A stretch of DNA of 64,000 bases from an uncultured Verrucomicrobia subdivision 3 bacterium (GTDB taxonomy: Bacteria > Verrucomicrobiota > Verrucomicrobiia > Limisphaerales > UBA11358): the NCBI GenBank assembly GCA_903858275.1, contig CAIOIC010000103.1, forward strand, positions 1 through 64,000, in the 5' to 3' direction. Shown here one piece after another: positions 1 to 64,000 of the stretch. Both the position numbers and the translations under genes were made by a program. The notes beneath the pieces are model-generated. The model made no database searches and was not told the origin of the DNA. It was given only the letters and a program-made list of their open reading frames with translations. Position 1 is the stretch's first letter. Each line of letters starts with the position of its first letter.

Positions 1-653
1 ACCTGCTCCTCCTTGCGGAGCGCCATGCCGTTGTCGCGCAGATAATCGAAGCCGAATTCCGAATTCGTGCCGTAGGTGATGTCACAGTAATACTGTTCGC
101 GGCGAATCTTGGGTGACTGGTCATGCAAAATTACGCCGACGGTCAAACCGAGAAACTTGTAGATTGCACCCATCCACTCCGCGTCGCGCGCGGCCAAGTA
201 ATCGTTCACCGTCACGACGTGGACACCGCGCCCGGAGAGGGCGTTGAGATAAACGGGCAACGTCGCGACGAGCGTCTTGCCTTCGCCCGTGGCCATTTCG
301 GATATGTGGCCGGTATGCAGGGCGTAGCCACCAATAAGTTGCACATCGAACGGAACCATTTCCCAGCGAATCGGATGTTCGCGAACACTTACATCCGTTC
401 CGCACAAACGACGGCAGGCGTTTTTCACCACGGCAAAGGCTTCGGGCAAAATTTCCTCGAGCTTGGCCGCGAGTTCGGCATCGTCCTCGATCTGGGAAAG
501 CTCGGTTTTCCACTCCGCCGTCTTTGCGCGCAGTTCGTCATCGGAAAACTTTTGCAGGACGGCCTCAAACTCATTGATGCGGGCGACCATCGGACGGATT
601 TTTTTTACGTCGCGGTCGTTCTTGGAACCGAAAAGCGCTTTGAATAAATTCAC
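1..653 (-). CDS. secA: SecA preprotein translocase ATPase, N-terminal part (runs off window)
   Basis: SecA is the motor ATPase that drives unfolded preproteins through SecYEG. Only about the first 217 residues lie here; the rest is beyond base 1. The translation reads [16 protein letters not shown] at the start, then the SecA nucleotide-binding fold with the Walker A loop [10 protein letters not shown] (about residues 118-127), the [12 protein letters not shown] segment and the [14 protein letters not shown] motif near the window edge. These are diagnostic for SecA. The start is taken as GTG at 651-653, the only start codon that gives the family's usual MNLF-type beginning. The gene is monocistronic as far as can be seen. 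Confidence 0.95.
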
Positions 654-690
654 AATTATCTTTCAGTATTCAGGTTAAAATGAACGAATA

Positions 691-714
691 CGCTACGCGA
701 CGGATCGCATAGCG
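691..714. repeat. Short inverted repeat between secA and the H-box protein gene
   Basis: CGCTACGCGA and TCGCATAGCG pair with one mismatch around a CGGA loop. It lies upstream of secA and downstream of the gene ending at 747. There is no T-run on either side, so it is not a clear terminator. Its function is unknown. Confidence 0.4.
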
Positions 715-746
715 TCAAAGCGAAACGGGAGCTGTTATTGGCCGCC

Positions 747-1082
747 TTAACCGATCAAAACACCGGCGGAAGCGCGGCGGGGAGTGGCCTGGCGAACGAC
801 AGAAATGGCGCGGGTGGTGTTATCGGCGATCAGTTGGAGATCCGCGCGCAAGGCAGGGTTATCACCATGCTTGAGCAGCAACCGGTCGGCATAGCCGCGA
901 ATGATGGTCAGGATGTTGTTCAAATCATGGGCGACCTCGCGGCCGATTTGCTTTTGGGAATCAGCCACGGGCTGATCGGGGCGGAGATGGGCCAAGGTCG
1001 CCGGCGCGAGAGCCGGGGCCATTTTCATGTAGATGGGTTCCAGAGATGACATTTGAGCCGCTATAAGCAAATGGCCTGCCAA
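747..1082 (-). CDS. Short protein with a histidine-kinase phosphoacceptor (H-box) segment only
   Basis: A protein of about 111 aa. Residues about 50-70 read REVAHDLNNILTIIRGYADR, the H-box of HisKA dimerisation/phosphoacceptor domains, where the His precedes DLNN. The helical segment continues to about residue 95. No N-box, G-box or other part of the HATPase_c ATP-binding domain follows, because the protein ends shortly after (RRASAGVLIG). The start is a TTG at 1080-1082 with GAGGA upstream; an ATG at 1052 is an alternative. It could be a phosphotransfer or dimerisation partner for other kinases, or the remains of a truncated kinase. I see no response regulator next to it. Confidence 0.65.
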   Translation of the reverse strand: MAGHLLIAAQMSSLEPIYMKMAPALAPATLAHLRPDQPVADSQKQIGREVAHDLNNILTIIRGYADRLLLKHGDNPALRADLQLIADNTTRAISVVRQATPRRASAGVLIG

Positions 1083-1214
1083 CCAGATTTCCTCAATAAA
1101 ATCCGTGAAATTTAGTTGCCCCAGCCATCAAATAGACACGCCAACCAGAATTTGGACAGCAATTCCCCGCTGGATTCTCCTACATAAATCGCTAGACTGC
1201 GCCTTCAGAATCGA

Positions 1215-2036
1215 ATGAATCTTGCGCCCGAATCCATCGGCCTCATTGCCGGCAGCCGCACGCTGCCGCTGGAATTCGCGCGCCTCGCCCGAGCGGCGGG
1301 AGTGAAACGCATCGTCTGCACCGCGGTGGAAGGCGAAACCGACCCCGCCCTCGCGTCGCTGGTGGATGACATCGTCTGGCTCAACGTCGGGCAGCTTAAT
1401 AAAATGATCTCCACGTTCACCAGCCGGGACGTGAAACAATGCGTCATGGCCGGCCAAGTGGCGCCAAAAAATCTTTTCGACCTCCGGCCGGACTTCCGCG
1501 CGATGGGCGTGCTGCTGCGGCTGAGGGAAAAAAACGCCCACACGATTTTCGGCGCGATTGCCGATGAACTCAAAAAAGACGGGGTGGAACTCATCGACGC
1601 CTCGCCGTGGCTTGCGCCGCTGATGCCGCAAACCGGATTTGAACTCGGCCCCAAACTGTCCAGCGAGCAGAAGGCGGAGGTGGAATTCGGCTTTCGCATC
1701 GCCAAGGAAGTTTCCCGCATGGAAATCGGCCAATTGGTAGTCGTCAAAAACGGCATCGTGCTGGCGGTGGAAGGCTTTGAAGGCACGGATAAGTGCCTCG
1801 CGCGCGGCGGCGACCTCGCCGGCCCGAAAGGCGGCGCGATCGCCGTCAAAGTCGCCAAGCTCCATCACGACATGCGATTCGACATACCCTGCATCGGCGC
1901 GAAAACGTTTGAGACCTGCGCGGCGGCAAAGATTTCCGTCCTCGCGCTGGAATCCGGAAAGTCGCTCCTGCTCGAGCGCGAAGCCTGCGCAGCACTCGCG
2001 CAGAAAAATAAGATTTCTGTAACAACTGTTTCTTGA
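1215..2036 (+). CDS. lpxI: UDP-2,3-diacylglucosamine diphosphatase LpxI
   Basis: LpxI hydrolyses UDP-2,3-diacylglucosamine to lipid X and UMP in lipid A synthesis. It replaces the unrelated LpxH in alpha-proteobacteria and many other Gram-negatives. The 273-aa length fits the family (formerly DUF1009). The N-terminal strand reads SIGLIAGSRTLPLEFA, followed by the VMAGQVAPKNLF stretch. The C-terminal catalytic domain has EGFEGTDKCLARGG (about 188-201), then GAIAVKVAKLHHDMRFDIPC and the ALESGKSLLLE tail. The gene stands alone. Its stop codon abuts a palindromic repeat at 2036-2126. It implies an outer membrane with lipid A. Confidence 0.93.
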   Translation: MNLAPESIGLIAGSRTLPLEFARLARAAGVKRIVCTAVEGETDPALASLVDDIVWLNVGQLNKMISTFTSRDVKQCVMAGQVAPKNLFDLRPDFRAMGVLLRLREKNAHTIFGAIADELKKDGVELIDASPWLAPLMPQTGFELGPKLSSEQKAEVEFGFRIAKEVSRMEIGQLVVVKNGIVLAVEGFEGTDKCLARGGDLAGPKGGAIAVKVAKLHHDMRFDIPCIGAKTFETCAAAKISVLALESGKSLLLEREACAALAQKNKISVTTVS

Positions 2037-2126
2037 GCCACAGATGCACACAGATGAAACACAAATTTTGAAAAGGCCAAATCAGGCTGGTTTTTTATCT
2101 GGGTAAATCTGTGCCCATCTGCGGCT
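2036..2126. repeat. Palindromic intergenic repeat element (ACAGAT type)
   Basis: AGCCACAGATGCACACAGAT (2036-2055) and ATCTGTGCCCATCTGCGGCT (2107-2126) are inverted copies matching at 17 of 20 positions, about 50 nt apart. The left arm begins at the last base of the lpxI stop codon, and the right arm ends 8 nt before the next start codon. The middle contains GCCAAATCAGGCTG (2076-2089), found again at 18106-18119. It looks like a mobile or REP-like palindromic unit. Confidence 0.7.
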
Positions 2127-2134
2127 ATAATTTT

Positions 2135-2641
2135 ATGCTAAAATCACACGAACTCCTCGGCTTCATGTCGCCCGCGCTGGCGAATGACATTCTCTCCTTC
2201 ATCTTCGAATCCGACAAGCCGGCCTACCGCGCCACGCTCGCCGCGGTGGCGGAGGCCAAGCGCGTCCGCCCGATTTTCCTCGAACGCCAGCCGCGCGCCG
2301 AGCGCCACACCGCCATGCTGTCCGCGCTCACCAAGCCCAATCTCGACCCCGCCGCCGCCGCATTCATCCGCGCCTGGCTGGTGAAAAAGCACGCCGCGAT
2401 GCTGATAGATTTCCTCAACGCGATGGAAATCAAAAACGAAAACGGCGTCGTGGAAGATTTGCCCGGCGCGGTGGAGGACACCAAGCTGAAAGCCGCCGTC
2501 GAGCTGCTGCTCGGCAAATACCCGCACGAAACCGTCGCCGTCTATCTGAACGCGTTCAACGACATGAACGCCGCCGGCTGGACGAATTTGAAAGCCCTGC
2601 TGGAATCCGATTCACGCTTACAGCTCGGCAACCACGCCTGA
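2135..2641 (+). CDS. Hypothetical protein, alpha-helical, possibly coupled to amgK
   Basis: A 168-aa protein I do not recognise. It begins MLKSHELLGFMSPALANDIL. It is rich in helix formers, has no signal peptide or membrane segment, and contains the acidic patch GVVEDLPGAVEDTKLK and the closing segment YLNAFNDMNAAGWTNLKALLESD. The start at ATG 2135 was chosen over the upstream GTG at 2111 because the latter lies inside the palindromic repeat. The stop codon is 2 nt before the GTG of the AmgK-like kinase, so the two are very probably cotranscribed. A role linked to sugar recycling is possible but is context only. Confidence 0.75.
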   Translation: MLKSHELLGFMSPALANDILSFIFESDKPAYRATLAAVAEAKRVRPIFLERQPRAERHTAMLSALTKPNLDPAAAAFIRAWLVKKHAAMLIDFLNAMEIKNENGVVEDLPGAVEDTKLKAAVELLLGKYPHETVAVYLNAFNDMNAAGWTNLKALLESDSRLQLGNHA

Positions 2642-2643
2642 CC

Positions 2644-3594
2644 GTGGCCGAACCCAGCGCATTCCCCGGCTTCGCCCAATGGAAAACCGCCGCGTGCGAA
2701 CCGCTCACCGGCGACGCCTCGGTGCGAAAATATTTCCGCCTGCGCGGGGAACAACAGACGGCCATTTTGATGGACGCCTCGCAGGTGCCAGACTCCGTCG
2801 CGCCATTCATCCGCATCGCCAGCCAGCTCCGTAAAATCGGACTCAGCGCCCCGAAACTATATTTGCAAGACAAAGCCAAAAGCCTGCTTCTGTTGGAAGA
2901 TTTCGGCGACGACACGTTCGCCAAATTGCTAAAGCAACCGGAGAGTGCAGAAAAGCTATTCACACTAGCCACCGATGTCCTGATCGCACTGCACCGGCAG
3001 CCGCAGGCAGCTCCCGAAAAACTGCGCGCTTATCACCCGGAAAAAATGCTCGAAGACATCGAGCTGTTTGTCCAGTGGCGCACACCTAATGTAACCGCGC
3101 TGGAGAAAGAGGATTTCCGCGCGGCCTGGCGGGCGGTGCTGCCGCAAGCGCACCACGTTCCCTCGTCGCTATTGTTGCGTGACTACCATGTCGCCAATCT
3201 CATGCTGCTACCGGACCGCGACGGCATCCGACAAGTCGGGCTGCTGGATTTCCAGGACGCCTATCGCGGCCCGGTGACATATGATCTAGTTTCCCTGCTC
3301 GAAGACGCGCGTCGCGATGTGCCGGAAGCCTTGCAGAAAAAGCTATTGGTGCGCTACCTCGCAGCCTTTCCCGCGCTCGATCGTGAGATTTTTGAAACGT
3401 CGTTAGCCATTCTCGCAGCACAACGACACACCCGCGTGCTGGGCATCTTCGAGCGGCTGGCGCGACACGAAGGCAAGCTGGATTATCGCCGACTGCATTC
3501 GCCGCGCGTTGAGCGATTGTTGCAAAAGGCGCTGCGCCACCCCATGCTTGCCGACGTAAAAAACTGGATGGACCGCCATGCCATCACGGAATGA
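2644..3594 (+). CDS. amgK: AmgK-like sugar kinase (N-acetylmuramate/GlcNAc anomeric kinase)
   Basis: A 316-aa aminoglycoside-phosphotransferase-fold kinase. It has GDASVRKYFRL near residue 24, the nucleotide-binding strand AILMDAS, a hinge at LLLLEDFGDD, the catalytic loop LLRDYHVANLML (about 177-188) and the metal-binding motif GLLDFQDAYRGP (about 200-211). This DYH..N / DFQDA combination is typical of AmgK, which phosphorylates MurNAc (and GlcNAc) at C1. The next gene is a MurU-like uridylyltransferase, the known AmgK partner, which strengthens the call. A GTG start at 2644 is used. The general phosphotransferase label is the fallback. Confidence 0.85.
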   Translation: MAEPSAFPGFAQWKTAACEPLTGDASVRKYFRLRGEQQTAILMDASQVPDSVAPFIRIASQLRKIGLSAPKLYLQDKAKSLLLLEDFGDDTFAKLLKQPESAEKLFTLATDVLIALHRQPQAAPEKLRAYHPEKMLEDIELFVQWRTPNVTALEKEDFRAAWRAVLPQAHHVPSSLLLRDYHVANLMLLPDRDGIRQVGLLDFQDAYRGPVTYDLVSLLEDARRDVPEALQKKLLVRYLAAFPALDREIFETSLAILAAQRHTRVLGIFERLARHEGKLDYRRLHSPRVERLLQKALRHPMLADVKNWMDRHAITE

Positions 3595-3605
3595 AATGAA
3601 ACAAC

Positions 3606-3696
3606 GAACATTCAACATTCAACATTCAACATTCAACGGGCTTCCTGCTGGCCAACCATTGGATGTTGAAGGTTCGATGTTCGCTGCTGAATGTTC
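3606..3696. repeat. Tandem ATTCAAC heptamers forming a long imperfect hairpin
   Basis: Four perfect head-to-tail copies of ATTCAAC fill 3610-3637. The stretch 3665-3696 is an inverted copy of 3606-3637 with 25 of 32 matches, giving 32-nt arms and a 27-nt loop. It separates amgK and murU, which read in the same direction. There is no T-run after it. It may be a mobile palindromic unit or may modulate the downstream message. Confidence 0.7.
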
Positions 3697-3733
3697 AGCT
3701 TCGGTTTCCGGCGCGGGAAAATTCTGACCTAGC

Positions 3734-4444
3734 ATGGCCGCAAAAATCAAAACCGCGATGCTGCTTGCCGCCGGCTACGGCACCCGGCTCAAGCCCCTGA
3801 CCAACCACACGCCCAAGCCGCTGGTGCCGGTCGCCGGCCGGCCGATGATTGAATACGCCCTCGACCAGCTGCGAGACTACGGCATCGAGGAAATCGTCAT
3901 CAACGTCTCCCATCTCAAGGATCAACTGACCGCCCATCTGGCCGCTCACAAAAATCTCCGCGTCACGATTTCCGAGGAAGCCGAACCGCTGGAAACCGGC
4001 GGCGGACTAAAAAACGCCGCGCCATTTCTGGGCAATGAACCCGTCTTCGCCATCAACAGCGACATCCTCTGGACCAACGAAGGAGAAACTGCGTTGGAAC
4101 GCCTTACGCAACATTGGAACGACGCCAAGATGGATTTTCTGCTGCTCGCCCAGCCCAAGTCCCGCGCCGTCGGCCACGACCAAGGCGAAGATCATTTGTT
4201 CATCAAGCCGGAGAACACGTTCGAGTGGAGCGAACTGGACGCGCCTTACATCATTTCCGGCATCGGGATTTTTCATCCGCGCGTGCTCCGCGAGGCGCCG
4301 GACGGGAAATTTTCCGTGAAAGTCCTCTGGCTCCGCGCACTCGCCCAAAACCGCCTCTTCTGCCTACCGCATCACGGACGCTGGTTCCAGACCGGCACGC
4401 TGGCCGACATCCGCAAAACGGAGGAAGTAATCGGTCAGCTTTAA
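3734..4444 (+). CDS. murU: MurU-like N-acetylmuramate-1-phosphate uridylyltransferase
   Basis: A 236-aa nucleotidyltransferase of the sugar-1-phosphate type. The N-terminal signature LLAAGYGTRLKPLT (about 10-23) binds the nucleotide, TPKPLVPVAGRPMI follows, and NSDILW (about 107-112) supplies a metal-binding Asp. The length and the C-terminal GRWFQTGTLADIRKTEEVI match MurU and short RmlA/GlmU-like enzymes. With AmgK immediately upstream, conversion of MurNAc-1-P plus UTP to UDP-MurNAc is the best inference, bypassing de novo synthesis by MurA and MurB. A mannose-1-P guanylyltransferase-like enzyme is the alternative. It ends 1 nt before the convergent isomerase gene, with no terminator visible. 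Confidence 0.85.
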   Translation: MAAKIKTAMLLAAGYGTRLKPLTNHTPKPLVPVAGRPMIEYALDQLRDYGIEEIVINVSHLKDQLTAHLAAHKNLRVTISEEAEPLETGGGLKNAAPFLGNEPVFAINSDILWTNEGETALERLTQHWNDAKMDFLLLAQPKSRAVGHDQGEDHLFIKPENTFEWSELDAPYIISGIGIFHPRVLREAPDGKFSVKVLWLRALAQNRLFCLPHHGRWFQTGTLADIRKTEEVIGQL

Positions 4445-5293
4445 TCAGGCTTTTTGCCACCAATCATTCAGTCGCTGCGCCGAAGTTTTCACATTATCCA
4501 CGCCGAAGATCTCCAGTGTGGTTGCGCCATCGAACCCTGACTGTTTAAGCGCCTTGACGATGGCGGGAATGCCCACCACGCCGTCGCCGAGCGGAATCAC
4601 CGCCATACCGCAGCCGAATTGTTTCCCGCGCTGCGCCTCCATTTCCTTCGGCATATCTTTCCAGTGAACGTGGCCGATGCGCTTGCCAAAAGTCTTCACA
4701 TAATCCAGCGGCTCCGCGCCGCCGAGCCACGAGTTGCCGGTGTCAAGACAGATGCCCACGGTTTCGGGGTGGCCGAGTTTTTCCAGCACAGCAGCCATGC
4801 CGTCAATCGTGTCGGTCACGCGGCCATGCGGTTCGAGCAACAATTTCACGCCGAGCTCCGCCGCCCATTGCACAGGCGTCCGCAATTTTTCCACCATCGC
4901 AAAGATCTGCTCGCTGCGGGCAAGGTGCTCGCCAAATTCCGTCTTCGGATCGCCTTCCGTCGTGATGACATCCTTGATGCCGAGCAAGGCTGCGAGCCGG
5001 ATGGCCTTGATGATTTCATTGGTGCCGTAAATGTCCGGCGACGGCGGATCCAGCAGATTTGCGTGGGCGCAAAACGCCGTGAGTTCGATGCCGGCCTGTT
5101 GAGCCATCTCCCGGATTTTCGCCGGATGGCTATCGAGGCTAACGGAGGCAGCAAAGCCGTATTCCACGCCCAACATTCCGCCCTGGTGGTTGTCCGTGAG
5201 GTCGGCGCACGAAATCCCCATTTCCTTGATGGCCTGAAACTGCCGTTCCATCGAGCGGAACGGTTCCACGAGGGCGAAGCAGCCGATTTTCAT
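4445..5293 (-). CDS. Sugar phosphate isomerase/epimerase family TIM-barrel protein
   Basis: A 282-aa cytosolic protein of the xylose-isomerase-like TIM-barrel (AP endonuclease 2 / IolE) superfamily. The barrel strands are visible, starting with MKIGCFALVEPF. The metal-site region LLLEPHGRVTDT (about 135-146) gives a Glu and His, ICLDTGNSWLGG (about 165) the Asp, and GHVHWKDMP the His before the C-terminal TTLEIFG Glu. It follows the Gfo/Idh/MocA oxidoreductase gene after 3 nt and is surely cotranscribed. Such pairs usually process keto-sugars or inositols. The substrate cannot be told from sequence. Confidence 0.85.
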   Translation of the reverse strand: MKIGCFALVEPFRSMERQFQAIKEMGISCADLTDNHQGGMLGVEYGFAASVSLDSHPAKIREMAQQAGIELTAFCAHANLLDPPSPDIYGTNEIIKAIRLAALLGIKDVITTEGDPKTEFGEHLARSEQIFAMVEKLRTPVQWAAELGVKLLLEPHGRVTDTIDGMAAVLEKLGHPETVGICLDTGNSWLGGAEPLDYVKTFGKRIGHVHWKDMPKEMEAQRGKQFGCGMAVIPLGDGVVGIPAIVKALKQSGFDGATTLEIFGVDNVKTSAQRLNDWWQKA

Positions 5294-5296
5294 AAA

Positions 5297-6649
5297 TCAA
5301 CTTTGTTTCCAGTCGCCGCGAATGGGATGGCTCATTTGATCGCTGAGCTCTTTCGCCGATTTGATTTTATATTTTTTTGGATCCCAAATGACTTCACCCC
5401 CGCTTTTGACCGCCATGAGCGAGAGATGACTGATGGCATCGGAGCGCAGCGCGTCCTCGATTGGCGCGACCGACGGCGAGCGTTCGCGGACGCTGTCCAC
5501 GAAGGCCTTGTAATATTTGTTCCGATACAGCACGCGCTTGGAGCCTTCGCACTGCTTGAGCTTGAGCCAGTCGGGATTGCTGGCGCAGACACCGTTTCGG
5601 CTCAAACTGACCCAGCCCTTGGAACCAAAAAACGTCGTGCCATCGCCCTGATTGTCGTCGCGATATTTTTTCACAATCGGTGCGGCGTGGTTGGTGCTCA
5701 TAAACCGCATGGGAATTCCGTCGTGAAATTTCACCTCCACATCCCACGTTGCGCAGGTGTCGAACAAATCGTTCGGCGTCGGAAAGTCACCAGTGCCGCG
5801 AAATGAAATCGGCCCTTTGGTATCCAAATCCATGCCCCAAATCGCGATGTCCAGCGGATGCGCGCCCCAGCCGGCAATGAAACCGAGCGCGTAATCCGAG
5901 CAATACCACGAACCGGCGCTGGTAATGCGATCCTTCGTGCAAGGCTTCATCGGCGCGGGGCCGATATAGAGTTCGTAATCGAGTCCGTCCGGCACGGGAA
6001 TTTCATCCAGCGACCCACCACCATGCCCGCCGAGTGCCCAGACTTCGAGGCGTTGCAACTCGCCGATGTAGCCGTTGAGCACCAGCTCCACGCCACGCTT
6101 GAGCAGTTCTCCACTGCGCTGTTGTGTGCCGTATTGAAAAACACGGTCATGTTTTTTCACCGCCGCCAGCATGGCCTGATTCTGCGCCAGACTGTGGCCG
6201 AGCGGCTTTTCAATGTAAACATCCTTGCCCGCGCGCACCGCCGCCAGACCGATGGGCACGTGCCAATGATCCGGCGTGGCGATGACCACGGCGTCGATGC
6301 TCTTGTCCGCCAGCAAATCGCGGAAGTCATTGTAAAGTTTCGGATCAAGTTTTTGCCGCTCTTGAATCAGCTTGCCGGCATTTTCGCGGCGCGAGCGGAA
6401 CGGATCACAAACCGCCATCGACGCCGCCGAATCCACGTTCAGAAAATTGCGCAGCAGGCCGGCGCCTTGTCCGCCCACGCCGATGTGGCCGAGCTGGATT
6501 TTTTTGCTCGGCGTGTTGTCGCCGGCCAGCAAGCGCAACGGAATGAATTCTGGCGCCATGGCGGCCAGCAAGGCGGCTTGAAGCAGTCCGCCTGCAAACC
6601 GGCGGCGAGTAATGTGATTGGTGCATTTCAAGGTGATCCGTTTAGGCAT
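5297..6649 (-). CDS. Gfo/Idh/MocA family oxidoreductase with Tat-type signal
   Basis: A 450-aa NAD(P)-dependent sugar dehydrogenase-like protein. The N terminus has a twin-arginine motif (ITRRRFAGG) followed by a hydrophobic stretch, so it is probably exported already folded. The Rossmann motif is LGHIGVGGQGAGLLR (about 53-67). DAVVIATPDHWHVPIGLAA and the conserved EKPLGHSLAQNQ (about 145-156) are the family hallmark. A C-terminal alpha/beta domain ends in AISHLSLMAVKSGG. It heads an operon with the isomerase at 4445 and diverges from the AraC-type gene 58 nt away, its likely regulator. Exported paralogues are abundant in Verrucomicrobiota and Planctomycetota. Confidence 0.9.
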   Translation of the reverse strand: MPKRITLKCTNHITRRRFAGGLLQAALLAAMAPEFIPLRLLAGDNTPSKKIQLGHIGVGGQGAGLLRNFLNVDSAASMAVCDPFRSRRENAGKLIQERQKLDPKLYNDFRDLLADKSIDAVVIATPDHWHVPIGLAAVRAGKDVYIEKPLGHSLAQNQAMLAAVKKHDRVFQYGTQQRSGELLKRGVELVLNGYIGELQRLEVWALGGHGGGSLDEIPVPDGLDYELYIGPAPMKPCTKDRITSAGSWYCSDYALGFIAGWGAHPLDIAIWGMDLDTKGPISFRGTGDFPTPNDLFDTCATWDVEVKFHDGIPMRFMSTNHAAPIVKKYRDDNQGDGTTFFGSKGWVSLSRNGVCASNPDWLKLKQCEGSKRVLYRNKYYKAFVDSVRERSPSVAPIEDALRSDAISHLSLMAVKSGGEVIWDPKKYKIKSAKELSDQMSHPIRGDWKQS

Positions 6650-6707
6650 GGTTTGACTTTAGCGGCTTCCCGGTCTAGCGTCGTTCAAAATCAACGACTG
6701 GTAAATA

Positions 6708-7724
6708 TTGAACATCGCCCGTCAACGCCGCGCCGCCACCTTCCGCTCCGCCGCGGAACTCTTTCACGCGGACACCTGTGAACCACTCGAAGCCGCCGCG
6801 CGCCGGGGCGAAGTGTCCATTGTGGCGCTTGGTCGCAGTTCCTATCCGGGACGGCGGTTGCCGAAGGACGATTTGTGCGAGGTGCGCTCGGTGGGTTTCT
6901 GGGATGCGCGCGGGAAGCAAAGCTGGGGACTGGACTGGCATCGCAACGAGGGTATTGAACTGACTTTTCTCGCGGCCGGACATTTGCCATTCGCCGTGGA
7001 CAAGCGGTCGGTGGCGTTGGAGCCGGGGCATCTGACCATCACGCGTCCGTGGCAAATGCACCGCGTCGGCGATCCGCAGGTCTCCGCCTCGCGATTGATT
7101 TGGTTGATTCTCGATGTCGGCGTGCGGCGACCCAATCAACCCTGGCGCTGGCCAAAATGGCTACTGCTTACGCCGACCAAACTGCAAAGGCTTACCCATC
7201 TGCTCCGCCACAATGAACAAATCGCATGGCGGGCCAACCATGAGGTAGCCCGGTGTTTTGAATCGATCGGGGAGGCGGCGGCAGCGAAACCCAACAGCGG
7301 AAATCTGACCCGCCTAAAAATTCTGATCAACGAATTACTGATCGCGCTGGCAGATTTGCTGGAACACCGGCGTCCTCGGCTGGACGCAAATCTTTCTTCG
7401 GCCGAGCGCACGGCAAAACTGTTTCTGGCCGAACTGTCGCACCGTGCTGATGAGCCGTGGACGCTGGAGACAATGGCGAAACAATGCGGCTTGGGCCGCA
7501 GTCATTTCAGTCATCATTGCCGCAAACTAACCAACCGCACACCGATTGATCACCTGACCCTCTGCCGGGTGGAAAAGGCCTGCAAACTTTTGCGCCAGGA
7601 ACCCCGACGCAGCATCACCGACGTCGCCTTTGGATCTGGCTTCCAGTCGAGTCAATATTTCGCCACTGTTTTCGCCCGGCAAATGGGCTGCGGACCAAAC
7701 GCGTGGCGAAATAATTCCAAGTGA
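6708..7724 (+). CDS. AraC family transcriptional regulator
   Basis: A 338-aa one-component regulator. The N-terminal two thirds form a cupin-like ligand domain (IELTFLAAGHLPFAVD, TITRPWQMHRVG). The C-terminal 95 residues are the double HTH: WTLETMAKQCGLGRSHFSHHCRK and then SITDVAFGSGFQSSQYFATVFARQMG, the AraC signature. The start is TTG at 6708; an in-frame stop lies two codons upstream and no ATG occurs early. It is divergent from the dehydrogenase/isomerase operon, so sugar-responsive control of that operon is a reasonable inference. No operator could be defined in the 58-nt spacer. Confidence 0.9.
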   Translation: MNIARQRRAATFRSAAELFHADTCEPLEAAARRGEVSIVALGRSSYPGRRLPKDDLCEVRSVGFWDARGKQSWGLDWHRNEGIELTFLAAGHLPFAVDKRSVALEPGHLTITRPWQMHRVGDPQVSASRLIWLILDVGVRRPNQPWRWPKWLLLTPTKLQRLTHLLRHNEQIAWRANHEVARCFESIGEAAAAKPNSGNLTRLKILINELLIALADLLEHRRPRLDANLSSAERTAKLFLAELSHRADEPWTLETMAKQCGLGRSHFSHHCRKLTNRTPIDHLTLCRVEKACKLLRQEPRRSITDVAFGSGFQSSQYFATVFARQMGCGPNAWRNNSK

Positions 7725-7755
7725 TTGTGGCTTTTCCCCGGTGATGTCAGTGGCA

Positions 7756-8595
7756 TCACGGATTCCGGTTTTTCTGCCAGAAGGCGAAAACACCTTGCCA
7801 CCACGCCGTCGGTTGGGCGGCGATGTCATTGTGAGAGGCGTTTGGAAAGACCTGCAACTCTTTCGGGCCGGCGTATTCCGCGAATAATTTTTTGCCCGTC
7901 TCCGCGCCGAGAATCTCATCCGCACCCGCCACGATGAATTTCACCGGACCGCGATAGGCCTTAAGGCAATCCGCCGGATGAAAACGGTCACGCAGCAAAA
8001 AATAGGCGGGCAAAAACCACATCTGGCGCTGCGCCACCGAGGCGAGATTATGATACGGCACGAACAGCGCGAGGCCCGCGACCGCCTGCGGATGCGCTTT
8101 CGCCAGCTCACACGCCACGCCCGCGCCGATGGATTCGCTGACGACAAATTTTGGCAGATTTTTCGGCAGCAATTGAAACGCGGCTACAGCCGCCGCAACC
8201 ATGCTGTCTTTATTCGGGGAACCCGTTCGCGCGCCGTAGCCGGGATATTCCAAGACGAAAACATCCACGTCCGCCGCGTCGTGGATCGGCTGCGCCAGAT
8301 AATCCCGGCTCAAAGCGCAGCCCGCATTGCCGTGAACAATCAGCACGCTGGCGGTGGCATTGGTTTTCGCCAACATTTTCCAACCGATGAGTTCACCCGC
8401 CGGATTTTTCCACGGCGCGAAGCCGTGCCCGGCCGCAACGGATTCAATGACCCCGGCCGGAATCTTCGTGGGCAAGTAAATCAGGCGGCGCTGAAAAATC
8501 AGCACCGCCAGAAAAACCAGCAGGTAGACAATGACGAACAGTTGGAACACGCGGATGAGAGACCGGCTTGTTTTCCTCCAGCCCGTCATGGTCAA
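7756..8595 (-). CDS. Membrane-anchored alpha/beta hydrolase
   Basis: A 279-aa protein with one N-terminal hydrophobic helix (about residues 14-33, LFVIVYLLVFLAVLIF) and then an alpha/beta hydrolase domain of the BEM46/FrsA-like group. The oxyanion strand is SVLIVHGNAGCALSRDYL, the nucleophile elbow is VVSESIGAGVACE (Ser at about 145), and the acid and His are suggested by VAGADEIL and PNASHNDI near the C terminus. The catalytic domain probably faces the periplasm. It starts 7 nt after aspS ends and so may be cotranscribed. The substrate is unknown. Confidence 0.85.
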   Translation of the reverse strand: MTMTGWRKTSRSLIRVFQLFVIVYLLVFLAVLIFQRRLIYLPTKIPAGVIESVAAGHGFAPWKNPAGELIGWKMLAKTNATASVLIVHGNAGCALSRDYLAQPIHDAADVDVFVLEYPGYGARTGSPNKDSMVAAAVAAFQLLPKNLPKFVVSESIGAGVACELAKAHPQAVAGLALFVPYHNLASVAQRQMWFLPAYFLLRDRFHPADCLKAYRGPVKFIVAGADEILGAETGKKLFAEYAGPKELQVFPNASHNDIAAQPTAWWQGVFAFWQKNRNP

Positions 8596-8602
8596 GCCAG
8601 AG

Positions 8603-10447
<1,845 letters not shown>

Positions 10448-10524
10448 GAAATTATTCGCCAAAGCGAATGGAGATTGTGGCTGCGAAACCGGCGGATTTC
10501 AAAGAGAAATTTCGCCGTTGCCGG

Positions 10525-12498
10525 TCAATGCGCCCTGGCGGCCACGCCGCGCTTCTTTTCCTTTTCCGGATCGAACCGGTCGATCTGCACCGGGATGACA
10601 AACGGATTGGACAGCGTCTTGATGCGGGCAAAGCCGACGTCCTGGGCGCGGATCAGTGAATTGGTGAAGTCGCCGAAGTCGTAATACTTGGCGAGTTCGC
10701 CGATTTCGTGGTGGTTGTTGAGATGCGAGACCATGATGTTTTCCGTGTTCGCCAGGATGTTGGGATGGATGGAGGAAACTTCCTGCGTGGCGTAAACAAT
10801 GGCGAGCCGCGCCTTGGCGCCTTCCTTGGCGATGGTCGGCCAGATTTCCGTGAGCGCCTCATGGCGGCCAATGATGTTATGCGCCTCCTCGACGTAAATG
10901 ACGATGTGCGGCGCATGCTGGCCGGCGTTGAAGGTGGCCATCGAGCTGCGCAAAATGTGGCGGGCGATGCGCTTGCTCAAGCGCTCGCGCTGCACCGGGT
11001 CGCCAACGGATAGATCGAGGATGACGATCTTGCCGTTCGCCAGGTGCTGATAGATTTCGTCGCAGACATCGGTGCTGCGGTTGGGCGCATGGTAATCCTT
11101 GAACGGCTGGAGCAGCCGGTAGCCCGGAATGTAGCCGCCCTGATCGTTTTTCTGGAGCAGCAGGTTAATGAGGACGTTGGTATCCGGCTCGACCCAGGAA
11201 CCGCCGGTGCTGGTGATGAGTTCATCCTGAATCTGCCGCACGAGCTGAAACCACTCGAACATCTGCGGCGCGGTCAGGCCATTGGCGGGATCCACCGAGG
11301 GATTGACCTTGTTGCGAATGCCGGGGTTGACCTCGAAGGTGAACTTGAAGCCCTCCGGCAATTCATAGCCCGCGCGGGCCAGCACCGCCCGATAGGCGGC
11401 GAGCTTGAGATCGTGCAGCGCCGAGCGGCGCTGAAATTCGTAGTCGCTGCTGCAATCCTCCCGGTTCGGCGCGTCAAAATCCATGCTCAAGAACGCCTCG
11501 AGATCGGCCGAGCGGGGAACTTTGCTGGCCTCGATCAATCCCCGCAGCGTGCTGTGGCCATCGGATACCTGGTGGAAAAAATTATTCAGGATCAGCTCAA
11601 ACCCCGGAGTCGGAATCATCCGGTAGCGGATGGTGGCGCCGGGAAAAACCTCGGCCAGCGAACCTTTGTCCTGCTGATTGGCGTTGGCGTATTCGCCGTT
11701 CAAGTCGTAGATGATCTGGCCGATCTTAAGCTTGAAATCGCTGCTCGTATGCTTGACGACGGAAACCAGCTGCTTGACCGTGTTGGATTTTCCCGTGCGC
11801 GTCATGCCGAACACCGCCGTGCGGCGGGCGAGAAAATCCACGGCGTTCAGATGGAACACCGCCCGGCTCGCCGCCTCGCCGCGATGCAAACGGTCGGTGG
11901 AAGAAAATCGCACCGTGCCGATGGGAAATCGCGGCAGATCACCCTCCAGCCCGAGCCGCCGGGCTTCTTCGCGCGACGACGCGAGCCGTTCGGGACTGAT
12001 GTAGTTGACGATCATCTCCAGCGCCGCGCCTTCGGGACGATAAACCGCCAGCCCTGCCGCGCTGGAATAGGATTCGACATCGCAGCCCAGCCGCAGCTGG
12101 CCGTGGGACAAATAAAACTGCCCCAACACGCGGCATTGCAGGCCGCCCAATTGAAATTGTTCCGCGGCCAGATCGCTGAACGCATCGCCCGCGGCGGACT
12201 CCGCCGGACGCTGTTTCAGTTTTTCCACCTTCAGCCCCGCCACGACATCGTTCGCCGGCAGCGGCGCCGCGCCGGTGACGCGGAGCAGGAGAATTTCGCC
12301 CGTCGCCTTATGGGCATCCACCGGAGCCGCGATCAGAAAACAATTTTGCGGCACGCCGCGCGCGCTGGCCTTCCAGTCGTCGCGCGTCAGCACCAGCGCC
12401 TGCTCGTAATCGACATGGCACAGCCAGCCGACGAATTGTTTTTTCTGGATCAGTTGCGCCAGCGGATCCGGCGATGGAGCTTCAGCGGGTTTGGACAT
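10525..12498 (-). CDS. HerA-type hexameric ATPase/helicase (DUF87)
   Basis: A 657-aa protein of the HerA/FtsK ATPase superfamily. An N-terminal HAS-barrel-like region (VGWLCHVDYEQALVLTRDDW) precedes the ATPase core, with Walker A FGMTRTGKSNTVKQ (about 229-242), Walker B HIVIYVEEAHNI (about 529) and the downstream YATQEVSSIHPNILANTENIM and SHLNNHHEIGELAKY segments typical of HerA. Archaeal HerA works with the NurA nuclease in DNA end resection, and bacterial HerA homologues often pair with defence effectors. No NurA, SIR2 or DUF4297 gene is nearby; a DHH phosphoesterase is divergent, 116 nt away. ATG at 12498 gives the cleanest N terminus. Confidence 0.85.
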   Translation of the reverse strand: MSKPAEAPSPDPLAQLIQKKQFVGWLCHVDYEQALVLTRDDWKASARGVPQNCFLIAAPVDAHKATGEILLLRVTGAAPLPANDVVAGLKVEKLKQRPAESAAGDAFSDLAAEQFQLGGLQCRVLGQFYLSHGQLRLGCDVESYSSAAGLAVYRPEGAALEMIVNYISPERLASSREEARRLGLEGDLPRFPIGTVRFSSTDRLHRGEAASRAVFHLNAVDFLARRTAVFGMTRTGKSNTVKQLVSVVKHTSSDFKLKIGQIIYDLNGEYANANQQDKGSLAEVFPGATIRYRMIPTPGFELILNNFFHQVSDGHSTLRGLIEASKVPRSADLEAFLSMDFDAPNREDCSSDYEFQRRSALHDLKLAAYRAVLARAGYELPEGFKFTFEVNPGIRNKVNPSVDPANGLTAPQMFEWFQLVRQIQDELITSTGGSWVEPDTNVLINLLLQKNDQGGYIPGYRLLQPFKDYHAPNRSTDVCDEIYQHLANGKIVILDLSVGDPVQRERLSKRIARHILRSSMATFNAGQHAPHIVIYVEEAHNIIGRHEALTEIWPTIAKEGAKARLAIVYATQEVSSIHPNILANTENIMVSHLNNHHEIGELAKYYDFGDFTNSLIRAQDVGFARIKTLSNPFVIPVQIDRFDPEKEKKRGVAARAH

Positions 12499-12614
12499 GA
12501 AATTGGCCTGGTTGATTTGTGCGTCAGCTTGGCGGCAACCGCACTGGTAATCAAAGTTTTTTTGCGGGTAATTCCCCGCTCGCCATGCGCGGCAGGCTGA
12601 ATTAACTTGGCACC

Positions 12615-13550
12615 ATGCTGACATTGCCCAAGCCGGAAGTGATCCTCACGCACGAAAGCGACCTCGACGGATTTGTCGCCGGCCTGCTGCTGCAACGGCT
12701 GGCGAAACATCTCCACGGCGAAATCATTCCGCTCCAGGCCTACCACTACAATTACTGGAAGCTGCGCGACCTGCGCGAGCGCGCCGCGTGGGTGACGGAC
12801 TTCACATTTGAACCGCGCCTCGACAAGCCCGGCTGGCTGGTGGTGGATCATCATGTCACCGAAACGCCCGCGAACAACGCCCGGCTCCAGCACGACGTGA
12901 ACAAATCCGCCGGACTGCTCTGCTACGAACTCTGCCAGCAGCACGGCCTCGGCTCGCCCGCGCTGGACCGCATCGTCCACCTGAACAACGTGGCGGATCT
13001 GTTTCTGGAAAACGACGCGGATTTCGAAGTGGCCGGAGATTACGCCGGACTGGTGAAGGTTTACCAATTCTGGAATCTCTACACGCTGCTCGAAGGGGAA
13101 CTGGAAAAACTCACCGGCCATCCGCTGCTGGAAGTGATGGCCGCTAAGCGCCGCGTGGAAGACCCCATCGGCCTGGAGTGGAGCAAAAGTCACATCACGG
13201 AAATCTCGCCCGCGCTCGGCTATGTGGAAACCATCATCGGCAACACCAACCAGATCGTTCACCAGTTGCTCGAACGCGGCGTGACGAAATATCCGGCGCT
13301 GGTAACCCTGTTCCGCCGGTCGAACGCGATTTTTGCCAGCTTCCGCAGCCGCAATGGCGAGGCGCTGAAGCTGGCCGCAAAATTTCAGGGCGGCGGCCAC
13401 GCGAACGCGGCGGGGGCCATTTTGCCGAAGTCCGTGCGGACGGTGGAGGACGGCGTGGAATTTCTCCGCCAGATGCTCAACCCGAAACCCCAGCCGAGCC
13501 TGAACAATCTGGAAAGTTTGTTTGCGGGTTTGGATGTCGGGAAGAAGTGA
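12615..13550 (+). CDS. DHH family phosphoesterase
   Basis: A 311-aa member of the DHH superfamily (RecJ, NrnA, cyclic-di-AMP phosphodiesterases, pyrophosphatases). Motif I is THESDLDGFVAG (about 12-23), motif III is VVDHHVTET (about 76-84, the DHH triad), and the DHHA1-type C terminus is FQGGGHANAAGAIL (about 256-269), which binds substrate phosphate. All catalytic motifs look intact, so it should hydrolyse phosphodiesters: nano-RNA, single-stranded DNA ends or a cyclic dinucleotide. There is no separate RecJ OB domain, so it is not a full RecJ. Divergent placement from the HerA-type gene suggests shared control. Confidence 0.87.
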   Translation: MLTLPKPEVILTHESDLDGFVAGLLLQRLAKHLHGEIIPLQAYHYNYWKLRDLRERAAWVTDFTFEPRLDKPGWLVVDHHVTETPANNARLQHDVNKSAGLLCYELCQQHGLGSPALDRIVHLNNVADLFLENDADFEVAGDYAGLVKVYQFWNLYTLLEGELEKLTGHPLLEVMAAKRRVEDPIGLEWSKSHITEISPALGYVETIIGNTNQIVHQLLERGVTKYPALVTLFRRSNAIFASFRSRNGEALKLAAKFQGGGHANAAGAILPKSVRTVEDGVEFLRQMLNPKPQPSLNNLESLFAGLDVGKK

Positions 13551-13614
13551 AGTAAAATCATTTGGCAGCCTTTTCTAGTGCGACGAATTCCTCGACTTGC
13601 AACTAAATGCTTTC

Positions 13615-15015
13615 ATGAAATCGAACTCTGCTCGAACATCATTCCAATCCTGCCGCCTTGGAGTTGTCGCACTCGCACTGGCGCTGGCCAATGTCGCACA
13701 AGCGCAGACGCAAGTGACCCTCTATCCTGCTCCCGGCGATCTCTCGACTGTGGAACACCTGCGCGACAGCGCCGACTACACGGTGACGATCAATGGTCGT
13801 CCCTGTTTTGTTTACGAGTCCGCTAACTATTGGCAGCACGCCGCACGCATGGCTGCGGACAAGGTGGCTTTTGCAATCTACGACTTCAAAGGCGGGCCGG
13901 CGACGGTCGAGGTGAACTGCAAATTCACCGTCAACACCGTAACCATCCGTCCTGCGGGCGATCACGTGCAATTCACCCGGAACGGGAACAAAATTGTGTT
14001 TACGGTGGCTGGACCGAAGCAGCTCAGCGTCGAGGTGAACGATCGGAAGCGCCCACTGTTCATCTTTGCGTCCGAGCCGGAGGAGCCTGATACGAAGGCG
14101 CAGCACTATTTCGGACCGGGCGTGCATCATATCGGTGCAAAATACCCGGTTAAGGCCAACGAGCGGGTCTATGTCGCTGGTGGTGCCGTGGTGGAAGGCA
14201 CCTTCCTGTGTCAGGGCGAAAATATCAAGATTCGCGGCCGGGGCGTCCTGAGCGCCGGCCAGTGGACTCGGGAGGAATGGCAGAAGGATCATCAGCTTTC
14301 GATCATCACCCACACCGCCGTCGGTAGTCATGACCATCACGAATACTCCGGCGTCGTCCTACTGAATTCCCCCGGCTGGTTCGTAAACGGCTACGGCAAG
14401 TTTCTCACCTGCTCGAACCTGAAAGTCATTGGCTGGGGCGGCAATACCGACGGCCCGCACCTCAACGGGAACGGCCTGCTCGAACATTCCTTCTTCTTTA
14501 ACAACGATGACTCGCTGATCACTAATAAGGGCGATGACAATACCTTTCGCGACTGCGTGGTATGGAAGGGCCCGTGGGGCCACCCGATGGTCAGCCTCAA
14601 TCCGATCAATCAACAGAATATCCTTTACGAGGATATCGACATCATCGCCGACGAGCAGCGGAATAAGTTCGGCACAATTGCCATTACCTTTGGCGGTGGC
14701 AGCGTTAAAAATGTCAGCGGCAGTGGCACGCGGCGGAACTACACCTACCGCAACATCCGCATCGAAGAACCGCGCACGGCGATACTGCTGAAGCTCGATG
14801 TCGGAGCAGGCTCCCGGTTCGAAAATGTCCGCCTGGAAAACATCACCGCCGCCGGCCAGCTTCCCTTCGAAGGCATGTTGAATGCGTCCCAGGGCGGCGT
14901 GATTGACCATATCAGTTTCAAAAACGTCCAACTCAACGGAGTGGTCATCACCAATCTGGCCGGCGCGAACCTCACCTCACAGGGCAACGTGACCAACATG
15001 ATATTCGAAAAATAG
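13615..15015 (+). CDS. Secreted right-handed beta-helix glycoside hydrolase (GH28/GH49-like)
   Basis: A 466-aa protein with a signal peptide (VVALALALANVAQAQ) and an N-terminal beta-sandwich-like region of about 150 aa, as in dextranases and some polygalacturonases. A parallel beta-helix follows. The catalytic centre shows WGGNTDGPHLNGNG (NTD at about 278) and FFFNNDDSLITNKGDD (DD at about 296), the Asp motifs of GH28 and GH49. The later GH28 motifs are less clear: WGHPM stands where HG is expected and no RIK is seen. An ATG at 13615 was chosen over the upstream TTG because it sits directly before the signal peptide. The substrate is probably a plant- or algal-type polysaccharide. Confidence 0.8.
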   Translation: MKSNSARTSFQSCRLGVVALALALANVAQAQTQVTLYPAPGDLSTVEHLRDSADYTVTINGRPCFVYESANYWQHAARMAADKVAFAIYDFKGGPATVEVNCKFTVNTVTIRPAGDHVQFTRNGNKIVFTVAGPKQLSVEVNDRKRPLFIFASEPEEPDTKAQHYFGPGVHHIGAKYPVKANERVYVAGGAVVEGTFLCQGENIKIRGRGVLSAGQWTREEWQKDHQLSIITHTAVGSHDHHEYSGVVLLNSPGWFVNGYGKFLTCSNLKVIGWGGNTDGPHLNGNGLLEHSFFFNNDDSLITNKGDDNTFRDCVVWKGPWGHPMVSLNPINQQNILYEDIDIIADEQRNKFGTIAITFGGGSVKNVSGSGTRRNYTYRNIRIEEPRTAILLKLDVGAGSRFENVRLENITAAGQLPFEGMLNASQGGVIDHISFKNVQLNGVVITNLAGANLTSQGNVTNMIFEK

Positions 15016-15073
15016 CAACCCCGCGCAAATCGATGGTTTCACTTAAATCCCAAACACCCAATACACCCATCCT

Positions 15074-15811
15074 ATGAAACTGCGATTATTCACCACGGCT
15101 CTTCTCGTTGTCAGCTCATTCGCCCTGCTTCGCGCCGCCGATTCGCCAGCCCTGCCAGAGCCATGGCAGCACCAGGACATCGGCAGCTCGCAAGTCGGTA
15201 AACCAGTGCCGCCCGTGCCAGCCGAAAAATTTGGGAAGAACCCGCTCTTTGGGCTAAGTGGGCAGCTTGCGGGCACCGCAAAGCACACAGGCGGCGTGTT
15301 TACCCTGCAAGGCACGATGGACATTTGGGGACCGATGGATGGCGGTCATTTCGTCTGGCAGCCGGTGCAGGGCGACTTCGTGTTCGTCGCGCGTGTCGCC
15401 AGCATGGATAACCCAGGGAAAAATAAGCACGCCAAGGCGGGCCTTTGCATTCGTGAATCGCTCGACGGCGGCTCACGTCGTGTCGCCCAGTGCATCACGC
15501 CGGTGGATGGCACGCAGTTCCTCCATCGCGAAGCGACGGACGGCATCACAGTGCGGATTAAGCCGGATGCCGCCAATCCGAAACCCGGCGTGCCCAAGGA
15601 AAAGTTTCCGTGCTGGCTCAAGCTGGTGCGCCAAGGCAATAAGTTCACCGGCTACGAATCGCTCGACGGCGAAACGTGGTGGCTCACGGGCACAATCAAA
15701 CTCGACTTCAAGTCTGACGCCCTGATCGGCCTCTCATCGTCCTCGCACGCGACGGATTCGCTCACGGCTTCGGTGTTCGATCATGTGACCCTGGCCAAAA
15801 CTTCCAAATAG
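15074..15811 (+). CDS. Secreted concanavalin-like (DUF1349-type) domain protein
   Basis: A 245-aa exported protein with signal peptide MKLRLFTTALLVVSSFALLRAAD. The rest is a single jelly-roll domain resembling the DUF1349 / beta-xylosidase C-terminal type: FVFVARVASMDN, AGLCIRESLDGGSR, a TDGITVRIKP strand, PCWLKLVRQGNKFTGYESLDGETW and a closing FDHVTLAK strand. Such domains bind or shape carbohydrate and are common in verrucomicrobial and planctomycetal secretomes. It sits 58 nt after the glycosidase gene and 8 nt before a beta-propeller gene, so it is part of the same operon. No catalytic residues can be named. Confidence 0.75.
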   Translation: MKLRLFTTALLVVSSFALLRAADSPALPEPWQHQDIGSSQVGKPVPPVPAEKFGKNPLFGLSGQLAGTAKHTGGVFTLQGTMDIWGPMDGGHFVWQPVQGDFVFVARVASMDNPGKNKHAKAGLCIRESLDGGSRRVAQCITPVDGTQFLHREATDGITVRIKPDAANPKPGVPKEKFPCWLKLVRQGNKFTGYESLDGETWWLTGTIKLDFKSDALIGLSSSSHATDSLTASVFDHVTLAKTSK

Positions 15812-15819
15812 GATCCGCC

Positions 15820-16785
15820 ATGCGCACCATCCCGTTTGCTAAATTCGTCACCGTGTCCGTGTTGCTGACCTGCGGCCTCATCACTTCAGCTCAATCGCAG
15901 GATAAATCCCCGCCACAACACATCGCGCGACTCATGACCATCGGCATTGATGGCTCTGACCCGCGGGTGATTTTTGAGACCACCGACATCCAGGCGCCCA
16001 ACTGGTCGCACGATGGAAAATGGCTCATCTGCAACGGCAGCATGGCGGGCAGCAAAACATTATTGCGCATCGCCGCCGACGGCAGCACTCAGCCGGAAAA
16101 GATTTCCACCGACGACATCAAGGTCACGAGCAATGACCACATCCTCTCGCCGGACGGAAAGACGATCTACATCACTGCGAACAGTCATCTTTACACGATG
16201 CCGTTCGAGGGCGGTGCGCCACGGCGCATTTCCAATGAGCATCCGGTCGACACGGGATTTAAATACTTCCTCCACGGCGTGACGCCGGACGGAAAGACGC
16301 TGGCTTACGTCGGGGTGAATAAAGTGGGCAACGATGCGTGGGGACGATCGGATCTCTACACAATTCCCGCCGCCGGCGGTCCGGATACGCGCTTGACCGA
16401 CACCCCCGCACCCGACGACGGCCCCGAGTATTCGCCGGATGGAAATTGGATTTATTTCAACTCCGAACTTAACGCGAAGATTCCCGGCCACGCGCAGTGT
16501 TATCGCATGAAACCTGACGGCACCGGTATCGAGCAACTCACCCACGACGAGCGAGTAAACTGGTTCCCGCACATTTCGCCTGACGGAAAATGGGTTGTCT
16601 ATATCAGCTTTCCGCCAGGCACGGTAAAGCATCCCGCCGATAAAGCCGTCATCCTCCGGCGCATGAAAGCCGATGGCAGCGAACAGGCCGATATCATCAC
16701 CTTCAACGGCGGCCAGGGCACCATCAACGTCAACAGTTGGGCACCCGACAGCAAACGCTTCGCTTTCGTGATGTATCCGAAATAA
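15820..16785 (+). CDS. Secreted TolB-like beta-propeller (PD40 repeat) protein
   Basis: A 321-aa exported protein with a signal peptide ending about SAQSQD. It is built of PD40/TolB repeats, seen as recurring SPDGKTIYIT, TPDGKTLAYV, SPDGNWIYFNS and SPDGKWVVYIS blocks, about six blades in all. PD40 propellers typically serve as binding scaffolds. It resembles the propeller of TolB but lacks TolB's N-terminal domain and is far from any tol genes. Embedded in the glycosidase operon, it probably binds sugar or assists degradation, which is inference. Confidence 0.82.
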   Translation: MRTIPFAKFVTVSVLLTCGLITSAQSQDKSPPQHIARLMTIGIDGSDPRVIFETTDIQAPNWSHDGKWLICNGSMAGSKTLLRIAADGSTQPEKISTDDIKVTSNDHILSPDGKTIYITANSHLYTMPFEGGAPRRISNEHPVDTGFKYFLHGVTPDGKTLAYVGVNKVGNDAWGRSDLYTIPAAGGPDTRLTDTPAPDDGPEYSPDGNWIYFNSELNAKIPGHAQCYRMKPDGTGIEQLTHDERVNWFPHISPDGKWVVYISFPPGTVKHPADKAVILRRMKADGSEQADIITFNGGQGTINVNSWAPDSKRFAFVMYPK

Positions 16786-16822
16786 CCATTCCAAACTACG
16801 GCCGTCTTTATCAAGACACAGC

Positions 16823-17773
16823 ATGAGATTCCATTTGCTTCTCGCTTTAATCGTCCTTCCGATGGCGGCAAGTGCCAGCGCAGACTTGAATCACGCCGAA
16901 CTGCTTAAAAAGATTCCGGATGAATTTATCACCCGCATCGGCGGAGCTTTGCCGGATAAGAACGGATTCGTCGGCCACAACCACTCCGGTTTCAAGGGCA
17001 GCGCCTTTCAACGCGGCGCAACGCTGACGCTGGCCATCGCAGCGGCGCGCGGCGACCGGAAGCGCGCCGAGGATTGCTGGCGGGCCGTCGAGGCGACGTT
17101 CGCCCGACAGAAGGAAGCGGGGCACTTTGGCGATCCGCCCACCAGCGTGGCGTTCTGGCTTTGCGAACTATGCCGTTCGCTTTTGGTCGTGCAGCAAAGT
17201 CCGCTGGCCAAAGACTATCAGGACCGGATTGCCAACCTCCTGCCCAAGCTTCGCAAGGCTGCCGACTGGCTGGCAACCCAGCAGGCAGCGCTCATCAAGG
17301 CCGATGGCGACACGCCCAACCGCCTGCTCTTCTCGGCCGAGGCCTTTGGCTTTGCGGGAATCCTCTTGCAAGACGAAAAACTGGTCGCCGCCGGCAAGGA
17401 TTTTCTGAACCGCAGCCTGAAGCTTTATCGGGATGAGGACGGCGTGTTTCTGGAACACGGCGGGGGCGACTCCAGCTATCAGGCGGTGAATCTTCTCCGG
17501 CTGCAGGAAATCGTGATTCATTTTCCCGATCCCAAGCTGGAAGCCGCCATCCGCCAAGGCATGAAGTGGGAACTCGCCCGCATCGCGGCGGATGGAACGG
17601 TCAGCACCGAAGGCAACACCCGTGTCCGTCCCGGCGGCGAGAAATTCATGGGGACCGAGAAACAGGTCAACGTGGGCGAAATCACGCTGGCGCTCCTCTA
17701 TTTCCACCTCCGCACGGGCGATGCCGAGGCCTTGGCGGCGGCGCAACGGGTTCGCAGCCATTACACCAAATAG
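16823..17773 (+). CDS. Secreted alpha-helical protein, possibly alpha/alpha-barrel enzyme
   Basis: A 316-aa protein with signal peptide MRFHLLLALIVLPMAASASA. It is almost entirely helical, with HNHSGFKGSAFQRGATLTLAIA, SVAFWLCELCRSLLV and HGGGDSSYQAVNLLRLQEI. The HGGGDSSYQ segment and the general pattern recall alpha/alpha-toroid polysaccharide lyases and glycoside hydrolases, but I cannot place it in a family. It is the last gene of the four-gene secreted operon starting at 13615. No terminator is seen; 21-bp periodic DNA follows. Confidence 0.75.
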   Translation: MRFHLLLALIVLPMAASASADLNHAELLKKIPDEFITRIGGALPDKNGFVGHNHSGFKGSAFQRGATLTLAIAAARGDRKRAEDCWRAVEATFARQKEAGHFGDPPTSVAFWLCELCRSLLVVQQSPLAKDYQDRIANLLPKLRKAADWLATQQAALIKADGDTPNRLLFSAEAFGFAGILLQDEKLVAAGKDFLNRSLKLYRDEDGVFLEHGGGDSSYQAVNLLRLQEIVIHFPDPKLEAAIRQGMKWELARIAADGTVSTEGNTRVRPGGEKFMGTEKQVNVGEITLALLYFHLRTGDAEALAAAQRVRSHYTK

Positions 17774-17918
17774 CTGGGGCAACCCTAATCCCACGACGTT
17801 TCCCATGTCGGAAACCACAAGACTGGAACACGGTTAACCCCACTTCCCGCCCGCTTTCCCCAAACTGGGAGGGGATTTACCAAGACGACAAACCGGTTTC
17901 TGCAGACTGCAAAACGTA

Positions 17919-18086
17919 TTTTCGACATCGGGGAACGACTTTGCGGTGTCGGGGAACGACTTTGCGAAATCGGGGAATGGCTGGACGATATTGGGGAACG
18001 TTTTCCTGATGTCGGGCAATGTGTTTCCGATATCCGGCAACGACCTCCCGACATCGGCCAACGACTTGGCGATATCGGGAAACGAT
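17919..18086. repeat. Degenerate 21-bp tandem repeat array (eight clear units)
   Basis: Eight consecutive units of exactly 21 bp start at 17919, 17940, 17961, 17982, 18003, 18024, 18045 and 18066. The consensus is roughly TTTNCGATATCGGGGAACGAC. Units differ by several substitutions but none by length. The same 21-nt phase can be traced more weakly upstream to about 17793. Because 21 is a multiple of 3, all frames read as heptad repeats. On the plus strand one frame reads DIGERLCEIGEWLDDIGERF but has no start codon, and on the minus strand one reads like KSFPDTA. Coding is not supported by any start or ribosome site. The units are contiguous, so this is not CRISPR. Confidence 0.85.
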
Positions 18087-18216
18087 TTCTAAGAATTAAA
18101 AAACCGCCAAATCAGGCTGAAAACCAGCGATTTAGTCTAAAAACACGAAAAACGAGTGTTCCGGACGCATTTTCCACCCGCCGCCACTCGCCGCGCGGGG
18201 GGGAAGGATGTTTTGA

Positions 18217-18296
18217 CGACCACTCCTCTCCCTGCCCTCTCCTCTCCTTCCGAAGGAGAGGAGAGGGTGGGCCGGAGGCCGGGAGAGGAGTGGTCG
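18217..18296. repeat. Long double hairpin palindromic repeat
   Basis: CGACCACTCCTCTCCC (18217-18232) is perfectly inverted at 18281-18296. Nested inside, a pyrimidine-rich arm of 16 nt ending CCTTC pairs perfectly with a purine-rich arm starting GAAGG around a single C. The region has the look of a dispersed REP/MITE-like unit. There is no gene in 17774-18542 that I can support; apart from this hairpin and the 21-bp array I see nothing in it. Confidence 0.8.
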
Positions 18297-18542
18297 GGTG
18301 AAAGTCGGTTCCACCCTTAACTCCGAAAGAACGGATTATGACTTCCTATGAACGGTTCCGCAGCCTCTCCCCCTGTGGGGAATGAGATGGCTGGTGGCCA
18401 TTTTGGGTGAATAATCTTGAATGAAATCCGCCCGTCCGTTTTCATCAGCCCATGATCCAAGCCGCAGACAAAAAAGTCAGCCGTGCACCGGGTCGGGCTT
18501 GCTCTGCGGGCTAACAACCGTATTAGTCCGATTCCAACGCCA

Positions 18543-18917
18543 ATGAGTGATTCCGTGCTCCAGAAGTTTTTGGCAGAGATGCCGGACTTGCCAGATTTCA
18601 TCGGCATTCCGACGGTTGGAGTGCATACTCGCGGTGGCTGGCAGTCCACGCCGCTGCATGTTGCCGCAGTGCGCGGAGACGTTGCGGCTATCGCTGCGTT
18701 GCTTGATGCAGGAGCAGACATTCAGAGTCGAGGTGAACACGGCTATAGCCCATTGCATGAGGCTGTCGAGCAGGGGCACATTGAGGCAGTCAGACTTTTG
18801 CTTGAGCGTGGCGCGTCAGTCACCGCCACCAATGACGACGGATACATGCCGGTTCAGACGGCACAAATCCTGAAGGAGCATGAGATTGAGAGAGTATTAC
18901 AAAGTCACGCGGCCTAA
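18543..18917 (+). CDS. Small ankyrin-repeat protein
   Basis: A 124-aa cytosolic protein. After about 30 residues (MSDSVLQKFLAEMPDLPDFI) come ankyrin repeats: TPLHVAAVRGDVAAIAALLDAGADIQSRGEHG, then SPLHEAVEQGHIEAVRLLLERGASVTATNDDG, then a partial YMPVQTAQILKEHEI. Ankyrin repeats mediate protein-protein contacts, and the partner is not evident. ATG at 18543 is chosen because an upstream ATG at 18483 adds residues with no domain character. The gene stands alone between repeat-rich DNA and rph. It may be an accessory gene. Confidence 0.85.
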   Translation: MSDSVLQKFLAEMPDLPDFIGIPTVGVHTRGGWQSTPLHVAAVRGDVAAIAALLDAGADIQSRGEHGYSPLHEAVEQGHIEAVRLLLERGASVTATNDDGYMPVQTAQILKEHEIERVLQSHAA

Positions 18918-19027
18918 TAACCTGACAGACTGCAAACGCCAGTTCCCATTCCTGCGTTGACCGGTGGCGCGGTCATCCGGTGACATTCCCGATTTGCGAT
19001 TTTTAAATTTTTCCCTAACATCCCGCC

Positions 19028-19765
19028 ATGTCTGAATCCACCCGCGCCGACGGGCGCGCCGCCAACCAACTCCGCCCGCTCCGCTTTCAAAACCACATCG
19101 CGCCGCATGCCGCCGGTTCCACGCTCATCGAATGGGGCAACACCCGCGTCATCTGCGCCGTGACCATCGAGGAATCCGTCCCGCGCTGGATGAAGGAGCA
19201 AAAAGTCGAGGGCGGCTGGCTCACCGCCGAATATTCGATGCTCCCCTACTCCACCCTGACCCGCAAACCGCGCGACATCTCCAAGGGCCGGCTGGACGGG
19301 CGCTCGTCGGAAATCCAGCGGCTCATCGGCCGCTCCGTCCGCGCCGCCGTGGACCTGATTAAATTCGGCCCGCGCACCGTCTGCATTGACTGCGATGTCC
19401 TGCAAGCCGACGGCGGCACCCGCACCGCCGCCATAACCGGCGCTTTTGTGGCGCTTTCACTGGCGGTCAACAAATTGATCGCGGAAAAGAAAATTTCCGA
19501 AAACCCGATCCTGGCCGGCGTCGCCGCCGTCAGCGTCGGCATCGTGAACGGCGCGGCGATGCTGGATTTGTGCTACACCGAGGATGTGGCGGCCGCCGTG
19601 GACATGAACCTCGTCATGAATGCCGCCGGCGAATTCATCGAGCTGCAAGGCTCCGGCGAGGAGGCGACCTTCACCGACACCCAGCTCGCGCAATTGCTTG
19701 CGCTCGGCAAATCCGGCATCCGCGAACTGCTCGCGGCGCAACAACTGGCGATTTCCCAAGCCTGA
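19028..19765 (+). CDS. rph: Ribonuclease PH
   Basis: A 245-aa phosphorolytic 3'-5' exoribonuclease that trims tRNA 3' ends. The sequence follows the family throughout: RADGRAANQLRPLRF, GNTRVICAVTIEESVPRWMK, GGWLTAEYSMLPYST with TRKPRDISKGRLDGRSSEIQRLIGRS, then CDVLQADGGTRTAAITGAFVAL and the catalytic-site segment LDLCYTEDVAAAVDMNLV. The length is normal. It lies 5 nt upstream of the histidine phosphatase gene, the start of a small operon with that gene and probably prmA. Confidence 0.96.
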   Translation: MSESTRADGRAANQLRPLRFQNHIAPHAAGSTLIEWGNTRVICAVTIEESVPRWMKEQKVEGGWLTAEYSMLPYSTLTRKPRDISKGRLDGRSSEIQRLIGRSVRAAVDLIKFGPRTVCIDCDVLQADGGTRTAAITGAFVALSLAVNKLIAEKKISENPILAGVAAVSVGIVNGAAMLDLCYTEDVAAAVDMNLVMNAAGEFIELQGSGEEATFTDTQLAQLLALGKSGIRELLAAQQLAISQA

Positions 19766-19770
19766 TTGCC

Positions 19771-20427
19771 ATGGCAAAAACCACCCGCCGCAAAACCCAC
19801 CCCCAGCCGCCCGCGACCCGGCTGCTGCTCATCCGCCACGGCGAGGTGGAAGCGCGTTACCAGGGCATTTTCGGCGGGCGCATCGACATGAACCTTTCCC
19901 CGCGCGGGAAACGGCAGGCGAAGATCCTCGCGGACTACCTGCGCGCAAAAACCATTGATGCGATTTACGCCAGCCCGATGAAGCGCGTCCAGCAGACGCT
20001 GGCGCCGACCTTGAAACAAAGCGGCCATGAGCAGAAGATTTTCCACGAACTGCGCGAGGTGGATTTCGGCGACTGGACCGGGCTTAACTGGGAAACGGTG
20101 CGGGACCGGTTTGATTTTGCCGTCCACGAATGGCTGGATCAGCTGCAGAAACCCGGCGCGCCCAACGGCGAAAGCGGCCGGACTTTCCGCGCCCGCGTCG
20201 AACCCTGTCTGCGCGAAATCATCCGCCGGCATCCCGGCGAAAACGTGGCGGTTTTCTGCCACGGCGGCGTCATCCGGATGTTATTGGCGATCTTACTGGA
20301 ATTGCCGCTGCCCAAGACCAATTCGTTTGAAGTCGAATACGCCAGCATCACCCAGGTCGCGCTGCATCCGCACATGGCGGAAATCGAACTGCTGAATTTC
20401 ACACCGTGGCGGGATCTGGTGGGGTAA
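19771..20427 (+). CDS. Histidine phosphatase (phosphoglycerate mutase-like) family protein
   Basis: A 218-aa branch 1 histidine phosphatase. The phosphohistidine motif LLLIRHGEVEARYQGIFGG occurs at about 19-37 (RHG), the family segment DAIYASPMKRVQQTL follows, the acid/base Glu lies in LREVDFGDWTGL and the second catalytic His in VAVFCHGGVIRMLL. The substrate could be alpha-ribazole-5'-phosphate (CobC type), a phosphosugar or another metabolite; there are no cobalamin genes nearby. ATG at 19771 is used, 5 nt after rph. Upstream extensions overlap rph out of frame and are not credible. Confidence 0.88.
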   Translation: MAKTTRRKTHPQPPATRLLLIRHGEVEARYQGIFGGRIDMNLSPRGKRQAKILADYLRAKTIDAIYASPMKRVQQTLAPTLKQSGHEQKIFHELREVDFGDWTGLNWETVRDRFDFAVHEWLDQLQKPGAPNGESGRTFRARVEPCLREIIRRHPGENVAVFCHGGVIRMLLAILLELPLPKTNSFEVEYASITQVALHPHMAEIELLNFTPWRDLVG

Positions 20428-20438
20428 AACTTTTCGGC

Positions 20439-20502
20439 GGGGCGAACGTTCCCACGAGCCGCTTGGACAATTTGACGAACGGCTCGCGAAGACTCTCGCC
20501 CC
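20439..20502. repeat. Imperfect 23-nt inverted repeat upstream of prmA
   Basis: Positions 20439-20461 and 20480-20502 are inverted copies with 17 of 23 matches; GGGGCGA and GAGCCG at the ends pair perfectly, around an 18-nt loop. It fills nearly the whole spacer between the phosphatase gene and prmA. It could be a repeat unit or an mRNA structure in the operon. Confidence 0.6.
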
Positions 20503-20515
20503 ACCAGTTAATAAA

Positions 20516-21415
20516 ATGAAAAAAATAAAACCTCTCTGGCGGTTATCCGTGACCACTTCGCTCGAAGCCGAGGACGCGGTGGCGGAATTGCTCGGCGCAC
20601 GCTTTGGCGCGGCGGCCGCAACCTATTTTAACCTAGAAACCGGCATCAGCACCGTCAGCATCTTTCGCGACCGGAAGTTTGATTCCGCCCAAGTCCGCGC
20701 CGAGGTGATGGCCGGAATAAAGCGCATCGAGGATTGCGGCTTGCAAATCGGGAGCGGCCGGATTGAAATCACCAAGGTAAAGCGCGAGGACTGGAAGGAA
20801 TCCTGGAAACGACATTTTCATCCGCTGGAAATCGGGAAAACGCTGCTCGTCAAACCGAGCTGGAGCAAAAAACGGCCGGGCAAAGGACAGGCGGTCGTCA
20901 TTCTCGATCCGGGCCTGAGCTTTGGGACCGGGCAGCACCCGACCACTTCGTTTTGCCTCGGCGAAATCGCCCGTGTCCGGAAATCCGCCGCCCAGCAGTC
21001 GTTTTTGGACATCGGCACCGGTTCTGGCATTCTGGCGATTGCGGCGGTGAAGCTGGGCTACGCGCCGGTTCAGGCCTTTGATTTTGATCCCGAGTCCGTC
21101 CGGGTCGCCCGCGAGAACGCCCGCAAAAACCGGGTTGACGCCAAGCTCAAGCTGACCCGCGGGGATGTGACGAAGCTGCCGCTGAAATCAGCGCGGCAAT
21201 ACGATCTGGTCTGCGCTAATTTGATTTCCAATTTGCTAATTGCGGAAAGACGGAGAATAGTCAACCGGCTGCGAACGGACGGCACTTTGGTGCTGGCGGG
21301 GATTCTGGCGGTGGAATTCGGGGAAGTGGAACGGGCATTTGCCGGATTAAAGCTGAAATTGGTGGCGAAACGGGTGGAAAACGAGTGGGGTTCTGGTGCT
21401 TTTTGTTTCGCCTGA
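20516..21415 (+). CDS. prmA: Ribosomal protein L11 methyltransferase
   Basis: A 299-aa SAM-dependent methyltransferase that trimethylates ribosomal protein L11. The PrmA hallmark LDPGLSFGTGQHPTT (about 130-144) is complete. SAM-binding motif I follows at FLDIGTGSGILAIAA (about 162-176), then the acidic strand AFDFDPESVRVARENA and the catalytic-type CANLISNLL. The N-terminal substrate-binding domain, including KVKREDWKESWKRHFHPLEIG, is present. The length is typical. It follows the phosphatase gene after an 88-nt spacer that holds an inverted repeat. Confidence 0.93.
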   Translation: MKKIKPLWRLSVTTSLEAEDAVAELLGARFGAAAATYFNLETGISTVSIFRDRKFDSAQVRAEVMAGIKRIEDCGLQIGSGRIEITKVKREDWKESWKRHFHPLEIGKTLLVKPSWSKKRPGKGQAVVILDPGLSFGTGQHPTTSFCLGEIARVRKSAAQQSFLDIGTGSGILAIAAVKLGYAPVQAFDFDPESVRVARENARKNRVDAKLKLTRGDVTKLPLKSARQYDLVCANLISNLLIAERRRIVNRLRTDGTLVLAGILAVEFGEVERAFAGLKLKLVAKRVENEWGSGAFCFA

Positions 21416-21537
21416 ATATTTTTGAACACTTTCGAGACGGCTGGCGTCAGAGAAAGTGAAGATTATCAGCAGTTTTTGGAATGATGCCGGTTGGCATTGT
21501 TTACGCTGTCATTCCAACGAAAGGAAAAGTAAATGCT

Positions 21538-21702
21538 ATGATGAAAACACTCGAAGAGATGGGCGAAGCAATTCGCAGCCAGAAGCATCCGTTCCGCAAG
21601 ACCGAACATCATACCAAAAAGTCGAACAAAAACCGCCACGAACGGCGCAAAATCAGGGAGTATCTCCAACTCGGCGACTGGCTGTCCGAGGAAACAGCTT
21701 GA
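21538..21702 (+). CDS. Small basic hypothetical protein
   Basis: A 54-aa protein beginning MMKTLEEMGEAIRSQKHPFRK, strongly basic in the middle (KKSNKNRHERRKI) and ending YLQLGDWLSEETA. AAAGGA lies about 10 nt before the ATG, a fair ribosome site, and a strong hairpin with a T-run follows the stop codon. That combination supports a real gene despite its size. I do not recognise the family; RNA or ribosome binding would suit the charge but is a guess. Confidence 0.6.
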   Translation: MMKTLEEMGEAIRSQKHPFRKTEHHTKKSNKNRHERRKIREYLQLGDWLSEETA

Positions 21703-21738
21703 AATGACGGCGGCGAGCGCTCGCCGCTTTTCATTTCT
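21701..21738. terminator. Bidirectional terminator hairpin
   Basis: GCGGCGAGCGCTCGCCGC is a perfect 18-nt palindrome (21710-21727) followed by TTTT on the plus strand, with GAAATGA/TCATTTC flanks also inverted. It lies between the converging small gene and the Fur-family gene and can end both. Confidence 0.8.
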
Positions 21739-22210
21739 GGCAATCGGGACACACGCCAAAAAATTCAAGCCGGTGGGTAACGGCTTGGAAGCGGTTTTTT
21801 GTCGCAATCTGCCGCTCGATTTCCGCCGGGAAACATTCTTCAATTTTCACAACCCCCGCGCATTGGGTGCAAACCAAGTGGTGGTAGTGGCCGTCAGCCC
21901 CTTCCGCAACCAGCTCAAACCGCGCCGCCCCGTCACCGAAATCAAAACGCTTCACCATGCCCAGTTTTTCCAGCAGCTGGATGGCGCGGTAAATCGTGAC
22001 CAGGTCGCACTCACCCGCGGGTAATTCGGCGAATATCTCCTTGTTCGTGAGCGGATGCGGATGATGGCGAAGGATTTCGAGAATTGCCGACCGCGGGCCG
22101 GTGACCTTGCGGGATTCGCGGCGCAGCCGGCTGGTCAGGGTGGATAATTCCTGCTTCTTGTGCGTATGGTGCTGGCAGGGCTTTTTCACACTACAAAAGC
22201 ACGCTGACAA
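21731..22210 (-). CDS. zur: Fur family metalloregulator, Zur-like
   Basis: A protein of about 159 aa (152 if the GTG at 22189 is used). It has a winged-helix domain (KVTGPRSAILEILRHHPHPLTNKEIFAEL, DLVTIYRAIQLLEKLGMVKRF) and then the Fur dimerisation/metal domain with GHYHHLVCTQCAGV and the closing FGVCPDCQK. The paired CxxC motifs form the structural zinc site. Its gene overlaps or abuts the end of the ZIP transporter gene. Zinc specificity is inferred from that neighbour and the nearby zinc-independent paralogues; iron (Fur) or peroxide (PerR) sensing cannot be excluded. The start is uncertain: TTG 22210 or GTG 22189. Confidence 0.85.
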   Translation of the reverse strand: MSACFCSVKKPCQHHTHKKQELSTLTSRLRRESRKVTGPRSAILEILRHHPHPLTNKEIFAELPAGECDLVTIYRAIQLLEKLGMVKRFDFGDGAARFELVAEGADGHYHHLVCTQCAGVVKIEECFPAEIERQIATKNRFQAVTHRLEFFGVCPDCQK

Positions 22211-22913
22211 TGCCCAAGGCCAGACCGGTGATCACGGCAAACAATTTTTCAACCGGAAAACGGTGATGATCCTCGCTCTCGAACAAAATCGTGGTCGAGA
22301 TGTGCATGAATATCCCAATGACGATGGCCATCAGATAGCGGGAATAGACGGCCAGTCCGGTATGGCTGCTGACAAACATACCAATCGGCGCCATGATGGC
22401 AAACAAGCCCAGACACAGGAGCGCGGAAGACTTTTTCATGCCGCTTTGCAGAAGCATCCCCAACAGCGCAATGGAGATGGGATAGTTATGCACCACAATG
22501 CTGACGAGCAAAAAACGATGCTGCTCATGGGCGTGGGCGCTGGGATTGTCCGATGTCTGCCCCAAGGCGAGCGACTCAACCAAGGCGTGAAGACAAAGAC
22601 CCGCCAGAATGCCATACGCCATGCGCCCCTGAATTTCATGCGCGTGGCCATGCTCAATCCCCATTGAAAAAGAATCCATCGCGATTTGCAGAAAGAATCC
22701 AAGGAGAATGAAGCCACCGATGAACAGCGGCTTAACCACAACCCCGGCTTCCGGCTCATACAAATCCGGCAGCAAATGCAGCATCACCAGCGCGATCAGA
22801 TAGGCACCGGTGAAAGCATTCAGCACCTTGACCCGCCTGGCGTCAGTCAGTCGCAGCCCGAAAACCGTCGCCACGCCCAAGGCAATACTGGAAAGCAGAA
22901 TGAGATAATCCAT
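22191..22913 (-). CDS. ZIP family metal transporter
   Basis: A 240-aa integral membrane importer with about eight hydrophobic segments (for example ILLSSIALGVATVFGL, PLFIGGFILLGFFLQIA, LMAIVIGIFMHI). The metal pathway shows GLCLHALVESLALG (His and Glu of the HxxxE motif) and VSIVVHNYPISIALLG in place of the usual HNxPEG. Histidine clusters HGHAHE and AHAHEQH lie in loops. Zn, Fe or Mn could be carried. ATG at 22913 begins right at the first helix. The gene precedes the Fur-family regulator in one operon and has a palindromic operator candidate 26 nt upstream. Confidence 0.87.
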   Translation of the reverse strand: MDYLILLSSIALGVATVFGLRLTDARRVKVLNAFTGAYLIALVMLHLLPDLYEPEAGVVVKPLFIGGFILLGFFLQIAMDSFSMGIEHGHAHEIQGRMAYGILAGLCLHALVESLALGQTSDNPSAHAHEQHRFLLVSIVVHNYPISIALLGMLLQSGMKKSSALLCLGLFAIMAPIGMFVSSHTGLAVYSRYLMAIVIGIFMHISTTILFESEDHHRFPVEKLFAVITGLALGIVSVLL

Positions 22914-22938
22914 AAAATGCGCCGACAAAAACCACCAA

Positions 22939-22955
22939 TTGCAAATCGTTTGCAA
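22939..22955 (-). promoter_or_regulatory. Candidate Zur/Fur operator palindrome
   Basis: TTGCAAA-N3-TTTGCAA is a perfect 7-bp inverted repeat with a 3-bp centre, placed 26 nt before the ZIP start codon where a repressor would cover the promoter or transcript start. It differs from well-known Fur/Zur boxes in sequence but has their size and symmetry. I found no second copy in the window. Confidence 0.6.
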
Positions 22956-22966
22956 CTAAACCGCAT

Positions 22967-23006
22967 AAAAAAGCCGCCCTACCATGCTTGCGTCTGATAA
23001 GGCGGC
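22967..23006 (-). terminator. Rho-independent terminator after rpsR
   Basis: On the minus strand GCCGCCTTA pairs with TAGGGCGGC (one mismatch) across a loop of about 17 nt and is followed by six T. It lies 7 nt after the rpsR stop and ends the DksA-like/rpmG/rpsR operon before the ZIP promoter. Confidence 0.75.
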
Positions 23007-23013
23007 GGAAAAC

Positions 23014-23268
23014 TTACTTCATCAGCAACATCTGACGCGCCCGCTTGATGGCGGCGGTCATGCGGCGCTGGTAAGGCGCGGGCAGGCCGGTGTATTTCCG
23101 CGGCAGAATGCGGCCCTGATCGGTCACGAACGTGCGGAGCAGGTTCGTGTTCTTGTAGTCGAGCGCGTCAATGGTGAAGTCGATTTTCGGCTTCGGACGC
23201 GGGGTGCGGTTTTCGCGGGTGCCCTTGCCCCGCTTGTCAGATTTCTCGGTATTGGTCTTGCGCGGCAT
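23014..23268 (-). CDS. rpsR: 30S ribosomal protein bS18, zinc-ligand-free form
   Basis: An 84-aa small-subunit protein on the platform, next to bS6. The core IDALDYKNTNLLRTFVTDQGRILPRKYTGL and PYQRRMTAAIKRARQMLL is typical. The N terminus is basic and has no cysteines, so this is the C-minus version that needs no zinc. There are 3 nt between the rpmG stop and this start, with the junction TAA TTT ATG, the same as at the preceding gene boundary. It is the last gene of the operon. Confidence 0.95.
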   Translation of the reverse strand: MPRKTNTEKSDKRGKGTRENRTPRPKPKIDFTIDALDYKNTNLLRTFVTDQGRILPRKYTGLPAPYQRRMTAAIKRARQMLLMK

Positions 23269-23271
23269 AAA

Positions 23272-23439
23272 TTATTTAATTTCTTTGTGCAACGTGTGGC
23301 GGCGGAGGGCCGGATTGTATTTTTTCACTTCCAGCTTTTCCAACTGCAGTTTTTTGTTGCGGCTGGTGGTGTAACGCGAAGGAGATTTGCCTTCCTTACG
23401 TGCTTCCGTGCATTCAATGGTGATGGTTTCTCGGGCCAT
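23272..23439 (-). CDS. rpmG: 50S ribosomal protein bL33, zinc-ligand-free form
   Basis: A 55-aa large-subunit protein. The translation starts [19 protein letters not shown] and continues with [20 protein letters not shown] and RHTLHKEIK, standard L33. Only one cysteine of the four-ligand zinc ribbon remains (IECTEA, with the second position Ala and the KKYNP segment lacking Cys), so it is a C-minus form. It is placed 3 nt after the DksA-like gene and 3 nt before rpsR, so the three are cotranscribed. Confidence 0.95.
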
Positions 23440-23442
23440 AAA

Positions 23443-24069
23443 TTATTCTTTCTCTTTATTTACTTTCGGGGATTCATCGGAATGTTCTTCATCGTCGCCG
23501 TCCACATCCGTGGTCGCGCCAACCGAATCAATGGATCCCAGCGCCCCTAAGCGACGGGATTTCAAAGCGCCATCGCGCTCAAGCTGCGCCTGAGCGTCCA
23601 CGGTGAAGCGCGTCCAGGGAATCGCCTCCAGCCGCGCCTTGGGAATGGACTTACCGGTCAATTCGCAAACACCATAAGTCTTACGCTCGATGCGCTTGAG
23701 GGCTTCCTCGATTTCGTAAACCGCATCCTGATCGGACGACAACAGGCTCAACGCGAAATCCCGGTCAAAATTATCCGTGCCGGAATCCGCCATGTGCAGG
23801 CTGTAACCGGCCATTTCCTGGGCCGATTCCTGAGCCAGACCATTCATCTGCTTGACGAGCTGATCGCGCAACTCGAGCAGGTTCAGGCAAAACTTCTGCC
23901 ATTCCGGCTTCACCTTTTTCAGATCCGGGCCGGCGGTTTTTTTGGCCACAGGACGGCCCAAAATCGCCGCCGAGGTGGCAACGGTTTTAGACTTGCCGCG
24001 CGGAGCGGCTTTCTTAATTACTTTTTTCTTGGCAGTCACAAACAAAATTTTGGTTCCGGCCAAACTCAT
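23443..24069 (-). CDS. TraR/DksA family protein with a degenerate zinc finger
   Basis: A protein of about 208 aa. A Lys-rich N-terminal tail (KKKVIKKAAPRGK) is followed by a helical hairpin (EWQKFCLNLLELRDQLVKQMNGLAQESAQ) and the DksA-type ending YGVCELTGKSIPKARLEAIPWTRFTVDAQ. In classical DksA the finger is C-x2-C...C-x2-C; here only the first Cys is left, the others being Thr, Thr and Ala. The coiled-coil tip and RLEA.P core stay. DksA binds RNA polymerase and mediates the stringent response; this one would be zinc-independent. PVC homologues commonly share this loss. The start is uncertain: ATG 24069 or GTG 24036. Confidence 0.85.
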   Translation of the reverse strand: MSLAGTKILFVTAKKKVIKKAAPRGKSKTVATSAAILGRPVAKKTAGPDLKKVKPEWQKFCLNLLELRDQLVKQMNGLAQESAQEMAGYSLHMADSGTDNFDRDFALSLLSSDQDAVYEIEEALKRIERKTYGVCELTGKSIPKARLEAIPWTRFTVDAQAQLERDGALKSRRLGALGSIDSVGATTDVDGDDEEHSDESPKVNKEKE

Positions 24070-24173
24070 TGGCCAATGCTTCAAAGGGGCGGGAATGTAG
24101 CAAAGCGCACCAAATAATCCACTATTATTTTCAGAGATTTTACGAGGGAGCAAAAATCTGCGCGGAAATACAG

Positions 24174-25007
24174 CTATTTGACCAGCTTGATCCGAATTTC
24201 CGGGCGTTTTTCGATGCAGGCATAAGCATTGTGATTATGGATGCTTTCGTAGTTTTCCGCCTCGACTTTATACCACGTCACCAACGGATGCGCGTTGAGC
24301 CGCAGCGCCACATTGCGCACCAAGTCCTCGACAAACACCGGGTTTTCGTAGGCTCGCTCCGTCACCGCTTTTTCATCCTGCCGTTTCAGCAAGGCATAAA
24401 GCTCGGAACTCGCCGACGCCTCGATCATCTCAATGACCTCCTCAATCCAGATGATTTTCTTGAACCGCAGCGCCACCGTCACCTCACCACGCTGATTGTG
24501 CGCGCCGTGCCGGGATATCGCCTTGGAGCACGGGCACAGCGTCGTCACGTTCACCTTCACGGTCAGGATAAAATCGGTTTCCTGGCCACAAGCCGCCGCG
24601 TCAAATCGCGCGATATAATCCATCAAACTCTCCTTGCGCGACACCGGCGATTTCTTGGACATGAAATACGGAAACTCCACTTCAATATGCGAGGTGGCGG
24701 AATGCAGCTTCTGCTGAAGCGACTGAAGAATATCCACAATATTCTCCACATGAATCACGTCGCCATGCGCATTGAGCACCTCGACAAAGCGGCTCATGTG
24801 CGTGCCTTTGAATTCCTTTGGCAAATCCACAAACATCCCGAGTGTCGCCACCGTGTTTTGCACCCGGCGCGTCCGGTCGCGCACTTGAATCGGAAAACGC
24901 AAACCGCGCACGCCCACCTTGTCAATCCGCAGTTCCCGATGGTCGCGCTCGCTCTGTTTATCATCCAAACTCACCGCCGCCGTCTTGGTTTTGCCGGTTC
25001 GAGACAT
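24174..25007 (-). CDS. folE2: GTP cyclohydrolase I, FolE2 (type IB)
   Basis: A 277-aa enzyme making dihydroneopterin triphosphate from GTP, the first step of folate (and queuosine) synthesis. The family signature VNVTTLCPCSKAISRHGAHNQRG holds the catalytic Cys, and DKVGVRGLRFPIQVRDR and VTWYKVEAENYESIHNHNAYA are conserved FolE2 blocks. FolE2 works with metals other than zinc and in several bacteria is induced by zinc shortage through Zur. It sits 105 nt upstream of the DksA-like gene. No palindrome like the one at 22939 is seen before it. ATG at 25007 is preferred. Confidence 0.94.
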   Translation of the reverse strand: MSRTGKTKTAAVSLDDKQSERDHRELRIDKVGVRGLRFPIQVRDRTRRVQNTVATLGMFVDLPKEFKGTHMSRFVEVLNAHGDVIHVENIVDILQSLQQKLHSATSHIEVEFPYFMSKKSPVSRKESLMDYIARFDAAACGQETDFILTVKVNVTTLCPCSKAISRHGAHNQRGEVTVALRFKKIIWIEEVIEMIEASASSELYALLKRQDEKAVTERAYENPVFVEDLVRNVALRLNAHPLVTWYKVEAENYESIHNHNAYACIEKRPEIRIKLVK

Positions 25008-25090
25008 GGGGAGAAAATAACAGCTTTGCCCCATTTGGCAAAAATGTTCGCTTGAAAATAAAACCGGTTTTGCCAGCCTGCGTCATCATC

Positions 25091-26005
25091 ATGAATTCCA
25101 AATTCATCACCACGCTGGGAATTCTCATCCTGCTCCGGACCGATATTTTCGCCGGCACCATCCGCGTGGCCACCTACAATGTCGAAACTTACCTCGACCA
25201 GCCGACCGAATCCCGCCACTTCGCCAAACCCGAAGCGGCCAAGGCGAAAATCTGCGAGTTAATTCACAGCAGCAAACCCGACGTCATCGCCCTCGAAGAA
25301 ATGGGCACCACCAACGCCCTCCTCGAATTACAGGCCAGGCTCAAAAGCAAAGGCCTCGACTTTCCTTTTTGGGAACACGTCCAAGGCTATGACACCAACA
25401 TCCACCTCGCCATCTTGAGCCAGCTTCCCATCATCGCTCGCCAGCCGCACACCAATGACCATTTTCTACTGGATGGCCGCCGCTTCCGCGTCAGCCGCGG
25501 ATTTGCGGAGGTGGAAATCCGCGCCGCCACCAATTTCACCTTCACCCTCATTGCCGCGCATTTGAAATCCCGCCGCCCCATTGCCCAAGCCGACGAAAGC
25601 GAACTTCGCCTGCAGGAAGCCAAGATTTTGCGGGGCATCGTAGACGAGAAATTGGCACGCAACCCCGACGCCAAGCTGGTGATCCTTGGTGATTTCAACG
25701 ATGTGAGAAACTCCGCATCCACCAAGGCAGTCATCGGACGCGGTAAATTCAAACTCACGGACACGCGACCCGCCGAGCGCAATGGAGACAACCCGCCCCG
25801 GGAAAACCCGCAGTCTGAACCGCGAAACGTAACCTGGACGCATTATCACGGACTGGAAGACACTTACTCACGGATTGATTACATTTTTATAAGCCCCGCA
25901 CTGACCCGCCACTGGGTAAAAGATGAAACTTTCATCCCAACACTCCCCAACTGGGGCACCGGTTCCGACCATCGCCTGATCACGGCCGCTTTTTCAACAG
26001 ATTAA
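25091..26005 (+). CDS. Secreted endonuclease/exonuclease/phosphatase family protein
   Basis: A 304-aa protein with a short signal peptide (MNSKFITTLGILILLRTDIFA) and a complete EEP (DNase I-like) fold: RVATYNVETYL near the start, VIALEEMGTTNALLELQ with the metal Glu, TLIAAHLKSRRP, KLVILGDFNDVRNS (about 195-208) and the final GTGSDHRLITAAF (about 289-301). All catalytic motifs are present, so it should be an active Mg-dependent hydrolase on DNA, RNA or a phosphodiester lipid or sugar. It is exported, so extracellular nuclease or phosphodiesterase work for nutrient gain is likely. It stands alone. Confidence 0.88.
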   Translation: MNSKFITTLGILILLRTDIFAGTIRVATYNVETYLDQPTESRHFAKPEAAKAKICELIHSSKPDVIALEEMGTTNALLELQARLKSKGLDFPFWEHVQGYDTNIHLAILSQLPIIARQPHTNDHFLLDGRRFRVSRGFAEVEIRAATNFTFTLIAAHLKSRRPIAQADESELRLQEAKILRGIVDEKLARNPDAKLVILGDFNDVRNSASTKAVIGRGKFKLTDTRPAERNGDNPPRENPQSEPRNVTWTHYHGLEDTYSRIDYIFISPALTRHWVKDETFIPTLPNWGTGSDHRLITAAFSTD

Positions 26006-26015
26006 CAACGGATGA

Positions 26016-27230
26016 TTAATTCAACGGCACGCCCCGCCGCAGAAAAGTCGGGATATCCAAATCCTCACCGTTGTGCTTGGTCGGCTCGCTCTTGTCGAAA
26101 CGCCCCTTGGAAATGATGTTCAACGGGAGTTGCGTCTGCACCAGCTTGTTGTTCGCCCGCCGCATCCGTGAAACCGGGCGTGGCGAAGTGACTTCACGCT
26201 GCGGGACGACCGAAGAATAGGCCGTGCGCGGTTCGGTCCGGGAAGCGGCCCCCACCACTGCGGCGTTCTGTTTGGCCGCAATGACGGTGACGCAGAGTTT
26301 TTCCTTCAACGCCCCGTCCACACCGGCACCCATGATGATTTGCGCGTGGCGGCACTGGCGTTTCACCTGTTCCATCACCCGGTTGACCTCGGCCATGCTT
26401 AAATCTTTTCCCGCTGTCAGACTCACCAGCACAGCGTCGGATTCCGCCAGCGCCCGACCTTCGTCCAACAGCGGATGCGCGAGAATTTTTTCCGCCACTT
26501 CGCGGGCGCGGCCCGGGCCGGCGGCCTCAACAAATGCAAAGGCGCTCTCCGCATGGCGGTCGCGGATGAGCGCGCAAAGGTCGGAAAAGTGAACCTGGAT
26601 GAGGCCCGGACGCGTGAGCAACTGCCACACGCCGCGCACGCCCTCAACGAGAAACCCACCGGTGAACCGGAAGGTTTCAACGAGACTGGTGTTTTCGTCA
26701 ATCAGCTTGAAAATTTTCTGACTCGGCAGGCAAATCACGCCATCGGCGGTGGATTTAAGCTGTTCCAGAGCGACCTGCGCCTGCGCTTCGCGCCGGTTGC
26801 CTTCACATTCAAAGGGCAGCGTCACAAACGCCAACACCAATGCGCCCGCCTCGTGAGCGGCCTTGGCAAACACAGGGCTAACACCACTGCCGGTGCCGCC
26901 GCCGAGCCCTGCCAGGATGAAAACGACGTTCGCCCCTTCGCACGCGGCTTTGAGCGTGGAAAACTGCTCCTCGGCCAGCGCGCGACCGCGGTCGGGATCA
27001 CCGCCGGAGCCAAGCCCGCGCATGAGTTTGTTTTCGAGGTTGATCTTAACCGTGGCGGACGACGCAGCGAGCGCAGCGGCATCGGTGTTGATGGCCGTGA
27101 ACTGGGCACCGGAAAATTCGGCCGCGGACAACGCGCCAAGCAAGGTGCTGCCCGCATTACCCACGGCGAAGATTCTCACGTCCAGGGCGGACGATGTTTC
27201 CAAAAAAGAATTTTGCTCAGGAGTTTCCAT
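26016..27230 (-). CDS. ftsZ: Divergent cell division GTPase FtsZ
   Basis: A 404-aa tubulin-family protein in the normal ftsZ position after ftsQ and ftsA. The GTP signature GLGGGTGSGV (about 107-116) and the C-terminal FtsA-binding tail DLDIPTFLRRGVPLN are kept. Other key sites are altered. The T1 loop reads VGNAGSTLL instead of VGGGGxN, the segment before the ITRPGL-type block is LPSQKI instead of IPNDK, FRFTGGFL replaces the usual ND pair, and the T7 catalytic loop is QVHFSD (about 212-217) instead of NxDFAD. It should still fold and bind partners, but GTPase activity may be weak or differ. ATG at 27230 is used. Confidence 0.85.
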   Translation of the reverse strand: METPEQNSFLETSSALDVRIFAVGNAGSTLLGALSAAEFSGAQFTAINTDAAALAASSATVKINLENKLMRGLGSGGDPDRGRALAEEQFSTLKAACEGANVVFILAGLGGGTGSGVSPVFAKAAHEAGALVLAFVTLPFECEGNRREAQAQVALEQLKSTADGVICLPSQKIFKLIDENTSLVETFRFTGGFLVEGVRGVWQLLTRPGLIQVHFSDLCALIRDRHAESAFAFVEAAGPGRAREVAEKILAHPLLDEGRALAESDAVLVSLTAGKDLSMAEVNRVMEQVKRQCRHAQIIMGAGVDGALKEKLCVTVIAAKQNAAVVGAASRTEPRTAYSSVVPQREVTSPRPVSRMRRANNKLVQTQLPLNIISKGRFDKSEPTKHNGEDLDIPTFLRRGVPLN

Positions 27231-27240
27231 AACCAGCCTT

Positions 27241-28452
27241 TCAAGTCCGTTGAAGAAAACGGCCAATGAACCCCTTGAAGAAAGGGCGCTCGGCGCGTTT
27301 TCGATTTTTAAGCGAGCCAAATTTCACCAGCCCGATGGCGGTGGCAAATTCCGGCTGATCCAGCGCCGTGGTCAGACCGCTGATGGCGCTGGCGTGACCG
27401 GGCGCGACGTTCATCTGGAAAATATTTTCCGCCAACGCCACGATACCCGGCACGCGCGAACAGCCGCCACAAAGAATCACACCGGCACGCAAGTAATTGC
27501 TGAGGCCGACCGCCTCGAGTTCCTGCGCGATGAGCCGGAAAGCCTCCTCGATCCGTAGCGACATGATGCGTTGCAGATGCTCGACATTGATACGCTTGAG
27601 CTCAAGACCCAGTTCGTTCGTGATGCTGATGGTCTGGCCTTTGGCCGCATCCGTGACCTGCGCGGAACCATATTCCATCTTCAATTTCTCCGCGCGGCTC
27701 AACGGAACTTTCAGGCCGTAGGCGAGGTCGTTGGAAACATGGTCACCGCCGACCGCCAGCACACCGGAATGCCGGATGACACCATCAAAATAAACTACGT
27801 ATTCCGTCGTGCCACCGCCAATGTCGATCACCAGAGCGCCCATTTCTTTCTGCTCGTTGGACAACAGCGCGAGCGAGGTGGCGATGCCGTTGAAAACAAT
27901 TTCATCCACTTCCAGCGACGTGCCGCGAACAAGGCGAATAATATTTTGCAGACGATTGGCGTGGCCGTGGATCACATGCATGTCCACTTCCAACCGCGCA
28001 CCGAGCATCCCAACGGGATTCATCACGCCTTCCTGACCATCCACAAAGAAATGCTGGCGCACCGCGTGGATGACTGTGTTTTCAGCGGGCAGATTGATGG
28101 CCTTGGCATTCTTGAGCACGTCATCCACGTCGTCCTGGGAAATTTCGCGGTCAGCAGAAACCACCGGATGCACGCCGCGATTGTTAAAGCCGCGGATGTG
28201 GCCACCGCTCACGCCGAGATAAACGCTGCGAACCTCCACGTCTGCCATCTGCTCAGCCTCGAACACCGCCGCACGCAAATCTTCCTCGACCTGTTCAGGG
28301 TTGATGATCTCGCCCTTGCGCACGCCGCGCGAACGCGACTGGCCCAGGCCAATGATGTTCAGCCCGCCTTCGGCAAGCTGCTCGCCCACGACGACACAGA
28401 TTTTCGAGGTACCGATTTCGAGACCGGCAATGATGTTGGAATCGTCAAACAT
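27241..28452 (-). CDS. ftsA: Cell division protein FtsA
   Basis: A 403-aa actin-like ATPase that tethers FtsZ to the membrane. The phosphate 1 motif is GLEIGTSKICVVVGEQ near the start, the phosphate 2 motif is ALVIDIGGGTTEYVVY (about 206-221), and VILCGGCSRVPGI lies near the C terminus. The SHS2-type 1C insert is GRxHIRGFNN-like (SGGHIRGFNNRGVH). The C-terminal FIGRFLQRT is a plausible amphipathic membrane helix. It overlaps ftsQ by 8 nt and ends 10 nt before ftsZ, so all three are translated as one unit. Confidence 0.95.
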   Translation of the reverse strand: MFDDSNIIAGLEIGTSKICVVVGEQLAEGGLNIIGLGQSRSRGVRKGEIINPEQVEEDLRAAVFEAEQMADVEVRSVYLGVSGGHIRGFNNRGVHPVVSADREISQDDVDDVLKNAKAINLPAENTVIHAVRQHFFVDGQEGVMNPVGMLGARLEVDMHVIHGHANRLQNIIRLVRGTSLEVDEIVFNGIATSLALLSNEQKEMGALVIDIGGGTTEYVVYFDGVIRHSGVLAVGGDHVSNDLAYGLKVPLSRAEKLKMEYGSAQVTDAAKGQTISITNELGLELKRINVEHLQRIMSLRIEEAFRLIAQELEAVGLSNYLRAGVILCGGCSRVPGIVALAENIFQMNVAPGHASAISGLTTALDQPEFATAIGLVKFGSLKNRKRAERPFFKGFIGRFLQRT

Positions 28453-29413
28453 TTTTCCTTCGGGGTTTAAAGGGTTTCACCGCTTTAGGCATAACACTCA
28501 CCGGCGCGGCACTGGCCATCATCCAGCGCACCGGCACATTGTTTGCCACGGCCAAATCTACCGAGGCGATTTCGCCTTTGTTCGCCTGCTTTCCGTAATC
28601 ATAAATCTCCCGCCAGCGGCGCAACTGCTGCTCCATTTTGTCGAGGCCAAAAGTAATCTTGCTGCCCTGCCCCGTCGTCGCCATCACCACACCGGGCGCG
28701 GAAACATCCAGACGCCGCAAATCCACCAGCCCTGCCATGGGCGATTTGCTGAAGGCGACAATTAACTTCAGCGCCGCCTGCACCTGCGGCAATTCCACCC
28801 GCCGTCCCGGCTGCAATTGAAATGCATTCAGCCCCGCAATCACGGGCAATTGCGGATTTACCTGCGCAAGCGGCACTGTGCAAAGCCGTGGATCCAGCGG
28901 CTGCATAACCATGCCATCGCCGTCGAGTTGGAAAATGGAAACGGCAATTCCCGCCGTGCCATCGGCGCGCGGCACGTTGACTTGCGCAATAGGCTCGCGC
29001 TCGGTCACGCGGATTTTTAAGGTGCGCGGCAGGACGCGCTCCACGGAAACCGTCTCGATTACCGAGACCAATTCCAGATTGCGCTTTACCGCTGCGAGAT
29101 CGAGGCCGATAAGATTTGCGCCCGGCTTCACACCGGTCCAGCGACGCAGTTGATCCGGCGCAATCGCGCCATCCGTCTTCACGTCAATCTGCTGAATGGC
29201 AAAATCGGCGTTCTGATAAACAAACGCATTGAGCGCAACTTCGCCAACGCGCCAGAGCAGATACAAACCAAAGAACGGTCCAGCCACCACGAGAAACAAA
29301 AACAACCCGAGCCGCAGCCGCAAGGCACGCACCTGATCGGAACGAAGCTTCACATCGAGCACGTTGTGACGGTGCAGACGGCGGTTCTTGTTTTGTTCGC
29401 GCTTAAACCACAT
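28445..29413 (-). CDS. ftsQ: Cell division protein FtsQ/DivIB
   Basis: A 322-aa bitopic membrane protein of the divisome FtsQBL subcomplex. A basic cytoplasmic N terminus (FKREQNKNRRLHRHNVLD) precedes a single membrane helix (LFLFLVVAGPFFGLYLLW, about 37-54). Then come a POTRA-type domain (FAIQQIDVKTDGAIAPDQLRRWTGVKPGANLIGLDLAAVKRNLE) and a beta domain (LPRTLKIRVTEREPIAQV). The length and architecture are normal. It sits between ddl (5 nt gap) and ftsA (overlap) in the canonical order. Confidence 0.92.
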   Translation of the reverse strand: MWFKREQNKNRRLHRHNVLDVKLRSDQVRALRLRLGLFLFLVVAGPFFGLYLLWRVGEVALNAFVYQNADFAIQQIDVKTDGAIAPDQLRRWTGVKPGANLIGLDLAAVKRNLELVSVIETVSVERVLPRTLKIRVTEREPIAQVNVPRADGTAGIAVSIFQLDGDGMVMQPLDPRLCTVPLAQVNPQLPVIAGLNAFQLQPGRRVELPQVQAALKLIVAFSKSPMAGLVDLRRLDVSAPGVVMATTGQGSKITFGLDKMEQQLRRWREIYDYGKQANKGEIASVDLAVANNVPVRWMMASAAPVSVMPKAVKPFKPRRKNV

Positions 29414-29418
29414 TTATT

Positions 29419-30336
29419 TCATGAGGCAGATGCCGCGTTCCGTTTCAACGCCAAGTCCACCATCCGCTGGCAGAGCTCGGCAAAATTCATTCCCGCCGCC
29501 GCTGCGGCTTTCGGGAGCAGGCTTGTTTCTGTCATGCCGGGCAGCGTGTTCACCTCCAGCACCACCGGCGAGCCATCCATACACACCATCACATCCACCC
29601 GCGCATAATCGCGTCCACCCACCGATTGGAAAGCAGCAAGCGCAGCCTCCTGAATCCGCTTAGTCGTCCCTACTTCAAAGTCCGCCGGGCAAAAATATTC
29701 CGTCGCGCCCGGCGTGTATTTGCTGTGGGCGTCATAGACGCCGTTATCCGGGCGAACTTCGACGACCGGCAACGGTTTGCCATCAAGAATTCCCACCGTC
29801 GTCTCGCGGCCAAAGATTTTTTCCTCAACCAGAACTTCCGAGTCAAATTTCAGGGCCACCGCCAGCGCACTTGGCCAGTCCTCGACGCGCTCGACAAATT
29901 GCAGTCCGACGCTCGAACCCTGCCGCGACGGCTTCACCACCAGCGGCACGGAAAAATTCTCCGGAAACGGCTCCGCCGCCGAATGCACAGTCACAAATTT
30001 CGGCGTCGGCACGCCGGCTTGAATGCAACTTTGCTTCGTCAGCACCTTGTCGAACGCAATACGGCTCGCCTCCGCATCGCAGCCGGTGTAAGGCACGGCC
30101 AGTTCATCCAAACGCTTCTGAATCGTGCCGTCTTCGCCGTAAGTTCCATGCAGTGCAAGAAACACCACGTCGGTTGCCGACGGCAAAATCCAGTCCGGTG
30201 TACGCGGATCAAGTTCATGCACCACATGGCCGAGCGAACGCAGCGCCGACACCACCGCTTCGCCGGAACGCAACGAGACTTCGCGCTCCGCACTCGGACC
30301 GCCCAGCATCACGGTAATGTTCAACTTCCGGCTCAT
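29419..30336 (-). CDS. ddl: D-alanine--D-alanine ligase
   Basis: A 305-aa ATP-grasp ligase that makes the D-Ala-D-Ala dipeptide for MurF. It starts ITVMLGGPSAEREVSLRSG (the Ddl signature), followed by DVVFLALHGTYGEDGTIQ, the ATP-binding PLVVKPSRQGSSVGLQFVE and VLVEEKIFGRETTVGIL, and the metal-site end DVMVCMDGSPVVLEVNTLPGMTETSLLPKAA. All core motifs are intact. Its start overlaps the end of murB by 4 nt. Confidence 0.95.
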   Translation of the reverse strand: MSRKLNITVMLGGPSAEREVSLRSGEAVVSALRSLGHVVHELDPRTPDWILPSATDVVFLALHGTYGEDGTIQKRLDELAVPYTGCDAEASRIAFDKVLTKQSCIQAGVPTPKFVTVHSAAEPFPENFSVPLVVKPSRQGSSVGLQFVERVEDWPSALAVALKFDSEVLVEEKIFGRETTVGILDGKPLPVVEVRPDNGVYDAHSKYTPGATEYFCPADFEVGTTKRIQEAALAAFQSVGGRDYARVDVMVCMDGSPVVLEVNTLPGMTETSLLPKAAAAAGMNFAELCQRMVDLALKRNAASAS

Positions 30337-31256
30337 TCTTCACCTATGATTTCAACTTCTGTGCGTAAATCAATCCCTCGTTCAACTTTAACTTTGGCCA
30401 CTATAAACCCAATCAATTCCAGCACATTTCTGGCGGTGGCGTCACCATCGTTCACCAGAAAATTCCCATGTTCCAGCGAAACTCGTGCACCGCCAATTTT
30501 CGTGCCTTTCAGGCCGAGTTCATCAATCAGTTTGCCCGCCGGAATCGTGGCCGGATTCTTGAACATACAACCGGCACTTGGCGCGGCGGGCTGCGAACTC
30601 CAGCGTTGCTCGCTGAACGCTTTCATCCGCGCCTCGATGGTCTCGCGCGGCTGCGGCGTGCAAATGAAAACCGCGCCCAGGGCGATACGGTTTTTCAAAG
30701 CATCACAGCTACGGTAACGGGCGGACATTTCAGTCGACTTGAGTTCGTGAACCTTGCCGGAAAGATCCATCATGCGGACGAATTCCACGACATTGAAAAC
30801 CTCGCTGCCCATGGCCCCGGCATTCATGCGCAGCGCGCCACCGATGCTGCCGGGAATACCTTCTAAAAATTCCAACCCGCTCAAGCCGGCGCGCTTTGCC
30901 TCAACGGCGACATTCCTTTGCTTTGCACCCGCGCCCACGCGGATGCGCTGGCCAACAATTTCAATCCGCGAAAAATCCGGCGACGACAGACAAATCACCA
31001 CGCCGCGAAAACCGCCGTCACGCACGATTAAATTTGAACCACGTCCGAGAACGAAAAACCTTACTGCCCGCTCACTGCAAAATTTCAGAATTGCCGTCAA
31101 ATCCGTTTCATTTGCCGGCTCGACATAAACATCCGCCGGTCCACCGATGCGCAAGGTCGTGTGCTTCGACATCGGCTCATCGCGTTGGATGACCGTTGAA
31201 GGCGAAACTTGCTGGGCCAGCGCTTCGAAATTTGATGTAGTTTCGAGCATCGTCAA
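30333..31256 (-). CDS. murB: UDP-N-acetylenolpyruvoylglucosamine reductase MurB
   Basis: A 307-aa FAD-dependent reductase completing UDP-MurNAc. The FAD domain shows HTTLRIGGPADVYVEP, FFVLGRGSNLIVRDGGFRG and LEFLEGIPGSIGGALRMNAGAMG, and the active site shows ARYRSC and SAGCMFKNP. In E. coli the proton donor is a Ser at this site; here it is Cys, a substitution that occurs in other MurB proteins. It overlaps murG by 4 nt and ddl by 4 nt. In the canonical cluster murC would stand between murG and murB; here there is no room for it. Confidence 0.94.
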   Translation of the reverse strand: MTMLETTSNFEALAQQVSPSTVIQRDEPMSKHTTLRIGGPADVYVEPANETDLTAILKFCSERAVRFFVLGRGSNLIVRDGGFRGVVICLSSPDFSRIEIVGQRIRVGAGAKQRNVAVEAKRAGLSGLEFLEGIPGSIGGALRMNAGAMGSEVFNVVEFVRMMDLSGKVHELKSTEMSARYRSCDALKNRIALGAVFICTPQPRETIEARMKAFSEQRWSSQPAAPSAGCMFKNPATIPAGKLIDELGLKGTKIGGARVSLEHGNFLVNDGDATARNVLELIGFIVAKVKVERGIDLRTEVEIIGEE

Positions 31257-32428
31257 GCCACAGCTTTCAATTTCATTTCAGCGCCAATCGGCGGTTTGGC
31301 TTCGGGGCGAACGCCTTGTTTTATTGCGGCCAATATGTGGTCGGCAATTTCCACCGGCGCGTTTGGCGCGTGCCATTGCGCCAGAGCGTTTTGAATTCTG
31401 GTACGGGAAGATTCATCAGTCACCAACTCGGTCAAAAAGACAGCAACCTTTTCCGGCGACGAATTTTTCTGGTCGAGCAACTTCGCCGCACCGGTTTTCT
31501 CGAAAGCGGCGGCATTGAAAAATTGATGGTTGTCCGCCGCTGTGGGCAGTGGCACGAGCGCGGATGGCAAACGTATCGCAGCGATTTCGGCAAGCGACGA
31601 GGCTCCGGCGCGACTGACGCAAGCGGTGGCCGCGCCGAGCGCCAGATCCATTTCCGCGAGGAACGGCTTAACGACCGCGTTGAGTCCAAGCCTGGCATAG
31701 GCGGAACGGACTATTTCAAAATCCTTCACGCCGGTGAGATGCAGCCATTGCCAGTTTTTTTCCGTAAACAACGGCAGCGCTGACAAAATCAAATCATTCA
31801 ATCCGCGCGCGCCCTGACTACCACCAACGACAAGAACGGTTGGGAGGCCTGGATCAAGACCGAGTAATTTTCGACTACTAGCTTCAAAATTCTGGACTCT
31901 TAATTCTGGAGAAAATCGCGCCCGGACAGGCGTTCCGGTCACGACTGTATTTTTTGTCAGCAAGCCGGCGGCGGCTTCTGGAAAACCGATGAATGCCGCG
32001 TCCACAAAACGCGAGAGAAACCGGTTTGACCGGCCGGGAATGGTGTTGGACTCGTGCAAAAAAGTTTTTACCGCCGAATCTTTCGCGGCCAAAACCGGCG
32101 GCGCGCTGGTAAATCCACCCATCGCCAGCACAGCGTCAGGCCGGCGACGGAGAAATAAATTCCACGCAACGAACAGCGATTGAGCAAAGCTGGCGATGAA
32201 CGGAAGATAATTCCCATTTTGCAAGCCGACGGCGGGCAGCGTGTAAATCTCCACACCGGTCACGGTTTTCACGGCTTGCTGATCCACGTCTTTCGGCGAG
32301 ATGAGCACGGCGACATCGCAGCCGCGCCGCTTAAGTTCACCGGCGACGGCGAGACCAGGAAAGAGATGTCCGCCCGTGCCGCCACACGCAATGGCGACGT
32401 AGGGCTTTTTTATGGCGGCAGAATTCAT
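31253..32428 (-). CDS. murG: MurG lipid II glycosyltransferase
   Basis: A 391-aa GT28 enzyme that adds GlcNAc to lipid I at the inner face of the membrane. The N-terminal glycine-rich motif is IACGGTGGHLFPGLAVAGELK, with SGGFTSAP-like AMGGFTSAPPVLAA. The C-terminal donor site includes VLVVGGSQGARGLND and SRAGASSLAEIAAIRLPSALVPLPTAADNHQ with the UDP-GlcNAc-binding residues. It overlaps ftsW by 4 nt upstream and murB by 4 nt downstream. Confidence 0.95.
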   Translation of the reverse strand: MNSAAIKKPYVAIACGGTGGHLFPGLAVAGELKRRGCDVAVLISPKDVDQQAVKTVTGVEIYTLPAVGLQNGNYLPFIASFAQSLFVAWNLFLRRRPDAVLAMGGFTSAPPVLAAKDSAVKTFLHESNTIPGRSNRFLSRFVDAAFIGFPEAAAGLLTKNTVVTGTPVRARFSPELRVQNFEASSRKLLGLDPGLPTVLVVGGSQGARGLNDLILSALPLFTEKNWQWLHLTGVKDFEIVRSAYARLGLNAVVKPFLAEMDLALGAATACVSRAGASSLAEIAAIRLPSALVPLPTAADNHQFFNAAAFEKTGAAKLLDQKNSSPEKVAVFLTELVTDESSRTRIQNALAQWHAPNAPVEIADHILAAIKQGVRPEAKPPIGAEMKLKAVA

Positions 32429-33561
32429 GTTGCCTTGGCGGCAAACGGATTATCGTTGGACTTGGAAATAAAGTCCGACATGAGAATTTTTGACGGATTT
32501 GCCTTACGCGCAATGCTAAATAAAATGCCGATGCACGTCAGCATGGCGAGCAGATTGGATCCGCCATAGCTGATGAAAGGCAGCGGCAAGCCTTTATTTG
32601 GAAGCGCGCTGGTGACGACACCGATGTTGATGGCGGCCTGCAGGCTGATGAGCAGCGTGATGCCGGTGGCTAGCAGCATGCCGAACGTGTCCCTAGCACG
32701 CAACGCGATGTAAAGTCCGCACAGCGCGATAACCAAGAACGCCAAAATCACCGCGAGCGTGACGATCAGGCCAAGTTCCTCGCCGATGATGGAAAAAATA
32801 AAATCGGTGTGATGCTCGGGCACGAAACCCAGTTTCTGCCGGCCATTGCCAAGGCCGAGGCCGTCCCAGCCTCCGGAACCCAGCGCAATCATTGCTTGAT
32901 ACGCCTGATAGCCGACGCCGTCCTTGCTTTGCTCCAAATTCCACCAGCTGAAAATCCGTTTCATGCGCATCGGGTCGCGCCAAATGGAATATCCCAGAGC
33001 CGCCAACGCCAGCGGCACGGGCAACAACATCTTTTTCCAATCCGTGCCGGCCAGCAGCAACATGCCCAGGCTGACTGCCGCGAGCAGAATCGTGGTGCCA
33101 CGATCAGGTTCGATAAAAATCAGGCCGAGAATCGCTCCAATAATGGCAACGGGGAAAACAATTCCCCATTTGAAGGTGGGCATCCAGCGCTGGAAGCGGT
33201 CGCCATACCAGGCAAGTATGACGATGAGAGCGATTTTCCCAAGTTCGGAGGGTTGAAAACGCACGCCGTGAAGATCGAACCAGCGACGGGCACCGTTGAT
33301 TTTACGGCCAACATGCGGCACAAGCACCAGGACAAGCATCAAAAAGGCGACGATAAAAATCGGCCATGCGAATTTTTTGAGAAGTTGGTAGTCCAACGAA
33401 GCGGCGGCAACACAGAAGCCGAAACCAAACACGCACCAAATGAGCTGCATCATCAAATAATGCGTCCCGACCTGCGTCATGCTCGAGCTATAAAGCATCA
33501 CCAGCCCCAACGCGAGGAGGCTGGTGACGCAAAATGCCAGAGTAGTGACGGCGACTTTCAT
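32425..33561 (-). CDS. ftsW: FtsW SEDS-family peptidoglycan glycosyltransferase
   Basis: A 378-aa polytopic protein of the SEDS family that polymerises septal glycan with its cognate PBP. Ten or so hydrophobic helices are evident. Typical segments include GLVMLYSSSM at the first helix, RWFDLHGVRFQPSELGKIALIV (periplasmic/active-site side), LIFIEPDRGTTILL, GLGLGNGRQKLGFVPEHHTDFIFSIIGEELGL and LPNKGLPLPFISYGGSNLLAML. The conserved Asp of the EPD motif is present. It starts 37 nt after the LysM gene and overlaps murG. Confidence 0.94.
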   Translation of the reverse strand: MKVAVTTLAFCVTSLLALGLVMLYSSSMTQVGTHYLMMQLIWCVFGFGFCVAAASLDYQLLKKFAWPIFIVAFLMLVLVLVPHVGRKINGARRWFDLHGVRFQPSELGKIALIVILAWYGDRFQRWMPTFKWGIVFPVAIIGAILGLIFIEPDRGTTILLAAVSLGMLLLAGTDWKKMLLPVPLALAALGYSIWRDPMRMKRIFSWWNLEQSKDGVGYQAYQAMIALGSGGWDGLGLGNGRQKLGFVPEHHTDFIFSIIGEELGLIVTLAVILAFLVIALCGLYIALRARDTFGMLLATGITLLISLQAAINIGVVTSALPNKGLPLPFISYGGSNLLAMLTCIGILFSIARKANPSKILMSDFISKSNDNPFAAKAT

Positions 33562-33598
33562 TTCAACTTTTCAAAAACCCAGCCGCGCCACGGACAGC

Positions 33599-34381
33599 TT
33601 ACTTGCCCGGCGCGCGAACCGGAGCTGGAGCCGTTACCGGCGGCAAAGCCGGGGCCGGAGCCGCTTCAACCGCCGGGGCGGGAGCCGCAGTCGCAGGAGC
33701 CGCTTCAGCTTTGACTGGAATTTTCAATTTCTGGCCGACCTTGATTTTGGTCGTGGTCAAACCATTTGCTGCTTGGATGGCCTTGACGCTGGCGCCAGTA
33801 GCTTTGGCAACCTTAGTGAGCGTGTCACCGGATTTCACGGTATAGCTTTGGCCGCCGTCCGCAACCGCGCCGCCGGAATTAACCGGTGCAGTTTCCGTGC
33901 CCGAAGCCGCCGGCTTGCCACCCGCAGGAATGACGAGCTTCTGGCCGACTTTCAATTTCGTCGGAACCACGGTAGGATTGGCAGCTTGCAGCGCTTTGAG
34001 CGTCACACCCTTTAGCTTGGCAATCTTGGCGAGCGAATCACCTTTGGCAACGACGTATTCAGAACCACCAACCGGCGCAGCGTCAACAACCGGCGGCAAC
34101 ACCACCGGCGGATTAGTCGGCGGTGGAATCACCACGGGCGGATTGGAAACGGAATTCAGCGGCGGATTGGTGGCGTCCATCGGCACATCATTGGTGGCGA
34201 GCGACGGCGGATTCAAATCGGTGTCCGGCTTCTCGCGCTTGCAGCCCTGGATGAGCATCGCGGTCAGGCCAGTGACGCTCACGGCGAGCACACAGAAGAC
34301 GGCGAGTTTGAGGCGGGAACGGCGCTGGCTTTGTTGTTCGAGCAGCGAGCCTTTGGGGACGAACGGATTTGGATTGTTCAT
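33599..34381 (-). CDS. LysM-domain peptidoglycan-binding protein, probably lipid- or membrane-anchored
   Basis: A 260-aa protein. A cytoplasmic stretch of about 25 residues is followed by a hydrophobic helix (LKLAVFCVLAVSVTGLTAML) ending IQGC, which could be a lipobox. A Pro/Asn-rich spacer and two LysM modules follow: EYVVAKGDSLAKIAKLKGVT..LKVGQKLVIP and SYTVKSGDTLTKVAKATGAS..IKVGQKLKIP. The C terminus is Ala/Pro-rich. LysM binds glycan strands. It occupies the slot between mraY and ftsW where murD usually sits. ATG at 34381 is used; upstream in-frame residues look non-coding. Confidence 0.9.
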   Translation of the reverse strand: MNNPNPFVPKGSLLEQQSQRRSRLKLAVFCVLAVSVTGLTAMLIQGCKREKPDTDLNPPSLATNDVPMDATNPPLNSVSNPPVVIPPPTNPPVVLPPVVDAAPVGGSEYVVAKGDSLAKIAKLKGVTLKALQAANPTVVPTKLKVGQKLVIPAGGKPAASGTETAPVNSGGAVADGGQSYTVKSGDTLTKVAKATGASVKAIQAANGLTTTKIKVGQKLKIPVKAEAAPATAAPAPAVEAAPAPALPPVTAPAPVRAPGK

Positions 34382-34672
34382 AATTTTGCGCAAGTGCGGG
34401 TTTAGTTCGAGGTATGTTTTATTTTTTGAGTTTGGCGTGGCGGAACTTTCCCTCGAAAAATTTCGCAACGCGTTAAATCTGTTTTAATTTGGGAGCCGGG
34501 CGTGAGTCCTGCGTGGAAAAAATTACCGGCAGAAAGATAAAATGGTGAAACACTCTTGCTGACCGGCACGCGCCCTGCCGCTCTGCCACAAATTGTTAGC
34601 AACCGCGCCCCGGTCACGCAAGCAACAAAGCGCGGATTTTCAATGTTTTTTTGTCGCTTCACGGCGTAAATA
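34382..34672. other. Non-coding gap in the dcw cluster
   Basis: These 291 bases between mraY and the LysM gene hold no credible gene on either strand and no recognisable remnant of murD. The stretch is A/T-richer than its surroundings and is the most likely place for an internal promoter serving the LysM-ftsW-murG-murB-ddl-ftsQAZ half of the cluster. I could not define -35/-10 boxes with confidence. Confidence 0.5.
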
Positions 34673-35851
34673 TCAGCGCAATTTCAAGGTTGCCAAAGCC
34701 ACCACCGCGCACAGCACGCACAAAATGTAGAACCGGATCACCACCTGCGATTCATGCCAGCCCTTTTTTTGGAAATGATGATGCAGCGGTGCCATCAAAA
34801 AAATTCTTTGCCCCGCGCCGGTGCGGATGCGGGTGTATTTGAACCAGCCTTTCTGCAACATCACTGACACGGCTTCCACCACGAAGACGCCTCCCGCAAT
34901 CACCAGCACAAACGGCTGATGAATCAGCACGGCAATCAGGCCAAACGCGCCCCCCAGCGCCAGCGAGCCGGTATCCCCCATGAACACTTGCGCCGGATGG
35001 CAGTTGAACCACAAAAACCCCAACCCCGCGCCGAGCAGCGCCGCGCAAAATACGGTCAGTTCACCCGCGCCTACGACGTAGGGAATTTGCAGATACGCCG
35101 CCGCCTTGATATTGCCCGCGAGATAGGTGAAAAATAAAAAAACAAACCCCACAATCAGCGTGCAGCCAATCGCCAGACCGTCGAGGCCGTCCGTCAGGTT
35201 CACCGCATTCGAGCTGCCGACAATCGCTAGTGCCACAATGATTACGCCCGCCACCGCGCCAATGTGCAGCGGGTATTTATAAAACGGCAGGATCAACGTC
35301 GAGATAAGGCTGCTGTGCCAGACGTGTTTGATGCCGAGCAAATGCAGTTCGCTTTTGACCGGCAGGTTCCACAGATAAATCCCCACGAAAATCGCCAGCG
35401 CAAACTGCACGATCAACTTCACCCGCGGCGGAGTGCCGCCACCGCTTTGCTTCACAATTTTGGCGTAGTCATCGTAAAATCCCAGCCCGGCCAGCACCAG
35501 AACCGCGAGCATCATCAGTTGCACCTGCGCATTCCATTGCGCCCAGAGCATCGTGGAAAACACCAGCGCCACCACAATCAGCAAACCGCCCATGGTCGGC
35601 GTGCCTTTTTTGTCCACCACGTGTTTGACGCCGGATTCCTCGGCCTTGTCCACATACTCCTGCCCAAACTTCTGCGCCTTCAGCCAATGGATGATTTTGG
35701 GGCCGAACCACCAGCTCAGTGCCAGCGCCGTCACGGCTGCGCCGGCACAGCGCACGGTGATGTAGCGGAACAGGCGCAGGAACGACAACCGCGATTCCCA
35801 GTCGCTGCCGTGCGCCCAATCCAAAATTTGCTGGCTCAAAAGGTAAAGCAT
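34673..35851 (-). CDS. mraY: Phospho-MurNAc-pentapeptide translocase MraY
   Basis: A 392-aa integral membrane enzyme transferring phospho-MurNAc-pentapeptide to undecaprenyl phosphate (lipid I). Signature segments are KKGTPTMGGLLIV, GFYDDYAKI with the Asp pair, GSSNAVNLTDGLDGLAIG, FLWFNCHPAQVFMGDTGSLALGG (the DTGS loop) and MAPLHHHFQKKGWHESQVVIRF (the HHH motif). About ten membrane helices are visible. It lies 12 nt after murF. Confidence 0.96.
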   Translation of the reverse strand: MLYLLSQQILDWAHGSDWESRLSFLRLFRYITVRCAGAAVTALALSWWFGPKIIHWLKAQKFGQEYVDKAEESGVKHVVDKKGTPTMGGLLIVVALVFSTMLWAQWNAQVQLMMLAVLVLAGLGFYDDYAKIVKQSGGGTPPRVKLIVQFALAIFVGIYLWNLPVKSELHLLGIKHVWHSSLISTLILPFYKYPLHIGAVAGVIIVALAIVGSSNAVNLTDGLDGLAIGCTLIVGFVFLFFTYLAGNIKAAAYLQIPYVVGAGELTVFCAALLGAGLGFLWFNCHPAQVFMGDTGSLALGGAFGLIAVLIHQPFVLVIAGGVFVVEAVSVMLQKGWFKYTRIRTGAGQRIFLMAPLHHHFQKKGWHESQVVIRFYILCVLCAVVALATLKLR

Positions 35852-35863
35852 TTTGTCTATTTT

Positions 35864-37246
35864 TTATTTCTCCGCCTTCAACATTTCCGCAATCCGTTCC
35901 AGCCGCGATGAGCGGGACGCCTTCAACAGCACCACATCGCCCGGCTTCAAAAAGTTTTTTATCGCCGCCAGCGCGCCTTCGACTCCTGAAAATTCAAAGA
36001 CCCGCATCAGCCCGGCATCGCGGGCCGCCTGCCCCACCACCGCCGCCATTTTACCAACTGCGAACAACTGGCCAACTTCCAATTCCGCCGCCCGCCGGCC
36101 AATTTCCGCGTGCGCCGCCTCGGTGTGCGCGCCCAACTCCGCCATGTCACCCAGCACCGCCACGCGCCGACCCTGCAACGGCAGACCGCACAACGTCTCC
36201 AGCGCCGCGACGGTGGAATCGGCATTCGCGTTGTAACAATCGTCCAGCACGCGCACGCCATTCGCCTCCCAGAAATTCAAACGCATTTTCGCCGCCTGAC
36301 ATTCGGTCAGGCCACTCTGGATTTCAACGCGATTCAAACCCAGTTCCTCACCAACCGCGATTGCAAAAAGAGTATTCACAACCTGATGGCGGCCAAGCAA
36401 GTTCACGCGATACTCACCGGCAAAATCTTTCTTCGCCGATTCGACTTGAAACGTCACGCCGTTTTTATCCAGCCGGATTTTCTTTGCCCGCCAGTCGTTA
36501 TTTTTGCCAGCGCCAACGCGGAAAACCTGCGCCTTCGTCCGAGCAGCAATTTTATCCACCCACTCGCTATCGCCATCTAAATATAATTTTCCATCCGCCG
36601 GCAGCAGTTCCGCGAGGACGCCTTCCTCCTGCGCCACACCCGCGACATCGCCAAAGAATTCCAGATGCTCGCGACCGATATTCGTGATGACACCAAATTT
36701 CGGCTGCACCATTTTAACCAGCGGGGCCAGTTCGCCCGGATGATTGGTGCCCACTTCCAGCACGGCCGCTTGATGCATTTTCTCCAGCCGCAGCAAGGTC
36801 ATCGGCACGCCGATGTCGTTATTAAAACTCGCCTCGCTCCAGAGCGTCAAACCTTTCTGCCTCAAAACCGAGGCGAGCAGTTCCTTCACCGTCGTCTTGC
36901 CGTTCGAGCCGGCGACCGCGATGACCGGCAAATCAAATTGCCGGCGATAAGCCGCCGCCAGATGTCCCAGCGCCGCGCGGACATTTTTCACAGCCAACAA
37001 CGGACAATGCAGATTAACCGCCGGAACTTTTTGTTCCTCAACGACAATGGCCGCGACATTTTTTGACGCCACTTCACCAACAAAATCATGACCGTCAAAT
37101 TTTTCGCCCTTGATGGCAAAAAATATGTCGCCCGCCTTCGCCTGCCGCGAGTCAATGCAGACGTTATTAATCAGCGTCTCTGGCGAACTGGATTTGAATT
37201 CGGCATCGCAGGCATCCGCGACAAATTTTACAGAGAGCGCTTCCAC
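35864..37246 (-). CDS. murF: MurF UDP-MurNAc-tripeptide--D-Ala-D-Ala ligase
   Basis: A 460-aa Mur ligase that adds D-Ala-D-Ala to UDP-MurNAc-tripeptide. Domain 1 has VCIDSRQAKAGDIFFAIKGEKFDGHDF, the ATP site is VIAVAGSNGKTTVKELLASVL (about 110-130), VLEVGTNHPGELAPLVKMVQPKFGVITNIGREHLEFFG is MurF-type, and the C-terminal domain shows VLDDCYNANADSTVAAL. The DxxYNAN motif marks MurF rather than MurE. It is the only amide-forming Mur ligase in this cluster. Confidence 0.95.
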   Translation of the reverse strand: MEALSVKFVADACDAEFKSSSPETLINNVCIDSRQAKAGDIFFAIKGEKFDGHDFVGEVASKNVAAIVVEEQKVPAVNLHCPLLAVKNVRAALGHLAAAYRRQFDLPVIAVAGSNGKTTVKELLASVLRQKGLTLWSEASFNNDIGVPMTLLRLEKMHQAAVLEVGTNHPGELAPLVKMVQPKFGVITNIGREHLEFFGDVAGVAQEEGVLAELLPADGKLYLDGDSEWVDKIAARTKAQVFRVGAGKNNDWRAKKIRLDKNGVTFQVESAKKDFAGEYRVNLLGRHQVVNTLFAIAVGEELGLNRVEIQSGLTECQAAKMRLNFWEANGVRVLDDCYNANADSTVAALETLCGLPLQGRRVAVLGDMAELGAHTEAAHAEIGRRAAELEVGQLFAVGKMAAVVGQAARDAGLMRVFEFSGVEGALAAIKNFLKPGDVVLLKASRSSRLERIAEMLKAEK

Positions 37247-37250
37247 AATA

Positions 37251-37982
37251 TTATTTCAACAAAAACGTCGCAGTGACCACGGCGGTGATGGTTTTCTTCC
37301 GGGAGGCGGTGTCATTCTCGCCACCCCAACTCACGCGAACCTCGTGTTTCGGTGTGATTTGAAAAATCCCCTGATCCGCGCTTTGCAATTGGGAAATGAC
37401 GCGTCCGCCTTGAATCGCAATCTGCTCGGCGCGGGCACGGGCGTCTTTGGTGGCATCGGCCAACATCTCGATTTTGGCCTCTCCGGCCTTGGTGTAAATG
37501 AACTGCGGCGGAGCGACGGTGAAAATCACCCCCTGCTCCACCAACGACGTGGTGTCGAGCTTGTCGAGCCGATCCACATCGGTAGATTCCACCGACACGC
37601 TCTGGCTTAAACGATAGCCCGTGGTGCGCTGCGAAACATAACCGTCGGCAGACTTTTGCGTCGCCTTCAGTTCTTCAATACCGATGGGCGCAAAAGTAAA
37701 TTTTGCCACTCCGGCATCATTCAGAAATTTCGCCACCAGCGCATGGTTGTCCTTAATTTTGTGCTGCGCCTCGAGCAGGGTCACCGCCTCGACCTGAAAA
37801 CTGCCGGACCAGATGGCGAGATCTGATTCGATGTTTTTTTGCACAGAGCCTTTGACGGTGATGAATTGTGAATTTTTTATTTTCACCCAAGCCGATGTGC
37901 CGAGCATGGCCGAGCAGACAAGCCCGGCGGCCAAAAACAGACCGGCGAGCATGCCAAAAAGTTGCGGACGTGATTCATTCAT
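37251..37982 (-). CDS. SIMPL (DUF541) domain protein with one membrane anchor
   Basis: A 243-aa protein. An N-terminal hydrophobic segment (LFGMLAGLFLAAGLVCSAML) anchors a periplasmic SIMPL domain: ITVKGSVQKNIESDLAIWSGSFQV, GYRLSQSVSVESTDVDRL, FIYTKAGEAKIEMLADATKDARARAEQIAIQGG. SIMPL proteins (YggE-like, BP26) form ring oligomers and are linked to oxidative stress or envelope integrity; their function is not settled. It is placed between ftsI and murF (4 nt gaps on both sides), where murE is normally found. Confidence 0.88.
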   Translation of the reverse strand: MNESRPQLFGMLAGLFLAAGLVCSAMLGTSAWVKIKNSQFITVKGSVQKNIESDLAIWSGSFQVEAVTLLEAQHKIKDNHALVAKFLNDAGVAKFTFAPIGIEELKATQKSADGYVSQRTTGYRLSQSVSVESTDVDRLDKLDTTSLVEQGVIFTVAPPQFIYTKAGEAKIEMLADATKDARARAEQIAIQGGRVISQLQSADQGIFQITPKHEVRVSWGGENDTASRKKTITAVVTATFLLK

Positions 37983-37986
37983 AAAT

Positions 37987-39888
37987 TTATGTTTTACGCG
38001 GGAGGTTTTTGCCTCCCATGGTTGGGGTGTTGGTCATCAATTTCGGATCCATCGGAATGTTCAGATAACTCGCACAGCGCTCGGCAATGTCGCGAAATAC
38101 CGGACCGCAAACTTTGCCGCCGTAATAACCCTCCTTCGGCTCGTCCATCACCACGGAAATGCAAAGCTCCGGATTGTCCGCCGGGAAAAATCCGATGAAC
38201 GATGAAATGTATTTGCCGTGGGCGTAAGTGCCGTTTTCCACCTTCTGCGCCGTGCCAGTCTTGCCGGCCACGACATAATTTTTTAATTCCGCATCCGGCG
38301 CGGTGCCGCCCTTCATTGGAACTGTTTTTAATGCTTGAAGAATGTCGCGGTAAGCTTGCTCACCAATGACCTGCCGCACACGTTCCGGCGCATAGCGCTG
38401 CACCACGCTGCCGTCGCGTGCCTGCAAACGACTTACGAGCATCGGTCGCATCAGCCAGCCATGATTCGCGATTGCGGCCATCGCGTAAAGCATTTGCAAC
38501 CGCGTCACCGCCACGCCATGGCCCATCGGAATCTGCGCGATGGAAACTTTGCTCCATTGCTTCACCGGATTTAAAATTCCGCGCGCCTCACCCGGCAATG
38601 GGATGCCCGATTTACGGCCGAAACCATAATTCCAAGAGTAGTCATAAAGACCTTGCTCGCCGAGTTTGATGCCGATTTTCGCCGCGCCAATATTGGACGA
38701 TTTCGTGATGATACTTTCCGTGGACATCATCCCATAACCCTCATGATCGTGCAGCACACGACCAGCAAAGGCGAAGCGGCCGCGCTCACAATCAAACTGG
38801 TCACTCAACCTCACCTTGCCGCTGTCCAGCGCGCCGGAGACGACAACAATTTTGAAAGTGGATCCCGGCTCAACCACGTCTGCAATCACGCGATTATGCG
38901 TTCCGGATTTGTAGGTATTCGGATCATTCGGATCGTAGTTCGGCAACGAAACCATCGCTAAAATCTCTCCCGTGCGCGGACGCATGACGATACCGGTGAT
39001 GCCTTTCGGCGTGTGTTTTTGCAGCGCATCCGCCAGCGCCGTCTCGACGATGTGCTGCACCGCCGAATCAATTGTCAGCACGATGTTCAAACCGTCACGC
39101 GCATGAACATCCTCATCTCGCAGGGCCACTTGCTCACGCTGTGCCCGGTCTGTTTCAGTCGTCCGCCAGCCGAACACCCCATCCAACTGCTTGTCCATGG
39201 AAAGCTCGATGCCATCGCGACCGGTGATTTGTGAAATCAAGTGGCCACTGACGTTTGTTTCCTCCACTGCCGTAAATCCAATCACCTGTGATGCCAGCGC
39301 GCCGTTGGGATAAACCCGCAGCTGGTCCGGCTCCGCAAAAATCGCCCGCTGCCGCAGATTACGGAGAAAGGTGCGATTGGTCCGCGTCAGGAGCTTTTCA
39401 TCCACGCCAAAGGTAAGATTGGTCATCGTCGCCACCACGCGTTGCCAGGTTTCCTCGGGAACCCGGGCGGCAAGCCGAACATATTTCAATTCATTCGTGA
39501 CGGACTGCCCATTGCGATTTTTTTTTACGGTCACCCGCGGCGTCAATTTCTGGGCAAGTTCAGCCTCGTTCAACTTCAACACCGGCGCAATGGCGCGGGC
39601 CACCACCGCCGACTGGTTTCCCACGAGCGACGGATCGGCGCAAATCCGTTTCACCGCCACACTCGTGGCCAAAAAATTGCCATTCGCATCAAGAATGTCG
39701 CCGCGCCGCGGCGCCTGCCAATACTCCCGCTGCGTGTTATTTCCAGCCAGCTTGGCCAACTCGACATGACGCAAGACCTGCAAATCCACGAGCCGGTAAA
39801 CCAACCCGGCAAAGGCCGCGCCGAGAAGCCCCAGCAACAGCAGCGCGCGATGGATTTGTTGTTTATTGGTCATCCAAAAAACGGCCAA
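37987..39888 (-). CDS. ftsI: Division-specific penicillin-binding protein (FtsI/PBP3)
   Basis: A 633-aa class B transpeptidase cross-linking septal peptidoglycan. There is an N-terminal membrane helix (LLLLGLLGAAFAGLVYRLVDL), then the pedestal domain (ANGNFLATSVAVKRICADP). The transpeptidase domain has the active-site VVEPGSTFKIV (Ser of SxxK at about 343), TKSSNIGAAKIG (SSN, about 396) and VAGKTGTAQKV (KTG, about 541). All three motifs are intact. It follows ftsL after 62 nt and precedes the SIMPL gene by 4 nt. Confidence 0.95.
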   Translation of the reverse strand: MAVFWMTNKQQIHRALLLLGLLGAAFAGLVYRLVDLQVLRHVELAKLAGNNTQREYWQAPRRGDILDANGNFLATSVAVKRICADPSLVGNQSAVVARAIAPVLKLNEAELAQKLTPRVTVKKNRNGQSVTNELKYVRLAARVPEETWQRVVATMTNLTFGVDEKLLTRTNRTFLRNLRQRAIFAEPDQLRVYPNGALASQVIGFTAVEETNVSGHLISQITGRDGIELSMDKQLDGVFGWRTTETDRAQREQVALRDEDVHARDGLNIVLTIDSAVQHIVETALADALQKHTPKGITGIVMRPRTGEILAMVSLPNYDPNDPNTYKSGTHNRVIADVVEPGSTFKIVVVSGALDSGKVRLSDQFDCERGRFAFAGRVLHDHEGYGMMSTESIITKSSNIGAAKIGIKLGEQGLYDYSWNYGFGRKSGIPLPGEARGILNPVKQWSKVSIAQIPMGHGVAVTRLQMLYAMAAIANHGWLMRPMLVSRLQARDGSVVQRYAPERVRQVIGEQAYRDILQALKTVPMKGGTAPDAELKNYVVAGKTGTAQKVENGTYAHGKYISSFIGFFPADNPELCISVVMDEPKEGYYGGKVCGPVFRDIAERCASYLNIPMDPKLMTNTPTMGGKNLPRKT

Positions 39889-39950
39889 CCGCCCGTGGCG
39901 ATCGGTTCCTCAACCAACGGCGTCACGAGCGGCGGCCAAAAAGATCTTAT

Positions 39951-40328
39951 TTACGGCGTTTGTTGGATCGCCAGCCGTTGGGCAAATTGCCGCGAACTAT
40001 TTTTCTCCTGTGTCACCAACATCTCCGCAATCCGCACCACTTGAAGCGGCTGCGCCGGCACTAGGCCAAGACACAACTCCTTAGCCCGGCGATCCAGCAT
40101 CACCGGTGAATGTAAAATGGCAATCTGGTCACCCAGCCGCTTGTTGTCGTTCTGCGTCTGCACTAGGCGTTTTTCGCGTTCCAAAATCTGCTGGCCCAGC
40201 CGGTTGATCTCATTCTTCTGCCAAACATAGCCGAGCGCTGAACCACCGATGAGCAGGCACAAAAACGACGCTTTCAGCGCCGGACCAAACCGGATCGCTG
40301 CCGCCTGATTTTTTCGATTCTTGGCCAT
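39951..40328 (-). CDS. ftsL: FtsL-like cell division protein
   Basis: A 125-aa bitopic protein. A basic N-terminal tail (MAKNRKNQAAAIR) leads into a membrane helix (ASFLCLLIGGSALGYVW) and a coiled-coil region (EINRLGQQILEREKRLVQTQNDNKRLGDQIAIL) with a short conserved end. This size, topology and position right after rsmH and before ftsI define FtsL, even though the sequence itself is poorly conserved between phyla. It bridges FtsQ and FtsB to FtsW/FtsI at the septum. Confidence 0.85.
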   Translation of the reverse strand: MAKNRKNQAAAIRFGPALKASFLCLLIGGSALGYVWQKNEINRLGQQILEREKRLVQTQNDNKRLGDQIAILHSPVMLDRRAKELCLGLVPAQPLQVVRIAEMLVTQEKNSSRQFAQRLAIQQTP

Positions 40329-40329
40329 C

Positions 40330-41262
40330 TCAAATTTTCTCCAGCACCCGCAACTGCGCGCTCCGGGCGCGCGGATTTTCTTTTAATTCAACTTCGCCCG
40401 GCAAAATCGCCTTGCGTTGAAGCCATTTCAGTTCCGGCAAAATCGGCGTCCGCAACTCGGGCACATCCACCTCGCCGCTGAAGATGTAATCACGCGTCCG
40501 TTCACGACCAAACTCTTTCATAACGCGGTCTTCAAGCGAATGAAACGTGATCACCGCCAACCGCCCGCCGGGCTTCAAAATCTTCGCCGCCGCCGCCAGA
40601 CCGCGCTTCAGCGAGCCAATCTCGTCGTTCACCGCGATGCGCAGCGCCTGAAAGACCTTCGTCGCAGGATGCGCTTTTTTTCCGTGGCGCGGCGCGAGCC
40701 GCTCGATCAAATCCGCCAACTGCTTCGTCGTCTCAAATTTTCGCAAGACGCGGTCGTGGACAATTGCCTTCGCAAACCGCCGGGAATCACGCTCGCCGCC
40801 AAATTCCCAAAAAAAATTCGCCAGCGTTTCGGCGTCCTCGCCATTCACCAAATCCGCCGCCGTCACCGGCTGCCGGTCGTCCATCCGCATATCCAGCGGG
40901 CCGTCCTGCATGAAACTGAAGCCGCGTTCCGCGACATCCAGTTGCGGCGAGCTCACGCCCAAATCCAACAGCACGCCGTCACAACTTTTTTCCGGCACCC
41001 AGTCCGCCAGTTCCGCAAAATTTCCGCGCCGGATCTCAAACCGTCCGGCAAATTTTTCCGCGAGACGTTGCTTCGCAGCCTCAACCGCGACGCCATCGCG
41101 ATCGCACCCAGACAGCCATCCAGTCAGCGAACTCGCGGCCAGAATTCGCGTCGCGTGACCAGCGCCACCGAGCGTCCCGTCGGCGTAACGGCCGTTCGGG
41201 TGCGGCTTCAGTGCGGCCAGCACCTCCGCCGCCATCACTGGTTGGTGAATGAATTCTGGCAC
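40330..41262 (-). CDS. rsmH: 16S rRNA (cytosine(1402)-N(4))-methyltransferase RsmH
   Basis: A 310-aa methyltransferase acting on C1402 in the decoding centre. The N terminus is VPEFIHQPVMAAEVL (HxPV block), the SAM motif YADGTLGGAGHATRIL, GVLLDLGVSSPQLDVAERGFSF, DMRMD, and the C-terminal RLAVITFHSLEDRVMKEFG and NPRARSAQLRVLE are all standard. GTG at 41262 gives the family's usual length. It ends 1 nt before ftsL and begins 10 nt after the upstream unknown gene. Confidence 0.95.
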   Translation of the reverse strand: MPEFIHQPVMAAEVLAALKPHPNGRYADGTLGGAGHATRILAASSLTGWLSGCDRDGVAVEAAKQRLAEKFAGRFEIRRGNFAELADWVPEKSCDGVLLDLGVSSPQLDVAERGFSFMQDGPLDMRMDDRQPVTAADLVNGEDAETLANFFWEFGGERDSRRFAKAIVHDRVLRKFETTKQLADLIERLAPRHGKKAHPATKVFQALRIAVNDEIGSLKRGLAAAAKILKPGGRLAVITFHSLEDRVMKEFGRERTRDYIFSGEVDVPELRTPILPELKWLQRKAILPGEVELKENPRARSAQLRVLEKI

Positions 41263-41272
41263 TTTGCATTGG

Positions 41273-41770
41273 CTAATCAGCCTGGAGCAGTCGTTCCCCC
41301 ATAAATTCCCAAGCCTGCCGCGCAGGCGGCAAAATCGGCGCTTCCGGCTTGGCAACCGTCCGCGACTTGATTGGAACAACTTCGATGTCCGCGTCAGCCA
41401 GGTCATTGTGAACGACCTTCACCCCCTCCAGCGAAAGCTCAACCTGCACCGCGCTGGCCAGCGGCGGCGCAACCGGCTCCGGCGCGCGAAATGGATTCAG
41501 TTTGGTCGCCCAGCCAGCCGACCGGGCGGGCTGAGCCACAGAAGGCGTCGGAATTTTTTGTATCTTGGCCGCCACCGGCACAACTACCGGAGTCGAAACT
41601 TTTTTAACTTCCGGCGCGGCGACCGGCAGCGGTTCCACCGGTTTCGTCGTAAATGGATTTTTGCCGGTGTTGAATTTTGGCAGCTGAAATTTTTTATCTT
41701 CGCGGTAGACAGCGTTGCTGCCGCCGCCAAAAAAACTTTTTCCCGCGCCGAGTAATTTTCCAAGATTCAT
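41273..41770 (-). CDS. Pro/Val-rich hypothetical protein between mraZ and rsmH
   Basis: A 165-aa protein I do not recognise. It starts MNLGKLLGAGKSFFGGGSN and has two related short blocks (PKFNTGKNPF near 35 and TKLNPFRAPEP near 92) separated by a Pro/Val-rich linker (PVVVPVAAKIQKIPTPS). It ends PPARQAWEFMGERLLQ. No signal peptide or membrane segment is seen. The gene begins 2 nt after mraZ, so it belongs to the dcw operon and is presumably tied to division or wall synthesis. It looks largely disordered, with short motifs that could be protein-binding sites. Confidence 0.8.
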   Translation of the reverse strand: MNLGKLLGAGKSFFGGGSNAVYREDKKFQLPKFNTGKNPFTTKPVEPLPVAAPEVKKVSTPVVVPVAAKIQKIPTPSVAQPARSAGWATKLNPFRAPEPVAPPLASAVQVELSLEGVKVVHNDLADADIEVVPIKSRTVAKPEAPILPPARQAWEFMGERLLQAD

Positions 41771-41772
41771 AA

Positions 41773-42237
41773 TCAATCCATTAGTTTGAAGGCTTCGGGC
41801 GCGAATGCCGCATCCGCCGCCTTTACTTTTTCATAACGATCCGGATTCCAAATTTCAAAATAGTCAATCAAGCCGACGGCTACCGCCTCGTCCTTGATGT
41901 CCGCCGCCCGCGCCATGTCTTCCGGCAGGCAAATGCGCCCAGCCTTGTCCAGCGTGACCTGCACCGAGCCGCTGCCGATAAGCCTTTTTAGAACGCCCTT
42001 GCTCGCGTCGCCGCGCGGCATCGCGTCAATCGTGGTCTTTAGTTTCGCCATCTCTTCCGGAGGTAAAACGCGCAGGCAAGTTCCCGCTTGATGCTTGGGC
42101 CACAAAATGATTGTCAACTCCACGCCATCTGCTTCCGGTCGCCACTTGGCTGGAATCTGCACACGCCGTTTCTCATCCACTCCGTGCCGATAGCACGAAT
42201 TGTAGTAAGTCGGCGGAACTGTATTGGCGTCGCTCAT
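41773..42237 (-). CDS. mraZ: Transcriptional regulator MraZ
   Basis: A 154-aa protein with two SpoVT/AbrB-like MraZ domains. The first is YRHGVDEKRRVQIPAKWR (about 16-33), the second SVQVTLDKAGRICLPEDMARAADI (about 89-112); the DxxxR and GR-x-x-P motifs are the DNA-contacting signature. MraZ forms a ring that binds TGGG direct repeats upstream of its own operon and represses or tunes the dcw genes. Four such boxes lie just upstream (42272-42306). ATG at 42237 is used; in-frame codons further upstream run through the operator and are not coding. Confidence 0.93.
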   Translation of the reverse strand: MSDANTVPPTYYNSCYRHGVDEKRRVQIPAKWRPEADGVELTIILWPKHQAGTCLRVLPPEEMAKLKTTIDAMPRGDASKGVLKRLIGSGSVQVTLDKAGRICLPEDMARAADIKDEAVAVGLIDYFEIWNPDRYEKVKAADAAFAPEAFKLMD

Positions 42238-42250
42238 CTTATTCACAGTG

Positions 42251-42317
42251 ATTCCCCAAATGGGGATTATCACCCACAACGACCCATTATTACCCACAGC
42301 GCCCCACTTCTGTCAAT
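42251..42317 (-). promoter_or_regulatory. dcw promoter with four MraZ boxes
   Basis: On the minus strand TGGG occurs four times at exactly 10-bp steps (plus-strand CCCA at 42273, 42283, 42293 and 42303), the known MraZ operator layout. TTGACA (42312-42317) just upstream is a consensus -35 box, and AATAAT about 19 nt on is a possible -10, so the boxes overlap the core promoter. Closer to the gene, TCCCCA-N2-TGGGGA is a further perfect inverted repeat. Confidence 0.85.
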
Positions 42318-42390
42318 GGTTTTCATGCTTCGAAACCGTTATTTATTCAGAAGTTATTCACAATTTGCCACAACTGTGAATTGTCAGGCC

Positions 42391-43491
42391 ATGGCACATT
42401 CAGCTACGCTTCCCCCAGTGCGAACCACTGATTTTAATTTTGACCTCCCGCCGGAACTGATTGCCCAGCAACCTGCCGCCCGCCGCGACGATTCGCGATT
42501 ACTCGTTTTGCACCGGAAATCAGGAAAAATAGAACATCGCCAGTTTCCCGACCTGCTGGAGTTTCTGAATCCGGGAGATGTTTTGGTGCTGAATAACTCA
42601 CGCGTCATTCCCGCGCGAATCCACGGCGCTAACGAGAAAACCGGAGGAAAATTTGAAATTCTGCTGCTCGAAGAATGCGCCACGAACGACTGGTGGGCGA
42701 TGATGCGCCCCGGAAAACGCGCCAAAATCGGGACACAAATCCGATTGCAAGAAAAAAACGGTTCGACAACGAATATTTTTGCGACCGTCACCGGCGTAAA
42801 TAGCGACGGCCACCGGCGTTTGCAGTTTTCTGGCACCAATAATCTATTCCATGAACTCGATGCGCTCGGCGAATTACCGCTGCCGCCTTACATCGAACGC
42901 CACGGCGAAAATGCCGAGGATAAGGATCGTTACCAGACCGTTTTCGCGCAACCCGCCGGTTCCGTCGCCGCGCCGACGGCTGGCCTACATTTCACGACGG
43001 AAATTCTGGAAAAAATCCGGGCGCGCAACGTGAAGATTTGCTTTGTCACCTTGCACGTCGGCGCGGGAACTTTTCTGCCGGTGAAGGTTGAAAATGTCGC
43101 CCAGCACAAGATGCACGCGGAATATTTTGAGGTTGGCGCGGAAACGGTTTCCGCCGTAAACACCGCCAAAGAATCCGGGTACCGCGTTATCGCCGTCGGT
43201 ACCACAGCCACACGCAGCCTGGAAACCATGGCGCGCTTGAATGCTGGATTTCTCAATGTTTATAAGGGAAAAACTGACATATTCCTTTTTCCGCCGGCGG
43301 AGTTTCAAATTGTTGATGCATTGCTGACGAACTTTCATCTATCAGAGTCCACCTTGCTGATGCTCGCCAGCGCCTTCGCCGCACCGGGAGAAAAATCAGC
43401 CGGACGCGATTTAATATTACGGACTTACGCCGAAGCAATCCGGGAGCGCTACCGATTCTTCAGCTACGGCGATGCGATGCTGATTTTGTGA
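42391..43491 (+). CDS. queA: S-adenosylmethionine:tRNA ribosyltransferase-isomerase QueA
   Basis: A 366-aa enzyme that transfers the ribosyl part of SAM to preQ1 at the tRNA wobble base, giving epoxyqueuosine. Signature segments are FNFDLPPELIAQQPAARRDDSRLLVLHR, LVLNNSRVIPARIHGANEKTGG, GELPLPPYI and DRYQTVFAQPAGSVAAPTAGLHFT, with VTLHVGAGTFLPVKVENV and LTNFHLSESTLLML. The length is normal. ATG at 42391 is used; in-frame codons further upstream run antisense through mraZ. The reductase gene that follows overlaps by 4 nt. Confidence 0.95.
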   Translation: MAHSATLPPVRTTDFNFDLPPELIAQQPAARRDDSRLLVLHRKSGKIEHRQFPDLLEFLNPGDVLVLNNSRVIPARIHGANEKTGGKFEILLLEECATNDWWAMMRPGKRAKIGTQIRLQEKNGSTTNIFATVTGVNSDGHRRLQFSGTNNLFHELDALGELPLPPYIERHGENAEDKDRYQTVFAQPAGSVAAPTAGLHFTTEILEKIRARNVKICFVTLHVGAGTFLPVKVENVAQHKMHAEYFEVGAETVSAVNTAKESGYRVIAVGTTATRSLETMARLNAGFLNVYKGKTDIFLFPPAEFQIVDALLTNFHLSESTLLMLASAFAAPGEKSAGRDLILRTYAEAIRERYRFFSYGDAMLIL

Positions 43492-44195
43492 GCTCAAAAC
43501 CAAAAAATAAAAACTCAAAACTGCCTTTTGTCTTCGTCAACATGGCGATGACGGCAGACGGGAAAATCGCGACGGCGAACCGCGTGGTTCACTCGTTAGG
43601 CAGCCGCCGTGATCTGAGGCATCTTTACGAGCTACGCGCCACGGCGGACGCCGTGATGTGCGGGGCGCGGACGGTGGAAATCTCGAACACCATTTTGAGC
43701 AATGGCGGCGAATCGTTCCGTCAACAGCGCTTGAAAACCGGGCTGGCGGAATTTCCGCTTCGCGTCATCGCCAGCGGCAGCGGCTCAATCAATCCGGATG
43801 CGGATATTTTCAAGAGCACCTTTTCGCCCATTATCGTGCTGACCACCAAACGCGCATCGGCAAAAAAACTGGCCGAACTCCGAAAACTGGGGGCGGAGGT
43901 GAAAATTTGCGGCCAAACCGAAATTAATTTCCCGGCGGCGATGCGCTGGCTCCGGACGAAATGGCATGTGAAAAGGCTTTTGTGCGAAGGTGGTGGCGAA
44001 TTGAATGCCGGGCTGTTTTTCGAGGGTTTAGTGGATGAAACCCATCTGACGATTTGCCCAAAAATCCTCGGTGGTCGTAACGCGCCGACGCTGGCGGAGG
44101 GGATAGGATTTCAGCGGCTGGCGGATGCAGAAGATTTCCAAATCCAGTCCATAAAGCTCTTTCAAGGCGAGTTATTCACCGTGTTTTCCCGCTAA
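43488..44195 (+). CDS. RibD C-terminal-like / dihydrofolate reductase-fold reductase
   Basis: A 235-aa NADPH-dependent reductase of the RibD_C family. PFVFVNMAMTADGKIATANRVVHSLGSRRDLRHLYELRATADAVMCGARTVEI is the standard N-terminal half (substrate and NADPH site), followed by PLRVIASGSGSINPDADIF, KRLLCEGGGELNAGLFFEGLVDETHLTICPKILGG. It has no deaminase domain, so it would be a stand-alone reductase for riboflavin synthesis or an unrelated pyrimidine/pterin reductase. The GTG start overlaps the queA stop (GTGA), so the two are translationally coupled. Confidence 0.85.
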   Translation: MSSKPKNKNSKLPFVFVNMAMTADGKIATANRVVHSLGSRRDLRHLYELRATADAVMCGARTVEISNTILSNGGESFRQQRLKTGLAEFPLRVIASGSGSINPDADIFKSTFSPIIVLTTKRASAKKLAELRKLGAEVKICGQTEINFPAAMRWLRTKWHVKRLLCEGGGELNAGLFFEGLVDETHLTICPKILGGRNAPTLAEGIGFQRLADAEDFQIQSIKLFQGELFTVFSR

Positions 44196-44285
44196 AAACA
44201 AGGGGTTTCCGGCAGATTTTTCGGTCTGTCCGGTAGAAAACGTCAAAAAAAACAGGGTTTTCCAACCGGTTGCTGGGAGGAAGGC

Positions 44286-44744
44286 TTACCAGAGGAAGGA
44301 TTTTTGCTCGCCAAGCTGGTGCTCCCCAGCCCACAAAGTCACGCGCCAGGCGGCAACCGAACCGATTTTTTTATAATCTTCGCCAGCAAGCTTGAGGTTG
44401 GTCCACTGGCTGAAAGTCCCGGCCGTCACTTCTGATTCCAGCGATTTCAGTTTGGGCACGCCGCCCTCGCCAATGCCACGGAGTTCGATCCGGAGCCTTA
44501 GTTTTTCAGCGCCAGACGGCGACACATTCCATTGCACGGCGTAGCGAATGGCGGAAATTTGATTGGTATGTTCGCGCAAATAAGCCTGATAGGCATCACG
44601 CTCAAAAAGGCTGGGAGCCGTGGCATCCCGCCCCTGCGCATCAAGCAACAGCGGCAGCACTTTGACGATGCGACCGGTGACCACATCAGCGGCCAAAGCG
44701 GTGAAAGAACCAAGAATTAAACAAGCAATGATTAACCGGCGCAT
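44286..44744 (-). CDS. Secreted hypothetical protein
   Basis: A 152-aa protein with a signal peptide (MRRLIIACLILGSFTALAADVV). The mature part is beta-rich and starts TGRIVKVLPLLLDAQGRDATAPSLFERDAYQAYLR. Later it reads RYAVQWNVSPSGAEKLRLRIELRG and ends WRVTLWAGEHQLGEQKSFLW. No family recognised. It follows gspK in the same direction after 35 nt, so it may be the last gene of the pseudopilin operon and help in that envelope machine, which is inference from position. Confidence 0.75.
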   Translation of the reverse strand: MRRLIIACLILGSFTALAADVVTGRIVKVLPLLLDAQGRDATAPSLFERDAYQAYLREHTNQISAIRYAVQWNVSPSGAEKLRLRIELRGIGEGGVPKLKSLESEVTAGTFSQWTNLKLAGEDYKKIGSVAAWRVTLWAGEHQLGEQKSFLW

Positions 44745-44779
44745 GGCAAAACGATAACGGGCGGCGGCGTGATTTCAAC

Positions 44780-45841
44780 TCATTTCCAATAGAAGCTGAA
44801 GACGTCCACGTTGGCACCGTTGCGGAACAGAACGGCGATGTATTCCCGGCTGTAATCGCCAATTTTCGCGGTGACGTGAACCTCGTAGGTGTTGCCGCGC
44901 GTGGTCAAGTAGCGGCTGAGCTGGGGAATTACCTGAGGATCCACGCCGGCAGCGCCAAGCTGATTCACATTCATAAAGGGCGCCCCCCCCATCGTGCTGT
45001 CGAATTCGGAGCGGTATTTAAGCAGGCTTTGCAAGCTCAGGGTGTTCATGCCGGGCAGGACTGACAAAACATTTTCTTCCGCCGTGTTTAAATTCACCTG
45101 CCCGGAAGAAAACGGCGTAAAAACATCGCGCAACCCAAACGGATAATCCGGCACCTGCCCCGGCGCATAGCCAAACCCAAGATGATGTCGCTGAAAAGCT
45201 GCACCCATGTCATTGGTCGCGCTGCCGCCCTTGAATATGGGCGGCGTCACACCTTTGATGAGCAGCAGTTCCGAAATATCGTCCATTGGCGCATTTTTGG
45301 CGTAATAAGGCGGATTAAACCCCTGATAATAATCACTCTCAGCGCCAGCCATCCGGGTGCCGTCATCGGCATCAATCCAGTCCTGCACCGAATCCGCCAC
45401 AAGCGACATAAAGCTGGCATCCACGCCCATCGTCGTAAGCACCTGCTGAATCAGCGGCGTGTCGGCGGCGTTGATATTAATCTTGCTTTCCAGCTCGATG
45501 AGCTTCAAAGACACCGTCCCTTCACCCACCTGAAAATCATTCAACGAAATTCCCGCCAAAGGGCCGTTGGTCTCCGGTCCCACGCCCGGGCCACCGGCCC
45601 AGATTTGATTTTTGGAACTGAATGGCAACTGCGCCTCCAGCGCCAGAATCCAACGGGCGCGTTCCACCCCGGCACGGCCAAGCCAAAGCATCTGCTCGTC
45701 ATTGTTTGAATTGGACGCCAGCCGCGTCTCAATCTTCATCGAATACGCAAACGCCCCCGCCAGCAAGGACAACACCGTGACCGCAATCATCGCGATGATG
45801 ACGGCAAAGCCACGTTTTTTGTTGGAGTGGGAAAGTTTCAT
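44780..45841 (-). CDS. gspK: Type II secretion minor pseudopilin GspK
   Basis: A 353-aa GspK. The N terminus KKRGFAVIIAMIAVTVLSLLAGAFAYSM is the class III signal/hydrophobic helix of the GspK type, which has no Glu at +5. LARAGVERARWIL-type sequence (LGRAGVERARWILALEA) and LKLIELESKININAADTPLIQQVLTTMG lead into the helix-hairpin-helix region VQDWIDADDGTRMAGAESDYYQGF. GspK caps the pseudopilus with GspI and GspJ. It overlaps gspJ by 4 nt. Confidence 0.9.
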   Translation of the reverse strand: MKLSHSNKKRGFAVIIAMIAVTVLSLLAGAFAYSMKIETRLASNSNNDEQMLWLGRAGVERARWILALEAQLPFSSKNQIWAGGPGVGPETNGPLAGISLNDFQVGEGTVSLKLIELESKININAADTPLIQQVLTTMGVDASFMSLVADSVQDWIDADDGTRMAGAESDYYQGFNPPYYAKNAPMDDISELLLIKGVTPPIFKGGSATNDMGAAFQRHHLGFGYAPGQVPDYPFGLRDVFTPFSSGQVNLNTAEENVLSVLPGMNTLSLQSLLKYRSEFDSTMGGAPFMNVNQLGAAGVDPQVIPQLSRYLTTRGNTYEVHVTAKIGDYSREYIAVLFRNGANVDVFSFYWK

Positions 45842-46596
45842 TGAGGTGGATTGATCGTTACCGGTTGGCCGGAAGGATTGCCGAGCGGCGGAGGATTGAC
45901 ACCGCCGGGATTGGCCCTACCCGCGCCGGCGCCCTGCACCGCCGTTGGCATCATGGCCGACGGAATGGAATATGCCTGCACCACGACAAAATCTGGCGCG
46001 GCGACACCATCGGCCATATTGGCTCCCAACACGAGTCCCACACGCACCATCGCCGGTATGGAGTTGGTGGCCACCCATTTTTCCGTCCATTCGCGCCGGT
46101 CCTTGTCCCAGCACTCGATGAGAAAGTTTTTCACATTGCGCGCGAGAATGAGGGGATATTTTTTTTCATCCTCGTCCTGATCCATCAGAATCGGATTCTG
46201 GCGCAGGACAAGATTTTTTCCACCTTCCGATGCGGCTTCAAGCGTGAAGGTGAGCCGGCGCAGGGTGAAATCGCCAAACTTGCCATTGCGGGGGAAAACT
46301 TCCGGAACCCGCGACGCAATGCTCAGCAGGGGCGACGAGCCATTCTCCACGCCAAACCAGTAGTATTTCTGTGATGCCTGAAACGATTGAACGCACATCA
46401 GCGCATCTTCGATGGTGTGAAGCGCGATCCGCTGCCGCTGCGCCTGAGCAGCGGCGGCCTGCCCGACTTTGGTCGCCCGCATGACCAGCATCCATGTCGA
46501 ATAGATCGCCGCGACGACCATGCTGAAAAGAATCATGGCTATCATGATCTCCACCAGGGTGAACGCACGCCGCGAATTGTATTTGGCTAATTTCAT
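45838..46596 (-). CDS. gspJ: Type II secretion minor pseudopilin GspJ
   Basis: A 252-aa pseudopilin. The prepilin cleavage site is in RRAFTLVEIMIAMILFSMVVAAIYSTW, with Glu at +5. The downstream globular part (IALHTIEDALMCVQSFQASQKYYWFG, GDFTLRRLTFTLEA, NFLIECWDKDRREWTEKW) fits GspJ, which joins I and K at the pilus tip. A Gly/Pro-rich tail (GRANPGGVNPPPLGNPSG) is unusual. The gene overlaps its neighbours by 4 nt on both sides. Confidence 0.88.
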   Translation of the reverse strand: MKLAKYNSRRAFTLVEIMIAMILFSMVVAAIYSTWMLVMRATKVGQAAAAQAQRQRIALHTIEDALMCVQSFQASQKYYWFGVENGSSPLLSIASRVPEVFPRNGKFGDFTLRRLTFTLEAASEGGKNLVLRQNPILMDQDEDEKKYPLILARNVKNFLIECWDKDRREWTEKWVATNSIPAMVRVGLVLGANMADGVAAPDFVVVQAYSIPSAMMPTAVQGAGAGRANPGGVNPPPLGNPSGQPVTINPPQ

Positions 46597-47021
46597 CGGC
46601 GAATCAGGCCACCGCCGTCAAGACTGCCGGCAGGCGATTGGGGGCGATAAAACAACGAAGTGGTGCGCGATAAGACATCCCGGCCGCCGCGCGCAGACTG
46701 AATGATGAAGTCGGCCTGAAACAATTTATTCGAGCTGACCTCGATGATCTCCCCCGTCCAGCGATAATCGCGATAATCCTTGCCGAGCAAGTCGCCAAGG
46801 TTCCCGGAGTATGTGCCCTCAACCAACTGATTGGTGAGCGACCATTGCGAGAGCAAGGCGCTGGCATCCACACACGGCCGCTGCAACCGACGGGCGTTGC
46901 CGAGCGAAGTGGAAATCAGACCCAGAATCGCAAACGTGGCGAGGAAGAAAATGCCGGTGGCAATCATCACTTCCAAGAGTGAGAAGGCCCGCTGCTCTTT
47001 GATTGAAGAAATAATTTTCAT
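46593..47021 (-). CDS. gspI: Type II secretion minor pseudopilin GspI-like
   Basis: A 142-aa pseudopilin with the prepilin motif QRAFSLLEVMIATGIFFLATFAILGLIST. The short remaining domain (RRLQRPCVDASALLSQWSLTNQLVEGTYSG, YRDYRWTGEIIEVSSNKLFQADFII) matches GspI in size and pattern. ATG at 47021 is taken because it starts just before the basic leader MKIISSIKEQR. It overlaps gspH and gspJ by 4 nt each. Confidence 0.85.
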   Translation of the reverse strand: MKIISSIKEQRAFSLLEVMIATGIFFLATFAILGLISTSLGNARRLQRPCVDASALLSQWSLTNQLVEGTYSGNLGDLLGKDYRDYRWTGEIIEVSSNKLFQADFIIQSARGGRDVLSRTTSLFYRPQSPAGSLDGGGLIRR

Positions 47022-47524
47022 CTGTCCACATCGCTGACCGATGCCAAGCCGGTGGAATATTCCAGCGTAATCTTGCGCCATCGCTCCCGGTCATGCAGCA
47101 CCAGCGTCAGCTCGTCGCTCGTGCCGTTCCGGAAAAACCGCACCTTCGCCCATTCCGACGCGCCGAAATCCTGCAGGTTGATGTCGAGCATTGCGATCTC
47201 CACCCCGTCCGGCAGCTTGGAAGAATGGACATAAGTCGAGCCGCCACCCGGCCCGCCGCCTTCCACGGAAAAACTCCGCTCCGCCGGCTTAAATACCACC
47301 CCCACGGTCTGACCGGATAAAATCGCCTTGGCCCGGGCCGCCGCACAGACATCCAGCACGTCGCTCTCGGCTTTTCTCATCCCTTCCTTTTGCAACGCCT
47401 TCATGATGGACGGCATTCCCATTGCCGCGACCAAACCGAGGATGGCAACGACTACCATGACCTCGATGAGCGTGAACGCACGCGGCATCAATTGCCATTT
47501 ACCATTTACCATTCGCAATTTCAT
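47018..47524 (-). CDS. gspH: Type II secretion minor pseudopilin GspH-like
   Basis: A 168-aa protein with the prepilin motif MPRAFTLIEVMVVVAILGLVAAMGMPSI and a GspH-type globular domain (SDVLDVCAAARAKAILSGQTVGVVFKPAERSFSVEGG, LLDINLQDFGASEWAKVRFF, ELTLVLHDRERWRKITLEY). A later ATG next to the PRAFTLIE leader is a possible shorter start (residue 13). The first gene of the operon, gspF, ends where this one begins. Confidence 0.85.
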   Translation of the reverse strand: MKLRMVNGKWQLMPRAFTLIEVMVVVAILGLVAAMGMPSIMKALQKEGMRKAESDVLDVCAAARAKAILSGQTVGVVFKPAERSFSVEGGGPGGGSTYVHSSKLPDGVEIAMLDINLQDFGASEWAKVRFFRNGTSDELTLVLHDRERWRKITLEYSTGLASVSDVDR

Positions 47525-48792
47525 CAGTGAATGGAAGAGATGAGCCGGAACAGCGGCAGGAAAATACTCAACAGCAAGAAGCCCACGACGACGGACATGA
47601 CGATGATCAGCACCGGGCCAATCATGTCACTCATCACCCGCAGCGCGATTTCCAGTTCACCTTCGTAGGTATCGGCGAGATTGTTCAACGCGCCAGGCAC
47701 ATCGCCCGTTTCCTCGCCGATGCGGACGAGATCCACCATCAACTGCGGAAACAATTTGCTCTGCGCCAGCGGTTGCGCCAGCGTCTTGCCGTCCGTCACC
47801 GCCTCGCGCGTCTTGGCGATGGCTTCCTTGATGAGCGAATTGGACATGACCTGCTCGGTAATCTTCAAGGCAGTCAGCACCGGCACGCCATTTTGCAGCA
47901 ACGTACCAAGCGTGCGCGCAAACTGGCCGAACAGGTTTATCTTCACCACGTTTCCAAAAATCGGCGCCTGCATCCGCCACTCGTCAATTTTCCGCCCTCC
48001 CGCAGGACTGGATTGAAAACGTTTGAACAATACCACCGCCGCCAACGCCACACCGCCCATCAACCACCAGTAATTTGTGAACATGTAGCTGATGGCGATC
48101 AGCAGCCGCGTTGGCAAAGGCAACTCAATGTTGAAGCCGTTAAAAATCTCGATAAACTTCGGCATCATCACCGTCATGAAAAAGGTGACGAGCAAAATAC
48201 CGACGGCAATGACCATCACCGGATAAATCATCGCCGACTTGAATTTCGCCTGAACGGTCGCGAACTGCTGGAAATGCGTGGCCATGCGCCGCAACACCGA
48301 CACCAACGAACCGCTCGTCTCGCCGGCCCGCACCATGTTCACATACAAATCCGAAAATATCCGCGGCTGCCGAGTCATCGCGTCGGACAGTGAACGGCCT
48401 TCCGTGACTTCCTGCTTCAACTCGCGGCTGACCTCGGCGGGAATGCCTTTCGTCTGGAGGTGCGTCATACTGCTCAGCGCCACCGTGAGCGGCATACCTG
48501 ATTGCAACAGGTTGGCGAGCTGCGTGGTAAACGTAGCCAGCTCCTGCAATTTCGGTTTCCGCTTCTGCGACATCTGCGCCTGCATCGCCGGCGGCAGGAA
48601 CGAAATCAAACTGATTCCCCTGGCGGCCGGCTTGCCATCCGCCGCCGCGCCCGCCTTGGCATCGGTCACAGAAATGGGGAACAAACCGGAGCGCTGGATT
48701 TGCGCCAGCGCGGCGGAACGGTCGGGCACCTCCAGCACGCCCTCGACGAGTTCGCCGGAACGTTTGCGGGCCTTGTAAGAAAACTGCGGCAT
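47524..48792 (-). CDS. gspF: Type II secretion inner-membrane protein GspF
   Basis: A 422-aa platform protein. PQFSYKARKRSGELVEGVLEVPDRSAALAQIQRSG is the standard start, followed by two T2SSF domains: FTTQLANLLQSGMPLTVALSSM and FARTLGTLLQNGVPVLTALKITEQVMSN, each with the family's GD/E pattern (RAGETSGSLVSVL, RIGEETGDVPGALNNLADTYEGELE). Three membrane helices are visible, at the centre (YPVMVIAVGILLVTFFMTVM, YWWLMGGVALAAVVLF) and at the C terminus. It starts the operon gspF-H-I-J-K. GspD, E and G are not in the window. Confidence 0.92.
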   Translation of the reverse strand: MPQFSYKARKRSGELVEGVLEVPDRSAALAQIQRSGLFPISVTDAKAGAAADGKPAARGISLISFLPPAMQAQMSQKRKPKLQELATFTTQLANLLQSGMPLTVALSSMTHLQTKGIPAEVSRELKQEVTEGRSLSDAMTRQPRIFSDLYVNMVRAGETSGSLVSVLRRMATHFQQFATVQAKFKSAMIYPVMVIAVGILLVTFFMTVMMPKFIEIFNGFNIELPLPTRLLIAISYMFTNYWWLMGGVALAAVVLFKRFQSSPAGGRKIDEWRMQAPIFGNVVKINLFGQFARTLGTLLQNGVPVLTALKITEQVMSNSLIKEAIAKTREAVTDGKTLAQPLAQSKLFPQLMVDLVRIGEETGDVPGALNNLADTYEGELEIALRVMSDMIGPVLIIVMSVVVGFLLLSIFLPLFRLISSIH

Positions 48793-48892
48793 GACTACTT
48801 GTATCCAAAACCGGCGCCCACCGAAAGTTTCAAAAAAACCTTCCGCGAATCGTGCTTGACGCGGACGGCAAATCTGATTGGATTGACGCGAT

Positions 48893-49288
48893 ATGAAAAA
48901 GATACTTTTCGCCGTTCTAGCCGCTACGGTGGTCGTCGCCACCGGTTGCGTCAAAACTGTTGCCGACACAAGTGCCTTTGCCACCACTTGGGGCAAAGAT
49001 ACCGTGGCTGGTCGCTACCAGCGCTCGCTGGATCAGGTCTATCAGGCTTCCTTGACCGTCGTCCAAGTTAATGGCGTGCTCATCAAGGAATATATACCAC
49101 ACGATAACACCAATGCTGTCCGCGCCATTGAAAGCAAAATCAACCAGCGCAATGTCTATATCAGCGTGGAATCCGTGGATCCCAAGACAACGCAGGTGAG
49201 CGTGCAAGCCCGTACCAAATGGGGCACGCGGGATCTCGACCTAGTGCATGAGCTTGAGAAACAAATCGCGCTCCAGTTGGTGCGCTAA
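48893..49288 (+). CDS. DUF3568-type lipoprotein
   Basis: A 131-aa predicted lipoprotein. The signal MKKILFAVLAATVVVATGC ends in a lipobox (VATGC). The mature part includes TWGKDTVAGRYQRSLDQVYQASLTVVQVNGVLIKEYI and QVSVQARTKWGTRDLDLVHELEKQIALQL, typical of the DUF3568 family, found as multiple paralogues in PVC bacteria. The function is not known. It stands alone, divergent from gspF, with a strong terminator behind it. Confidence 0.87.
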   Translation: MKKILFAVLAATVVVATGCVKTVADTSAFATTWGKDTVAGRYQRSLDQVYQASLTVVQVNGVLIKEYIPHDNTNAVRAIESKINQRNVYISVESVDPKTTQVSVQARTKWGTRDLDLVHELEKQIALQLVR

Positions 49289-49316
49289 GCTTCCTTTCCA
49301 ACTGAAACATTCTCCT

Positions 49317-49346
49317 GAAAGCGGGCCAAGCGCCCGCTTTCTTTTT
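49317..49346 (+). terminator. Rho-independent terminator
   Basis: GAAAGCGGGC pairs with GCCCGCTTTC around a 4-nt CAAG loop, followed by TTTTT, 28 nt after the DUF3568 lipoprotein stop. The hairpin is perfect. Confidence 0.9.
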
Positions 49347-49404
49347 GACTTCAATTACCGGCATGACGGTCGGTGAAAAGCTGGCTTTGCGAAGAATGCC
49401 CGTT

Positions 49405-51444
49405 TCATTGAACAATCAAACGCGTTGCTTGACCAATCGCCCATTGAGCAGCGCGTTCGTCCAGAGAACGTGCTTGTCGTTCGAGTTTATCCGCCATCGG
49501 AATGTGGCCGCGCCGTCTTTCCAGCAAGGACCTCAGTGCCAAACTAACCGGATCCGGTGAGGAACCAAGCTTCTCAAATTGTTCCAAAGCACGCGAAGCT
49601 TCGTCGAGTTGCCCAGCCCGCAAACAAATGAAGGTAATTCCCAGAAAGGCATTCCGACTGGGAGGCTGGCATTCAATGGCTCGCTGAAAAGCCGCAAGGG
49701 CCTCTTCCGTCCGCCCCAGTGCATCAAATGCGGCACCGAGATTATTCCAGGTTCTGGCTTCTTGCGGATTAGATTGGAGCATTTGCTGATAGGCCAGACA
49801 GGCATCGGCGAGACGATTTAGGCCGACCAGAGCATTGCCACGCTGTTGCAAGGCGGAAGCATCGTCAGGATCAAGAGCCAAACTGCGGTCAACATCCGCC
49901 AGCGCTTCCGCATAACGCCCTTTTTCATACCACGCCATGGAGCGAAAAAGATAATCGCGCGCGAAGGTCGGCAGTTTCACCGCAAACCAATCAGGAAGCG
50001 AAATCACCGCCATGATTCCCACTGAAACGGCAACCCATAACAGCGCCGTGATTCTGCGGGTTGCCAGCACGCGAAACAAAGCCCAGATTGCACCACCCGC
50101 AATCACCGCCATTGCCGGCCAGAGCGGATAGCGATACCGGTCGCTGATGAAGAAAATGATATTCCCGGCAGAATAGAAAATCAGGAAAACCAGCAGCACA
50201 AAAAGACGCTCGCGGTGGCCGAATTTCAGCGCCGCCCAAATCCCCAACGGCGCGAGCGCGAACAAGCACACCCACCGGACCGGCAGCCAGCACAGCCAGA
50301 ACGATTCTTTTTGTTCGAATGAGAAGGATTTGTTGTTGGGAATCTCCTTATTCCAAATCATCAGCCACGATTTTTTCAGCATCAATTTAATCCAGCGCCC
50401 CGGATCGGCTTTGATTTCCGCCAGGGCTCGCTGCGTCCAATAGCTGGAAATGGCGGCGGGATTATTTTCCGGCGAACGCCCTTGCACCCGCGCCGCCGAT
50501 TCGTATTCCTGCCGGGACCAGATTTCGATGGGATCTTCGTAGCGCTCCGCATACAACACGCGACTTTCCTGACCGGCCGTCATACCCGTCGCCGTGCGCT
50601 TGTTGCCAAGGTAAAGGTTGACGCCGCCGGCACCGGGGATGAGTTGAAAACGGTCTGACTGCCTGGCGTTAATCACACCCCAGGGAATCATCATCGCCAA
50701 TATTCCCGTCAAGCCGAGCAACGGAAACCAGCTTTCCCAGCGACGCAAAACCCACACGCGTCCGATGGCCAGCAGCGGATAAACGGACGCAAAGATCAGA
50801 ACATTGGACCGCTCCTGCGCCGCGAGGGCCAGCAATCCGCCCGCAGCGATCCACCAGACGGCGGCTGACACACCGCGCCGTGAAACCGCTGCGAAATGCG
50901 CCAGCAAGGTCGCGCAAATCAGAAAGGTATAACTGGATTCAACCAGCAGCTCGCCCTCAAAGCACAGTGGCAAGGGAGCGATTATAAATAAAATTCCACC
51001 GATGATTCCCGCCAGCCGGTTGCGAAACAGCCTTGCCCCCAAATGGGCGACCAGCAGCGCCGTGGCCACGCCCAGCAAGTGTTGCAGAAAGATGGCCAAA
51101 TCAATTCCCCACCCGCCACCAAGCCGATAGCACGCGGCGAGAAAAATAGGATACAACAGCGGTTTGTAGCCATGCAAACCATGCAGGTCGTCACCGGCCA
51201 CAATCATTCGCGCCACGGTGTCATAATATTTTTGATCGAGCGTCGGAACACCAAAAGAAGGCGAATGGGAATGTTCAACAAAGAAACCGATGCGAATCAC
51301 CAACCCCAACAACGCCAGCAAGACCAGCGCCTTGGAAAATCCAACCGGCGAGAAATCCCAGCCGGAAAGGAAGGTTCCGCCCCGCTCAAACCATACCGAT
51401 TCCGCTTTGGTTTGTTGGGGCGTCAGGCTCGGCTCAACTTTCAT
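49405..51444 (-). CDS. Membrane glycosyltransferase (GT39/PMT-like) with C-terminal TPR domain
   Basis: A 679-aa protein. After a short N-terminal tail come about eleven hydrophobic helices of the ArnT/PMT type. The early luminal Asp lies in FGVPTLDQKYYDTVARMI, the QERSNVLIF and HYRYPLWPAM-like ISDRYRYPLWPAM segments follow, and a large loop contains YLGNKRTATGMTAG. From about residue 510 it changes to TPR repeats (YEKGRYAEALADVDRSLALDPDDASAL, GRTEEALAAFQRAIECQPPS). Family members transfer sugar from a lipid carrier. The TPR tail is an added scaffold, probably periplasmic. The acceptor is unknown. Confidence 0.85.
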   Translation of the reverse strand: MKVEPSLTPQQTKAESVWFERGGTFLSGWDFSPVGFSKALVLLALLGLVIRIGFFVEHSHSPSFGVPTLDQKYYDTVARMIVAGDDLHGLHGYKPLLYPIFLAACYRLGGGWGIDLAIFLQHLLGVATALLVAHLGARLFRNRLAGIIGGILFIIAPLPLCFEGELLVESSYTFLICATLLAHFAAVSRRGVSAAVWWIAAGGLLALAAQERSNVLIFASVYPLLAIGRVWVLRRWESWFPLLGLTGILAMMIPWGVINARQSDRFQLIPGAGGVNLYLGNKRTATGMTAGQESRVLYAERYEDPIEIWSRQEYESAARVQGRSPENNPAAISSYWTQRALAEIKADPGRWIKLMLKKSWLMIWNKEIPNNKSFSFEQKESFWLCWLPVRWVCLFALAPLGIWAALKFGHRERLFVLLVFLIFYSAGNIIFFISDRYRYPLWPAMAVIAGGAIWALFRVLATRRITALLWVAVSVGIMAVISLPDWFAVKLPTFARDYLFRSMAWYEKGRYAEALADVDRSLALDPDDASALQQRGNALVGLNRLADACLAYQQMLQSNPQEARTWNNLGAAFDALGRTEEALAAFQRAIECQPPSRNAFLGITFICLRAGQLDEASRALEQFEKLGSSPDPVSLALRSLLERRRGHIPMADKLERQARSLDERAAQWAIGQATRLIVQ

Positions 51445-51514
51445 TGCAGTGATTGCGCCAGGCACTCATCTCCAAATCCGCTTCGGAAAGAAAAGCCAAC
51501 TGGCGGAATTTATT

Positions 51515-52264
51515 TCAATGCTTCACCGGTTCGGCATTCCACACCTTGATTTCCTCGAACCACCCGCTCTTGCCGGCGACGCCGAGTTCAATCTTGGACT
51601 TGGTGGAATGGGCAATGCCGGAAGACTTCAGATACGCGACGGGTTTTCCATCAATGCTGACGCGCATTTCTTCACCGACAGTTTCCACGACGAAGGCATA
51701 CGACTTGCCCGCCTCGAATTTAGCCGGATAGGTGACACTGCGACCAACGAGCAGCTTGGCAAGCTCCGCTTTCTTGGTGGGATCCTGCTTCATCTCGTGA
51801 ATGTCATTGCGCATCCCGCCATCTTTTTCATCAATGATCACGACGCCGTTGAGCCGCAACTGTGCGCGGCAGATGTGGCCGTAGTGGCTGCCGGTGAATT
51901 TCCGGTCATCAAACTCCACATCAATCATCGTGGCGCCATCAAAACGAACCTTGCATTCCACAACGCTATCCCTGGTGGGAAGTTCCAGTCCATAGACCGC
52001 CGCGTGCGCCTTGATGACTGACTTGCCATCTTTCGACGGCGTGTCCTTCTCCCGCGTCTGCGTGCCTTTCAACGCGCCGTTCTCAAAAGCAAACGTATCC
52101 ACCACCCGATGCCAGCGCTTGTCATGTTCGGCACCCTTAAAATCATCCGAGAAAAAAAGCTCCTTCTTCGTGGCGATTGTCCCCACTGGAACCGCAGGCA
52201 ATTCAGCCGCCAAGGCGGAAACGGTGACAAGAGACAAGGCGATGAGAGATATGCGAATATTCAT
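51515..52264 (-). CDS. Secreted DUF1080-like / concanavalin-fold protein
   Basis: A 249-aa exported protein with a signal peptide (MNIRISLIALSLVTVSALAA). The mature domain is one jelly-roll: KELFFSDDFKGAEHDKRWHRV, TFAFENGALKGTQTREK, VVECKVRFDGATMIDVEFDDRKF, SYAFVVETVGEEMRVSIDGKPVAYL, SKIELGVAGKSGWFEEIKVW. It is related to the 3-keto-disaccharide hydrolase (DUF1080) proteins, common in PVC secretomes. It follows another DUF1080 gene after 32 nt, so the two form a pair. Confidence 0.75.
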   Translation of the reverse strand: MNIRISLIALSLVTVSALAAELPAVPVGTIATKKELFFSDDFKGAEHDKRWHRVVDTFAFENGALKGTQTREKDTPSKDGKSVIKAHAAVYGLELPTRDSVVECKVRFDGATMIDVEFDDRKFTGSHYGHICRAQLRLNGVVIIDEKDGGMRNDIHEMKQDPTKKAELAKLLVGRSVTYPAKFEAGKSYAFVVETVGEEMRVSIDGKPVAYLKSSGIAHSTKSKIELGVAGKSGWFEEIKVWNAEPVKH

Positions 52265-52296
52265 AGGATTTGCAGACAAGGTAACCAAGGTTCTGG

Positions 52297-52962
52297 CTAC
52301 GGCAATTCTTTTAACTTCAGGTTCCGGAACTCGACGGCAAAACCTTCGGACTCGAGGCCAATGTGACCCGCCGGCATTTCGCAGTTGGCAAGTTCGCTCA
52401 TCAGGGCGCCATTAAACCAAACCGTCAGCGTGGCGCCACGGGCGGTGATTTCCACCGTGTTCCATTCACCGGCTGGTTTCAGACAACGGTTTTCCGCCGG
52501 TGCCATGAATGATTGCGGCCGCCCATTGACCGGCGTCTTGCCAAAAAGATAGCCGCCGTCAGAGGTCAACTGACATTGATGCCAGATGGTGCCGTCGGCG
52601 GAATTGCGGATATAAATACCGCTGTTGTATTTCGGCCGCTTCACCGTCAAAGGCACAAACCGGAACTCCACATGAAAAACACTATTGGTGAGCTTCCGGT
52701 CGAAACGCAGCATTTCGTGACCACCATCACCGTCACAGACCAGCAACTGCCGTTCGGCATCCAAATGCCATTGAGCCCGGCCCAGCGCGTTCGTTCCGGG
52801 AATGGCCAACCGCGTCCAGCCCCTCAAATCGGCTGGCGGCATCACATCCACCCAAGCCTTGGAATCGGACACCAACGCGGATGGCAAGTCAGCAGCCTGC
52901 AACATCCCGATCACCGACAGCAAGGCGGTGAAGGTCATGATAGAACGGGGAAATAATTTCAT
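52297..52962 (-). CDS. Secreted DUF1080 (3-keto-disaccharide hydrolase-type) protein
   Basis: A 221-aa exported protein with a signal peptide (MTFTALLSVIGMLQAAD). The DUF1080 signature is clear: DLRGWTRLAIPG, LLVCDGDGGHEMLRFDRKLTNSVFHVEFRFVP, KYNSGIYIRNSADGTIWHQCQL, PAGEWNTVEITARGATLTVWFNGALM and AGHIGLESEGFAVEFRNLKLKEL. Some members hydrolyse 3-keto-glycosides, a role that pairs with Gfo/Idh/MocA dehydrogenases such as the one at 5297. Substrate here unknown. Confidence 0.85.
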   Translation of the reverse strand: MKLFPRSIMTFTALLSVIGMLQAADLPSALVSDSKAWVDVMPPADLRGWTRLAIPGTNALGRAQWHLDAERQLLVCDGDGGHEMLRFDRKLTNSVFHVEFRFVPLTVKRPKYNSGIYIRNSADGTIWHQCQLTSDGGYLFGKTPVNGRPQSFMAPAENRCLKPAGEWNTVEITARGATLTVWFNGALMSELANCEMPAGHIGLESEGFAVEFRNLKLKELP

Positions 52963-53043
52963 CTGCCCAAATTAGGCCCACACCCAACCCGCGGGCAAGT
53001 CCGAACACCTCGAACCACAGCACCGGATTGAAAACTTATTTCC

Positions 53044-54351
53044 TCACGAAGGCGGGCGCTGGTCGCTGAGGTTGCGCATTCCCGCCCGCAGTTGTTCGCC
53101 GGTGGTTTCCCCTTCCCAACGGCTGATTACCACGGTCGCCACGCCGTTACCGATGAGATTGGTGATCGCCCGGCATTCGCTCATGAACCGGTCAATGCCC
53201 ACCAGCAAGGCCAGCGATGCCAGCGGAATCGTCGGCACCACGGCCAGCGTGGCGGCCAGCGTGACAAAACCCGCGCCCGTCACACCACTGGCGCCCTTGG
53301 ACGAAATCATCGCCACCACCAGCAACGCAATCTGGTCGTGGAGACCCAACGTCGTATTCGTCGCCTGCGCCAGAAAAATCGCCGCCATCGCCATGTAAAT
53401 ATTCGTGCCGTCGAGGTTAAAACTGTAGCCCGTCGGAATCACCAAGCCGACCGTTGATTCATGACAGCCGAGGCCGCGCATTTTCCGGATCATGCCGGGC
53501 AAAGCGGTTTCGGATGAACTCGTGCCCAGCACCAAAAGAATCTCCTCCTTGATGTAAGCCAGAAACCGAAAAATCGAAAAACCCGTCGCGGCGGCGATGA
53601 GCCCCAGCACCACAAAAACAAACAGCGCCGAAGTCGTATAAAATCCGAGCATGAGTTCGCCCAACCGGTTCAGCGAACCCAGGCCATAGCTACCAATCGT
53701 GAACGCCATCGCCCCCATCGCGCCAATGGGCGCCAGTTTGACGACGATTTGCAGGATGCCGAAAAACACCTCGCCCAACCGGTCAACCACCGCCAGCACC
53801 GGGCGCCGATTATTCTCCGGCAACAGGGATATGGCACACGCCACCAGCGCCGACACCAGCAGCACCTGCAGCAAATCGCCCGCGGCAAAAGCCCCGAACA
53901 GCGTGTCCGGAATGATGTTCAGCACAAAGGCCGCCACCCCCAGCCCGTGCGCCTTCTGCGCGTAAGTTTCACCGATGGTGCGATCCAGCGTGGCCGGATC
54001 GATGTTGAACCCGACACCGGGCTTGAGAATGTTGACCACCGTCAACCCGATCACCAGCGCCAGCGTCGAGACGATTTCAAAATAAAAAAGCGTCTTGACA
54101 CCCACGCGACCCAGTTTTTTCAGATCGCTCACCGAAGCCACGCCGTGCACCACCGTGCAGAAAATGATCGGGGCAATCATCATTTTCACCAGCTTGATGA
54201 AACCATCCCCGAACGGCTTCATGGACTTGCCGAAGGCCGGAAAAAAATGACCGATTAAAATCCCCAGCAAGACACCCAGCAACACCTGCACGTAGAGCAT
54301 CCGATACCAAGGCTTGCGGGCAGTCCTAATAACGGGAACGGAATTAATCAT
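53044..54351 (-). CDS. dctA: C4-dicarboxylate/amino acid:cation symporter (DctA-like)
   Basis: A 435-aa secondary transporter of the DAACS (SLC1) family. It has eight hydrophobic helices and the two re-entrant hairpins: the first carries [18 protein letters not shown] (serine-rich motif), the second [38 protein letters not shown] is the cation/substrate-binding helix. The [20 protein letters not shown] segment is typical. It imports succinate, fumarate, malate or acidic amino acids with H+ or Na+. The gene stands alone. The exact substrate (dicarboxylate versus glutamate) is not certain. Confidence 0.9.
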
Positions 54352-54469
54352 GCGAGAGGGAAATGGTTTGGGGTAGCGGTTTGTTGGACGCTAACAAAAC
54401 ACCCTTCCACTTACAACTTACAACATCCCAATTCGTGCCGTTCAAATTTCCCGCTGACTGACGGATGAC

Positions 54470-55801
54470 TCAGGGCCGGTCGAAGGTCAGATAGAGCGGA
54501 TTTTCATCTACTGAAACCCCGGCCAGTCTGCGGCCAGCTTGCGTGATTGCGGGTCGGTCTGACGTGTCTGCAATGAGCGGCATTCGCTGCGCGCCCACGA
54601 GTTGACCGGGAACATTCTCGAGCGTTACCGCAATATTTTTCCCATCACCCGTTGGCGACCACACGGCCCAGATAATTTTCCTGGCGTCGTTCCGGTATTC
54701 ATGGATGCGCAGACGACCGGGTTCATTGGTCACGAGGCTGTGAAAACGATACTCGCCCAACATCTGCTGCAAGTGACTGAGCGCATAAAAAGAAGGCTTC
54801 GGCTGGAAATACCGGGTGACGCCCGCGCTGGCATGGACACTCGGCTTGTCCTCGTCGTTGAAGAAATAGACATAAGCGCGCTCAACCGGCATGGCCGAGA
54901 ACACCAACAGCGAACGCACAAGCCATTGAGCTTGCTGGGTGTCGTTCACACCAATCCATTTGGCGAAATCACCCTTCGGCTCCGGTTGCTTCGTGCTGCT
55001 GTCGTAACCGAATTCCGTGATCCACACCGGTTTTCCCGGCGCGTGCGCATCGCGCCACTGGCAAAGCGCCGCCACATCCTGAAGGTAGCGCGGCAGCTTC
55101 GGGTCTTCGGGAAAGCTCCGCCGCCACGTCGGCCAGCCTTCCATTTGCGCGTAGGTGTGAATATTCAGCACATCGAATAATTCCGGAAACTTCTCCACAC
55201 ACTGGGCGCTTTTTTCATAATTGCCGCTTTTGCCGGCAGTCAGATTGCACGTCGCGATCTTTAGTTTGGGATCACCGGCCCGGACGCCTTCAGCCATCGC
55301 CTGAAACATCCGCGCGTAATCCACATCGCTCCACTTGCCCGGTTCGTTGCCGATTTCCACCGAGTCCACCAGCTTCCGTTGCCCCGAGGGACCGAAAGCG
55401 TGCGCGAACGCCCGACCGTAAGCCTTGGCGTCAGCCTCGAGGTTATGCCAGTTCGTCTGCTTGAGCGATTCGAACATCAGACAGGCGTCGATGTTCCAGC
55501 CCTTCGCCCGCCATGAGCCATAGACCTTGCTCCAGTCCACGCCATTCTTGGCGAGCGGAAACCCCGGCAGTTCGGCTGAATCCTTGCCCAAATCCCATTC
55601 CACCGGATGATAGTCCCGAACCACGCCGCACACGGGATGATACAACTCCGGCTTGAATTGCACCGTATGCCCGTTGATGCCGATGAACTCGCGCATCAGC
55701 GGCCGCGTCTCCGCCGCCGTTGCAATGATAATTCCCGAGAACAGAAACGTGAGGCACAGATTGGAAAGATTTTTCAAGCGAAACGGGTTTTGCTTCAGCA
55801 T
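54470..55801 (-). CDS. Secreted clan GH-A glycoside hydrolase (GH39/GH5-like)
   Basis: A 443-aa exported protein with a hydrophobic leader (LSNLCLTFLFSGIIIATAAE). The catalytic barrel shows LVDSVEIGNEPGKWSDVDYARMF with the acid/base Glu of the NEP motif (about 149), then GKPVWITEFGYDSST with the nucleophile Glu in TEFG (about 259), as in clan GH-A families. FDVLNIHTYAQM and VYFFNDEDK are further barrel strands. A C-terminal beta domain (IHEYRNDARKIIWAVWSPTGDG) is present. ATG at 55801 is used. The substrate is unknown, perhaps a beta-xylan or mannan type. It stands alone. Confidence 0.82.
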   Translation of the reverse strand: MLKQNPFRLKNLSNLCLTFLFSGIIIATAAETRPLMREFIGINGHTVQFKPELYHPVCGVVRDYHPVEWDLGKDSAELPGFPLAKNGVDWSKVYGSWRAKGWNIDACLMFESLKQTNWHNLEADAKAYGRAFAHAFGPSGQRKLVDSVEIGNEPGKWSDVDYARMFQAMAEGVRAGDPKLKIATCNLTAGKSGNYEKSAQCVEKFPELFDVLNIHTYAQMEGWPTWRRSFPEDPKLPRYLQDVAALCQWRDAHAPGKPVWITEFGYDSSTKQPEPKGDFAKWIGVNDTQQAQWLVRSLLVFSAMPVERAYVYFFNDEDKPSVHASAGVTRYFQPKPSFYALSHLQQMLGEYRFHSLVTNEPGRLRIHEYRNDARKIIWAVWSPTGDGKNIAVTLENVPGQLVGAQRMPLIADTSDRPAITQAGRRLAGVSVDENPLYLTFDRP

Positions 55802-56019
55802 GGCCAGACTATAGCAAGCTCCCTGAAAATGAGAATTTGATTTCGCTAAGCCGCAGATGCCAGCAAGTAGGCCCACTCCGAATTTTCCAGTCCGGCGCGC
55901 CAGTTGAAGGGCCACCCAAACAGGTTTCCCGGCTGAACACCTCACTTAGACGTCTGATGCCGACCAAAATAAACGGCGTTAAACATTGCTATGTTACCGC
56001 CCCGCACTGAAGCTGGAAC

Positions 56020-56208
56020 ATGAGCCATAGCCTCCAACAGCACGGATTCCGGGAAATCAACAAGCAACTCCGCTTCCGCATGATCACCAGCGGCCTGGAC
56101 ACCATCAAAATCCTCGTCACCCGCCAGTCGGGAAAATTCAAATTCGCCTTCTCCGGTTCACCCGAACAAGTTGTGAAAGCGGAAGCGATTCTGGCGGCGT
56201 GGGGCTGA
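56020..56208 (+). CDS. Small hypothetical protein
   Basis: A 62-aa protein starting MSHSLQQHGFREINKQLRFR and ending FSGSPEQVVKAEAILAAWG, with an alternating beta-alpha pattern (TIKILVTRQSGKFKFAF then the SPEQVVKAEAIL helix). It contains no signal or membrane segment. TGGA stands close to the ATG as a weak ribosome site. I do not recognise the family. The balanced composition suggests a real gene, but no neighbour gives a hint of its job. Confidence 0.55.
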   Translation: MSHSLQQHGFREINKQLRFRMITSGLDTIKILVTRQSGKFKFAFSGSPEQVVKAEAILAAWG

Positions 56209-56315
56209 GCCTGGACAAGGCTCCCGGCAAAATGGGCTCGGATGCGCCCGCAGCTTCGGCCTGGTCGGCCTTTTGCTCCGCGAAATCCTTCGCGCGCTTC
56301 CCAATCGTCTTGAAT

Positions 56316-56338
56316 AAAAACGCGCCTTGCTCAAGGCG
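56316..56338 (-). terminator. Rho-independent terminator overlapping a stop codon
   Basis: On the minus strand CGCCTTG-AG-CAAGGCG forms a perfect stem followed after a few bases by TTTTT (plus-strand AAAAA at 56316-56320). The stem includes the stop codon of the glycosidase gene that ends at 56331. Confidence 0.8.
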
Positions 56339-57524
56339 TGGTTGAGGTATTGCGCGATTCTATCAACGGCAAAACTAAAGCCGCAAATTCAGCATCGTTC
56401 GGCAGCCGTCCATGACTTCGCTTGAAGTCGGCCACGCGCAAACGCGCCGCGCGGAGATATCCCTGGAAAAAATCATAGCACGGAGTCGCTTTGCCGTGGG
56501 CGTCGATCAGACAGAAATAGTTGCCCTCTTCATTGTTGTAAACCTGCCAGAACAGCGCGAACGGAACCCCCCAGCGGAGCAGGCGGGCCAGATACTTGCG
56601 GGTGGGTTCCAATTGCCGGTCCGGGGTTCGCTTGTTCCCACCAAAACCGTATTCGCCGATAAAGAGCCGTCGTCCGGGAATTACGCCAGCCTTGTTAGTG
56701 GACATCTGCGCAACAATGTAGTCGAGGGTGCGATGCAACTCCGGCTCCGCCAAATTTTGGGCGTCGTAGGAGGAATATGACACATAATCGAGGTTAGTGA
56801 CATACGGCAGCACGGCATTGACGAGGCGGATATTAGCGCCGGGTTTATTTTGCATGGCGTCGCGCACGCGATTGACCTCGGCATAGACGAAAACATCCAC
56901 ATTCGTGTGAGGGATTTCTTTTTTGGCATCATCCACCGCCCGCTGGCGCGCATTGAGCCATGACCGCATTCCCAGAACCGCTTCGGGCGTCGGATTATTG
57001 GTGCCACGCTGGGCTGTGCCCAGCAGCAGCCAATCGCCCTCCCAGTTGCCGAGGTAAAACTTCTTGCCCGTCCCGCTGTAGCGGGCGAGCAGGTAACGCG
57101 CGAATTCATGCATTTCCTCATACTCCAACAAATCCTGGTCCGGCTGCGGTCCCTTGCGCCAGTAATTATGGGAACCATGGGATGCGATGTCGGTCCAGAG
57201 GAAGTAATGATGAAACGGCATTTCGAACAAACGGGTGAAATGGGGATTCGCCTCCACCGAGGCCGTCAAAGTCTTCAATTCCTTCCGGCCTTTCCCGGCA
57301 TTGAGAGCGAACTTGACGATGTCGCTCCCCATCCGCAGGAGTTGTTCCGCCTGCTCCACCACCACATCGTTGGTGGAAAACTGATAGAGGGTTCCAAACG
57401 CCTGCGACCCGAAACGCAGGTTGTAGCCGGCCACTTCCGGATCAACAGACTGTTCTTTGGCAAAAACAATCGGCGCGAACAGGATGAGAAAAAGACAAAG
57501 TGATCGAGTGGCCAGCAACTTCAT
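56331..57524 (-). CDS. Secreted glycosidase-like TIM-barrel protein
   Basis: A 397-aa exported protein with signal peptide MKLLATRSLCLFLILFAPIVFA. It looks like a clan GH-A barrel: FYLGNWEGDWLL (Asn-Trp-Glu near residue 150), VDVFVYAEVNRVRDAM, LDYVSYSSYDAQN, RRLFIGEYGFGGNK (a GEYG Glu as nucleophile candidate, near 283) and PFALFWQVYNNE. I cannot assign it to a named GH family. It is separate from the other glycosidase at 54470 and unlike it in detail. ATG 57524 was chosen because it precedes the signal peptide; ATG 57542 is the alternative. The terminator overlaps its stop codon. Confidence 0.75.
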   Translation of the reverse strand: MKLLATRSLCLFLILFAPIVFAKEQSVDPEVAGYNLRFGSQAFGTLYQFSTNDVVVEQAEQLLRMGSDIVKFALNAGKGRKELKTLTASVEANPHFTRLFEMPFHHYFLWTDIASHGSHNYWRKGPQPDQDLLEYEEMHEFARYLLARYSGTGKKFYLGNWEGDWLLLGTAQRGTNNPTPEAVLGMRSWLNARQRAVDDAKKEIPHTNVDVFVYAEVNRVRDAMQNKPGANIRLVNAVLPYVTNLDYVSYSSYDAQNLAEPELHRTLDYIVAQMSTNKAGVIPGRRLFIGEYGFGGNKRTPDRQLEPTRKYLARLLRWGVPFALFWQVYNNEEGNYFCLIDAHGKATPCYDFFQGYLRAARLRVADFKRSHGRLPNDAEFAALVLPLIESRNTSTTP

Positions 57525-57555
57525 GCCCTGATATTCAATCATGTTTCCATCCGGC

Positions 57556-57729
57556 TCAAGCCTGCGCGTAAACCTCCGCGCAATATTTTTCCCTGACCCA
57601 CCAGATCCGATTCGCCGCCGGTGCGTTGCATTTCCGAGAGAAACCATAGTTTTCCGCATTGGCCTCCAACCGAGCCTGCAACGCCGCCAGCAACCCATCG
57701 CATTGTTGGGGGGACAATTCATTTTTCAT
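57556..57729 (-). pseudogene. Decayed DUF4256 gene (deletion plus frameshift)
   Basis: A good ribosome site (AGGA) precedes ATG at 57729 and a 57-aa frame starting MKNELSPQQCDGLLAALQAR. It joins directly to LEANAEN, as if about 19 residues of the family's RFEKNM...VQAK stretch were deleted in frame. The frame then turns to nonsense. Another frame continues KLWFLSEMQRTGGESDLVGQ, which resembles the DUF4256 sequence EKLWSLNEMERTGGEP-DVVG. One missing A in the AAAA run of the joint would explain the shift. The rest of the domain is gone. Family resemblance is from memory and needs a search. Confidence 0.65.
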
Positions 57730-57766
57730 TTCAATGTCCTTTCCGGTGGTGGAGGCGGGCGCGTAA

Positions 57767-59182
57767 TCACTCAGCCTTAGCCTTCACCGGTTTGCTCAGC
57801 ACGAGTAGAATTCTATGGTGTTTCGGTTTGTTGCCATGGAAGCGATCCTTCTCGGGGAAAACGGTGTAAACAAGGTTTCCCGTCTCGTGCAGGTATTCCG
57901 GATTCAAATGATGCGGCGCATAGGGGAGCGCGAGTTTGGAAACGTCCACCCTTTCCGAGCCATCGTCCTCATCCTCATCGTTCGGCTTCGCCTTCTGATT
58001 ACTTGTTGGAGAACTGGTGTTTTTCCCCAGTTCGGTCCATTTGCCTTTTTCCAGGACAAGAAGATGCCAGCCCGTCTTGTGATCCTGAGCGCCCACCACT
58101 GGCCGGCCTTTGTCGTCGATATGGATCGTCGGAATGAGCCCCACCCAAGGAGGTGGCCCGTTGTGCCGGGAGTAAACGACATCCGCCTGATGCGGGCCCG
58201 CCTCGGCGCGCATCGGTAATTGAATCTGCGACCCATCGCCGCGGCGGAAGGTTTTGCCACCATCGTCGGAATAGGCGTAAAGAACATCGCTGCCAGTGTG
58301 CCTGCCCTTGGAGGACGGTGTGTTCTCATTGAGCAGGACAATCGCAAGGTGCAGGCGTTTGTTTTTGTCCCACACAATATTCGCGTGCGGCTGTGTGTAA
58401 GAGAAGTTGCCGCCCTCCCCATTGTCCTCCCATGCCGTCATCGGTTTGCCCTTGGTCTTCTTATTCACGCGCTTTGATCCGTCGAGGTCGCTGGCAGACA
58501 CATCCGCTCCGAGCATGGACCAGGTCTGCGTTTTGACATCCAGCACACTGATGCCGACGCCCCAGACGGGATCAGCACAGCGGATGGAATGGTAGAGCAC
58601 ACCATCCGGCCCACGGAACAGGTGCGGGTAGGTGACGTTGTATCCCTGCGGCCGCTGGTTGTCACCCATGTCGGATGTGAAGACGAATTCGGAGATGTCT
58701 TCCGGCCTCTTGGAAACCCAGTGCTTCACATACGCGGACGAGTGCATGTCACCCACCACATGAATGTAGCCCTGCGCATCCGCGCCGATGGTGTAATACC
58801 GGTGCGGATCATCCCCCGTGACGTGTCCCGGCATGAGCGGAAACGTCTGCGCCTTGCCACCAGCGAGCGGCACTTTGACAATATGCGTCTTCAGCCCCGG
58901 CAACAGAACCCACACATAGACATTGCCTTTGTAAACATGGGTCGTGACTCGGTCCATGAACCGGTCTTCAATGCAGCCGTCAAAATCCCAGAGGACTTTG
59001 GTCTCGCATGGCTGCTTTAAGGAGTTCGGTTGAGTTGGATCGGCAGACTTCTCTGCCGGCGGCTTGTTATTTTTCTCCGCCCAAGCCGGCAACACGTTTC
59101 CAAGCACCAGCGCTCCGGTCGGTAGCGCCAGCATTCGGCAGAAACTGCGGCGGGTGACGTTCCTGGAAGCCTTGGTAATCAT
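57767..59182 (-). CDS. Exported BNR-repeat (BNR_4-type) beta-propeller protein
   Basis: A 471-aa protein. A twin-arginine leader (VTRRSFCRMLALPTGALVLG) suggests Tat export. The mature part begins FDGCIEDRFMDRVTTHVYKGNVYVWVLLPGLKTHIVKV and shows repeated YSDDGGKTFRRGDG-type Asp-box/BNR blocks, NVTYPHLFRGPDGVLYHSIR, QPHANIVWDKNKRLHLAIVLLN and HHLNPEYLHETGNLVYTVFP, the pattern of BNR_4 proteins, some of which are polysaccharide lyases of ulvan type. An acidic insert (KPNDEDEDDGSERV) is unusual. ATG 59182 is used. Catalysis is not proven. Confidence 0.8.
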   Translation of the reverse strand: MITKASRNVTRRSFCRMLALPTGALVLGNVLPAWAEKNNKPPAEKSADPTQPNSLKQPCETKVLWDFDGCIEDRFMDRVTTHVYKGNVYVWVLLPGLKTHIVKVPLAGGKAQTFPLMPGHVTGDDPHRYYTIGADAQGYIHVVGDMHSSAYVKHWVSKRPEDISEFVFTSDMGDNQRPQGYNVTYPHLFRGPDGVLYHSIRCADPVWGVGISVLDVKTQTWSMLGADVSASDLDGSKRVNKKTKGKPMTAWEDNGEGGNFSYTQPHANIVWDKNKRLHLAIVLLNENTPSSKGRHTGSDVLYAYSDDGGKTFRRGDGSQIQLPMRAEAGPHQADVVYSRHNGPPPWVGLIPTIHIDDKGRPVVGAQDHKTGWHLLVLEKGKWTELGKNTSSPTSNQKAKPNDEDEDDGSERVDVSKLALPYAPHHLNPEYLHETGNLVYTVFPEKDRFHGNKPKHHRILLVLSKPVKAKAE

Positions 59183-59283
59183 CTTGCGAGATTCGGCGGG
59201 GGCATCCAGGGGTTTAAATAGCCGCGTTGCGAACGCGTTGTATAGTTTGAGGTATTGATGAATGTTTATGGAGAAACAAAGCA

Positions 59284-61316
<2,033 letters not shown>

Positions 61317-61370
61317 TAAGATTCAGGAAATGCTTGGTGGAAAGTTGGCCCCGGTGGCCAGCACGCAGTG

Positions 61371-61472
61371 CTTTCCTACGCCAGCATTACCTGGATCAGG
61401 TTCGTGGGTCTCCGACGTTCCGCGCCGGACTCTCAGCCTTCGTCGTCCACTGGACGGCCGGTTGGCTCCCCG
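61371..61472 (-). ncRNA. TPP (THI box) riboswitch
   Basis: On the minus strand the aptamer has the P1 side CGGGGAGCC, the conserved GGCTGAGA (P2-P3 side), GACCC, and ACCTGATCCAGGTAATGC then GCGTAGGAA, all in the correct order; this is the classical THI-box core for thiamine diphosphate. The next gene is thiC, whose start is 119 nt downstream. No T-run follows the aptamer, so control is more likely translational, or the intervening repeat has replaced the platform. Confidence 0.95.
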
Positions 61473-61568
61473 TTTACTGACATCAGAATAGGCGCGTTAT
61501 GACGAAGCGTCAAGGAAGGCAAACCGGATTCCGCTGCGAACCGGCTTTTGTAGGGAAAACCAAACCCG

Positions 61569-64000
61569 TCAATTCTTCAGCGAACCCAAGGCGGCGCGCT
61601 TTTTTTCGAGAACGTCCTTCAACTGCGGCAGCCATTTTTCCAGCCGGTCGAAAAACTTATCCAGCGCCGCCGGATTCCGGTCGCCGGCGGCAGCCAGCAA
61701 CGGCAAAGCCTGCAAACCCGCTTTTTTCTGCCAGAAAGGATCCGTCTCGTCGTCGGTATAAATCAGGTTCAGGTAACAATCGAGCGCCTGTTTGAGCAGT
61801 GCCGTACGCCCGGCGAGCGGCAACAACGCAGCTTTTTTCTCCAACGCGAGCCCGATTCCAACCTGCGCCCGGCCCCGCAACCCGGAGCTGGCCGCCGGCG
61901 AATTCAGCACCTGCGCGTAGGCATTGGTGGCCGTGTTGAAATCGCCCAACTGCAGATTGCAATCGCCGGTTTCGCTCCATGCCAGCGCCCCCGCCTCGCT
62001 GGTCGGATACTGCCGGGAAATCTGGCTGAAAAGATTGAGCGCCAGTTGCAGATTGGAATTGTTTGTGTCCGACGAAGTCGTCTGCAACAACGCCGCGCCA
62101 TAGGCAAACCGCGCCTGCACCCCCAGCTCCGGCGGACAGTTCGTGTCATTGATCAAGCTGGCAAAATACCGGCCCGCGTCAGAGAAACCCTGCCGCCCCA
62201 TGGCCGAACGGCCGGCCATGAACTGCGCCGGGTAAACCAGCGGGGACTTTTTCCAGGCAGGATTCTGGAAAATGTTTTCGTAATTGGTTTCCGCGGCAAA
62301 AAAGTTTTCCACCCCGGAAAAATTCGTGGCGCGGAAATAATAATCCGCCACCCACCACTGCGCGAGCGGCGCCAGCTCATTCGTCGGATATTTCCCGACA
62401 AACGCGGTGAACAGCCGGAACGCGCCGGCTTCATCCCCCGCATGAAAATCCGCCTGCGCCAGCGCGAACTTCACCGACGGCAATAAATCGTTCGCGGGAT
62501 AATTTTTCAGCCAGTTTCCGTAACCGGTGACGGCGGCACGCCAGTTTTGCTCACGCTCGAAAGTTCGCGCCACCACGAACTCCACCTCCGGTTTCAAGGG
62601 GGAGTCCGGAAACTGCTTTTCAAACTGGAGCAACACCTCGCGGGCATTGGCCGGCCGGCCAAAATCTGAAAGCGTTTCGCCCACCAGCAACAGACCGTTG
62701 TCCCCCAATTCACTTTTTGGAAATCGCTTCAGCAACTGCCGCAAAGCCGCTGCGGCACCGTCCTCGTCGCGCAACTGCAGATTCGCCCGCAATACCTGAT
62801 AAAACGCACGGTCGCCCAGCGACGACGCCACGGCGGGGAACTCCTCAAATTCATTCAACACGGCCTGGTAATTTAACCGCGCGCCGGAAAAATCCCCCTG
62901 CAAATACAACGCGTCGCCCACCTTGAATTTGGCGACCGCCAAATCCACCGAAGCCGGCAGACGCAGCACCGCCGACTGGAAATCCGCCAGGCTGTCGCTC
63001 GTGGCGCCCGCCAGCCAGCGACACCAACCCCGCCCCAAGAACGCGCGCCCCGCCAGCGGACTATTCGTGGCCGCGCCGAGCAACTGCTCAAACCGCGATT
63101 GCGCCGACAGCAGCAGATTGGTGGCCGCCGGCCGCGCCGCATAATCCCGAAGACACAATTCACCCGCCGTCAACAACGCCAGTTCGGCCGCCGGCGATTG
63201 GGGAAATTGCGCACCAAATTTATCCAGCGCCGCCGTGGCATCCGACAGATTTTTCTGGTTCGCCGCGAGCAAGGCGATGTTCAAAACCGCTTCCTGCTGT
63301 TTTTCCACCGGCACCGTATTGGTGAGATTTTCCATCCACACGGTGATGGCTTCGGAAAAAATCCTGCGCTCGCCGAGCACCCGCCCCTGCAGCGCCACGC
63401 CTTCCGCCTGCCACTCCGCGTTTTTTTGCCGCCGGGCGACCGACCGCAAATCCTCCGCCGCCAACTGGGCGCCGGACAGATCGCTCAGGGCAAGCTTAAC
63501 CCGGCAAAGCAGATGCAACCGCTTGAAATCCTGATCCGGCAGCAACGTCTGCGGATTCAACAAATTCAAAACCGCGTGCGCGCCCGAAAAGTTTTTTTGC
63601 AAATACTTCGACTTCGCCAGCAGCAGCCGACCGCTGGCAACAAGCTCGTTGTCCGGGTCCAGCCGCGACGTGCGGGCAAAAATGCCATTGGTGGTGCCCA
63701 GCAACTCATCCAGCCGCGCCCACTCACCGAGCTTTTCGCGGGCCGCCGCGGCGGCGACCACCGCGCCGAGACACAACGGCGAATCGGGGAATTTTCTGAC
63801 CAGACCGGCAAAAGTATCCGCGGCGGCCGAGAAATTTTCCTGACCATACTGCGCTTCACCCAGCCAGCGGACATATTGATCCGCCAGTTTTCCGGCGGCT
63901 GGCTGGTTCGCCGCAAGCAACGTGGACGCTTCCGCAAACCGGCCCAACTTGATTTCCGCCTGCGCCTGCAGCAATAGCGCCATGGGCAAGTTTGTGGATT
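61569..64000 (-). CDS. Large tetratricopeptide-repeat protein (runs off window)
   Basis: At least 806 residues; the frame is open to base 64000, so the true start is beyond the window. Repeats of about 35 aa with the TPR pattern run all the way: LLQAQAEIKLGRFAEASTLLAANQP, WLGEAQYGQENFSAAADTFAGLVRKFPDSP, ALYLQGDFSGARLNYQAVLNEFEEFP, AREVLLQFEKQFPDSPLKPEVEFVVA, NLQLGDFNTATNAYAQVLNSP. The spacing and the NPxFPDSP-type turns recall YbgF/CpoB and BamD, so an envelope scaffold is likely. The N terminus, where a signal would show, is not in view. Confidence 0.85.
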   Translation of the reverse strand, partial: STNLPMALLLQAQAEIKLGRFAEASTLLAANQPAAGKLADQYVRWLGEAQYGQENFSAAADTFAGLVRKFPDSPLCLGAVVAAAAAREKLGEWARLDELLGTTNGIFARTSRLDPDNELVASGRLLLAKSKYLQKNFSGAHAVLNLLNPQTLLPDQDFKRLHLLCRVKLALSDLSGAQLAAEDLRSVARRQKNAEWQAEGVALQGRVLGERRIFSEAITVWMENLTNTVPVEKQQEAVLNIALLAANQKNLSDATAALDKFGAQFPQSPAAELALLTAGELCLRDYAARPAATNLLLSAQSRFEQLLGAATNSPLAGRAFLGRGWCRWLAGATSDSLADFQSAVLRLPASVDLAVAKFKVGDALYLQGDFSGARLNYQAVLNEFEEFPAVASSLGDRAFYQVLRANLQLRDEDGAAAALRQLLKRFPKSELGDNGLLLVGETLSDFGRPANAREVLLQFEKQFPDSPLKPEVEFVVARTFEREQNWRAAVTGYGNWLKNYPANDLLPSVKFALAQADFHAGDEAGAFRLFTAFVGKYPTNELAPLAQWWVADYYFRATNFSGVENFFAAETNYENIFQNPAWKKSPLVYPAQFMAGRSAMGRQGFSDAGRYFASLINDTNCPPELGVQARFAYGAALLQTTSSDTNNSNLQLALNLFSQISRQYPTSEAGALAWSETGDCNLQLGDFNTATNAYAQVLNSPAASSGLRGRAQVGIGLALEKKAALLPLAGRTALLKQALDCYLNLIYTDDETDPFWQKKAGLQALPLLAAAGDRNPAALDKFFDRLEKWLPQLKDVLEKKRAALGSLKN

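Follow-up and report, generated by a model that had tools for sequence, protein, structure and literature searches.

A fixed Gln/His form of the FtsZ catalytic loop in a Limisphaerales genus, and repeated replacement of the loop across sampled Verrucomicrobiota

How does a bacterium divide with an FtsZ that lacks two of the three residues on which GTP hydrolysis by FtsZ elsewhere depends? The hydrolysis motif of the T7 loop of FtsZ is defined as NxDxx[D/E] (PMC12583498), and the residues N207, D209, and D212 (E. coli numbering throughout) are treated as conserved and as necessary for both assembly and GTPase activity (PMC8936486, PMC12583498). The question is raised by a gene in a 64,000-nucleotide stretch of DNA from an uncultured Verrucomicrobia subdivision 3 bacterium (contig CAIOIC010000103.1; the whole stretch is hereafter the window), whose product has QVHFSD where E. 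coli has NVDFAD. The gene and its neighbors are the following.

26016..27230, minus strand: ftsZ, 404 aa, with no other tubulin-superfamily gene found in the genome
27241..28452, minus strand: ftsA (Pfam FtsA, SHS2_FTSA)
28445..29413, minus strand: ftsQ (Pfam POTRA_1, FtsQ_DivIB_C)
29419..37246, minus strand: the remaining dcw run, with ddl, murB, murG, ftsW, a LysM protein, mraY, and murF

The coding sequence runs on the minus strand from an ATG at 27230 to a stop at 26016–26018; the mechanical open reading frame opens upstream of this, at a TTG (27320) within ftsA. The canonical position after ftsA that a sequence-only reading had given the gene holds, as ftsZ directly follows ftsA with dcw synteny. 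The dcw run (29419–41406) further has a SIMPL protein, an ftsI-like transpeptidase, and mraW, and no murC, murD, or murE was found among the proteins scanned in it. Two Pfam domains score above cut-off in the product, Tubulin with 109.9 bits and FtsZ_C with 62.6 bits, and it carries the tubulin signature GGGTG[ST]G in the form GGGTGSG. Structure prediction consisted of one AlphaFold2 monomer (pLDDT 83.7), and all 50 PDB matches listed for this model are FtsZ entries (target TM 0.79 to 0.90). Judged by sequence and gene order alone, the C-terminal FtsA-binding peptide and the order ftsQ-ftsA-ftsZ are both present. The NCBIfam equivalog model TIGR00065 scores 252.6 bits, below its cut-off of 295.2, which reflects much of the phylum: 131 of the 145 genomes in a phylum draw likewise have no match over the cut-off (130 below it, one without a match). 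Twelve of the 14 genomes above it belong to a single family, f41.

T7 positions were set by an ungapped local alignment to B. subtilis FtsZ and by an alignment to E. coli FtsZ. The active-site elements and the tail of the window protein are as follows.

27138..27161, minus strand: T1 loop GNAGSTLL, with G20N, G21A, and N24T
27075..27089, minus strand: T2 loop NTDAA, Mg2+-side N43 and D45 kept, K+-locking Q47 replaced by A
26883..26903, minus strand: T4 tubulin signature GGGTGSG, T108 present
26790..26813, minus strand: T5 region FECEGNRR, E138 and arginine-finger-like R142 kept
26712..26729, minus strand: LPSQKI, N165 replaced by S
26649..26672, minus strand: T6/H7 start FRFTGGFL, guanine-side N186 replaced by G
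26580..26597, minus strand: T7 (synergy) loop QVHFSD, with N207Q and D209H, D212 kept
26034..26060, minus strand: C-terminal FtsA-binding peptide LDIPTFLRR, kept in sequence

We take LDIPTFLRR to be the FtsA-binding peptide, the role that the sequence-only reading had also assigned to it. Both alignments agree that T7 reads QVHFSD, departing from the hydrolysis motif and retaining only D212 of the three residues, as the sequence-only reading had it; T1, LPSQKI, and FRFTGGFL are altered at GTP-binding positions (N24T, N165 to S, N186 to G), and the tail is kept, just as it had described. GGGTGSG is kept as well, yet in this the window protein is an exception in its own genus. The T3 and T4 glycines, D45, E138, R142, D212, and the tail are all retained. 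Compared with FtsZ of E. coli, B. subtilis, and S. aureus, the protein is alike in fold, signature, T3 glycines, E138, R142, D212, C-terminal peptide, and place after ftsQ-ftsA, but N207, D209, Q47, N24, N165, and N186 are replaced and TIGR00065 falls below cut-off.

Structures of S. aureus FtsZ assign distinct roles to these residues (PMC8936486). The catalytic water is positioned by D210 (E. coli D209), which swings; K+ is coordinated by N208 (N207) and locked in place by Q48 (Q47) of the neighboring subunit; D46 (D45) serves Mg2+; and R143 (R142) is arginine-finger-like. The substitutions N208L, D210N, and D213N abolish assembly in that species, and mutants at the same positions are said to inactivate E. 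coli FtsZ (PMC8936486).

Is the altered loop a property of one sequence or of a lineage? An ftsZ match was found in 46 of 49 genomes of the genus, of which 45 could be read through T7; one genome (G009) was dropped from the rows, its FtsZ being fragmented and split over contigs. All readable genomes of the genus lack both N207 and D209 (0/45 each): position 207 is Q in 40, P in 3, and R in 2; position 209 is H in 44 and R in 1; and position 212 is D in 44 and E in 1, with the full Q/H/D combination in 39 of the 45. A sequencing error at 26580–26597, for which the sequence-only reading had allowed, is excluded by this uniform lack, and the 39 Q/H/D genomes together with the ungapped alignment leave practically no chance for either such an error or a misassigned loop. 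Purifying selection acts on ftsZ in the genus: dN/dS has a median of 0.17 (range 0.03 to 0.34) over the 902 of 990 genus pairs with dS < 2. The word ‘broken’, earlier applied to the catalytic loop, is thus misleading, since the residues are fixed in the lineage and selection maintains them.

Elsewhere in the active site the genus is invariant at some positions and permissive at others. E138 and R142 are present in 45/45 rows and D45 in 42/45, and Q47 is found in only two. Position 108 is A in 44/45, so that most kin read GGGAGSG, and T only in the window, where the T108 codon (26892–26894) is an apparent reversal in one species. When the 304 sites are ranked by column entropy (low values being conserved), E138 and R142 stand at percentile 0, H209, D212, and A108 at the 16th, N165 at the 87th, and N24 at the 96th. 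The guanine side could be read as a sign that nucleotide dependence itself has been altered or lost, with assembly proceeding on any NTP, on GDP, or without nucleotide: N24 is missing from 45/45 rows, N165 from 37/45 (present in 8), and N or D at position 186 from 40/45 (D in 5, N in none), and N24 and N165 are among the most variable sites of the genus. The near-invariance of residues on the phosphate and sugar sides (T3/T4 glycines, E138, and R142) suggests, however, that nucleotide is still bound, and we regard a loss of nucleotide dependence as improbable.

A protein with a changed T7 might instead be one subunit of a pair, a second FtsZ or tubulin supplying the catalytic loop, as the sequence-only reading had proposed. 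The genome that contains the window (94 percent complete) has one PF00091 match. Across the genus, 46 of 49 genomes have one tubulin-superfamily gene and none was found in the remaining three; the gene is single in 28 of the 28 good genomes (completeness of 90 percent or more, contamination of 5 percent or less). Nothing in favor of a partner was found in the 49 genus genomes, which are drafts, and as far as drafts allow these counts refute the proposal, leaving it barely credible. The BtubA/BtubB system also differs, consisting of two genes closer to eukaryotic tubulin, whereas here there is one gene whose closest structures listed are FtsZ. Weak extra matches to the FtsZ model do occur in four genomes of family f50 (G163, G168, G215, G422), in frames of 425–492 aa that are probably BtubA/BtubB. 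One genome of family f53 (G180) has two full-length FtsZ genes, L221 and L242, with Q/T/D and P/T/E at the three positions, both without N207 and D209.

The same residues were compared outside the phylum and across it. All three are kept in 16 of 17 FtsZ sequences from outside Verrucomicrobiota (the exception has S207), and N165 and an N or D at 186 are present in 17/17; these controls are E. coli and 16 plasmid-collection records, one control being an archaeon and some of the records being megabase-sized and probably chromosomes. Within the phylum, all three residues are kept in just 61 of 312 sampled genomes, and D209 taken alone in 149; the 312 rows (one per genome) are not random, having been drawn from search lists that favor better-scoring FtsZ, with divergent families added by hand. 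The full set is kept in 0/45 rows of the genus, 36/117 of other members of the order, 17/101 of the rest of the class, and 8/49 of other classes, where one row gapped at 207/209/212 is counted as lacking it. Families differ in their states: H209 occurs mostly in one clade of the order, G209 in f33, f39, and f50, and T, S, A, or G at position 212 in f41, f38, f58, and f60. In the very divergent families f37, f124, and f128, T7 cannot be aligned with certainty. In f41 (e.g., L198, L204, L210, L274–L278) 15/15 rows have N207 and D209 together with T, S, A, or G at 212. A108 is rare beyond the order (1/102 rows in the rest of the class, 2/49 in other classes). One sampled genome (L067), titled Methylacidimicrobium fagopyrum, encodes an FtsZ 68 percent identical to that of the window, and its title looks wrong.

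From these comparisons, the pattern is better described as a catalytic loop that has been replaced repeatedly in the FtsZ of sampled Verrucomicrobiota, the genus representing a fixed Gln/His form. Verrucomicrobial FtsZ has been called among the most divergent (PMC9871819); a search of open-licence papers, which is weak evidence of absence, turned up no passage stating that Verrucomicrobiota FtsZ lacks T7 residues.

We placed these states on a phylogeny of 223 rows built without the trait columns, which omits other classes, E. coli, the class families except f32, f33, f34, f36, f38, f39, f41, f58, and f60, and genomes G009, G188, G423, G271, G682, G684, and G701. The complete N207/D209/D212 state requires at least 18 changes on this tree, against a mean of 47 and a least value of 41 over 100 label shuffles, and the presence of D209 requires at least 11. 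The 68 rows with H209 all belong to a single clade, which comprises 78 rows from 13 family codes and has no D209 (SH-aLRT 99 in this quick tree). A more careful 74-row tree recovers the D209-less clade with 27 rows (UFBoot 99, SH-aLRT 83). The earliest branch of the clade in either tree is family f104, in which T108 is kept. In the 223-row tree, A108 is confined to the D209-less clade, which has a single origin. Q47 is absent from 20 of the 53 rows of the tree that keep all three T7 residues, and can therefore be lost independently of a changed T7.

When T7 was tested for co-variation with T108, Q47, and the base contacts, no sign test was significant, most having too few pairs to reach significance. 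Co-evolution across the subunit interface was set aside for the same reason: raw counts look associated, but the independent-pair sign tests do not bear this out. Loss of the FtsZ regulators MinC or ZapA was likewise discarded as a correlate of T7 change. Among 49 genomes chosen from both H209 families and families with the full set, MinC_C was found in none and ZapA in one (a match in a frame of 75 aa at the end of a contig), which does not discriminate between T7 states.

A single clade with a nearly fixed histidine invites the reading that catalysis has been re-wired and remains competent, with His209, D212, and R142 positioning the water so that turnover is near normal and filaments treadmill. 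H209, D212, and R142 are indeed conserved in the genus (44/45, 44/45, and 45/45), and the absence of D209 from the whole 78-row clade fits. But His is not universal even there, the other 10 rows having R, Q, P, or T; position 209 is G, which cannot act as a base, in 36 of 102 rows from the rest of the class; and most genus rows lack T108 and Q47 as well. We consider competent re-wired catalysis unlikely.

Rates of change bear on a different possibility, that the protein is decaying toward loss. Of 41 families compared, 34 show faster divergence of FtsZ than of FtsA (mean log-identity ratio above 1, many families being a single pair), most strongly in f37 (3.94) and f20 (2.07). The three f37 loci (L239, L240, L241), which are perhaps Methylacidiphilaceae, share 45 percent identity in FtsZ against 71 percent in FtsA, with T7 hardly alignable. 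FtsZ is also absent from the sister phyla Planctomycetota and Chlamydiota (PMC12283558), where decay would have run to completion. In the genus, however, the dN/dS given above, the conserved T7 substitutes and tail, and an FtsZ/FtsA ratio of just 1.12 argue against decay, as does the report that ftsZ is essential in Verrucomicrobium spinosum (PMC12283558); we hold it to be highly improbable. Family f41 makes the point more generally: D212 is missing from 15/15 rows, yet FtsZ evolves more slowly than FtsA (ratio 0.59), so a changed T7 need not mean a relaxed protein.

V. spinosum itself offers the closest point of comparison with published work. Both printed ftsZ primers for this species (PMC1845146) match a single genome, G785 of family f50 (8.2 Mb), at the same locus (the forward primer matches one of 68 f50 genomes, and the second was searched at the G785 locus), and we take G785 as V. 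spinosum or a very close relative. T7 of its FtsZ has the sequence RMGIAD, with R207/G209/D212. N24, N165, D186, T108, and R142 are present, and the protein has a long C-terminal extension, the frame read being cut by the end of the locus before the tail. It thus resembles the window protein in having N207 and D209 replaced, D212 kept, and a place in a dcw cluster, but differs in carrying R207/G209 rather than Q207/H209, in its intact N24, N165, and D186, and in the extension. V. spinosum FtsZ has been called canonical, with its gene in a dcw cluster, and eight divergent positions have been described in it; the text of that paper leaves T7 unnamed among them, and its figure may show them (PMC1845146). 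The gene is reported as essential from transposon sequencing in this organism, which divides by binary fission (PMC12283558). Taken with the G785 sequence, this implies that an FtsZ can be essential even where T7 lacks N207 and D209. The sequence-only reading had held that residues carried by all close relatives would, given normal GTPase and filaments, be lineage-typical variation. The close relatives do carry them, but the spread of such loops through the phylum and an FtsZ reported as essential among them make the observation more interesting, not less.

Our preferred reading, to which we give a probability of roughly 0.58, is that the window gene encodes the normal division FtsZ, present in one copy, of a Limisphaerales lineage in a fixed non-canonical active-site state, binding nucleotide and hydrolyzing GTP slowly or by altered chemistry. 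The sequence shows D209, N207, and Q47 replaced and the guanine-side N24, N165, and N/D186 relaxed. Nucleotide would still be bound on its phosphate side, the filament would polymerize head to tail, and the septal machinery would be scaffolded through FtsA. GTP hydrolysis would be slow because T7 would no longer position the attacking water, and turnover of the ring would be slow, as in E. coli D212G, or would depend on something other than hydrolysis. Weak hydrolysis is plausible, since S. aureus FtsZ uses the residues replaced here to place the catalytic water and to bind K+ (PMC8936486). The fixed His209 could do other chemistry, or may stabilize T7 against the neighboring phosphates without K+.

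Low-GTPase FtsZ has precedents of two kinds. In E. coli, GTPase activity of membrane-targeted D212G is lowered almost tenfold and the rings it forms are static (PMC7320174), and D212A is cited at 7 percent activity (PMC8142252); these too are T7 catalytic defects, but in laboratory mutants at D212, which is kept here. FtsZ of Candidatus Thiosymbion oneisti has naturally low GTPase activity with its catalytic residues conserved (PMC8953583), whereas N207 and D209 are replaced in the window protein. Since the three S. aureus substitutions abolish assembly, a low-GTPase filament is not the simple consequence of losing these residues, and compensating changes must exist.

Most sampled members of the phylum lack at least one of N207, D209, and D212, and one such FtsZ is reported to be essential, which makes Verrucomicrobiota natural material for asking what purpose GTP hydrolysis by FtsZ serves. 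V. spinosum FtsZ, canonical in print, could be put to the test at once, because targeted mutagenesis has been reported for that species (PMC12283558). As a tentative proposal that we think possible and by no means probable, the Z ring of Verrucomicrobiota would have been repeatedly uncoupled from T7-catalyzed, K+-assisted hydrolysis while FtsZ stayed essential; T7 in the Limisphaerales His clade would be K+-independent, base recognition would be relaxed in the genus, and these lineages would be living intermediates linking GTPase-driven division to the FtsZ-free division of Planctomycetota and Chlamydiota. The finding bears on how these sister phyla came to divide without FtsZ, and the division ring of Verrucomicrobiota may work unusually.
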